Assembly: GCA_024638765.1 (NCBI GenBank)
Contig: JAHEJT010000037.1
Coordinates: 1 to 33,381 of the forward strand
DNA: 33,381 nucleotides
Direction of reading: 5' to 3'
DNA from: Verrucomicrobiales bacterium
Lineage (GTDB): Bacteria; Verrucomicrobiota; Verrucomicrobiia; Verrucomicrobiales; DEV007
The position numbers and the translations under genes are program-made. This document shows positions 1 through 33,381 of this stretch, in pieces (the first letter of the stretch is position 1; each line of letters starts with the position of its first letter). The notes beneath the pieces were generated by a model. It worked only from the letters and a program-made list of their open reading frames with translations. It had not been told where the DNA came from and did not search any database.

Positions 1-861
1 GGGCGGGGGAAACCCGAGGACGGTGCGGCCGCGGTAAGTGCTGCGCACGGGTTCGCGGATTTTCATGCGATAATTCGCGAAATCTTCTTCGGTGATGAGG
101 CCGCCGTGCTTCGCCATCCAGCCGGCGGTTTTTTTTGCGACGAAACCCCGATAGAAATGGTCGAGACCGGCTGCGGCGATGTTGCGATAGGTATGCGCGA
201 GATCACTCTGAATCAGAATATCGCCTTCTTCCCTTGGGCTCCCGTCTTCACGCAGCAGGATGGAAGCGGAATAAGGAAAGGCGCGAATGGATTCGGCGAC
301 GCTGCGGCACCGGCGCGCCCAGATGTCGTCGACGGGAAAACCACGCGCGGCGATTTCCGCTGCGGGGAGGATGAGTTCCTCGAGCGGGAGGGTGCCGAAG
401 GCGCGCAGGGCGTGATCGTAAACCGCCAGAGCACCCGGCACGCCGGAAGCGAGCGGGCCGGTTTGGGAGAGATCGGTCCGGGCGATGCCGTCGCGCACGA
501 ACATATCACGGTGGGCGGCGGCGGGCGCCATCTCCCGGCCGTCGAGGGCGATGGTTTCACCTTTGGGAGTATGGATCAGCATGAAGCAGCCGCCGCCGAT
601 CCCCGAATTGTGCCCTTCGACGACCCCGAGGGTGAGCGCGGCGGCCACTGCAGCGTCGACGGCGTTGCCGCCCTGCTGGTAGGTGAGAATCGCGGCGCGT
701 GTGGCGATGGGGTGTGAGGTCACCACGATGGCGTTGGAGGCGGTGGCGTGATGCCGGGCCGCGGGAGGGAGGACCGGTCCGGGTGACTCTGTCTGCTCGC
801 GGGGGCCGCAGGCAACCAGCAGGATCAGGAACAGGGCGGCGGTGTAAAATCGAAAACGCAT
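1..861 (-). CDS. Gamma-glutamyltransferase family lipoprotein, 3' part cut by window edge
   Basis: This reading frame is open from an ATG at 861 down to base 1 (287 codons), so the gene is cut by the window edge. The N-terminus MRFRFYTAALFLILLVACG is a lipoprotein signal with a lipobox ending in Cys18. The following sequence is typical of the gamma-glutamyltranspeptidase large subunit: HHATASNAIVVTSHP, then a QGGNAVDAAVAAALTLGVVE block, then HNSGIGGGCFMLIH, and at the window edge GFPPP, which begins the family's PPPSSGG motif. These enzymes cleave or transfer the gamma-glutamyl group of glutathione-like peptides outside the cytoplasm after autocleavage at a Thr; that Thr lies beyond the window. 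The start is 115 bp from the divergent oxidoreductase start at 977. The apparent + strand frame at 106-717 is its antisense shadow. Confidence 0.9.
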   Translation of the reverse strand, partial: MRFRFYTAALFLILLVACGPREQTESPGPVLPPAARHHATASNAIVVTSHPIATRAAILTYQQGGNAVDAAVAAALTLGVVEGHNSGIGGGCFMLIHTPKGETIALDGREMAPAAAHRDMFVRDGIARTDLSQTGPLASGVPGALAVYDHALRAFGTLPLEELILPAAEIAARGFPVDDIWARRCRSVAESIRAFPYSASILLREDGSPREEGDILIQSDLAHTYRNIAAAGLDHFYRGFVAKKTAGWMAKHGGLITEEDFANYRMKIREPVRSTYRGRTVLGFPPP

Positions 862-976
862 GAGTAGTTTTGGAAGCCGTATGGTGGCCGGTATCCTGTG
901 CCGGGAACGCCTTTGGCCGGAGCTCCAGAATGCAGAAACTGCGAAAGAATGCAAAGCTCCCAGCCGTTCTAAGGAC

Positions 977-2341
977 ATGTCCCGATCCACGAAGAAATCC
1001 CTGACCCGTCGTTCCTTCATTCGCACATCCGCCGGCGCCGGCGCCGCAGTGGCCGCACCTTATCTCGGCTGGAAGACAACCGCTTCCGGAGCTGCGCCCA
1101 GCAAAGACATTCGCATCGCCTCTTTCGGGGCGGCAGGCCGCGCCTTTGGCGATATCTCTTCAATGATGCGAGTGCCCGGCACCACGCTGGTGGCGGTGGC
1201 GGAAGTCGATTCCAATCAGCTTGTGAAACTGAATACCGGATATGCGGACGCGAAAGTGTATACGGACTGGCGCGAGTTGCTCGAGAAGGAGGAGAAGCAC
1301 ATTGATGCCGTCCTTGTGGGGACACCGGATCACATGCATGCGCCCATATCGATGAGTGCGATGCAATTGGGCAAGGCGGTGTATTGCGAGAAACCGTTGA
1401 CGCGCACGCTGCGCGAATCGCGCGCCCTGCGCGAGTATGCGGCGGGCAATGGGATTGTCACTCAGATGGGCAACCAGGCGGCTTCGGGATCGGGAAACAA
1501 AACCGCGGTGAAGCTCCTTCGCGGTGGCGTGGTCGGTAAGGTGAAATCGGTGCACAGCATGAATCCCAAGTCCTGGGGCTCCATGGAACCCCTGCCGGGG
1601 GCGGAGGAAGCGGTGCCCGCATCCCTTGATTGGGATGTCTGGCTCGGGGTCGGGAGGGAACGTCCTTACATCGGCAAAGAATTTCATCCCAAGAACTGGC
1701 GCAAGCGCATCGGCTACGGCACGGGCACGCTGGGAGACATGGGTTGCCACATTTATCATCCCTGGTTCATGGGTCTCAAAGCCCGGGCGCCCCTGAGCGT
1801 GGTGTCCCTGGGACCGGGCCCGGTTGACGGCGACAGTTGGCCCATCGATGCGAAGGTGCGTTACGTTTTCCCGGGTAACGATCTCAGCGGCGGGAAGTCT
1901 TACGAAATGACGTGGTATGACGGCGCCCAGTTTCCGCCCGGAGAAGTGGCCGAAGCCGTGGGTGGAATGGAGAATATTCCCAAGAGCGGCAGCGTGGTGA
2001 TCGGGACCGAGGGCGCCCTCGTCATTCCCCACGGAGGCAATGCCGAACTGGGGATCTATCGCGACGGCGTGCGTTCGGACGAGGAGTTCAAATCCCCGCG
2101 TGGGACGGATCACCACGGGACTTTCGCGGATGCGATTCGCGGCGACGGAAAGGCGCCGATTTCAAATTTCTCTTACAGCGGGTGGATGACGGAAGCAGTC
2201 CTGCTGGGGACGGTGGCCTTGCGGCTTCCGGGAGAAAAACTGCAGTGGGACGCGAAGAAGATGCGGTTCAACAACTCCAAGAAGGCCAGCGCGATGGTTG
2301 GGGACACCTATCGCGAGGGATGGGAAGTGGAGGGGTTATAG
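977..2341 (+). CDS. Tat-exported Gfo/Idh/MocA family oxidoreductase
   Basis: The product has 454 residues from the ATG at 977. This start is preferred over the upstream ATG at 860 because it places a twin-arginine signal (LTRRSFIRTSAG) at the N-terminus; the earlier start would overlap the divergent transferase start codon. A Rossmann fold opens at DIRIASFGAAGRAF (G51 to F57) and the family's EKP motif is CEKPLT (E138 to P140). Such enzymes are NAD(P)-dependent and act on sugars, inositols or amino sugars. Tat-exported members are abundant in PVC bacteria and probably carry tightly bound cofactor; some GH109 glycosidases look alike, so hydrolysis of a glycan is an alternative. The gene converges with the sulfatase across a 353-bp gap. 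Confidence 0.88.
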   Translation: MSRSTKKSLTRRSFIRTSAGAGAAVAAPYLGWKTTASGAAPSKDIRIASFGAAGRAFGDISSMMRVPGTTLVAVAEVDSNQLVKLNTGYADAKVYTDWRELLEKEEKHIDAVLVGTPDHMHAPISMSAMQLGKAVYCEKPLTRTLRESRALREYAAGNGIVTQMGNQAASGSGNKTAVKLLRGGVVGKVKSVHSMNPKSWGSMEPLPGAEEAVPASLDWDVWLGVGRERPYIGKEFHPKNWRKRIGYGTGTLGDMGCHIYHPWFMGLKARAPLSVVSLGPGPVDGDSWPIDAKVRYVFPGNDLSGGKSYEMTWYDGAQFPPGEVAEAVGGMENIPKSGSVVIGTEGALVIPHGGNAELGIYRDGVRSDEEFKSPRGTDHHGTFADAIRGDGKAPISNFSYSGWMTEAVLLGTVALRLPGEKLQWDAKKMRFNNSKKASAMVGDTYREGWEVEGL

Positions 2342-2694
2342 ACTTCCGATTGAGGATTGAGGATTTCCGCAGTCCGAACCCTGCGACCTCATCAGGGGCT
2401 AAACTCTTTTTAAACCGCAGATAACTCAGATAAGCGCAGATTTTTTAAGTTAAACGCGGTCCTGATCAGTATCAGCGTCCATTCGCGTTGCATTCTGAAT
2501 TTCTTTGACGCAGATCAACGCAGATGATGCGCAAATGACCGCAAATCAATCGCCACCCATCGGTGCGATCTGCGATCTTTCATCTTCAATCTTCGATCCG
2601 CTCTGGCGAAGCCGGCATTCAGGCCTCTTCTCGGATTCCCATCTGAACCATCTGTGTCATCTGCGGTCACAATCCGATTCAAGCGGCGGCGCGC
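2342..2694. repeat. Intergenic gap with drifting CGCAGAT/CGCAAAT word repeats
   Basis: This gap lies between two convergent genes and has no supported gene. It contains degenerate runs of related short words: CCGCAGATAACTCAGATAAG near 2415, then ACGCAGATCAACGCAGATGA near 2510, and a reversed version (ATCTGTGTCATCTGCGG) near 2650. The reversed order at the two ends makes the stretch weakly palindromic. I know such word-drift repeats from intergenic DNA of environmental Verrucomicrobiota and relatives; no function is assigned. Confidence 0.5.
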
Positions 2695-4179
2695 CTATCC
2701 CGAGAGCCGATCGAGGTGGGCGCTGGTCTTGGGATGCTGCGTGTAGGGATCGCCGTGGCGCCGGCCGTAAGCCTTCAGTTCCTTGGCCAGCTTGCGGACC
2801 ACCTTGCGGTGTTTTTCGTCGGAGACGAAGTTGGTAAGTTCGTCGGGGTCTTCCTCGAGATCGAGCAACCAGGGCTCGTCGCCCGCGGAGAGGATTAGTT
2901 TGTATCGTGGTGTCACCGCGGAGACCCAGCCCGACTTATCGCCGGGATTCCCCGTGCTGCGCATGAAGGTGACGTCCTTCCAATCGCCGGGCGCTTTTTC
3001 GGCCGCGAGCAAACCGGACACATTGCGTCCTTCCTCTTTGCCGGAGGTCTCGATTCCCATCAAGGCCAGGGCAGTGGGAAGGAAATCCACGGTATTCAGC
3101 ACCTCGCCGACGCGGGTGCCGGCGGGGATTTTTTCAGGAAAGCGGATCACGAAGGGAATCTTGGCGGAGGCTTCCATGGGGACTCCCTTATTCTGGCGGC
3201 CGTGCTCGCCGCGCATGTCGCCGTGATCGGCGGTAAAAACGAGGATGGTGTTCTCGAGAAGATTCCTGGTGCGCAGGGCGTCCATGAGGCGGCCGACGTT
3301 GTCGTCGATGCATTTGATCATCCCATGGTAACTGGCCATCTTATATCCGCAACGCGGCTGGGGCTGGGCCCAACTCGGAACTCCTTCCGTCGCCTTGCCG
3401 TAGGTGCGCGGTTTTTCGACGATGGAATCGTCGAACATGGTGTCGTAAGGGGCCCGCACGGTATCCGGACCGTGCGGGTCCGGGATGCTGAGCATGTAAC
3501 AGAAGGGGGTGTCTTTGTTCTTCTCGATAAATTCGATGGCTTTATCAGTCAGAAAATCGGTGGCAAAAGATTCTTTGTCGGCGCCTTTGACGTCGTAACT
3601 GGGGCCGCCCTTCTTGTCTCGTGCCTTGACGCGGGGTCCTTCCGGGGTGTCTTCGAATTGTTTCCAGTGCCCGCGATTAAACATGTAGCGGTTGTCGGAG
3701 AACCCGAATTTCCTTTCCGGTCCCCACTGGGGTTTTTCATGTCCGTCGAGGTGCCATTTGCCGGCGTATCCCGTGGCATACCCGTTTTGGCCAAGAATTT
3801 CCGCGAACGTGACGATGCCGTCATCGAGGGCGATGTTGTTGGTGGTGACGGGCGTGTTCTGGGGGAAGCGGCCGGAGACGAAGGAAGAGCGCGAGGGTGA
3901 GCACACCGGGGTGGCGGCGTACATTTTGGTGCCGATGGCGCCTTCGTGGGCGATGGAATCGATGTGGGGCGTTTCGCAGACGGCCTTGGGACCCCACATG
4001 AAAGCTTGTTCCGGCGAAAGCGTCTCGCGGTAACAGCCGAGAGTGCGGAAATTCAATTCGTCGCAGTGGACGATAACGAGGTTGGGTTTCTTGCCGGGGG
4101 CGGCGCCTGCGAGTGAGGGGGCAAGGGCGGTGCTGGCGGCGGCGGCGGTGGAGGCTTGGAGGAACTTGCGGCGTTTCAT
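2695..4179 (-). CDS. Tat-exported type I sulfatase
   Basis: The product has 494 residues. It begins with a Tat signal (MKRRKFLQAS plus an alanine-rich stretch). The sulfatase domain opens with PNLVIVHCDE (metal ligands D40, E41). The formylglycine signature is CSPSR at residues 93-97, a cysteine-type site needing the formylglycine-generating enzyme. GKWHLDG and the later DHGDMRGEHG motif complete the metal and sulfate site. The substrate is probably a sulfated polysaccharide or sugar. It converges with the oxidoreductase, so the two are not an operon, but both fit polysaccharide breakdown. A perfect 44-bp palindrome lies 67 bp upstream of the start. Confidence 0.93.
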   Translation of the reverse strand: MKRRKFLQASTAAAASTALAPSLAGAAPGKKPNLVIVHCDELNFRTLGCYRETLSPEQAFMWGPKAVCETPHIDSIAHEGAIGTKMYAATPVCSPSRSSFVSGRFPQNTPVTTNNIALDDGIVTFAEILGQNGYATGYAGKWHLDGHEKPQWGPERKFGFSDNRYMFNRGHWKQFEDTPEGPRVKARDKKGGPSYDVKGADKESFATDFLTDKAIEFIEKNKDTPFCYMLSIPDPHGPDTVRAPYDTMFDDSIVEKPRTYGKATEGVPSWAQPQPRCGYKMASYHGMIKCIDDNVGRLMDALRTRNLLENTILVFTADHGDMRGEHGRQNKGVPMEASAKIPFVIRFPEKIPAGTRVGEVLNTVDFLPTALALMGIETSGKEEGRNVSGLLAAEKAPGDWKDVTFMRSTGNPGDKSGWVSAVTPRYKLILSAGDEPWLLDLEEDPDELTNFVSDEKHRKVVRKLAKELKAYGRRHGDPYTQHPKTSAHLDRLSG

Positions 4180-4246
4180 CGAGCCAGTTAATCGGGAAAC
4201 GGGGATGGTTGGTAGGAAAATATCCGCGGGCCCGGGGGGAGAGGGC

Positions 4247-4290
4247 GATGTAACATTTTTTCATACAATTGTATGAAAAAATGTTACATC
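4247..4290. promoter_or_regulatory. Perfect 44-bp palindrome upstream of the sulfatase
   Basis: Bases 4247-4290 read identically on both strands over 44 bases. The arms begin GATGTAACATTTTTTC and meet at a central CAATTG. The element is AT-rich in a GC-rich setting and starts 67 bp before the sulfatase ATG. It could be an operator for a dimeric regulator, a cruciform, or a bidirectional terminator because each arm contains a run of six T or A. I see no convincing -35/-10 pair in it. Confidence 0.7.
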
Positions 4291-4556
4291 ACGCGATCGC
4301 AAGACGCGGGGGGATCGCGTGGTGGAATGGGGTGAGGAGGATGAGGGAGGAGGTGGTGGGAGATGGAAGATGGGAGATGAAAGACCTGTCCTCCGTAGCC
4401 TCGGCGAAGGAGGATGGGAGATGGGAGATGGGAGAGTTCAGGGTTCACGGTTGAGACTAGAGGCAGGAGAAGCGGGATGCCGATAACCGATAACCGATAA
4501 CCGATAACTGATAACCGATAACTTATAACTGATAACTTATAACTGATAACCGGCTT
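4291..4556. repeat. Low-complexity word repeats (GGGAGAT and GATAACC families)
   Basis: Two blocks of short drifting repeats follow the palindrome. The first, about 4356-4436, repeats GGGAGATG-type words and is interrupted by an imperfect palindrome, TCCTCCGTAGCCTCGGCGAA followed by GGAGGA, of a kind common as small mobile palindromes in this group. The second, about 4479-4552, is a tandem array of GATAACC, GATAACT and TTATAACT words. There is no supported coding sequence. The style resembles the tRNA-array spacers, with other words. Confidence 0.6.
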
Positions 4557-4640
4557 CATCCTTGCGCGCGGGGGCTTTTTGACGGATAAGAGTGGCCCCA
4601 GTCGCGCTGGAGCGCGCAATGATTTACCGAGGATAACAGT

Positions 4641-5246
4641 TTGGAAATTGCCTGTCTTGATTTGGAAGGGGTCCTGGTCCCGGAGATCTGGATTAATGTG
4701 GCCGAGCGCACCGGGATCGAGGAGTTGCGCGCGACGACCCGGGATATTCCCGATTACGATGTCCTCATGAAGCAACGGCTGCGGATTCTGGAGGAGCAGG
4801 GGCTCGGGCTTCCTCAGATTCAGGAAGTGATCGACGGCATGGGGCCGCTGGAGGGCGCGCGGGAATTTCTGCACTGGCTCAAAGAGCGGTTCCAGGTGGT
4901 GATCTTATCCGACACCTTTTACGATTTCGCCGCGCCCTTGATGCGTCAGCTCGATTACCCGACGCTATTTTGTCATCGGCTCAGCGTGGACGCTGAGGGA
5001 AAGATCACGGATTATCAACTGCGCATGCCGGATCAGAAGCGGGAGGCGGTCAAGGGATTCCACGCTTTAAAATTCCGGGTGATTGCCGCGGGGGATTCTT
5101 ACAATGACACCACCATGCTTTCGGAGGCGGATGCCGGGATTTTGTTTCAGCCCCCGGACAACGTCATCGAGGAATTTCCGCAGTTCCCGGTGACTCGGAC
5201 TTACGAGGAGTTGCAGGCGGAATTTCTCGCGGCGAGTGTGCGTTGA
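4641..5246 (+). CDS. thrH: Bifunctional phosphoserine phosphatase/homoserine phosphotransferase ThrH
   Basis: The product has 201 residues and is recognisable along its whole length as ThrH, a HAD-superfamily enzyme that dephosphorylates phosphoserine and can pass the phosphate to homoserine. HAD motif I is DLEGV (D7 as nucleophile), the ATTRDIPDYDVLMKQRL block is characteristic of the family, motif II is LSDTF (89-93), and the acidic motif is GDSYND (151-156). The start codon is TTG at 4641, supported by a GAGG ribosome-binding site about 8 bases upstream and by the family's MEIACLDLEG N-terminus. It converges with the antiporter, 25 bp apart. It acts in the cytoplasm in serine/threonine metabolism. 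Confidence 0.95.
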   Translation: MEIACLDLEGVLVPEIWINVAERTGIEELRATTRDIPDYDVLMKQRLRILEEQGLGLPQIQEVIDGMGPLEGAREFLHWLKERFQVVILSDTFYDFAAPLMRQLDYPTLFCHRLSVDAEGKITDYQLRMPDQKREAVKGFHALKFRVIAAGDSYNDTTMLSEADAGILFQPPDNVIEEFPQFPVTRTYEELQAEFLAASVR

Positions 5247-5271
5247 TATCCGTGGACGCGGCGCTCCTGAT

Positions 5272-7116
5272 TCAGGCGCTGGCGATGTCCGGGGAGCTGT
5301 CGGACTTCGAATCGCGGGCGGGGACCAGGAATATGAGGGTGTCTCCGGCAGAAGGGGCCGGGGAATCCGGCGTTTGAATGTGCAGGACGCCATTGCTGCG
5401 CAGCGCGAAGAGGACGAGAGCCTCGGGCCCGTTTTCTTTCCGGAATGCATCGTAGGTGAACTCGGAAGTGAGGGTGGTTTTTTTCACCTGGTTGCCCTGG
5501 CGCTCCCTTTTGTAGAGGTCCGAAAATGACGGTGTGCCCTCGAAGAGTAATCGCCCGGTCAATTCCTGGGAAAGACGGTCGCGGGCTTTTTCTCCGGGAT
5601 CGATGTGATTGAGCTGGTAGACATTGGAGTGCCCGAAGACCGGGTTGAAGGCAAGGCAGGCCATGGCGTTGACGTGATCGTTGGGAGTCACGGCGAGCAT
5701 GCGGCCGATGCCCGAGTGGTCCAGTTCATCGGTGACGTATTCCGACATGATGCTGGCGTTGACGGCGGTGAGGCCTTGCATGCGGGCGCGCGCGGTGGCT
5801 GCGTAATTGGCATCGACGAGGACGACGCGGATACCGAGTTCCTGGAGGATGCGCGCGCTTTCGATGGCCCAATCGGTGATGCCCGCGATGAGGAGTCCCT
5901 GCGGATTGCGCACTGCGAGTTGCAGTCGCCGGGCGAGGGGAGCGGCGAGCAGACCGTAAAACGCGACTGTGCCGACAATGACGGTGTAGGTAACCGGCAC
6001 AAGTTTGGAGGCTTCCGCCGCGATGGCAGGGGAGATGGGTTCGGCGCCGTGGCCTTCGGCGAGTTCCAGGGCGAAGATGGCGGAGACGGCTGCCGCGACG
6101 ATGCCGCGCGGTGCCATGAAGGCGAGGAAGATCTTTTCGGCGCCGCTGAGTTTGGAGCCCATCGTGCAAAAGATGACAGCGGCGGGCCGGACGACGACGA
6201 TGAGAGCGAGGAGAAAGAGCAGTGCTTCCTTCCAGACCGCGGCGAGATCGTCGAGAGTAATCCGTCCTCCGAGGATAATGAAGAGGCTGCTGATGAGGAG
6301 GACGCGCAGGTTTTCTTTGAACTCGATGATGTGCCGGACTTTGGCGTGTTGTTGGTTGGCGAGGACGACTCCGAGGACGGTGACGGTGACGAGACCGGAT
6401 TCCGCTTTTAGAAGATTGGAGATGGTGAAGACCAGGGCGCCGGCGGTCAGGATGACGACGCTTTGAAGGAAATCGGGCACCCAGTGATGCCGAAGGAGAA
6501 ATTGAAGGAATTTCGCGGCCACAAAACCAAGCACACCGCCGATAAAGAAGGTGGTCGCGATCTGCAGCGGGATATCCCGGAGGCCGGCATCGGGCGCGGC
6601 GGTGATGACGGACTGGAAAATGACGACGGCCAAGATGGCGCCGACGGGATCGATGACGATGCTTTCCCACTTGAGGATGGCGCCGATGCGCTGCTTTGGT
6701 TTGACGGAGCGCAGGATTGGACCGATGACGGTGGGACCGGTGACCACGAGGATGGCGCCGATGAGGGCGCTCATGTTCCATCCGAAGCCGAGGGTATAAC
6801 GGGCGGCGATCGCGGAGAGAATCCAGGTGACGAGGGCGCCCACCGAAATGAGGCGCAGGATGGAAGGGCCGCCTTCCCGGAGCTCGCGGAACTGGAGAGT
6901 GAGACCGCCCTCGAGGAGGATGACGGCGACGGATAGCGAGACGATGGCAAAGAGGGTGGGTTCGTGCAGGTATTCCTCCTGTGGGAACCAGTGGCCGGCG
7001 GCAAAGCCGAAGCCGAGGAGGAGAAGAATGGAAGGGAGCCGGAACTTCCAGGCGAGCCACTGGGCGGTGATGCCGAGCGCGAGGATCGCGGTGAAATAGA
7101 TCAGTCTTTCCTCCAT
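5272..7116 (-). CDS. CPA-type Na+(K+)/H+ antiporter with cytoplasmic TrkA-like domain
   Basis: The product has about 614 residues from the ATG at 7116 (MEERLIYFTAIL); a GTG nine codons earlier is possible but adds only a polar tail. The first ~400 residues are a chain of hydrophobic segments of the NhaP/KefB-like fold, with conserved stretches LPSILLLLGFGFAAGHW, AVILLEGGL, VTGPTVIGPILR, ESIVIDPVGAI and MAPRGIVAAAVSA. The ESIVIDPVGA stretch places the two acidic transport residues. After about residue 410 comes a Rossmann-like TrkA-N domain (GLLIAGITDWAIESARIL, then VVLVDAN) and a TrkA-C-like tail. The substrate cation cannot be told from sequence. Confidence 0.9.
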   Translation of the reverse strand: MEERLIYFTAILALGITAQWLAWKFRLPSILLLLGFGFAAGHWFPQEEYLHEPTLFAIVSLSVAVILLEGGLTLQFRELREGGPSILRLISVGALVTWILSAIAARYTLGFGWNMSALIGAILVVTGPTVIGPILRSVKPKQRIGAILKWESIVIDPVGAILAVVIFQSVITAAPDAGLRDIPLQIATTFFIGGVLGFVAAKFLQFLLRHHWVPDFLQSVVILTAGALVFTISNLLKAESGLVTVTVLGVVLANQQHAKVRHIIEFKENLRVLLISSLFIILGGRITLDDLAAVWKEALLFLLALIVVVRPAAVIFCTMGSKLSGAEKIFLAFMAPRGIVAAAVSAIFALELAEGHGAEPISPAIAAEASKLVPVTYTVIVGTVAFYGLLAAPLARRLQLAVRNPQGLLIAGITDWAIESARILQELGIRVVLVDANYAATARARMQGLTAVNASIMSEYVTDELDHSGIGRMLAVTPNDHVNAMACLAFNPVFGHSNVYQLNHIDPGEKARDRLSQELTGRLLFEGTPSFSDLYKRERQGNQVKKTTLTSEFTYDAFRKENGPEALVLFALRSNGVLHIQTPDSPAPSAGDTLIFLVPARDSKSDSSPDIASA

Positions 7117-7143
7117 GTGAGAGCCGCGGGATCGCGCGCACAC

Positions 7144-7388
7144 TCTAACAGGATTTATTCAGGAAGGGAACAGAAAGTAGCGGCGGCATTATCCGGCTTC
7201 GCCGGCTCTGCAGATTGACTTCGTATATGGTGTCGCGCTTCGCGCGTGGCAGTCTGCCGCCGGACAAATTGGGAATGGCGGCAGCCTCCTTCGCCAAGGC
7301 TTCCGCCGCCGCTCTTCGAGCTATGGCGAGACAAGTCGGGGGGCCAGGGGAAGCCGCCACTACTTCAGCGCATCTGCTACAGCACACC
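7144..7388. repeat. Cluster of small palindromes between antiporter and pilin genes
   Basis: This 245-bp gap contains several short hairpins: CCGGCTTCGCCGG near 7193, GCGCTTCGCGCG near 7234, GGCAGTCTGCC near 7247, and a CCTTCGCCAAGGCTTC ... GCTATGGCGAGACAAG element near 7290-7340. The last resembles small palindromic repeats dispersed in Verrucomicrobiota genomes. There is no coding evidence. Any terminator for the pilin unit would lie here. Confidence 0.45.
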
Positions 7389-7793
7389 CTAGATACCGCT
7401 GCTGTCGTAGATGAGGCGGAGTTCGTCGAGGTCGTAGACGACATCGAGGTATTGGGCCGCGAGGGCGACCTCGGTGTCGGTTAGACCGGGCACCTGGTAA
7501 AATCCTTCCGTCATGAGGGGATCATCGACGTTAAGGCCTTCCCGGAGCAGACGGATGGTGGCCTCCACCCCTCCCATGGATTCGGGGATGACGTGGGCGA
7601 CTCCGAGTGAGGCGAGCGTATTGGAAACAGTCTGAATGCGCTGGGCATTGTTCTTGGTCTTGGCGACTTTAGCCCGGCCGCTGAGGTTTCCGACGGTGGG
7701 AAGCGCGATTGCGGAGAGAATGCCGATCGCCAGGATGACGAGAAGCATCTCCTGGATCGTGAATCCTTTCATTTTGTCGGCGGATTTGTGCAT
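7389..7793 (-). CDS. Type IV pilin-like protein with class III prepilin leader
   Basis: The product has 134 residues. The N-terminus MHKSADKMKG|FTIQEMLLVILAIG shows a short positively charged leader ending in Gly, Phe as the first mature residue, Glu at +5 and then a hydrophobic helix: the prepilin cleavage and N-methylation signature. The start at 7793 is chosen over the Met at 7772 because it supplies the full leader. The C-terminal ~95 residues match no family I know and include FYQVPGLTDTEVALAAQYLD. It lies 15 bp after the proline-rich repeat gene and is probably co-transcribed with it. It may be a minor pseudopilin rather than a major pilin. Confidence 0.85.
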   Translation of the reverse strand: MHKSADKMKGFTIQEMLLVILAIGILSAIALPTVGNLSGRAKVAKTKNNAQRIQTVSNTLASLGVAHVIPESMGGVEATIRLLREGLNVDDPLMTEGFYQVPGLTDTEVALAAQYLDVVYDLDELRLIYDSSGI

Positions 7794-7808
7794 CGATTAA
7801 GCTCGGTC

Positions 7809-8639
7809 TTACTGGGCGTCGAGGACGCTCTGGCGGTCGCCGGATGAGAGAGGCGCGGTGCCGTCATCCACCAGGATGAGAATTTCCGGCGGCAGCGGGC
7901 TGTTATCGATCAGAATGGTCTTGAGATCGCTGGTGTTCATGGGGACGGCCATGTAGATGGCACTGTTGAGCACTTCTCTGGGCAGCGGGTAGTTCTCCTC
8001 GAGGACGGCCTTGAGATCGGAAGTGTTCATCGGTGGATCGCGATCAACGGCCGCCACCATCACTTCGACAGCTAACGGCGATTCTGCGATGAGCAGCGAT
8101 TTCAAGTCGCTGGAATCCATGGCAGGAACCATGTTGATGGCATCCGTGAGAGGCCCATTCGAAGCTGGGTCCGTGGGATCGTCCGGCGGCGGCGGATCCG
8201 TGGGATCGTCAGGCGGAGGCGGATCGGACGAGCCGTCCCCGGGCGGGGGAGGATCGGTGCTGCTGCTGCCGTCGTCCGGGGGTAAACCGGTGGATCCGGC
8301 ATTCACTTCTGCGGCCACGGCAGCTCCGAGCACGCGCGCTTGCTGTTCCGGGGAAAGGCGGGAAAGGGTGCGGGCCAGGCGACTGGCGTAAACCATGTGT
8401 TCCGACGGAGGATGCCCGGAATCAAGGGAGATTTTTTCGGCGATAACCGCGGCGGGATCGGGACCCGGCGTGGAAGTGCCTGAGGAAAAAAGCGGGAAAG
8501 CCAGCATCCCGAGGATGAGGTTCGTCAGCGAGCCGTGGAAGGATATCCGGGGCGTTTTCAACGCTTTTCCGTAAAGAAAGGCAGGGCGCGCGGCCTCTGG
8601 GCCCGCGGGAAAGCCGGGCTGCTGACAGACAAAGAGCAA
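7809..8639 (-). CDS. Secreted proline-rich protein with ~30-residue SDLK repeats
   Basis: The frame runs from a TTG at 8639, or from an internal start nearer the hydrophobic stretch GSLTNLILGMLAFPLF, a probable signal peptide. A linker at residues ~115-160 is very rich in Pro, Asp and Ser (PPPPDDPTDP units). It is followed by repeats of about 30 residues: MDSSDLKSLLIAESPLAVEV, MNTSDLKAVLEENYPLPREV, MNTSDLKTILIDNSPLPPEI, and a decayed LSSGDRQSVL at the end. I do not recognise the family. Its position directly before a pilin gene suggests a surface protein, perhaps assembled with or displayed by the pilus. The start codon is uncertain. Confidence 0.7.
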   Translation of the reverse strand: MLFVCQQPGFPAGPEAARPAFLYGKALKTPRISFHGSLTNLILGMLAFPLFSSGTSTPGPDPAAVIAEKISLDSGHPPSEHMVYASRLARTLSRLSPEQQARVLGAAVAAEVNAGSTGLPPDDGSSSTDPPPPGDGSSDPPPPDDPTDPPPPDDPTDPASNGPLTDAINMVPAMDSSDLKSLLIAESPLAVEVMVAAVDRDPPMNTSDLKAVLEENYPLPREVLNSAIYMAVPMNTSDLKTILIDNSPLPPEILILVDDGTAPLSSGDRQSVLDAQ

Positions 8640-8656
8640 TCCCGTAACTATTACAA

Positions 8657-8685
8657 TTGATACTATTAATTTATTTTATTATAAT
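8657..8685 (+). promoter_or_regulatory. Near-consensus sigma70 promoter for the hybrid kinase
   Basis: TTGATA at 8657-8662 and a perfect TATAAT at 8680-8685 are separated by 17 bases. The stretch 8650-8690 is strongly AT-rich in a GC-rich genome. The expected transcript start near 8692 lies about 33 bases before the kinase start. The same AT-rich stretch probably also drives the divergent pilin unit, but only a poor match (TTGATT with TAATAG) is seen on the other strand. Confidence 0.75.
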
Positions 8686-8724
8686 AATCAAATAGATTCC
8701 GGGCGTGATCGCACGTTTTTTCCA

Positions 8725-11700
8725 GTGATTCCCAAGATATTGATGCTCGGCTTGGCGCTCCTGGCGGGGACCGTCACTGTGTGGGGAGAGGTTTTCTCCC
8801 CGGCCGGGACTGGTCGCGTCGTCTTCAGCAGTCTGACCACTGCCGATGGGCTGCCGCCGGGGAAGGTCTCCTGCATGCTCCAGGACCAGCGGGGGTTTCT
8901 CTGGTTCGGGACCGAGGACGGCCTGGTGCGTTACGACGGGTACGAGATGCGCGTTTTTCGGCATGACCCGGAAGATCCTCAGTCGCTGAGCGGCGATGCC
9001 ATCGAGGTGCTTTACGAGGACAGCCGGGGCACCCTGTGGGTTGGCGTCGGCCGCGCGGGGCTGAACCGGTTCGATCCTTCCCGGGAAACCAACACCCGAT
9101 TCCGGCACGAAGACGGAAACGCCTCCAGCCTGCGCGCGGGCGCGGTGACGTCGGTCCTGGAAGACGACCGCGGTGAGATCTGGGTGGCGACCACCACCGG
9201 CATCGACCGCCTTGATCAGGAGTCCGGTTCATTTCATCACGTGGCTTATGGTTCCGGAGACGCGAAAGGCGTTGATCCGGGCAGCGTGCGCTTCCTTTTT
9301 CAGGATCGCAATCTTCGTTTGTGGGCGGGGACCGAGGGCCAGGGCCTGGGTCACATCGACATGCTCAGAGAAAAGTTTCTCTCCGTCTGGGATCCCGGTG
9401 TCGCGATTACCGCAATCACTCAAGACTCGAACGGGTTGCTCTGGATCGGCACTGCCGGTGACGGTCTGATTCGATTCGATCCGACCCGGGCGGAAGTGGT
9501 ACAGCAATTTCATCATGATCCTTCGGACCCGGGCAGTCTGGCGAGCCGCGATGTTCACTCGGTATTTGCCGACAGCAAGGGGGACATCTGGGCGGGGACC
9601 TTGCTGGGATTAAGCCGATTCGACGCGCGGGCCGGAAGATTCGTCAATTTCCGCAGTGACAGTCAGGATTCCACGAGTCTCGTTGGGGATCATGTCCTGG
9701 TGGTATACGAGGACCGCAAGCAGGTGCTCTGGGTGGGGAGCGCCAACGGCGGCGTCAGCCGGTTCGACTTAAACCAGTATTGGTTTCCCCACTTCCGCGC
9801 CCGCCCGGGAGCGGCCCCGTCGCTGAGTCACAATTCCGTATGGGGCGTTCACGAGGACAGCGAGGGCATGATCTGGTTGGGGACCGAGAGCGGCCTCAAT
9901 CGCTTTGATCCTGTGACGGGAGCCTTTTCTCATTACCGCCATGATCCATCGGATCCCTCCGGTCTGAGCAGCGATTACGCTTACGTGTTGCACGAGGATG
10001 GCGACAGGCGGTTGTGGGTTGGCACTCGCGGCGGAGGGCTCAACCGGCTGGATGCGGCGCGCCGGGAAATTTCGGTCTTTCGGAAGCGCGCCGGCGGAGC
10101 AGAGGGTGAGGGAATTCCTCATGATTCAGTGACTGCGCTATGGGAAGACCGGGAGGGGAATCTCTGGGTGGGGACGCATGGCGGCGGCATCTGCCGGTTT
10201 GACAAAACCCGCGAGGAGTTTCGGCAATACGGGCAGGCGGGGGAAAGCGGGCGAGAGGTCCCGGCGGCGACGCAATTTATTTCGGATATTCGGGAGGACG
10301 GCGCAGGAAGGCTTTGGGTCGGGACCGCAGCGGGTGGTCTATATGTGCTCAAACCGGAAAGCGATCAGTATGTATCTTACGAAGCCTTTGCGCGTCCCGG
10401 CCAGCGTCTTGCTTCCGATGCCGTCTCAGTGATTTACGAGGACACGGGTGGAGTGTTGTGGATTGGGACGCTGGGGGGCGGCTTGCACCGGTTCGATCCG
10501 GATTCCGGCGCCATGCAGATTTACGGAAAATCGAACATGGGCCTTCCGCACGCCGACGTGCACGGGATCGTCGGGGATGAACGGGGATATCTTTGGATAA
10601 GCACCGGGGGAGGTCTGGTGCGTTTCGACACCGGGTCGGCTTCCTTTCGCCGCTTCGGGGCCGATGACGGGTTGCAGTCCGATGTGTTTCACGCCAAGGC
10701 GTTTCATCGCACCAGGGAGGGGTATATCGTTTTCGGGGGCTCCAACGGTTTCAACTTTATCAACCCGCGCGAGCTTCCCCGGCCGCGACAGGCGCAGCGG
10801 CCGCTCCTGACGGGTTTGGAATTGTTCGGGGAGCGTGTCATTCCCTCTCCAGACGGCATCTTGAAACGTCCTCTCGCGCTGACCGAGGTGCTGCAACTTT
10901 CTTATGACGAGCAAAGCCGAATCTCCTTCAATTTTGCGACCCTGCATTACACCACTCCGCATCGCAGTCATTTCAGATTTCGGATGGAGGGACTGGAGAC
11001 GAGTTGGAATCTGGCGGGTGAAGAGCGTAAAGCGACTTACACCGCCGTGCCTCCCGGCAATTACACATTCATGGTCCAGGCGTCGCTGGATGGCCAGGAT
11101 TGGCTGCAAGACACGGCGCGGATTGCGGTGGAGATCACGCCGCCGTGGTATGAGGCCTGGTGGGCCAAGTTGGGACTCGGTGTGGTGGCGGCGGGATTGC
11201 TGTCCGGCGTGATTGGGCTGCGTGTCCGCGCCCAGGCCAGCAAGGCCAAGAACCAGCGCGAGCGTTTGGAGATGGAGCGCAACAAGGCGGAAGCCGCCCT
11301 CGCGCGCCAGTTGCAACACGTCATGCTCCTCGAGCGCACCACCCAGGAGTTCCGGCAGAATCTCACCGCGAAACAGGTTTTCGAAACGGCGGTTAGTCAA
11401 TTGGGGGAACACTTTGAAGTCGATCGCTGTCACATCCTCCGGTATTCGTCAGAGCCGGAGGAACAGTTGCTGCTGGCTGCAGAGTTCGCTTCGGAGTTTC
11501 TCACGCCGATGGAGGGTGACGAATTACCGTGTGAGGGAATTCCGTTCGTGGAGCGTGTGCTCGCTTTTGACAGGGTGGTGGTTTCGGAAGACGCCAATAC
11601 CGATCCGCAACTGGCCTCCGTGCGGGATCTGATGAAGCTCCTGGGGACCGGTGCGCTAGCGGCGGTGCGGACCTCGTTCATGGATCAGGCCAACGGCATG

Positions 11701-13209
11701 ATCCTCTTGCACCGCAGTCCGGGAAAGCGCCTCTGGGAGCGTGATGAGCTGCAGCTCTTGGAATCCGTGGCTGCCCAGGTGGGGATTGCCATTGCGCAGA
11801 TGGAATTGGCGCGGCGCGAAGAAGAGCAACGCCAGGAGCTGGAAGTGGCCAAGGGCACCGCGGAGTCCGCCAACCAGGCGAAAAGCGATTTTCTTGCAAA
11901 AATGACCCACGAGTTGCGGACGCCTCTGCATGCAGTCATCGGATTTTCGCAAATGATCAGTGAGGATACCTCCACCACTCACAAGCAGCGAGAACTCCTG
12001 GATATCATTAATTCCAGCGGCGAGCACCTGCTCGACATCATCAACGACGTCCTCGAGATGTCGAAGATCGAGGCGGGGCACGTGGAACTCGTTCCCGAGC
12101 GATTCGATCTGCAGCGATTGCTGAAGTCGGTCCACCAGATGCTGGCGGCGAGGATCAAATCGGAATGGCTGGATTTCCGCTTTGTGGAGGAAGGTCCTCT
12201 CCCCAAGTGGGTGGTGACGGATAAGGGCAAGCTGAGGCAGATCTTGATCAATATCCTGGGGAACGCCGCGAAGTTCACAGAAAAAGGGCACATCACTCTC
12301 AAGGTCTGGACCGCACAGGAGAGGGATGGGGATCGGAGGAAAGGCGGAAAAGCCAAGCTCATGTTCGAAATCCAGGACACCGGCGCCGGGATCGCGGAAG
12401 CGGAGTTGTCTACTCTCTTCGATGAGTTCGCCCAGACTGAAGCCGGACGCAAATCGCACCAGGGAACGGGCCTGGGTCTCGCTATTACGCGAAATTTTGT
12501 CGAACTTCTGGGCGGAGAAATCAGCGCGGATAGTACTTTGGGCAAAGGAACCGTATTCCGGTTCCATGTCTTATGTGAGGCTGCTTTCGGCGGTGAACTT
12601 GCCGAAGGGGAATCTCAACCGGAGTCCGGGAAAGCGCCGGCGTACCAAGAGCCAGGGGATGTTCCGATCGGAGCGGGAAGCACAGAAACTGAAGCCGGCG
12701 AAGGAACGGAATCCAAAGAGGTCTCCGCGATCGGAATCCGCCTGGCTCCGGACCAGGATGAAGTAAGGGTCCTGATTGCCGAGGACCAGCCGGTAAACCG
12801 TTTGCTGGCGGTCAAAATTCTGAGGGCTGCGGGATTTCAAATGGAAGAGGCGGAGAACGGGCAAGTGGCGGTCGAAAAGTGGCGGACCTGGCGCCCGCAG
12901 CTCATCCTGATGGACGAAGACATGCCTATCATGCGGGGGATGGAAGCTACCAAGGCCATTCTCGAAGAAGCCGGCGACGATCCTCCCGTGATCATCTCAT
13001 TGACCGCTTATGCACTCGACGACACGCGCCTGGCTTCGTTGCGAGCCGGATGCAGGGATTTCCTGTCAAAGCCATTTAAGAATATTGATTTGCTCAAGAT
13101 CATCGCCAAGCATCTCGAGGTCCGTTATGTCCGGGGGGAAGACGGTGCAGAAGAGGTGACGTTTTCAAGGGAGGATGATTCCGAAAAGGCCGCCGGGCAT
13201 CCCGCGTGA
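8725..13209 (+). CDS. Hybrid two-component sensor: periplasmic propeller, Y_Y_Y, GAF, HisKA, HATPase, receiver
   Basis: The product has 1494 residues from a GTG at 8725; an ATG six codons later also works. After a signal peptide there are many ~45-residue propeller repeats ending in motifs such as LWVGTRGGGLNRLD up to about residue 670. A Y_Y_Y domain (~725-808) is followed by a membrane helix (~815-832), a GAF domain (~870-1025), and HisKA with MTHELRTPLHAVIGFSQM (H1062). The HATPase_c domain (~1165-1280) contains ILINILGNAAKFTEKG and GTGLGLAITRNFVELLGG. The receiver domain has VLIAEDQPVNR and LILMDEDMP (D1397). It resembles the one-protein glycan sensors of Bacteroidetes but has no DNA-binding output, so a separate partner must carry the signal. 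Confidence 0.95.
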   Translation: MIPKILMLGLALLAGTVTVWGEVFSPAGTGRVVFSSLTTADGLPPGKVSCMLQDQRGFLWFGTEDGLVRYDGYEMRVFRHDPEDPQSLSGDAIEVLYEDSRGTLWVGVGRAGLNRFDPSRETNTRFRHEDGNASSLRAGAVTSVLEDDRGEIWVATTTGIDRLDQESGSFHHVAYGSGDAKGVDPGSVRFLFQDRNLRLWAGTEGQGLGHIDMLREKFLSVWDPGVAITAITQDSNGLLWIGTAGDGLIRFDPTRAEVVQQFHHDPSDPGSLASRDVHSVFADSKGDIWAGTLLGLSRFDARAGRFVNFRSDSQDSTSLVGDHVLVVYEDRKQVLWVGSANGGVSRFDLNQYWFPHFRARPGAAPSLSHNSVWGVHEDSEGMIWLGTESGLNRFDPVTGAFSHYRHDPSDPSGLSSDYAYVLHEDGDRRLWVGTRGGGLNRLDAARREISVFRKRAGGAEGEGIPHDSVTALWEDREGNLWVGTHGGGICRFDKTREEFRQYGQAGESGREVPAATQFISDIREDGAGRLWVGTAAGGLYVLKPESDQYVSYEAFARPGQRLASDAVSVIYEDTGGVLWIGTLGGGLHRFDPDSGAMQIYGKSNMGLPHADVHGIVGDERGYLWISTGGGLVRFDTGSASFRRFGADDGLQSDVFHAKAFHRTREGYIVFGGSNGFNFINPRELPRPRQAQRPLLTGLELFGERVIPSPDGILKRPLALTEVLQLSYDEQSRISFNFATLHYTTPHRSHFRFRMEGLETSWNLAGEERKATYTAVPPGNYTFMVQASLDGQDWLQDTARIAVEITPPWYEAWWAKLGLGVVAAGLLSGVIGLRVRAQASKAKNQRERLEMERNKAEAALARQLQHVMLLERTTQEFRQNLTAKQVFETAVSQLGEHFEVDRCHILRYSSEPEEQLLLAAEFASEFLTPMEGDELPCEGIPFVERVLAFDRVVVSEDANTDPQLASVRDLMKLLGTGALAAVRTSFMDQANGMILLHRSPGKRLWERDELQLLESVAAQVGIAIAQMELARREEEQRQELEVAKGTAESANQAKSDFLAKMTHELRTPLHAVIGFSQMISEDTSTTHKQRELLDIINSSGEHLLDIINDVLEMSKIEAGHVELVPERFDLQRLLKSVHQMLAARIKSEWLDFRFVEEGPLPKWVVTDKGKLRQILINILGNAAKFTEKGHITLKVWTAQERDGDRRKGGKAKLMFEIQDTGAGIAEAELSTLFDEFAQTEAGRKSHQGTGLGLAITRNFVELLGGEISADSTLGKGTVFRFHVLCEAAFGGELAEGESQPESGKAPAYQEPGDVPIGAGSTETEAGEGTESKEVSAIGIRLAPDQDEVRVLIAEDQPVNRLLAVKILRAAGFQMEEAENGQVAVEKWRTWRPQLILMDEDMPIMRGMEATKAILEEAGDDPPVIISLTAYALDDTRLASLRAGCRDFLSKPFKNIDLLKIIAKHLEVRYVRGEDGAEEVTFSREDDSEKAAGHPA

Positions 13210-13298
13210 GGGGAGCCGGCTGCGCCGGTGTGAATGGTTATCCGTTAATCGTTATCAGGGGGAAACCGCGAATGGACGCGAATTAGGAAAAAGGTTTC

Positions 13299-13432
13299 TA
13301 GAAGCTATCCCAAAAAACAAATTCCCCTCACCCTAACCCTCTCCCCGTGGGAGAGGGGATTGGAAAAACAGGCTTTTCGAAATGATGAACGCAAATGAAT
13401 CATCGAGGGAATTTATATTGGGATAGCTTCTA
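13299..13432. mobile_element. 134-bp MITE-like element with 15-bp perfect terminal inverted repeats
   Basis: TAGAAGCTATCCCAA at 13299-13313 is repeated exactly inverted at 13418-13432. Inside is a second palindrome built on CCTCTCCCC and GGGAGAGG within a CCCTCACCCTAACCCTCTCC stretch, which I recognise as a widespread intergenic repeat. The ends begin and finish with TA, compatible with insertion at a TA dinucleotide by an IS630/mariner-like transposase. No transposase is encoded here, so it would move in trans. Confidence 0.65.
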
Positions 13433-13545
13433 ATAGCAGGACGATGAAGGTGGGGCGACGCGTCCCGCGGAGCCGGCCGGAAGCTTGCGGATGCTGGATG
13501 CTGCGCCGGTGTCGACGGTTCATGGGATGTGTCCGTTCTAATTTT

Positions 13546-13755
13546 GTCATCCCGAGCGGAGTCGAGGGATCTCACGGTTCTTCACTGGGGTGCGCCTGGC
13601 GGACAGTGTGCGTATCTTTTAATGTATTCGTCTGATATCTGGCAATAGAAGCCATTAGGCATATTGAGAGATTTGCCCTTCGAGCTCTGCAGTCAGGCTG
13701 CGCCTTCAAGGATGCCACTCCGTGGCGTAGCAGTCTCGACTTCGCTCGGGATGAC
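13546..13755. repeat. Inverted pair of GTCATCCCGAGCGNAGTCGAG repeats
   Basis: A 21-base unit at 13546-13566 is repeated inverted at 13735-13755 with 20 of 21 bases matching. This unit is familiar from intergenic DNA of many environmental bacteria. The ~170 bases between them also contain GCCACTCCGTGGC near 13714. There is no coding evidence. With the neighbouring 134-bp element it fills most of the 693-bp gap between the kinase and the ThuA gene. Confidence 0.6.
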
Positions 13756-13902
13756 AAGGGGGAGGTAATGGGTGGCATCGAGCAGCCACCGTGGATGGTG
13801 GGTGCTGCGCGGATTCGAGCTGACATGCCTTTTGGGGAATCGGCGTTTCGCGTTTGACCCTGGGTCGGCCCCGGTGTTTTCCTGTGGGAGATTTTTACCG
13901 GC

Positions 13903-16900
13903 ATGAAACACCTTGTTCTTACGCTCCTTATTTTCTGCGCAACCGCCCGTGCTGCCGCGGCGGCACCGTTGCAATGGGTCACCTACGACGGATACGACTT
14001 GCCCGGGTATGGCCGGCACATCGTCCTGATCAGCGGCGACGAGGAATACCGTTCCGAAGAAGCTCTCTCGCAACTCGGGAAAATCCTGGCGACCCATCAC
14101 GGGTTTAAGTGCACCGTCCTCTTCGCCCAGGATCCCGCGATGCCTGGAGTCATCAATCCGAATTACCGCAACAATATTCCGGGGCTGAAAGCATTGCGAG
14201 AGGCCGATCTCATGATCATGGCGACACGCTTCCGCGAGTTGCCGGACGACCAGATGCGCGAGATCAATCACTACCTGTTGTCGGGCCGGCCCGTGGTGGG
14301 TTTGCGCACGGCGAATCACGGATTCCGGTTTCCCGGGGATTCGAAGTGGGCGCATTACGCCTTCAAGTACGACGGACCCAAGAAAACCTGGCAGCAGGGG
14401 TTCGGGCAGCGGGTGCTGGGGAGTTATTTTTTCAGTCATCACGGCTGGCATGGGCGCGAGAGTACCCGGGGGTTGATTGCTCCCGGCGCTGAGAAGCATC
14501 CGATCGTCAATGGGATTGCCGATGGTGATATCTGGGGAGCCAGCGACGTTTACGGAGTGAAGACCCCGCTGCCGGAGGACGGCGAAGTCCTCTTCCTCGG
14601 CCAGGTCCTGGAGGGATTGGATCCGGAAGATGCGCCCCTGGGACCGGGTCCCTATGAAAAGGCTCCGGATTACGTGAAAGCAGGGGGCAATGATAAGAAC
14701 GATCCCATGATGCCGGTGGCCTGGACGAAATCGTATCGGCTTCCCGGCGGTGTGAAGGGCCGAGCTTTTTCCACCACCATGGGCGCGTCTGTCGATTTGA
14801 AGTCCGAGGGCACGCGACGCATGATCGTAAACGGCGTTTACTGGTGCCTCGGCCTCGATGTGCCCGAGGAAGGAACCGCAGTGGAATTGGTGGGCGATTT
14901 CGATCCGACGATGTTCGGCACGGAAAAAGGCGATTACTGGGAGAAGCGCGGACTGAAGGTGGCGGATTTCGCCATGAAGATTGAGGTGGAAGACCCTTAC
15001 CTCGAGAAGAAGCCGCAGTATCCCTATCTCGATGTCACCCAGGGGCGCGAGGGATACGAATTCGAAGGCCACCCGCGCAATCGCTTCCGGCTCTACGATT
15101 TTTACGCGCGCCAGGCGGATCATTATCTCGACCGGCCCGAACGACCGGAAATCCTTCCCGAGTATCCGGGACTGGACGGCGGCGCCTTCGGGCACTGGGG
15201 GCGCTTTCACAAGAACGGATACCGCGATCGCCGCGCGAATCTCATGCGGATGGATTCGGTGTTTTCCGGCATTCTCCGGATCGAAGGCGACCGCAAGTCC
15301 CCGGCGACCCCCCGGGCGATCGCCCTGCATCTCGGCGAGCGCGGCCGGCTGTCGGCTTCGTTCGACACGGAAACCCTTCGATTCGCCCATCTCTGGCGCG
15401 GCGGATTCATTTCTTTTTTTCCCAATCGCTGGGGAATCGGGGGCGGAATCCAAAGCGATGGTGCACTCGTGCTCGAGTCACCCCAGGTGACGGGTTGGTC
15501 GCAGGACGGCAACTTTCCAAAAGCGTTTCCGGAAGGCGCGGCCGAGTATCACGGGCATTATCGCCACGGGAAGCGGGCGATACTCCATTACACGGCGCAC
15601 GGACTGGAAATGCTGGATTCATTCTGGGCGATTCCGTCGCCGGGAGGGGAAGTCGTTAGCCGCACGATCGAGTTTCGGGGCAAGGCGCGCGCGCAACACC
15701 TCCTGTTGTTTCCCGCGCTCGTGGGCGGATTCGAACACAAGGCGGAGGTTTCTTCCCGGGTATCCGCGTCGGCCTGGTCGGTGATAAGGGTCGAGAAGAA
15801 GGATCGTGGTTTCTTTGCCGCCGCGGAAACGAGCGCTTTCAATGGAGCGGCGCGATTTGTGTCCGCGAAATCCGGCGAGAGGTCTTTGAAATTAACGGAC
15901 ATTTCTCCCGGAGATCGCATTCATGTCCTCTATTGGTCCGGACCAAAAAAGCGGCTTGATCCGGCGCTCAAATCGATGAGACCGGATTTCGCGCAGGTGG
16001 AACTTGAGCCGCTGACCGGAGGGGGGCCCGCGAAGTGGGATAGGAGGGTGCGCGTCACCGGTAAACCCGGCAAGGAAGCGAGTGGTCCTTACGTCATCGA
16101 TCGTATCCCGGTGCCCTGGCCGAATCCGTTCGGCGCAGTAATGCTGATCGGGGGGCACGATTTTTTCTCCAATGGGGACGCCGCGGTCTGCACGATGATG
16201 GGTGATGTCTGGCGAGTCCGGGGCCTCGATCGGGATTTGAAGGAGGTCACCTGGCAGCGGATTGCCACCGGGCTCAACCAGGCCCTGGGGTTGTCTATCG
16301 TCGACGACACGATCTACGTCCTGGGCCGGGACCGGATCAACCGATTGCACGATCTCAACGGAGACGGCGAGATCGATCATTACGAGAATTTCTCCGATGC
16401 ATTCGAGACTTCGGCGGGCGGGCACGATTTCTATACGGGGTTGCAGCGCGATGGTGACGGGCATTGGTATTTTGCGGCGGCGGGACGCGTGGTGCGGGTT
16501 TCTCCGGACGGCAAGACTTCGGTCGATATTGCGACGGGATTGCGCAACACCAACGGGATCGGGGTAAACGCAGAGGGCGTCGTGGTGACGAACACGAACG
16601 AAGGCGACTGGACTCCGACCAACATGGTCCTGGAAGTGCGGGAGGGGGATTTTTACGGGCGCAAGGCCGCGGCGGATCAGGAGATCGATCCGGCCATGGT
16701 TTACCTGCCGCGCGGAATTGACAACTCGGCGGGCGGTCAATCGTTTGTCGACAGCGAGCGATGGGGACCGCTCGAGGGACAGCTGCTGACATTTTCTTAC
16801 GGCGCCGGGACTTGGTACATGGTAGTGCGGAGCGAGACCGGGGGAAGGACCCAGGGTGCGGTGGTGCCGCTGCCTGGTGATTTTGAATCCGGCGCGCATC

Positions 16901-17868
16901 GAGGACGATTCAATCCAGTGGACGGCCAGCTTTACATCAGCGGCGCCGGTGGCTGGGGCAACTACGCGCTCGCACAGGGGAGCTTCGATCGCGTCCGCTA
17001 CACGGGTGGCAAGGTGCATCTGCCGATCGGATGGAAAGCGCATGCCAACGGGATCGTGGTGCGTTTCGCAGTGCCGCTGCATCCCGGCGTGGCACAAGCC
17101 GCCGATAAAGGCGCGGTTTCAGGGTGGCTTTGTCAGCAATGGAATTACGAGTATTCGGCGGGATATGGATCGGCGGAATACTCGATCCGCAGGCCATCGA
17201 AGAACGGCCATGACGTGGTGCCGGTGCGGTCGGTGTCACTGCTCGAAGACGGCCGCAGTGTGTTCGTGGAGATCCCGGACCTGTTGCCCGCGATGCAGAC
17301 CCAATTTTATGCGCGGCTCGTGGATTTCGATGGGGAAGAATTTGTGCTCGATATGTATCCGACGCTCCTGCGCCTGGCGGACCCTTTCGGGGAGTGGCCG
17401 CGGTATGCCCGCGTTGATCCGGGCAAACCGTCGGAGCTGACGTTGCGCATTCGCCGGGCGAGTTCGAAGAAGGTGGCCGCGACCAAAGGAGAGCCGGGGC
17501 GATTGATCGAGATTCCCACGGCGCCCGGGCTGCAATTTGAGGTCAAGGAATTCACGGTCGCGGCAGGTGAGCGCATTTCCCTGAAACTGGACAATATCGA
17601 TACCCTGCCGCACAACCTGGTGATCGTGAAGCCGGGCACGGAAGAAGCGGTGGGAGCACTGGCGAACGCCATGCTTTCGGATCCGACCGCTTTTGAAAGG
17701 CATTACGTGCCGGATTCGCCGGACGTCCTCGTGTCCACCAGTTTGCTCGATCCCCAGCGGGACGAGACCATTCATTTCAACGCGCCGGAGGAACTGGGAG
17801 TCTATCCTTACCTCTGTACTTTCCCGGGGCACTGGATGATCATGCGCGGGCGAATGGTGGTGGAGTAG
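13903..17868 (+). CDS. Secreted ThuA-domain protein with beta-propeller and C-terminal cupredoxin
   Basis: The product has 1321 residues. A signal peptide (MKHLVLTLLIFCATARA) leads into a ThuA-like glutamine-amidotransferase-fold domain (~20-330; HIVLISGDEEYRSEEALSQL, then VGLRTANHGF). A middle region (~340-690) resembles carbohydrate-related modules of PVC secreted proteins. A sugar-dehydrogenase-like propeller (~715-1060) follows, with an EF-hand-like loop DLNGDGEIDHYE. The last ~120 residues are a plastocyanin/azurin-type domain with copper ligands in LPHNLVIV and in YLCTFPGHWMIM (Cys, His, Met). ThuA proteins are linked to sugar use, so this is probably a periplasmic or extracellular redox enzyme of sugar or glycan metabolism. 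Confidence 0.85.
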   Translation: MKHLVLTLLIFCATARAAAAAPLQWVTYDGYDLPGYGRHIVLISGDEEYRSEEALSQLGKILATHHGFKCTVLFAQDPAMPGVINPNYRNNIPGLKALREADLMIMATRFRELPDDQMREINHYLLSGRPVVGLRTANHGFRFPGDSKWAHYAFKYDGPKKTWQQGFGQRVLGSYFFSHHGWHGRESTRGLIAPGAEKHPIVNGIADGDIWGASDVYGVKTPLPEDGEVLFLGQVLEGLDPEDAPLGPGPYEKAPDYVKAGGNDKNDPMMPVAWTKSYRLPGGVKGRAFSTTMGASVDLKSEGTRRMIVNGVYWCLGLDVPEEGTAVELVGDFDPTMFGTEKGDYWEKRGLKVADFAMKIEVEDPYLEKKPQYPYLDVTQGREGYEFEGHPRNRFRLYDFYARQADHYLDRPERPEILPEYPGLDGGAFGHWGRFHKNGYRDRRANLMRMDSVFSGILRIEGDRKSPATPRAIALHLGERGRLSASFDTETLRFAHLWRGGFISFFPNRWGIGGGIQSDGALVLESPQVTGWSQDGNFPKAFPEGAAEYHGHYRHGKRAILHYTAHGLEMLDSFWAIPSPGGEVVSRTIEFRGKARAQHLLLFPALVGGFEHKAEVSSRVSASAWSVIRVEKKDRGFFAAAETSAFNGAARFVSAKSGERSLKLTDISPGDRIHVLYWSGPKKRLDPALKSMRPDFAQVELEPLTGGGPAKWDRRVRVTGKPGKEASGPYVIDRIPVPWPNPFGAVMLIGGHDFFSNGDAAVCTMMGDVWRVRGLDRDLKEVTWQRIATGLNQALGLSIVDDTIYVLGRDRINRLHDLNGDGEIDHYENFSDAFETSAGGHDFYTGLQRDGDGHWYFAAAGRVVRVSPDGKTSVDIATGLRNTNGIGVNAEGVVVTNTNEGDWTPTNMVLEVREGDFYGRKAAADQEIDPAMVYLPRGIDNSAGGQSFVDSERWGPLEGQLLTFSYGAGTWYMVVRSETGGRTQGAVVPLPGDFESGAHRGRFNPVDGQLYISGAGGWGNYALAQGSFDRVRYTGGKVHLPIGWKAHANGIVVRFAVPLHPGVAQAADKGAVSGWLCQQWNYEYSAGYGSAEYSIRRPSKNGHDVVPVRSVSLLEDGRSVFVEIPDLLPAMQTQFYARLVDFDGEEFVLDMYPTLLRLADPFGEWPRYARVDPGKPSELTLRIRRASSKKVAATKGEPGRLIEIPTAPGLQFEVKEFTVAAGERISLKLDNIDTLPHNLVIVKPGTEEAVGALANAMLSDPTAFERHYVPDSPDVLVSTSLLDPQRDETIHFNAPEELGVYPYLCTFPGHWMIMRGRMVVE

Positions 17869-17954
17869 CTGAGCTAATTCGTTCGCAAGCAAGAGGCCTG
17901 ACAAGAGGTCTCCGTTCTTGACCTGGCGAGCGGACATCTTTAGCCTTAAAGCCG

Positions 17955-19190
17955 ATGCCACGAGTGTGGGAGAGGCTGCGGCTGAAGTGGTTCATGGCCA
18001 CGCGGGGGTTGGATTACGCGGCGGATTTCAACGAAATCCTTTACCGCATTTATCTCAATCATCAGAAGATCATTCATTACCGGGACGGGAGGCCGGTGTA
18101 TTCGCTGTCGACCCCCGCGCTTTATTCGAAACCGGCGGCCAATTTTCTTTCGCGCACTCTATACCGGACGATCCAAAACCGGAATCTTCCGAACCTGATG
18201 AGCCTCGCGGTCAACGATGCCTGTGACGCGGGGTGCGAGCACTGCAGTTTTTTCGCAGGCGTGGAAGAGAAAGAGAGAGCGATACTCAGTCTCGACGAGG
18301 CTCGCGGGGTGATTGCTGACGGCCAGGACTTGGGAGTTTCCGTGATCAATTTCGTGGGAGGTGAACCGCTGCTGCGGGAGGATCTTCCGGAACTGATTCG
18401 CGCGGTCGACAAGGATCTCTCCACGACGGTCCTCTTCACCAACGGCTCGCAACTCGAGGCACGGGCGCCGGAACTGCGCCGGGCGGGGCTCGACAGCGTT
18501 TACATGAGTATCGATGCTTCCGACGAAGGACGGCACGACGCGTTTCGCCGCGCGCCGGGTCTTTTTGAGAAGGCGCTGCGGGGAGTGGAAACCGCTGTCC
18601 GGGCGGGATTCAGTACTGGATTCTCCGTGACCATGACCCCGGAATCGTGGCGGCAGGGGGAACTGGGAAAGATTATCGAAGTCGCCCGGGAAGCCGGGGT
18701 CCACGAGGTCCTTGTCTTCGATGCGCTGCCCACGGGCCGATATAAGGATCGCGAAGACCTTGTCGATAACGGCGAGTGGGTAGAGGAAATGATGCGATCC
18801 GTCGAAGGATTCAACCGGGATCGTGATTATCCCGGAATCGTGTTCTTTGCGTACATGACGAGTTACCGCAGCGTGGGATGTTCCTGCGGCACAAGTTATT
18901 TTTATGTCTCCCCTTACGGCGATATCATGTCGTGCGACTTCAATCATGCGAAATTCGGGAATGCGCTGGAAGAGCCCCTCTGGAAGATCTGGGAGCGTCT
19001 CAGCACCAGCCCCGGGTTCTGCCAGGCGAAGTGGGGAGGATGTAAGATCAAGGACTCCGAATCGCGAAAGATGCAGCAAGTCGCTGCCGGTCCGGGGGAC
19101 GAATGCTGCCTCGGGATGGAAAATGCCGAAAGTATTCTGGAACCGGCTGCGATTGGGCGCGGAAAGGCGGCCGCGGGAGAACAAGCATGA
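17955..19190 (+). CDS. Radical SAM enzyme with SPASM-like C-terminus
   Basis: The product has 411 residues. The radical SAM cluster motif is CDAGCEHC (C90, C94, C97), followed by the SAM-contact motif FVGGEPLL (GGEP at 135-138). The C-terminal part has further cysteines (VGCSCGTSYFYVSPYGDIMSC, CCLGME) typical of SPASM/twitch auxiliary iron-sulfur clusters, seen in peptide-modifying and other radical SAM enzymes. The substrate is unknown, and no precursor peptide is evident next to it. Its stop overlaps the start of the following membrane-protein gene by four bases (ATGA), so the two are translationally coupled and probably act together, perhaps on a lipid or membrane substrate. Confidence 0.88.
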   Translation: MPRVWERLRLKWFMATRGLDYAADFNEILYRIYLNHQKIIHYRDGRPVYSLSTPALYSKPAANFLSRTLYRTIQNRNLPNLMSLAVNDACDAGCEHCSFFAGVEEKERAILSLDEARGVIADGQDLGVSVINFVGGEPLLREDLPELIRAVDKDLSTTVLFTNGSQLEARAPELRRAGLDSVYMSIDASDEGRHDAFRRAPGLFEKALRGVETAVRAGFSTGFSVTMTPESWRQGELGKIIEVAREAGVHEVLVFDALPTGRYKDREDLVDNGEWVEEMMRSVEGFNRDRDYPGIVFFAYMTSYRSVGCSCGTSYFYVSPYGDIMSCDFNHAKFGNALEEPLWKIWERLSTSPGFCQAKWGGCKIKDSESRKMQQVAAGPGDECCLGMENAESILEPAAIGRGKAAAGEQA

Positions 19191-20203
19191 CCGTACCCTG
19201 TATCCTGGCGAATTGCGAATTTGAAAAGCACGGCACCGCGACGACGCTTGCGTTCGTGGGTTTTGTCCTCGTTGCGTGCGGGGTCGCGTTGTTCCTGATG
19301 CGCAATCTAAAGCCGCACTTCTGGTGGCGCGTGGGAATCATGGCGGCGGGCGTTCTGATTTTCGAAATATTTACGGGCCCGATGTGGCTGAACGAGCGGC
19401 TCGGGAGATTCGCTTATGTCTACACGGACGTGAGTTGGGTGCTGACCCTTGGCTGGACCGCGATGATCCTCGGCGTGGTGCTGCTGGTGGACCGCTGGAA
19501 GCCGGATTGGAGCGCTGCGAAGCGCTTTCCGGTTTACCTGCTGGTGCTTTTGCCCGTGGTTTTCCTTGCCGAAATTGCCGTGGTGAACCTGGGCATTCGA
19601 AGTTATTCCGCGGAAGTGCTGGGAGCGGTGCGCGGATTACGGCTTGCGGGAGTGCCAGTCGAATTCTTTTATTATGTGCCGGTATTCAGCGCCCTGGTAA
19701 TCACGTTTTACAAGTACTGGGCCTTTGTGCTCGATGGGACGCCGCTGGTCCCACAGCGTCGACGGCGGTGGCTGCGGGGGGTGGCATTGGCGTTCACGGC
19801 GGTCTTCTTGTTCGAGTTGATGGTGGAACCGATGGTGGAAAACAAAGGCTTTCCAGCCTGGTCCTATTTTTACCGGGACATCAGCTTTCTCATGAGCGGG
19901 TTTTGGGTGGGCATCATCGCCATGGGTGCGGTGGTGGTGGAGTGGTTCTTTCTTCACAAGCCGGTGCTGGTCCGGTTTTTCATCGCCATCGGCATCATGG
20001 GCCTGGTGGCCCTGGCCGTGGAATCGTGGCTCATCCACGGCGGGTACCGCGTTTACGGGCATTCCGCGACGGAGAATTTCACGGGGTTCAAAACTCCCAT
20101 CAGCGACGTGGCGGTGGAAGTCGCCTTCGCCATTCCCTTTTACCTGGCATTGATGGTGTGCTTCATCCGCTTCTGGGAAGTGGTGCGGGATAACAAACTG
20201 TAG
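19187..20203 (+). CDS. Multi-pass membrane protein, carotenoid-biosynthesis-like
   Basis: The product has 338 residues, with its ATG inside the stop of the radical SAM gene (ATGA at 19187-19190). It contains about eight to nine hydrophobic segments separated by short loops, including TLAFVGFVLVACGVALFLM, FPVYLLVLLPVVFLAEIAVV and FFIAIGIMGLVALAVESWLI. Polar and aromatic residues recur near the helix ends (YVYTDVSWVLTLGW, WSYFYRDISFLMSG). The pattern recalls membrane carotenoid cyclase or hydratase-like proteins, but I see no diagnostic motif. The coupling suggests that it supplies or modifies the substrate of the radical SAM enzyme. Confidence 0.75.
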   Translation: MTVPCILANCEFEKHGTATTLAFVGFVLVACGVALFLMRNLKPHFWWRVGIMAAGVLIFEIFTGPMWLNERLGRFAYVYTDVSWVLTLGWTAMILGVVLLVDRWKPDWSAAKRFPVYLLVLLPVVFLAEIAVVNLGIRSYSAEVLGAVRGLRLAGVPVEFFYYVPVFSALVITFYKYWAFVLDGTPLVPQRRRRWLRGVALAFTAVFLFELMVEPMVENKGFPAWSYFYRDISFLMSGFWVGIIAMGAVVVEWFFLHKPVLVRFFIAIGIMGLVALAVESWLIHGGYRVYGHSATENFTGFKTPISDVAVEVAFAIPFYLALMVCFIRFWEVVRDNKL

Positions 20204-20249
20204 CGGCCCAGGCGGAAACTGGGAGGTATAATTCGATTCTGTTAATCCG

Positions 20250-20642
20250 ATGAAAGGACTGGGCCTGTTTCGAAAATTCGTGATCGGAACCGTGTTTATT
20301 TGCGGAGTGATTGCCCCGTTCAATCGCGAGATCCTGCAGATGCTGGCCATGGCAGTGATCTGCACCGGAGGCATTTCCCTGATTGTTATCGTTCCTGCGT
20401 TCGGTTTGGTCGGCTGGATGGTGGAGGCGATTTTTATTACCGTTTTGGAAAAGTGCAGGGGCTTCGTTCCGGAGCGCGCCGCCGTGCCGCCTCCGATTCC
20501 GCCTTCGCGCCGCTCCCTGGCCCTGGCGGGTTACCTGCGGGATGCAAGCCGCGCGGGGATGACGGACGCCGAGGTATTGGAGTTGCTGGGAAAACAGGGA
20601 TGGAGCGAGGAGGAAATCCGCGAGGCCAGGCAACACGTTTAG
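20250..20642 (+). CDS. Small membrane protein with C-terminal helical UBA/SHOCT-like tail
   Basis: The product has 130 residues. Two hydrophobic segments (FVIGTVFICGVIAPF and MLAMAVICTGGISLIVIVPAFG) are followed by a proline-rich linker (VPPPIPPSRRS) and a short amphipathic tail, GMTDAEVLELLGKQGWSEEE, which resembles small helical interaction tails. Its function is unknown. It begins 46 bp after the membrane-protein gene. A TATAAT at 20227-20232 lies just upstream, without a clear -35, so it could have its own promoter. It converges with the AMP-ligase gene, 13 bp apart. Confidence 0.75.
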   Translation: MKGLGLFRKFVIGTVFICGVIAPFNREILQMLAMAVICTGGISLIVIVPAFGLVGWMVEAIFITVLEKCRGFVPERAAVPPPIPPSRRSLALAGYLRDASRAGMTDAEVLELLGKQGWSEEEIREARQHV

Positions 20643-20655
20643 CGCAGGTCAGTCG

Positions 20656-22224
20656 TCAATCGAGCAGGGCCTCCAGGGCAACGTAATCGATCTTGGCGTT
20701 GTGCCGCTTATCGACCGGGATACGGTCCACCAAGCGCACTTGGGAGACGGGAAAATCACTCACGCGCGCGAGGACGGAATCGGCGAGGTTTCCGACAGGC
20801 GGCGCCTCATGTTCCGGTTCCACGACGAGGACCGGGGCGCCGCGGTGCATCAGGGCAGCGCTGCGGCGCACTCCTTCCATGGAATTCACCGGGGTCTCGA
20901 TGGGGAAGGGATAACTGCGCCGGCCGGAGTGATCCGGGAGCGCCGCGGCGCAACGGCCCAGCAACCAGAGGCGGCCCGCACTGTCGAAATAGCCGGCATC
21001 TCCCGTGCGAAGCCACGTCGCCCCGGGTGTCTGGATTCTGGTTTCGGCTTCCCCGGCGCCATCGCGGTAACCCGTGAGGACGTGGTCCCCCGCGACCACG
21101 ATTTCTCCCGGTTGCGCGGGCTCGCGGAGCAGAGACTGGAATTCCGCGTCGGAGCGCGCGCCAAGTGGGGATCCCCAGCGATCCTCGATGACCGCGACGC
21201 GGATTCCCGGCACCGGTGATCCGGCCAGCAGTCCGTCTCCCCGCCGCATGCCGAGCGAGTCTTCTGGAGAAATTGAATGGGCATGGATCACCGCGATGGG
21301 CTCTGCTTCACTGCAGCCGTAGACGGCCGCCACATCGGCGTTGGGGAACGCGCGCGTCATTTTCTCGAGGAGTGCATGCGAGACCGGAGCGCCTCCCGTG
21401 TAGATTTTGGCGATATTCGGGAAAGGACCGGGTGCGTTCTCGAGAAGAGAATCGAAGAACGCCGGTGAGGCCGTGATGCGCCCAATGCGCTCATCCAGGA
21501 GCTGGTGCCGGACGGCCGCCGCGTTGACGGCACCAGGCTGCGCCAAGTTGGTGTTGGCGAGGACATTGGTCAGTCCGGAGGCGAGATGGGCCAGCGCAAA
21601 CATCGGCAAAGTCACGAGATCGATTTCGCCCGGTTCGAGAGCGATCGCTCCGACCAGCGCGGTGTGCTGCGCACTGAAGAACCTTCGCGAGCGCACGATG
21701 GCTTTGGGCGCGCCGGTGCCCCCGCTTGTGAACGTAACCAGCGCGGGCGTGTCCTCCGGGATTGCAGAATCCTCCGAAAACTTCGCGTGGCTTTTGCCTT
21801 TCCTGGATCCCGCCCGCAATAAGGAGCGCGGCGTGTAGAATCGCGGAGTGAGGCTCCGCAGGGAGGGAGAAAGCAGTCGCATGAATTGGATCGCTCCATT
21901 CCCGCACACGGCGTCGGGAGGACTGTTCCGAAGACAGGATTCGATAGAATCCCGGCCCTGGCCGGGATCGACAAACACTGCCGTGCCGCCTGCCCGCAGG
22001 ACGGATAGGAATGCGATGTAGAGTTCGTTGGAGACCGGGTGCAGAAAGAGGACAGTATCCCCGATCCCCAGGCCCCGCCCGCGGAGAAAAGCCGCTCCTG
22101 TCGCAGTCAGCCGGTGGAGTTCGGCGTATGAGATGCTGTGCCGGGTTCCGCCGCGTCTTTCCACCAGGGCGAGGCGGTCCGGAAAGCGGTCGGCATGGGT
22201 TTCCAGGAGACGGGCAATGTTCAT
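20656..22224 (-). CDS. AMP-forming acyl/aryl ligase (ANL superfamily)
   Basis: The product has 522 residues. The ATP-binding P-loop is TFTSGGTGAPK (164-174), the adenylate motif region is YGCSEAEPIA, the hinge region is TGDAGYFDSAGRLWLLGR, and the catalytic lysine motif is DKRHNAKIDY (K511). The HNAKI ending recalls OleC-type ligases, which form beta-lactones from hydroxy acids, and fatty-acyl-AMP ligases; I cannot choose between these from sequence. It is the last gene of the operon and overlaps the GNAT gene by four bases (ATGA at 22221-22224). It probably activates a carboxylic acid, perhaps fatty, for transfer to the product of the upstream enzymes. Confidence 0.88.
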   Translation of the reverse strand: MNIARLLETHADRFPDRLALVERRGGTRHSISYAELHRLTATGAAFLRGRGLGIGDTVLFLHPVSNELYIAFLSVLRAGGTAVFVDPGQGRDSIESCLRNSPPDAVCGNGAIQFMRLLSPSLRSLTPRFYTPRSLLRAGSRKGKSHAKFSEDSAIPEDTPALVTFTSGGTGAPKAIVRSRRFFSAQHTALVGAIALEPGEIDLVTLPMFALAHLASGLTNVLANTNLAQPGAVNAAAVRHQLLDERIGRITASPAFFDSLLENAPGPFPNIAKIYTGGAPVSHALLEKMTRAFPNADVAAVYGCSEAEPIAVIHAHSISPEDSLGMRRGDGLLAGSPVPGIRVAVIEDRWGSPLGARSDAEFQSLLREPAQPGEIVVAGDHVLTGYRDGAGEAETRIQTPGATWLRTGDAGYFDSAGRLWLLGRCAAALPDHSGRRSYPFPIETPVNSMEGVRRSAALMHRGAPVLVVEPEHEAPPVGNLADSVLARVSDFPVSQVRLVDRIPVDKRHNAKIDYVALEALLD

Positions 22225-23171
22225 GGCGCGAGTTTCTTGGCGTAAAGTGCGTAGGTGCGGAACACCTCGGCGCCCATTCGGTGATTGATCTTGAGTGATG
22301 GATTTTTCTCGTGTTGAAGGGCGTGGATCACGCGCGCGTATCCCAGCCGGCGCGCCTGCGCATGGACTTGTTGCACCAGGACCGTCCCAAGACCTGCAAA
22401 TTGATGTCCGGGCCGGACTGCAAGGCTTTTGACAACCACTGCAGAATCACCCGATTCGGTACAAGGATAGGCGAAGACAAATCCCACGAGCTTGTCCTTC
22501 GCTTCCGCAATGTGCACCAATGAGGAATCCAAACCATGCGCGGCACCCTGATACATTGCGCCAAATTCTTTCTCGCTAATCGGAGTGAAGAGAAAGTTTT
22601 CCGCGAAGCTGACGCATGAAAGCCGGTGTATTCTCTGAAGTTCGTTCTCCATCTGATTCGAGTCGAGCGGGCGAAAGGAAATGCCCTTTGCGACAAGACG
22701 CTGTGCGTGCGCGTCTGCAGAGAATGAGCGGCCATCGTCCTCCTCATTGAGATCGAGGACAGACGAGGAGTAATTGGCGATGACATGAAAACCGTTTTCG
22801 AGAAAATGGTCCGGCCAGGCGGTTGAATTGCAGGGTTCCATGGGAAACGGCGCCCGGCTGCTGCCGCCGGTCACGAAACGGTGGGCGCGCCAGGTATTGC
22901 CATCCATTGGTCCGATGGCGAGGGTAACGCGCTGCTCAATGAGGGCGGCGCATGCCTTTGCCAGCAATGCGGCGCCGGCATGACGATCTTCTGCGGAGTA
23001 ATTCCCGATGCAGCCGACCCTCTCCCCCGGGAGCATGGGCGCCGAAGTCCACCAGAGGGCGCAGCGGCCGGCGGGTTGCCCCTTGGAATTCTCGATGATG
23101 ACCAGGCGGTCGGCGTCCGCAGGTGCGATCCGTGCAGTGGCTCGAGTAGGCGTGGCAAGGGATGATGGCAT
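22221..23171 (-). CDS. GNAT-family acyltransferase
   Basis: The product has 316 residues from the ATG at 23171, which sits 4 bp after the previous stop; a start at 23207 would overlap that gene by 32 bp. The C-terminal half carries the GNAT acyl-CoA site: VVVKSLAVRPGHQFAGLGTVLVQQVHAQARRLGY, shown here in two parts as SLAVRPG and FAGLG. The N-terminal half (RLVIIENSKGQPAGRCAL, VGCIGNYSAEDRHAGAALL) looks like a second, degenerate GNAT fold. It would transfer an acyl group from CoA or another carrier to an amine or hydroxyl. Its four-base overlap with the ligase gene suggests that both act on the same product. Confidence 0.82.
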   Translation of the reverse strand: MPSSLATPTRATARIAPADADRLVIIENSKGQPAGRCALWWTSAPMLPGERVGCIGNYSAEDRHAGAALLAKACAALIEQRVTLAIGPMDGNTWRAHRFVTGGSSRAPFPMEPCNSTAWPDHFLENGFHVIANYSSSVLDLNEEDDGRSFSADAHAQRLVAKGISFRPLDSNQMENELQRIHRLSCVSFAENFLFTPISEKEFGAMYQGAAHGLDSSLVHIAEAKDKLVGFVFAYPCTESGDSAVVVKSLAVRPGHQFAGLGTVLVQQVHAQARRLGYARVIHALQHEKNPSLKINHRMGAEVFRTYALYAKKLAP

Positions 23172-23175
23172 TATG

Positions 23176-24024
23176 TTAGAGGCTGGCGATGAGGTGACGA
23201 AGAGCATCCTCTCCTCGAAACCAAAGGATGTAGAATAGGATTAGAACTCCCGCGAAGGCGCTCCGTCGGGTCAAAGGCAAGTGCCGCGCGCCGAAGAGAA
23301 AAACGCTGAGCGTGGCGACGCCGCCGGCGTGAACTAAGAGTTCGATGGCCGTTGCGTCGAGATAAGCGGGCAAAATTAGACAGGCGGTGAGCGGCACGAA
23401 AAGATTATCGAGTCCGCGTGCCGTAAATCGCTCCACCAGCGTCGTAATGAGGCTCAGCGACAGCGCGACCGGGAGAATGCGTGCCGTATCCAGGGAAGTG
23501 CAGAAGCTGAGCCAGACGTAAACGGCGATCACCGCCGTGAGGAAGAATGCCAGGGATCCGCGGATTGACTTTTCGAAAGAGGCGCACGCGCTAGCATTTT
23601 GTCTTTGTCCGGCCAGGGCGGCCGCGGAATCGGCAAGAGCCAGGAGAAGGACGGCGGCGCCATAAGGCGCCGGATCTCCGCGCGTCAGCCAGAACACCAG
23701 CGCGATTGCGACCGGGAAACAGAGATCTCCGCAGGAAGGGCGGGTGATGTCATAGAGGGCGGCGCCAAGCTTGGCGCGCAGGGCCGGGACCCGGCGGATC
23801 GCGATGAGAAGGGCGAGCGCGAGCGCGCCAAGCAGAAGCACTGGAGCCGCCGAATCGAAAAGCCAGGGGAAAGCCAGGGTGACTATTCCCATGGCGATAT
23901 GAATCGACTTGCGTGCCGCTTCCGCCTCGATCATTCCCCGGCGACGCAGGGGGGCGATAGTCGCCAGAGACGAGAGAAACGCCACGAGAATGACAATCAC
24001 GATCAATAGTTCAGTCACACTCAT
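23176..24024 (-). CDS. SEC59/dolichol kinase-like or CDP-lipid synthase-like membrane enzyme
   Basis: The product has 282 residues from the ATG at 24024, which overlaps the stop of the DUF3419 gene by four bases (ATGA); earlier starts would add a polar, unrelated extension. About seven hydrophobic segments are visible. The family motif RKSIH (38-42, within AARKSIHIAMG) and the later SFEKSIRGSLAFF segment match the polyprenol kinase/phytol kinase/phosphatidate cytidylyltransferase superfamily (COG0170). Known members use CTP to phosphorylate dolichol, phytol or similar alcohols in the membrane. With a UbiA enzyme in the operon, an isoprenoid alcohol is the likeliest substrate. Confidence 0.82.
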   Translation of the reverse strand: MSVTELLIVIVILVAFLSSLATIAPLRRRGMIEAEAARKSIHIAMGIVTLAFPWLFDSAAPVLLLGALALALLIAIRRVPALRAKLGAALYDITRPSCGDLCFPVAIALVFWLTRGDPAPYGAAVLLLALADSAAALAGQRQNASACASFEKSIRGSLAFFLTAVIAVYVWLSFCTSLDTARILPVALSLSLITTLVERFTARGLDNLFVPLTACLILPAYLDATAIELLVHAGGVATLSVFLFGARHLPLTRRSAFAGVLILFYILWFRGEDALRHLIASL

Positions 24025-25121
24025 GACCCGGTCACCTCCTCCACGACGAATGCGCTGTAGAAGAATGCTTTGTCCTGCGCAAAGAGGCGCCGGGCTTCCG
24101 CTTCCCGGCTGTGCAGGGCGTCTCCCAGTGACTCCGGCCGGCTTCGCGGCACCAGCATGTTCCAGTAAGCGAGCCGGGCGCCGGGCGCCGCTTTTTCCAG
24201 GCACATTTCGAGGATGCGCTCGTGATCGCCGGACGATACGTATTCAAAAATATCGCTGAGATTGAAAGCATTGATCTCGCCCGGAGTGCCGTTGGAGAGG
24301 TATTGCTCCAGTGCACCAGGGACGACTTCCAAGGCGTCAAGGTTTTCGCGGATGCGATCGAAATTTTCTTTTCGCAGCGCGTGGGGGAGGGCCCCATCGT
24401 GCCGGCCCGTCAGGATCCAACGGAGATAAGGATTCTTCCATGGCTCCAATTCCACCACGGCGTGACGGACACGCTTTAGTATGCGTTCGGAAACCGCGCC
24501 GTCGACATACCGGAAGGCCCCGGGATAGCGTCCGCGCCCCAGGATGCGGCGGGAGCAATACGCGCGGAACAAGAGTTTCCACAGTTTGGTATTCCACTGC
24601 TTATCGAAGAAGCGCTCCCGGGCGTCCCGGTCGCGGGGCTCGAGAAGTTGATCCACCCGCTTACGAGGATGGACAAAGGGTAAAAGCTGTTTTCGGAAGA
24701 GAGTGAAGAGCTTTTCAAATTTTCCCGATGACCCGACGCCGGCCCGGATGAGTTGCGGCTTGCGATCCCAGAACTCGCGGGCATCCCGAGGGAGAAGCGG
24801 CCGGCAACGCCGGTAATACCCCTCCGCCCGGCAGCTCGATTCGGATCCCATGAACTCGATAAACTCCGGATGCTCCAGTTCGCGGTAGGCGGCGCGCCGC
24901 AATTCCACGCAGGCCAGCTGGGCGGGGTTCAGGTCGATTGCCACCACCCGGCGGGCGCCGGTGGTGAGCAGGGAGAAACTGTTGTCTCCCCCCGAGGCGA
25001 TGGAGAGGCAGGTGCCATCCCGCGGGACGCGAAGCGCCTCCAGGAGGACATCCGCGTCCTCCCAGCATTGGGCGTAGCGGATTTCGGCGGAAGATGCCGG
25101 TGGCGCTATGGAGGTAACCAT
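24021..25121 (-). CDS. BtaA-like (DUF3419) SAM-dependent 3-amino-3-carboxypropyl transferase
   Basis: The product has 366 residues. The N-terminus has YAQCWEDADVLLEAL, then SIASGGDNSFSLLTTGA and VVAIDLNPAQLACVELR, the SAM-binding region shared by BtaA and DUF3419 proteins. BtaA moves the 3-amino-3-carboxypropyl group of SAM to diacylglycerol in betaine-lipid synthesis. No BtaB methyltransferase is present in the window, so the end product may be an unmethylated homoserine ether or a different acceptor may be used. Its ATG overlaps the upstream TAA by one base (TAATG at 25121), and its stop overlaps the next start by four. Confidence 0.85.
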   Translation of the reverse strand: MVTSIAPPASSAEIRYAQCWEDADVLLEALRVPRDGTCLSIASGGDNSFSLLTTGARRVVAIDLNPAQLACVELRRAAYRELEHPEFIEFMGSESSCRAEGYYRRCRPLLPRDAREFWDRKPQLIRAGVGSSGKFEKLFTLFRKQLLPFVHPRKRVDQLLEPRDRDARERFFDKQWNTKLWKLLFRAYCSRRILGRGRYPGAFRYVDGAVSERILKRVRHAVVELEPWKNPYLRWILTGRHDGALPHALRKENFDRIRENLDALEVVPGALEQYLSNGTPGEINAFNLSDIFEYVSSGDHERILEMCLEKAAPGARLAYWNMLVPRSRPESLGDALHSREAEARRLFAQDKAFFYSAFVVEEVTGS

Positions 25122-27604
25122 TACGATGTTTCTTCAGGATCGATTTTCCGGACGCATCCCGTGGCGCCGTCCATTTCCACGAAATCCCCGGTGTGCAGCC
25201 ATGCGGTTAGCGCGGGCAGGGCGACCACTGCGGGTAATCCCATCTCGCGCGAGACGATGGCCGAATGCGAGAGCAGGCTGCCGCGTTCGACAAGAAGGCC
25301 TGCAGCGGAAGTAAAGAGCATCACCCAGCCGGGGTCGGTTTGACGGGCGACGAGAATTTCTCCCTGTCGCAGAGACACGTTGGCGGGATCGTGCACCACG
25401 CGGACTCGTCCGCGGACTTTACCGGCGCAACATCCGATTCCCGCTAGTGAAGCGGGGACTGAATCCGGCGTCGAGATGGACGCCGGGGCCGCCTGTGAAA
25501 GGACCAGGTCAGGCGGACCACGGGTTTCGAACCGGTCGGGAGGCGCCTCGGTGTCCCGATATCGATCGAATTCTTCCCGGCGCTCCACAACCCTGCTTTT
25601 GAAAGAGGGAAGCGGTCCCGCCGCCTCGGCGGCCTCAAGTATTTCCTGCAGTCTCAGATAGAAGATGTCGCGCGGCTCCTCGAGCGCTTCTTCACGGGCG
25701 AATCGAGTGCCGATTTCCAGCATGATCCGCCGGACGAGTCCGAAGACGCGGGTGCGTTCAAAGCGGAGGTTTTCCCGGTCACGAATGCGATCGCGTGCCA
25801 ACCGGATCGCGCTCTCGAACACGCGCTTTTTCAGCGGATGCATTTCCGGGATCTGGTCCTGGGTCTCACCCGGCGGGGCTGTGTGCCTGTGACTGAGGGG
25901 AGAGCACTCCGCCGCGGCCGCGATGGATTGCAGGAGAAGGCGCGGATTATCCCGCAAGGTTTCACTTTCCAATTTCAATTCTTGCAGGCAGCGGTCTCCA
26001 AATTTCGCAATGTAAGAGTCGAATTCTTTCGAGAATCGCGGGAATTCACGCAGCCGCCGCCCTGGATCCATGGAGGAGGGGGAAGGATCTTTGAGGAACG
26101 CCAGGAGATCCCGGTCATCCCGGGCGTGGGCAGCCATGGCCCGGATGCGCAATACCGGTTCCATGCTTACCATGCCTTCGGTATTTCTGACCAGCCGGTT
26201 GGCGAGCGACCCGGATGCGTCCCCGGCCCACTGGACGGCGAGCTTTCGCAGCACTCCGAAATAAATCATCGCAAAAAAATCGTTCACGATGGGCGCATCC
26301 CATTTCGTGAGCAGCCGGCTTTCGGTGGCACGGTAATAGCTTGCCAATTCTGCCCGGTGCATTTCGTTAAGGGGCGGTTCCGGATCCGAGAGCGCATCTT
26401 CCAGACGGCGCCGGAAGCGCACCGCGCGTCGTCGCAAGGTAACGTGATTCCAAAGAAGACCCGCCAAGGTGGCGGCGAGGTGAAGGCTATCCCGGACCGC
26501 GCCCGTGGAAGATTCTTCCTGGACGGAGGCGACCACCTCTTCCGGCATCGGCTCCTTGACCCCCATCATCTGCTCCATGAACCCGCGATTGATCCGGAAT
26601 CCAGGAAGCATCGCGAGGACGCGATACCAATTGATGAGATCGTAGTAAATGCGTCCCCGCACCAGGCCGATCATATTTTCGAAAACCCGATCTGCGGTGC
26701 GGAGGCGGGAGGGTGGCACCGCCATAAGCCGGCAGAACTGTCGGTAGACGTTTTCATAGGCGCGGCGGGCGAAGCTGTAAGTCAGGGGCGTGGTAACGCC
26801 GGAGTAACTCTCGATAATGTTGCTGTTATCCCAAATGGTCAGCGCTCCTTCGCTATCCGAAGGATCTTGCAGGGCGGTGATAGGGCGTGACTGCAGGATA
26901 AACAGTTTTCCGGAACGCACCGCCCATTCGACGTCCTGGGGACTTTGAAAATGATGTTCAAGCCGGGTCACCACCGCTGCGATTTCCCGGACCCGGTCAT
27001 CGGAAATCGGTGGCGCGCCTTCGGAAGGAGAGTGAGATACGATTTCTCCGTCGGGGCCCTCGAGCTTCCAGGTATCCGCGTTAACGCGTCCGGACACCAG
27101 GTCGTCCGCCGTCCCCCTTACCGCGGCAATCACGCAGGTGTCTCTCTTGCCGCTCACCGGGTCGGCGGAAAATGCCACTCCGGAAGTTTCCGGTTGGATC
27201 ATTTCCTGGACAATAACTGCGGGATCGGCACCGGTTTCGGCCGGTCCGGCGCCGGTGGCCTCGCGATACGCGCGAAGCGTTTCCGCGCCCGCGGATTTGC
27301 GGACCGCTTGGATACGATCAGGAACTTCCGGTGCGGGCACTGAAAGAAAGCTCTCCAGTTGGCCTGCGAAGGAATAACGGCCGCCGTCTTCTTCCTGTGC
27401 GGAGGAACGCACCGCGAAGGAACTGCCCTCGAGCCGGTCCATCGCCTCGGAGAGGAACAAGCCGCCCGGGGAACTCTCCCCCGGCAGCACCACGAACCAG
27501 CCCGGGACGCAGACATCGCACTCGCGCAATCGGGCGAGTGCTCTTGCTTTTCCGCCGACACGATGATCGGTTCCGATGGAGTCTGGAAAAAGAATAGTGC
27601 TCAT
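25121..27604 (-). CDS. PEP-synthase/rifampin-phosphotransferase-like enzyme
   Basis: The product has 827 residues. The N-terminal ATP-grasp domain (~1-250) contains SSFAVRSSAQEEDGGRYSFA, VIVQEMIQPETSGVAFS and VEWAVRSGKLFILQSRPI. The C-terminal swivelling phosphohistidine domain contains ERGSLLSHSAIVSREMGLPA with the carrier His at 780. Between them, ~280-700 is a helical region with no recognised motif and no PEP/pyruvate barrel. This is the layout and length of rifampin phosphotransferase, which uses ATP and a His relay to phosphorylate a substrate bound by the middle domain. Here the substrate is unknown; from the operon it may be a lipid alcohol. The UbiA gene ends 12 bp upstream. Confidence 0.88.
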   Translation of the reverse strand: MSTILFPDSIGTDHRVGGKARALARLRECDVCVPGWFVVLPGESSPGGLFLSEAMDRLEGSSFAVRSSAQEEDGGRYSFAGQLESFLSVPAPEVPDRIQAVRKSAGAETLRAYREATGAGPAETGADPAVIVQEMIQPETSGVAFSADPVSGKRDTCVIAAVRGTADDLVSGRVNADTWKLEGPDGEIVSHSPSEGAPPISDDRVREIAAVVTRLEHHFQSPQDVEWAVRSGKLFILQSRPITALQDPSDSEGALTIWDNSNIIESYSGVTTPLTYSFARRAYENVYRQFCRLMAVPPSRLRTADRVFENMIGLVRGRIYYDLINWYRVLAMLPGFRINRGFMEQMMGVKEPMPEEVVASVQEESSTGAVRDSLHLAATLAGLLWNHVTLRRRAVRFRRRLEDALSDPEPPLNEMHRAELASYYRATESRLLTKWDAPIVNDFFAMIYFGVLRKLAVQWAGDASGSLANRLVRNTEGMVSMEPVLRIRAMAAHARDDRDLLAFLKDPSPSSMDPGRRLREFPRFSKEFDSYIAKFGDRCLQELKLESETLRDNPRLLLQSIAAAAECSPLSHRHTAPPGETQDQIPEMHPLKKRVFESAIRLARDRIRDRENLRFERTRVFGLVRRIMLEIGTRFAREEALEEPRDIFYLRLQEILEAAEAAGPLPSFKSRVVERREEFDRYRDTEAPPDRFETRGPPDLVLSQAAPASISTPDSVPASLAGIGCCAGKVRGRVRVVHDPANVSLRQGEILVARQTDPGWVMLFTSAAGLLVERGSLLSHSAIVSREMGLPAVVALPALTAWLHTGDFVEMDGATGCVRKIDPEETS

Positions 27605-27616
27605 GCCATCGGTGCT

Positions 27617-28618
27617 TCAGTGGAAAAGACCTGCCATGATCGCAAGGGGTATCAATCCAAGTCCCAGGTAGAACAGAAGGGTCCAGATTCCCGAGATTGC
27701 TTCGAAACGGACGGCGGGCGCCGGCTTGTCGGCGCGGCAGAATTTGCGGATTTGCACGGCGGCCGGGACCAGGGCAAGGGCGACGATGCCCAGGAAAGGC
27801 ATCATGAAACCGACCCGGTGCGCCGCCAGCACTCCGCAGATCGCGGAGAGAAGCAGCATGACACCCCAGGCCGCCGCGGCGCGCTTCCGGCCCCACAATT
27901 TGCTGTAAGTGGGGACGCCCTCTTCTTCTTCCGCCGGGTGACGTATTTTCCGCCCGAACTCCAGGACCACGCCATTGAAGAAACTTGCGGCGAGGAACCA
28001 TTTGAGTCCGGAGGGGATGCCGCCGCCGGCCGGCAGCCAGTGACAGGCCGTCGCGTAAAAATCGACGATGGGCATGATGAGCATGTGTGTCCAGAGATAG
28101 GTGATGGGGCGCCCTTTCAGCCAATCTCTTGCAAAGAACTCCACGCTCATGAGGGCCAGGTAAATCCAGGCGATGACCAGCAGCCAGAAGAGTCGCGGCT
28201 CCAGCAACAGCGCCAGGACTGCTTGCAGCACCACGCCAAGCAGGAAGAGGACTGCCAACTCCCGCAGTTTGACCAGCCCACGCGGCACGGGACGGTAGGG
28301 ACGAAAGCGCGCGTCCTCATCGCGGTCCTTGAATTCGTCGGCAATGCGCAATTGCAGGAAAAAGAAGAAACAGGTGACAAACGCGACGGCACAGGCGTGC
28401 CAGGAAGGGATCATACCCGGACCGCGCAGGAGGGCGGCGAAGCTGACGGCGGACGAGCTGAAGGCTGCAATGAGCAGACCGTGCTTGAGGAGAGGAAAGC
28501 GTTCACGCAGATACAGACGCCAACGATTCCAACCCAGGGGATGCTGCGCCTCGCGTGATCGCAAGGACGAGCACGGTGTGACGGTCGCTGGCGATGCTGG
28601 CGCTGATTCCCCCGGCAT
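27617..28618 (-). CDS. UbiA-family prenyltransferase
   Basis: The product has 333 residues from the ATG at 28618; a start at 28645 is possible. About eight or nine membrane helices are predicted. The first aspartate-rich motif is ADEFKDRDED (93-102), followed by RPYRPVPRG, as in the family. The second site, RKIRHPAEEEEGVPTYSKLW, has the family's GVxTYSKxWG ending, though acidic residues are mostly Glu. UbiA enzymes transfer a polyprenyl group from its diphosphate to an aromatic or other acceptor in the membrane. As first gene of the six-gene operon it probably sets the lipid backbone. No aromatic-acceptor gene is seen nearby. The promoter must lie in 28619-28760, but I see no clear one. Confidence 0.87.
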   Translation of the reverse strand: MPGESAPASPATVTPCSSLRSREAQHPLGWNRWRLYLRERFPLLKHGLLIAAFSSSAVSFAALLRGPGMIPSWHACAVAFVTCFFFFLQLRIADEFKDRDEDARFRPYRPVPRGLVKLRELAVLFLLGVVLQAVLALLLEPRLFWLLVIAWIYLALMSVEFFARDWLKGRPITYLWTHMLIMPIVDFYATACHWLPAGGGIPSGLKWFLAASFFNGVVLEFGRKIRHPAEEEEGVPTYSKLWGRKRAAAAWGVMLLLSAICGVLAAHRVGFMMPFLGIVALALVPAAVQIRKFCRADKPAPAVRFEAISGIWTLLFYLGLGLIPLAIMAGLFH

Positions 28619-29103
28619 GCGCCTTGATCTTACCCTTGATAACACGATGCGGGAAGTTAATTAGCACTGGGACGATACCCTGACTCTGAAGGACTTGTCA
28701 CATCGATTCCATTGACTGGAAGATCGACTGGCTCGATGGGCCTCCCCCGTTGGCCGTGATCGAGGTCGGTGCTACCCGGTCGAGGACGCCTCTTCGGCAG
28801 GAGCAATTGCACCAGCCCCGATCATCGATGGTCCGAGGACAGTGGGCAGGAGCAGGGAGAGAGCATGAGAGGGAGAATCAAACATGGAATCCTGGAATGT
28901 TGCAACCATGTCGCGCAGGCGCAGGAATTCGGAATGCAAAACGAAAAGTGAAAAAGATGCGGATGTCGGATTTCCAGAGTGCTTTGCAGTTTAGAAACAC
29001 TCAGGCATCGCTTACGCCGTCCGGCCAAGGAGAGCAGCTTCGGACGAGATAAATCACGATCCGTTGATTGATCATTTTTTCGGTAATTTCATGCAACTAA
29101 AAA
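28619..29103. other. Gene-free stretch between the operon and the short promoter-terminator unit
   Basis: About 480 bases contain no convincing coding sequence on either strand. Short frames exist but have no family features or ribosome-binding sites. The left end must carry the promoter of the UbiA operon. A run of purine-rich words (GGGAGAGAGCATGAGAGGGA near 28855) and AT-rich DNA from about 29050 are the only visible features. Confidence 0.5.
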
Positions 29104-29132
29104 TTGACTTGCACGTTTAAAGATGATATAGA
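29104..29132 (+). promoter_or_regulatory. Strong sigma70 promoter upstream of the tRNA array
   Basis: TTGACT at 29104-29109 and TATAGA at 29127-29132 are separated by exactly 17 bases within AT-rich DNA. The expected start is near 29139. The next clear signal downstream is the terminator at 29354-29388, so the primary product should be a transcript of about 250 bases. Confidence 0.7.
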
Positions 29133-29163
29133 CATTGACCGCATTTTTCAAAACTCGAAACCG

Positions 29164-29325
29164 ATGCTGAAAACAAGATACATCGAAAACCAATCCACCG
29201 GGATACCCGGGGGCCATGATTGGATGCCCGTCGGGGCCATCCTTTGCGCCGCCGTGTTTATGCCGGAGAGAAGTTATCGTGATTTCTTGAACGGCAATCA
29301 GAAGGAGGTGGGCAGGCTCACGTAG
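29164..29325 (+). CDS. Possible 53-residue peptide in a short promoter-terminator unit
   Basis: An ATG at 29164 opens a 53-codon frame (MLKTRYIENQSTGIPGGHDW onward, ending EVGRLT) that stops at 29325, between the promoter at 29104 and the terminator at 29354. No ribosome-binding site is visible before the ATG. I do not recognise the peptide. A hydrophobic stretch (MPVGAILCAAVFM) suggests possible membrane contact. The unit could equally encode a small RNA rather than a peptide. Confidence 0.35.
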   Translation: MLKTRYIENQSTGIPGGHDWMPVGAILCAAVFMPERSYRDFLNGNQKEVGRLT

Positions 29326-29353
29326 AAGAGAAACAAGAACAGATCTTTGCGTG

Positions 29354-29388
29354 AACCCTGCTCTCCGAAACGGAGGCGGGGTTTTTTT
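29354..29388 (+). terminator. Rho-independent terminator
   Basis: AACCC and GGGGTT arms flank an inner stem CTCCG-AAA-CGGAG, and the hairpin is followed by seven T (29382-29388). It closes the short transcription unit that starts at about 29139 and separates it from the tRNA array. Confidence 0.8.
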
Positions 29389-29390
29389 GT

Positions 29391-29956
29391 AACTATTTGA
29401 AAATCAACAAGCTATATAGACATGAAATAGACCGAATTATCACTGACATAGCCGACAACAGAAAGTCCGCTGCCAGCAGCAACTGACAGCGGACCGGAAG
29501 GCGAACCGATCGAAATACTTCGATGAGTTCATCCTGTTACAAGGGTGAAAGTATAACTTACGAAGAATTCCCGGTCAAGATGACCGCAAGGTCATCGTGA
29601 CTCTGAAAACTTTTCCGGTTTTCAGCACAGGGGAGCTTTGTACTTCGGAGACGATCGACCGGACTTCTTTCGCAGGTTGTCGTGCGACCTGATAGGCTTG
29701 AAGGGAGGTGTGCCTGCAATCTTTGCCCACGTGGCGAAGCAAACACCGAAACGTCCGTCGAGAAATTCCTACGGCTGGAGCATCGCGCAAGCGAATCTCT
29801 ATCGGTGTTCGTTCTATATTTTCCAGGCACGTGTGATTGAGTCCGCGTCGCCTGCAAGGTGAGGACGTCCGATCCGGGAGGATCTTCAGGGCGGCGTTAA
29901 CTTTGCAGTCCAAGCGCGGATTTTCCACGCGTGCCATTCATTAATAGAAATGAGAA
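29391..29956. other. Gene-free, hairpin-rich leader before the tRNA array
   Basis: There is no supported protein gene. Clear inverted repeats are GTCCGCTG/CAGCGGAC (29467-29495 region), GATGACC-GCAA-GGTCATC (29579-29596), CTGAAAAC/GTTTTCAG with a 7-base loop (29602-29624), and CAGGTTG/CGACCTG (29673-29691). CCGGTC near 29567 can also pair with GACCGG near 29656, enclosing two of these hairpins in a ~92-base branched fold. It does not fit a tRNA, tmRNA or RNase P pattern. A TATAAC at 29552 might be a weak -10 for the array. Confidence 0.4.
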
Positions 29957-30033
29957 AGGCCGTCGGCGAGTGGGTATCGCGGTGAGGCTCCAAACCTCAT
30001 GCTGAGAGGGTTCGATTCCTTCGCGGCCTGCCA
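29957..30033 (+). tRNA. tRNA-Trp (anticodon CCA), canonical elbow
   Basis: Acceptor AGGCCGT pairs with GCGGCCT, followed by G73 and encoded CCA. Anticodon stem TGAGG/CCTCA closes the loop CTCCAAA. The D-loop GTGGGTA keeps GG and the T-loop is the normal TTCGATT. G73 fits tryptophan identity. This is the only tRNA of the array with canonical D-loop and T-loop signatures, so it may be an ordinary host tRNA next to which the array lies. Confidence 0.93.
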
Positions 30034-30042
30034 TTTCCAGGA

Positions 30043-30117
30043 GGGGCCGTAGTGATAAAAGCAGCACGACTGTTTTGCAAGCAGTAGGACTGGGAGCGTT
30101 ACCCGGCGGCTCCACCA
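30043..30117 (+). tRNA. tRNA-Ala (TGC) with altered elbow
   Basis: Acceptor GGGGCCG pairs with CGGCTCC and includes G3:U70, the main alanine identity element; A73 and CCA are encoded. The anticodon arm is ACTGT-TTTGCAA-GCAGT. The D-loop ATAAAAGCAG has AG where GG is expected. The T-stem CTGGG/CCCGG is sound, but the T-loop is AGCGTTA instead of TTCRANY. It lies 9 bases after tRNA-Trp. Confidence 0.85.
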
Positions 30118-30127
30118 TTTTTCTTTG

Positions 30128-30264
30128 ATGCGGTGATCGCCATTACTTCCAGGGACCGGACGCAGGATGTCCCGGAAGGCGATATCGCATGGCGCAATGC
30201 CGCTTTGGAATCGACAGACGACAGCAATCGGTGCGTCGGCCCCCTCCCGCAACCGCGGGAGGGG
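30128..30264. repeat. Two hairpin elements in the Ala-Pro spacer
   Basis: Bases 30128-30190 form a long imperfect hairpin: ATGCG/CGCAT outside, then ATCGCC/GGCGAT, then TTCC and GGGAC paired with GTCCC and GGAA. Bases 30241-30264 form a perfect 10-bp hairpin, CCCCTCCCGC-AACC-GCGGGAGGGG, followed 17 bases later by a T-rich stretch. The second might stop or pause transcription; neither is a tRNA. Confidence 0.6.
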
Positions 30265-30292
30265 CCGGGACCGGATTCAATTTCTTTTTCGA

Positions 30293-30369
30293 CGCGATGA
30301 GGGCGAAGGAGCCGAGCCGCGTGCCTTGGACGCACGAGAAAGCAGGTGCGAGCCCTGCCATCGCGACCA
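30293..30369 (+). tRNA. tRNA-Pro (TGG) with altered elbow
   Basis: Acceptor CGCGATG pairs perfectly with CATCGCG, keeping the C1:G72 and A73 typical of proline; CCA is encoded. The anticodon arm is CGTGC-CTTGGAC-GCACG. The D-loop contains GAGCC (AG rather than GG). T-arm GCAGG-TGCGAGC-CCTGC has G55 and C56. Confidence 0.88.
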
Positions 30370-30386
30370 TTTCGACCATTGACAGA

Positions 30387-30457
30387 TGCAGGCCGGGAAG
30401 ACCCGACCCGGGGCTCATAACCCTGGCGACCCGGAGCGTTACCGGGGCCTGCTACCA
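30387..30457 (+). tRNA. Initiator-like tRNA-Met (CAT) with compact D-arm and altered T-loop
   Basis: The anticodon arm CGGGG-CTCATAA-CCCTG has the three consecutive G:C pairs (29-31:39-41) that mark initiators. Counting back from A73-CCA, positions 1 and 72 are T and T, an unpaired end like the C1xA72 mismatch of bacterial initiators. Positions 2-7 pair with 66-71. The region 8-26 has only 15 bases and folds as CGGG-AAGA-CCCG. T-arm CCCGG-AGCGTTA-CCGGG. Confidence 0.83.
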
Positions 30458-30478
30458 TTCTTGGCTTCTGGAGAAGAG

Positions 30479-30568
30479 AGGTGTTGATCCGGCCAACGGA
30501 CTGTAAACCCGTCGTCATTAAACAAGGCCGGAAGCTGACGAGTGGAGCGTTACCACCAGCACCTACCA
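30479..30568 (+). tRNA. tRNA-Tyr (GTA) lacking a normal D-arm
   Basis: Acceptor AGGTGTT pairs with AGCACCT, then A73 and CCA. The anticodon loop is CTGTAAA (GTA) on a stem ACGG/CCGT with an A.C mismatch next to the loop. Only 10 bases lie between acceptor and anticodon arm, too few for a D-arm. The long variable arm is CGTCA/TGACG with an 18-base loop, in which GGCCGG (30526-30531) is complementary to CCGGCC (30489-30494) of the D region. T-loop AGCGTTA. Confidence 0.75.
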
Positions 30569-30569
30569 T

Positions 30570-30644
30570 ACCTCTGTGGTGAAACGAGTATCACGCCGGA
30601 CTGTTAATCCGGAATTCATGGGGCGGGGCCATGCGGAGGTGCCA
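30570..30644 (+). tRNA. tRNA-Asn (GTT) with altered elbow
   Basis: It starts one base after tRNA-Tyr. Acceptor ACCTCTG pairs with CGGAGGT; G73 and CCA follow, as expected for Asn. The anticodon arm is CCGGA-CTGTTAA-TCCGG. D-arm GTGA-AACGAGTA-TCAC differs from the usual AGTCGGTA-type loop by G18 to A. T-arm CATGG-GGCGGGG-CCATG has G55 and C56. Confidence 0.87.
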
Positions 30645-30710
30645 ATTCAATTTCCGATTTCTGATTTTCAATTTTCCAGAATTCGTGAATCGATAATCCG
30701 CAGTCTGCAC

Positions 30711-30781
30711 TGTCCTGTAGCTTAAAAGCAGAGCATCCGCCTGATAAGCGGAAGGCCCCGGAGCGTTACCGGGCGGGACAA
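30711..30781 (+). tRNA. tRNA-Ile (GAT) with altered elbow, CCA not encoded
   Basis: Acceptor TGTCCTG pairs with CGGGACA, then A73 and no CCA. The anticodon arm is TCCGC-CTGATAA-GCGGA. The D-loop contains AAAAGCAG with AG for GG. T-arm CCCGG-AGCGTTA-CCGGG. One of three array members whose CCA must be added by nucleotidyltransferase. Confidence 0.87.
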
Positions 30782-30839
30782 TTTCATTTTCGATTTCAGA
30801 TTGTCGATAGCCGATTTTTAAGGACGGCCGGACTGTCTC

Positions 30840-31023
30840 GAATGGCGCTACGTTTAGAACGGTGATCGTTCCGGCTGGAAACAATTTGGAGTGCGGTGGC
30901 TTGACACCGCTTTGGATCGCTGGCCCTTGACAACCAAAGCGCCGTCAAGCCGGCGCACTCCAAAGCGCTCCGCGCCCCGCGAACGCTCGCACAATCGAAG
31001 AAGTTGCTTAACGTAGCGCCATT
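30840..31023. mobile_element. MITE-like palindromic element inserted in the array
   Basis: An inverted repeat (GAATGGCGCTACGTTTA near 30840-30856, matching TTAACGTAGCGCCATTC at 31008-31024) encloses ~150 bases. Flanking direct repeats CCGGACTGTCTC (30828-30839) and CCGGACTGCCTC (31024-31035) look like a ~12-bp target duplication with one change. Inside is a second palindrome with TTTGGAGTGCG (30885-30895) and CGCACTCCAAA (30954-30964), which I recognise as an intergenic repeat of Verrucomicrobiota. Confidence 0.6.
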
Positions 31024-31075
31024 CCGGACTGCCTCTTTAATCGAAAATCCAAAATCAGAAATCGGCAATCTCTCC

Positions 31076-31149
31076 GGCCGTATAGCTCACGCAGGAGAGC
31101 GTCCGCCTGAAGAGCGGAAGAGCAGGGTGCAACTCCCGTGCGGCCGCCA
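31076..31149 (+). tRNA. tRNA-Phe (GAA) with altered elbow and short T-stem
   Basis: Acceptor GGCCGTA pairs with TGCGGCC, then G73 and CCA; bacterial Phe tRNAs normally have A73. The anticodon arm is TCCGC-CTGAAGA-GCGGA. D-arm GCTC-ACGCAGGA-GAGC shows AG instead of GG in an otherwise standard arm. The T-arm is one base short: GGG-TGCAACT-CCC with an extra A.G opposition. Confidence 0.8.
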
Positions 31150-31254
31150 CTCTCAATTATGATTTATCAATTAGCATGGAGCATTTGCCAGGCGGCGACC
31201 GCTCTTTGGGACTTCTAAATGATAAATGCTAAATCCAAATTGATAAATGCTACC

Positions 31255-31328
31255 GGTCCATTGGTGTAATAGCAGCATTTCTGATTGTCGATCAGACGGC
31301 GTCGGAGCGTAACCGGCATGGACCGCCA
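31255..31328 (+). tRNA. tRNA-Asp (GTC) with altered elbow
   Basis: Acceptor GGTCCAT pairs perfectly with ATGGACC, with G73 and CCA as expected for Asp. The anticodon arm is TCTGA-TTGTCGA-TCAGA. D-arm GTGT-AATAGCA-GCAT. T-arm GTCGG-AGCGTAA-CCGGC. It is bracketed by TGATAAATG (31241-31249) and its exact complement CATTTATCA (31333-31341). Confidence 0.87.
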
Positions 31329-31450
31329 GTGTCATTTATCATGGATCAAGGAAGATTTAGCAGATCCGTCCGTGACGCGGTTCGTAGCAAAGCCCCGTCA
31401 CGGGAAAAATGCAAAATGCTCCATGCTGAATGATAAATGTTAGATTTTAC

Positions 31451-31526
31451 TCCTCCGTGGCCGAGAAAGAAAGGCACCCGACTTTTAATCGGGTTGATGT
31501 GGGGGCAGCGCCCACCGGAGGAACCA
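31451..31526 (+). tRNA. tRNA-Lys (TTT) with altered elbow
   Basis: Acceptor TCCTCCG pairs perfectly with CGGAGGA, then A73 (as in lysine tRNAs) and CCA. The anticodon arm is CCCGA-CTTTTAA-TCGGG. The D-stem is GCC/GGC with loop GAGAAAGAAA, without GG. T-arm GTGGG-GGCAGCG-CCCAC has G55 and C56. AAATGATAAATG words lie upstream and ATTTAGCAT words downstream. Confidence 0.87.
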
Positions 31527-31645
31527 GTTTCATTTAGCATCTATCATTTCGCATTTAACAGGGGCCGTGCCGTCGGTCGTGGGGATCGAACTCTGACATT
31601 CCCCTGAAATGATAAATGAGAAATCCTAAATGCTAAATTCCAAAC

Positions 31646-31720
31646 GTTGATCATGGTGTAAGAGCAGCATTCGGTCCTGTGAAGACCGCGGTGCGGGTGC
31701 GAATCCCGTTGGTCAACCCA
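31646..31720 (+). tRNA. tRNA-His (GTG) with altered elbow
   Basis: It carries the histidine hallmark: an extra G at -1 (31646) opposite C73, before encoded CCA. Acceptor TTGATCA pairs with TGGTCAA. The anticodon arm is CGGTC-CTGTGAA-GACCG. D-arm GTGT-AAGAGCA-GCAT is nearly the same as that of tRNA-Asp. T-arm GCGGG-TGCGAAT-CCCGT. Confidence 0.9.
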
Positions 31721-31732
31721 CCTCTTTTCTTT

Positions 31733-31806
31733 GACGCTGTGGCCGAGGAGCGAGGCAGGCGGCTGCAACCCGCCGCACGGGGGTGCAACTCCCTCCGGCG
31801 TCTCCA
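31733..31806 (+). tRNA. tRNA-Cys (GCA) with altered elbow
   Basis: Acceptor GACGCTG pairs with CGGCGTC and is followed by T73 and CCA; U73 is the main cysteine identity base. The anticodon arm is GGCGG-CTGCAAC-CCGCC. The D-stem GCC/GGC has loop GAGGAGCGA. T-arm GGGGG-TGCAACT-CCCTC. Confidence 0.88.
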
Positions 31807-31834
31807 ATTCAAGAACCTGCGCGACGCATCAAAC

Positions 31835-31911
31835 GCCAGCGTGGCTGAGACAACTTAGGCACCGATCTTGTAAATCGGGTGACGTCGGTGAAAGCCCGAC
31901 CGCTGGCTCCA
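31835..31911 (+). tRNA. tRNA-Thr (TGT) with the most divergent elbow
   Basis: Acceptor GCCAGCG pairs perfectly with CGCTGGC, then T73 and CCA. The anticodon arm is CCGAT-CTTGTAA-ATCGG. T-arm GTCGG-TGAAAGC-CCGAC keeps G55, but position 56 is A instead of C. Its D-loop also departs from the rest of the array (GAGACAACTTA, no AGC), which may be a matched change at the 19-56 contact. Confidence 0.82.
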
Positions 31912-31979
31912 TTTCGGGGAGTGTAGCCCGCCGCTCCGCGGCGGATCGCGAGAAAACGCCACGGAGTGGGGTGCTACTC

Positions 31980-32050
31980 GGGGGATTGGTTTAAAAGAAG
32001 AACGCCTGTTTTACAAACAGGAAGCGGTGGAGCATTACCATCATCCCCTA
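31980..32050 (+). tRNA. tRNA-Val (TAC) with altered elbow, CCA not encoded
   Basis: Acceptor GGGGGAT pairs with ATCCCCT (G1.U72 wobble), then A73; the next bases are GCG, so CCA is not encoded. The anticodon arm is CCTGT-TTTACAA-ACAGG. The D-stem is GTT/AAC with loop TAAAAGAAG. T-arm GGTGG-AGCATTA-CCATC. A palindromic insert with GAGTGTAGC and GCTACTC arms separates it from tRNA-Thr. Confidence 0.82.
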
Positions 32051-32224
32051 GCGGTGCCATTTATCATTTCAGATATATCAATTAGCATTTCGGGGCTCGC
32101 GTTGCGTCATGACTATCTCTGCTGAAAGCTCCACTTGAGCGGAGGAATCCTCTGTTCGGCTAATCGAGACAACCGCACGAAAGCTCTTAATGCTAAATGA
32201 TAAATCCTAAATGAAAAATTCAGG

Positions 32225-32312
32225 GCCCGATGTTCCCCCAGTGGTCTTCGAAGCCACCGGCATTACAGCAGGGGGGTAGAGCCGAGAGGTGCAGCTCCTC
32301 CATCGGGCGCCA
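32225..32312 (+). tRNA. Long-variable-arm tRNA with anticodon TCG, no normal D-arm
   Basis: Acceptor GCCCGAT pairs with ATCGGGC, with G73 and CCA; an eighth pair with a 4-bp T-stem (8/4) is possible. The anticodon arm GTGGT-CTTCGAA-GCCAC gives TCG, an arginine anticodon, on a class II body. The D region has only nine bases (GTTCCCCCA). The variable arm is CGGC/GCCG with a 19-base loop containing GGGGGG, complementary to the D-region CCCCC. T-loop TGCAGCT. The amino acid is uncertain (Arg by anticodon, Ser-like by body). Confidence 0.7.
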
Positions 32313-32320
32313 CTTTCGAC

Positions 32321-32397
32321 GCCCCCGTAGCTCAAGAGATCAGAGCACCGGGCTTCTAACCCGGGGGTTGCAGGTGCAAGTCCTGCCGGGGGTGCCA
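32321..32397 (+). tRNA. tRNA-Arg (TCT) with altered elbow
   Basis: Acceptor GCCCCCG pairs with CGGGGGT, then G73 and CCA. The anticodon arm is CCGGG-CTTCTAA-CCCGG. D-arm GCTC-AAGAGATCA-GAGC with AG for GG. T-arm GCAGG-TGCAAGT-CCTGC. It follows the TCG tRNA by eight bases and is an ordinary short-variable-loop tRNA. Confidence 0.9.
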
Positions 32398-32527
32398 CTT
32401 TCCATTTATCATTTATCATTTTGGATTTAGCATTTTTCCACCGCGTTCCTGATTGGATAGCGTCGACGGCTGGAAATGCTAAATGCTAAATGCTAAATGC
32501 TAAATCCTGAATGTGAGATGAATTCAC

Positions 32528-32605
32528 GGCCGTGTAGCCCAACTAGCAAGAGGCGCCTGTCTCAGAAACAGGAGGTTGAGGGTGCAAATCCTTCCACGGC
32601 TACCA
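32528..32605 (+). tRNA. Short-variable-loop tRNA with leucine anticodon CAG
   Basis: Acceptor GGCCGTG pairs with CACGGCT (G1.U72), then A73 and CCA. The anticodon arm CCTGT-CTCAGAA-ACAGG gives CAG, a leucine anticodon. The variable loop is only five bases (AGGTT), whereas bacterial leucine tRNAs have a long variable arm. The D-stem is GCC/GGC with loop CAACTAGCAAGA. T-arm GAGGG-TGCAAAT-CCTTC. A73 fits leucine, but charging is uncertain. Confidence 0.82.
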
Positions 32606-32657
32606 TTCATTTAGCAATTAGGATTTATCATTTTCGAAGTGCAGCCGCACTTTGAAT

Positions 32658-32748
32658 GGAGTCTTAACCGGACAAGCGCGCCGGCGTCGCTTGCTAAGCG
32701 ATCGGTCCCGTTTCACGGGTTGAGGTGCAAGCCCTCAAGGCTCCGCCA
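32658..32748 (+). tRNA. tRNA-Ser (GCT) with altered elbow and normal long variable arm
   Basis: Acceptor GGAGTCT pairs with AGGCTCC, with G73 and CCA. The anticodon arm is GTCGC-TTGCTAA-GCGAT. The variable arm CCCGT-TTC-ACGGG is a standard serine-type hairpin, and the D-arm is CCGG-ACAAGCGCG-CCGG with AG for GG. T-arm TGAGG-TGCAAGC-CCTCA. This shows that a normal D-arm is possible in a class II member of the array. Confidence 0.88.
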
Positions 32749-32779
32749 TGTTCATTTAGCATTTAGGAGTTAGCATTTA

Positions 32780-33139
32780 TCATTTTTCACGTGCTGTGCG
32801 TCGCGCGGTGAAGACCATCGCACAGATTTCGTCTGCCTCCTTGTGAAGAGAGCGGACTTGTTCGTTGTCTAGAAGTCCGCCCTCGTCGATGAGTTCCAAC
32901 CAGAATGCGGATTCGTCCGCTTCCTCCAAAACGGTGCCAAGTTTAGCGACGAACTCCGCCGTGGAGCGCCCGCGGCAAGCTGCTCGATAGTTTGCCCCGA
33001 CAGAAGTCGCGCTTCGCAGAAGCTGATCCGCCAAAATCCTGCCCTTATTAGTGCTCGGGACTTGCTCGATGAGGTCCATCACATCAAGTGCAAAACGCCT
33101 AGTCCTATCTTTCATTTCATCCTTGTTCATGGCTCGCAC
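32780..33139 (-). CDS. Four-helix-bundle protein (23S rRNA intervening-sequence protein family)
   Basis: The product has 119 residues (a Met three codons in, at 33130, is also possible). It matches the small four-helix-bundle family often called 23S rRNA intervening-sequence proteins: DRTRRFALDVMDLIEQVP, ILADQLLRSATSVGANYRAA, STAEFVAKLGTVLEEADES, FWLELIDEGGLL. Members are common in environmental bacteria, frequently between repeats, and have no settled function; an RNA-binding role has been suggested from their presence inside rRNA genes. It lies on the opposite strand to the tRNAs, between tRNA-Ser and tRNA-Glu, flanked on both sides by the array's AT-rich word repeats. Confidence 0.9.
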   Translation of the reverse strand: MRAMNKDEMKDRTRRFALDVMDLIEQVPSTNKGRILADQLLRSATSVGANYRAACRGRSTAEFVAKLGTVLEEADESAFWLELIDEGGLLDNEQVRSLHKEADEICAMVFTARRTAREK

Positions 33140-33196
33140 GATATTGGCAAGGGGCTGAAATGATAAATCCTAAATGATAAATCCTAAATGAAACAC

Positions 33197-33268
33197 GTCC
33201 CTGTCAGCTATGGAGTAGGCTACCGCGCTTTCAACGCGGCAAACCGGGTGCAAGTCCCGGCGGGGATG
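33197..33268 (+). tRNA. tRNA-Glu (TTC) with altered elbow, CCA not encoded
   Basis: Acceptor GTCCCTG pairs with CGGGGAT, then G73 as in glutamate tRNAs, followed by CTG, so CCA is not encoded. The anticodon arm is CCGCG-CTTTCAA-CGCGG. D-stem AGCT/GGCT with loop ATGGAGTA (AG for GG). T-arm CCGGG-TGCAAGT-CCCGG. Confidence 0.87.
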
Positions 33269-33381
33269 CTGCGTCAAGGGGCATTTAGCATTCGTCATTT
33301 AACATGGGAGGATCAAGAGGCGTGCTGAAAGTGTGAGAATTCCAGTGATGCACATCCGCTCTCTCCTCTGGTCTGAAATGA

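Follow-up and report, generated by a model that had tools for sequence, protein, structure and literature searches.

We begin with a cluster of tRNA genes close to the end of the window, the window being the whole 33,381-nucleotide stretch of contig JAHEJT010000037.1 (Verrucomicrobiales bacterium) that was analysed. Direct reading of the sequence places 19 tRNAs head to tail on the + strand, from 29957 to 33271. They are given below with the T-loop and, where it can be placed, the D-loop pair.

29957..30033, + strand: tRNA-Trp(CCA), first gene, canonical elbow (GG / TTCGATT); a separate housekeeping Trp exists (L045)
30043..30117, + strand: tRNA-Ala(TGC), AGCGTTA, A18G19, G3:U70 retained
30293..30369, + strand: tRNA-Pro(TGG), TGCGAGC, A18G19
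30387..30457, + strand: initiator-type tRNA-Met(CAT), AGCGTTA, mini D-arm (4 bp, loop AAGA), T1·T72 mismatch
30479..30568, + strand: tRNA-Tyr(GTA), AGCGTTA, without a canonical D-arm, D region complementary to the variable region
30570..30644, + strand: tRNA-Asn(GTT), GGCGGGG, A18G19
30711..30781, + strand: tRNA-Ile(GAT), AGCGTTA, A18G19, CCA not encoded
31076..31149, + strand: tRNA-Phe(GAA), TGCAACT, AG and GG both in the D-loop
31255..31328, + strand: tRNA-Asp(GTC), AGCGTAA, A18G19
31451..31526, + strand: tRNA-Lys(TTT), GGCAGCG, A18G19
31647..31720, + strand: tRNA-His(GTG), TGCGAAT, A18G19, G-1 and C73
31733..31806, + strand: tRNA-Cys(GCA), TGCAACT, A18G19
31835..31911, + strand: tRNA-Thr(TGT), TGAAAGC (A56), D-loop without AG or GG
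31980..32050, + strand: tRNA-Val(TAC), AGCATTA, A18G19, CCA not encoded
32225..32312, + strand: tRNA with anticodon TCG, TGCAGCT, 8-bp acceptor, without a D-arm
32321..32397, + strand: tRNA-Arg(TCT), TGCAAGT, A18G19
32528..32605, + strand: tRNA-Leu(CAG), TGCAAAT, A18G19
32658..32748, + strand: tRNA-Ser(GCT), TGCAAGC, A18G19
33197..33271, + strand: tRNA-Glu(TTC), TGCAAGT, CCA not encoded, 110 bases before the contig end

A tRNA array unit is defined by 20 or more tRNAs at 2 or more per kb (PMC5966550, in excerpt). With 19 tRNAs per 3.3 kb the window array is above this density, and its count stands at 19 against the minimum of 20, the contig ending 110 bases past the last tRNA; the array of one relative (G148) has at least 26. 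The anticodons cover most amino acids and include an initiator-type tRNA. No Gly tRNA is found in the window by tRNA search and direct reading, among many other anticodons that are present. A dispersed repeat is also located within the array.

The contact between G18 and Ψ55 is regarded as a near-universal feature of tRNA. While tRNA-Trp keeps the canonical elbow, G55 is read in all 18 tRNAs downstream of it and U55 in none, exactly as the initial annotation had reported from the letters of this DNA. C56 is retained in 17 of the 18, Thr having A56, and A18-G19 can be placed in 15 (14 standard D-arms and the four-nucleotide mini-loop of the initiator), in agreement with the seventeen C56 and at least fourteen AG D-loops counted before. 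Thr, Tyr and TCG are without an AG D-loop; in Phe and Glu AG and GG occur together, and the Glu orthologues ATGCAGTA point to AG as the D-loop pair in Glu. The earlier list of T-loops needs one correction, because the TCG tRNA has G58 and not A58. The stems had been called intact, and this holds largely for the acceptor, anticodon and T stems, whereas the D-arm is absent from Tyr and TCG and shortened in the initiator. CCA is encoded in 15 of the 18. The Tyr, TCG and Phe tRNAs, which fall below the parser cut-off or outside its output, were read by eye.

The TCG tRNA combines its 8-bp acceptor with G73, and for this reason a Sec-tRNA was considered as its possible identity. Its D region (CCCCC) is complementary by eye to the variable region (GGGGGG), and the computed fold pairs them otherwise. 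For ten single RNAs the RNAfold z-scores range from -0.7 to -3.1, which is weak to moderate, and several folds of single array RNAs are not cloverleaves; the folds are excluded from the evidence. In the Rfam search of the window only RF00005 scores above gathering; any Y RNA model that Rfam may hold, YrlA included, gives no match above that score.

Elsewhere in the genome, outside the array, there are 41 Rfam tRNA matches, so the array is an extra set and cannot be the organism's sole one. All 41 loci were submitted to the parser and one is unparsed; the 40 parsed rows, two of which are twin Arg-TCT genes, are canonical without exception (TTC with a GG D-loop). Housekeeping Asn and Ile(GAT) are absent among these 40 rows, for which the incomplete assembly or the one unparsed locus may account.

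Absence from related genomes had been named as a sign of an artefact. The same kind of array is present at 20 further loci in Verrucomicrobiota, spanning at least two orders, and single-tRNA DNA matches to these arrays are mostly 74-90% identical; since the loops recur in the arrays of many relatives, the feature is not a matter of chance. The hits that carry a name belong to Verrucomicrobiota in nine of nine cases, so a planctomycete host is rejected. No array is found at L023, L025 and L028, and two genomes with one or two matches each (G261, G284) are not scored as arrays. The phylum-wide DNA search returned mostly canonical Arg tRNA or the IVP gene, and distant arrays will escape it.

The covariation of positions 18 and 55 proposed earlier can be followed in these homologues. 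Parsing gives 285 rows, 270 of them with a score of at least 45, and 32 of the latter are omitted from the two-by-two table (15 with G55 but neither AG nor GG, 15 with both AG and GG, and 2 with another base at 55). The remaining 238 tRNAs with an unambiguous D-loop, from 18 loci, divide into 202 AG/G55, 0 AG/U55, 1 GG/G55 and 35 GG/U55, the last number including a pair of ordinary Arg(CCT) genes (L010, L015) that stand over 1 kb away from the arrays. U55 and G55 occur side by side in ten isoacceptor groups, and in eight of these the D-loops are unambiguous for each state; since grouping is by anticodon, a group may mix non-orthologous genes. Positions 54 and 58 also switch jointly (T/A in 132, A/T in 49 and G/G in 43 of 235 G55 tRNAs). 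These counts support an exchange of the G18-U55 contact, as one unit, for A18/G55, with G19-C56 kept, and selection is the natural reading of such a pattern. In the open-licence literature we find no description of the A18/G55 coupling; the original papers on the Anabaena cluster, which lie outside that material, may mention odd loops.

Most charging signals, including most discriminator bases, appear to be preserved in the array tRNAs of the window and its relatives. The G3:U70 pair is present in nine of nine Ala tRNAs, and the discriminators are as in housekeeping tRNAs for Cys (U73, 15/15), Asp (G73, 12/12), Lys (A73, 17/17), Gln (G73, 13/14) and Trp (G73, 11/12). Consistency is lower for His (C73, 9/16), Phe (A73, 3/7) and Thr (U73, 6/11), and the array Gly tRNAs carry A73 in 15 of 16, against U73 in two of three housekeeping Gly tRNAs.

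We turn to the genes around the arrays. A gene for RtcB, Ro60/TROVE, RlaP, SPFH or HNH, called in some cases by Pfam and in the rest by BLASTP to those, adjoins 14 of the 21 array loci; four more, the window included, are truncated by a contig end on the neighbour side, and at three (G011, G056, G363) none of the five is found. RtcB is seen beside the arrays of G013, G045, G048 and G230, RlaP beside those of G015, G054 and G148, SPFH beside those of G003, G022, G035 and G148, and HNH beside those of G018, G020, G022, G034, G035, G048, G054 and G230. The Ro60 genes lie beside or within arrays (TROVE/Ro60 in G008, G015, G018, G020, G035, G230), and many arrays are without one nearby. The G011 locus has a gene of unknown kind (c8) that is common to other arrays. 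Within the window's family, TROVE is above the cut-off in 5 of 13 array-bearing genomes versus 0 of 22 others, and RtcB (E < 1e-50) in 9 of 13 versus 3 of 22. Outside the family, three genomes (G042, G050, G051) have TROVE above the cut-off, and many have RtcB, without an array match, and TROVE is not found in the array genomes G048 and G054. The genome search finds no TROVE in the window's genome, where the downstream side of the array is lost at the contig end; RtcB, with archease, is on another contig than the array.

This neighbourhood resembles the rtcBA and rsr-yrl RNA-repair operons, in that RtcB, Ro60, RlaP and SPFH genes adjoin the Verrucomicrobiota arrays. According to an excerpt of PMC7790460, RtcR binds 5' tRNA halves and bacterial YrlA RNA contains a tRNA-like domain; the Salmonella rsr-yrlBA-rtcBA operon differs in that the RNA partners described there are Y RNAs and not a whole tRNA set. 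In Anabaena sp. PCC 7120 the trn operon is likewise a second long tRNA array in addition to scattered housekeeping tRNAs. Its 26 tRNAs are silent until ribosome antibiotics are given, under a repressor common to rtcB, an HNH gene and a slipin, the TrcR regulon (PMC10272220, in excerpt). The Nostoc sp. ATCC 53789 array (L071) has a related HNH gene directly upstream, and A18/G55 is seen there too, in Glu(CTC) and Ile(GAT) out of 20 parsed tRNAs. However, its parsed tRNAs are mostly GG/TTC, whereas nearly all of those in the window array are rewired, and an RNA-repair gene is not annotated within the surrounding 14 kb. Array units with an HNH endonuclease are described in Mycobacterium plasmids and phages (PMC5966550, in excerpt). 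Among 66 plasmid records with an HNH match, six were inspected; two have an array (L071, L074) and four have none (L072, L073, L075, L076). The L074 array shares with those of Verrucomicrobiota the array architecture and an HNH gene inside, while the Mycobacterium-type arrays keep U55 elbows, with A54 in two T-loops.

The rewired tRNAs are also found in viruses. A jumbo phage carries 28 AG/G55 tRNAs, followed by Ro60 and then HNH, and a structurally parsed A18/G55 tRNA is present in 71 of 120 pattern-matched viral stretches. In a huge phage (LR745206) whose Ro60 is 46% identical, no tRNA is detected within 14 kb. Repair genes do not require the elbow swap, since the Ro60-linked arrays of two actinophages have canonical elbows. 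The rewired elbow as a general feature of HNH- or Ro60-linked arrays is rejected, the Mycolicibacterium, BRock and Atuin arrays being canonical or nearly so.

The array, an extra and large set of tRNAs that appear chargeable, is probably the RNA component of an RNA-repair or conflict island and a replacement pool for when housekeeping tRNAs are damaged. A back-up role of this kind, one of those suggested in the initial annotation, fits the large second set, its mostly conserved charging signals and its position beside RNA-repair genes, and it is made probable because similar sets are maintained in relatives and in a giant phage, often near such genes. When housekeeping tRNAs are cut or otherwise disabled, the array would be switched on and act alongside enzymes that sense broken tRNAs, ligate them and build them up again. 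The A18·G55 elbow may preserve the L-shape without the TΨC motif. Such tRNAs cannot bear Gm18 or Ψ55, nor can many of them take the modifications normally made at 54 and 58, and a factor or nuclease reading the normal elbow would ignore them. It is nearly an even question whether working tRNAs with A18·G55 make up a distinct and widespread structural class that has a modification-free elbow of its own, is common to bacterial RNA-repair islands and phages, and is kept as a parallel, attack-resistant set that sustains translation during destruction of the normal tRNAs.

Why the swap arose can be read in more than one way. Attackers such as toxins, defence nucleases or phage factors may recognise or cut the modified T54-Ψ55/G18 elbow, which array tRNAs would resist; we hold this to be a real possibility, if short of an even chance. 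Most known tRNA nucleases target the anticodon loop or the acceptor end, no attacker specific for the elbow is known to us from Verrucomicrobiota, and arrays adjoining Ro60 can be canonical, all of which count against it. In its favour, a toxin that cuts the tRNA T-loop between T and Ψ is published (PMC9086364, in excerpt), rewired tRNAs recur in viral contigs and beside repair genes, and G55 is common to several loop types (TGCRA, AGCRT, GGCRG, TGAAA). A somewhat more tentative reading is that the A18·G55 elbow is stable straight from transcription, so that a burst of new tRNA in stress or infection would work without TruB, TrmH or U54 methylation. Ψ55 and Gm18 are described as elbow stabilisers (PMC7912444, in excerpt), the substrate bases are abolished by G55, A18 and often A54/T58 or G54/G58, and the feature extends to viral contigs; yet the stability of A18·G55 is hypothetical, and the Nostoc, Mycolicibacterium and two actinophage arrays keep mostly canonical elbows.

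Readings without translation fare less well. The array RNAs could bind Ro60 or repair proteins as platforms or signals, or absorb nucleases as decoys, an idea to which the Ro60 genes and the tRNA-like domain of YrlA (PMC7790460, in excerpt) lend some colour. We regard it as unlikely, and uncharged decoys as unsupported, given the isoacceptor-specific charging signals, anticodons for most amino acids and initiator features that are retained, and the many arrays that lack a nearby Ro60. The peptidoglycan tRNA-Gly of Staphylococcus also has UGC in the T-loop and serves a single amino acid in non-ribosomal use. The window array, by contrast, covers most amino acids and has an initiator-type tRNA besides, which argues against the suggested carriers for such use, and in a general family scan (with no name-specific search) no family of that use appears among the 18 window proteins. 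That the array is tRNA debris, decaying or mobile, whose loops drift is highly improbable: a few members have lost CCA or the canonical D-arm and the array contains a dispersed repeat, but decay or artefact is ruled out by the near-perfect two-site coupling across 238 tRNAs and by a conservation that extends over several families and at least two orders.

The replacement-pool reading joins tRNA arrays, RNA repair and phage tRNAs in one testable idea, that of spares invisible to agents acting on normal tRNAs. Nature provides here a series of many different tRNAs whose G18-Ψ55 contact has been replaced, nearly always pairwise and with most charging signals staying, and this series offers a direct test of the role of the elbow and of Ψ55. 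The rewired class may be under-counted, because ARAGORN detects only 8 of the 18 in the window and misses 10; the Rfam tRNA model detects 10 of the 18 in the window search and 12 in the whole-genome search.

We begin with the array at the end of the window: within its last 3.4 kb, 19 tRNA genes lie head to tail on the + strand (29957-33271). The first, tRNA-Trp, has an ordinary elbow, that is, the contact between D-loop and T-loop. The initial annotation held that every later tRNA has G55 and that most have an AG D-loop; inspection of the sequence bears out both, with G55 in 18/18, C56 in 17/18, and A18-G19 in 15 of the 18 G55 tRNAs, against the usual G18-G19. Standard tools detect only part of the array: ARAGORN finds 8/18 of the rewired tRNAs, and the Rfam tRNA model finds 10/18 in a search of the window and 12/18 in a search of the whole genome. 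The same genome (G000) has 41 Rfam tRNA matches besides the array, a Trp tRNA among them (on stretch L045), and the 40 parsed rows of these housekeeping tRNAs all combine TTC at positions 54-56 with a GG D-loop; none of the 40 is Asn or Ile(GAT).

The covariation check proposed with the initial annotation comes out in favor of a coupled exchange. Across 18 array loci, among tRNAs scoring at least 45 and with 32 rows left out for another base or no clear D-loop, we count A18 with G55 in 202 cases (17 of them mini D-arms), A18 with U55 in 0, G18 with G55 in 1 and G18 with U55 in 35 (Fisher p about 3e-41, shared descent ignored). The only G18-G19/G55 mismatch is an Asn tRNA (stretch L022, 949-1023). 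Both U55 and G55 occur in ten anticodon groups, eight of which (Glu, Lys, Leu-CAG, Leu-TAA, Met, Asn, Pro and Trp) show both D-loop states unambiguously; thus either the 18-55 exchange took place at least twice, or canonical tRNAs have replaced some members. Positions 54 and 58 shift in step, being T/A in 132, A/T in 49, G/G in 43 and other pairs in 11 of 235 G55 tRNAs.

Several array tRNAs also depart from the usual D-arm, as follows (L numbers are stretches of DNA examined).

Array tRNAs with unusual D-arms
Window 30479-30568; L010 3163-3251; L011 6361-6450: tRNA-Tyr without D-arm
L013 3838-3908 and 5439-5510, as examples from most arrays: iMet and Trp with a 4-bp mini D-arm directly on the acceptor stem
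Window 32225-32312; L019 7017-7114: Arg-like tRNA (TCG or TCT)

In tRNA-Tyr the bases of the D region complement those in the loop of the long variable arm. They differ in L010 yet still match, and in L011 the match is looser, which suggests a pseudoknot; computed folds contain this pairing in the window copy only. The mini D-arms have the loops AAGT/AAGA or CAGC (AAGA in the window iMet), and by eye the bases of the iMet mini-stem vary between loci while the pairing is kept. In the Arg-like tRNA, CCCCC or CCCTC of the D region is complementary by eye to GGGGG or GAGGG of the variable region; the window copy (TCG) has no D-arm, and its computed fold differs from this pairing. The D-loop of Thr(TGT) is 4 nt long and lacks G19 in 4/5 loci; C56 has been lost in 5/5.

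We turn to the signals for charging. Ala G3:U70 is kept in 9/9 array tRNAs. For Ala, Cys, Asp, Glu, Lys, Ser, Val and Tyr, every parsed discriminator equals that of the housekeeping tRNA; Leu, Pro, Gln and Trp have one exception each, and Met agrees in 10/13. Agreement is partial for His (C73, 9/16), Phe (3/7), Thr (6/11) and Arg, and Gly disagrees (A73 in 15/16). Most, but not all, charging signals are therefore kept. Array Asn (G73, 11/11) and Ile (A73, 8/8) have no housekeeping row for comparison.

A DNA search matches 21 of 57 relatives, and in some of these the match is confined to a repeat, to the IVP gene or to an ordinary Arg tRNA; a structural scan finds arrays in 17 of the 20 stretches examined. 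The array's Pro tRNA lies on nine named contigs, all from Verrucomicrobiota. A pattern search for one A18/G55 tRNA type matches five of 387 genomes of the phylum (G000, G054, G363, G148 and G230), the last two belonging to another order of the class; U55 is absent from all 26 tRNAs parsed in G148 (score at least 50). With the window included there are 21 array loci, whose neighbors are these.

Genes beside arrays, by genome (those of G148 and G230 assigned through BLASTP similarity alone)
RtcB: G013, G045, G048, G230
TROVE/Ro60: G008, G015, G018, G020, G035, G230
RlaP ("RNA repair pathway DNA polymerase beta family"): G015, G054, G148
SPFH: G003, G022, G035, G148
HNH: G018, G020, G022, G034, G035, G048, G054, G230
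c8, a conserved protein family: L088 2942-3658; L374 6410-7075; L010 10094-11827; L016 1445-2317; L011 10413-11480

At least one of the first five is present at 14/21 loci; four more arrays (the window, G010, G021 and G028) are cut off downstream by the end of their contig, and G011, G056 and G363 have none of the five beside their arrays. The G011 array adjoins c8, which is also next to the arrays of G020, G035, G048 and G148; three c8 members scanned have no Pfam match above the cut-off. Within the window's family, 5/13 array genomes vs 0/22 others have TROVE above the cut-off (one-sided Fisher p 0.004; a weaker match is present in G004, one of the 22); for RtcB at E < 1e-50 the figures are 9/13 vs 3/22 (p 0.001). 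Kinship is uncorrected in both tests, and the others are genomes without an array by DNA similarity, so that divergent arrays may be missed. Against a link with repair genes, however, TROVE (G042, G050, G051) and RtcB (several genomes) occur outside this family without an array match, and G000 lacks a TROVE match and carries RtcB on a different contig from the array.

Rewired tRNAs are also found in viruses. Searching IMG/VR with the array-linked Ro60 gives a single relative. Its 225-kb contig also encodes a tail sheath, tail fibers and DNA polymerase and has no RtcB match; the tRNAs there (28 A18/G55, 3 canonical, 1 ambiguous) are followed by Ro60 and HNH. One A18/G55 tRNA-type pattern matches at least 120 viral stretches, and among the 120 matches listed at least one AG/G55 tRNA passes a stricter structural parse in 71, with five or more such tRNAs in 10. 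Of the mixed patterns, AG with TTC matches 62 stretches and GG with TGC 20 (complete counts).

Parsed tRNAs in viral stretches (each set picked by its own pattern, so the counts are not frequencies)
A18/G55 pattern, 120 listed: AG/G55 176, AG/U55 4, GG/G55 0, GG/U55 247
AG-TTC, 62: AG/G55 2, AG/U55 23, GG/G55 0, GG/U55 218, and 36 further U55 tRNAs with both AG and GG
GG-TGC, 20: AG/G55 21, AG/U55 1, GG/G55 2, GG/U55 69

Mixed 18/55 forms thus exist in viral stretches. The arrays of two actinophages with a Ro-like gene are canonical (BRock, TTC 25/25) or nearly so (Atuin, 19 TTC, 3 ATC). In the jumbo phage of the 225-kb contig, which bears the rewired array, a lone canonical tRNA has the anticodon CTA (amber; L160, 12582).

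Among systems already studied, the Anabaena trn operon comes closest: PMC10272220 describes 26 additional tRNAs that stay silent in the absence of ribosome antibiotics and share one repressor with rtcB, an HNH gene and a slipin. On a Nostoc plasmid, a related HNH gene lies immediately upstream of an array in which 2/20 parsed tRNAs are A18/G55; the array of Mycolicibacterium plasmid L074 has A54 T-loops in Ala and Lys(CTT) (ATCGTAG, ATCGAAA) and keeps U55. RtcR, the driver of rtcBA, is described as binding 5' tRNA halves (PMC7790460). We propose that the array supplies fresh tRNAs once the normal ones are broken, and that these would be used in translation. The elbow swap removes the bases carrying Gm18 and psi55, both described as stabilizing the elbow (PMC7912444), and is consistent with freedom from modification. 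It is also consistent with evasion of attackers that read the elbow, a toxin that cuts a T-loop between T and psi having been published (PMC9086364). Earlier work describes additional tRNA arrays together with their HNH genes (PMC5966550, PMC6409571); in the open-licence literature searched, whose scope leaves out key papers, we find neither the wholesale coupled 18-55 exchange, nor its link to RtcB/Ro60/RlaP islands, nor rewired tRNAs common to arrays and phage contigs.

The window array also contains other sequence.

30835-31025: inverted-repeat element, with copies on four other contigs of the genome (74-98% identical, about 120-230 bases each)
32780-33139 (-): 23S_rRNA_IVP ORF of 119 aa (Pfam PF05635, E 1.3e-18), between the Ser and Glu tRNAs
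29901-33381: short AT-rich repeats in the inter-tRNA spacers, e.g. AAATGATAAAT and TAAATGCTAAAT, with 2-5 occurrences each and absent from the first 29.9 kb

Elsewhere in the window (18 proteins scanned) the genes include a sulfatase, a sensor kinase, an AMP-binding enzyme, UbiA and DUF3419.
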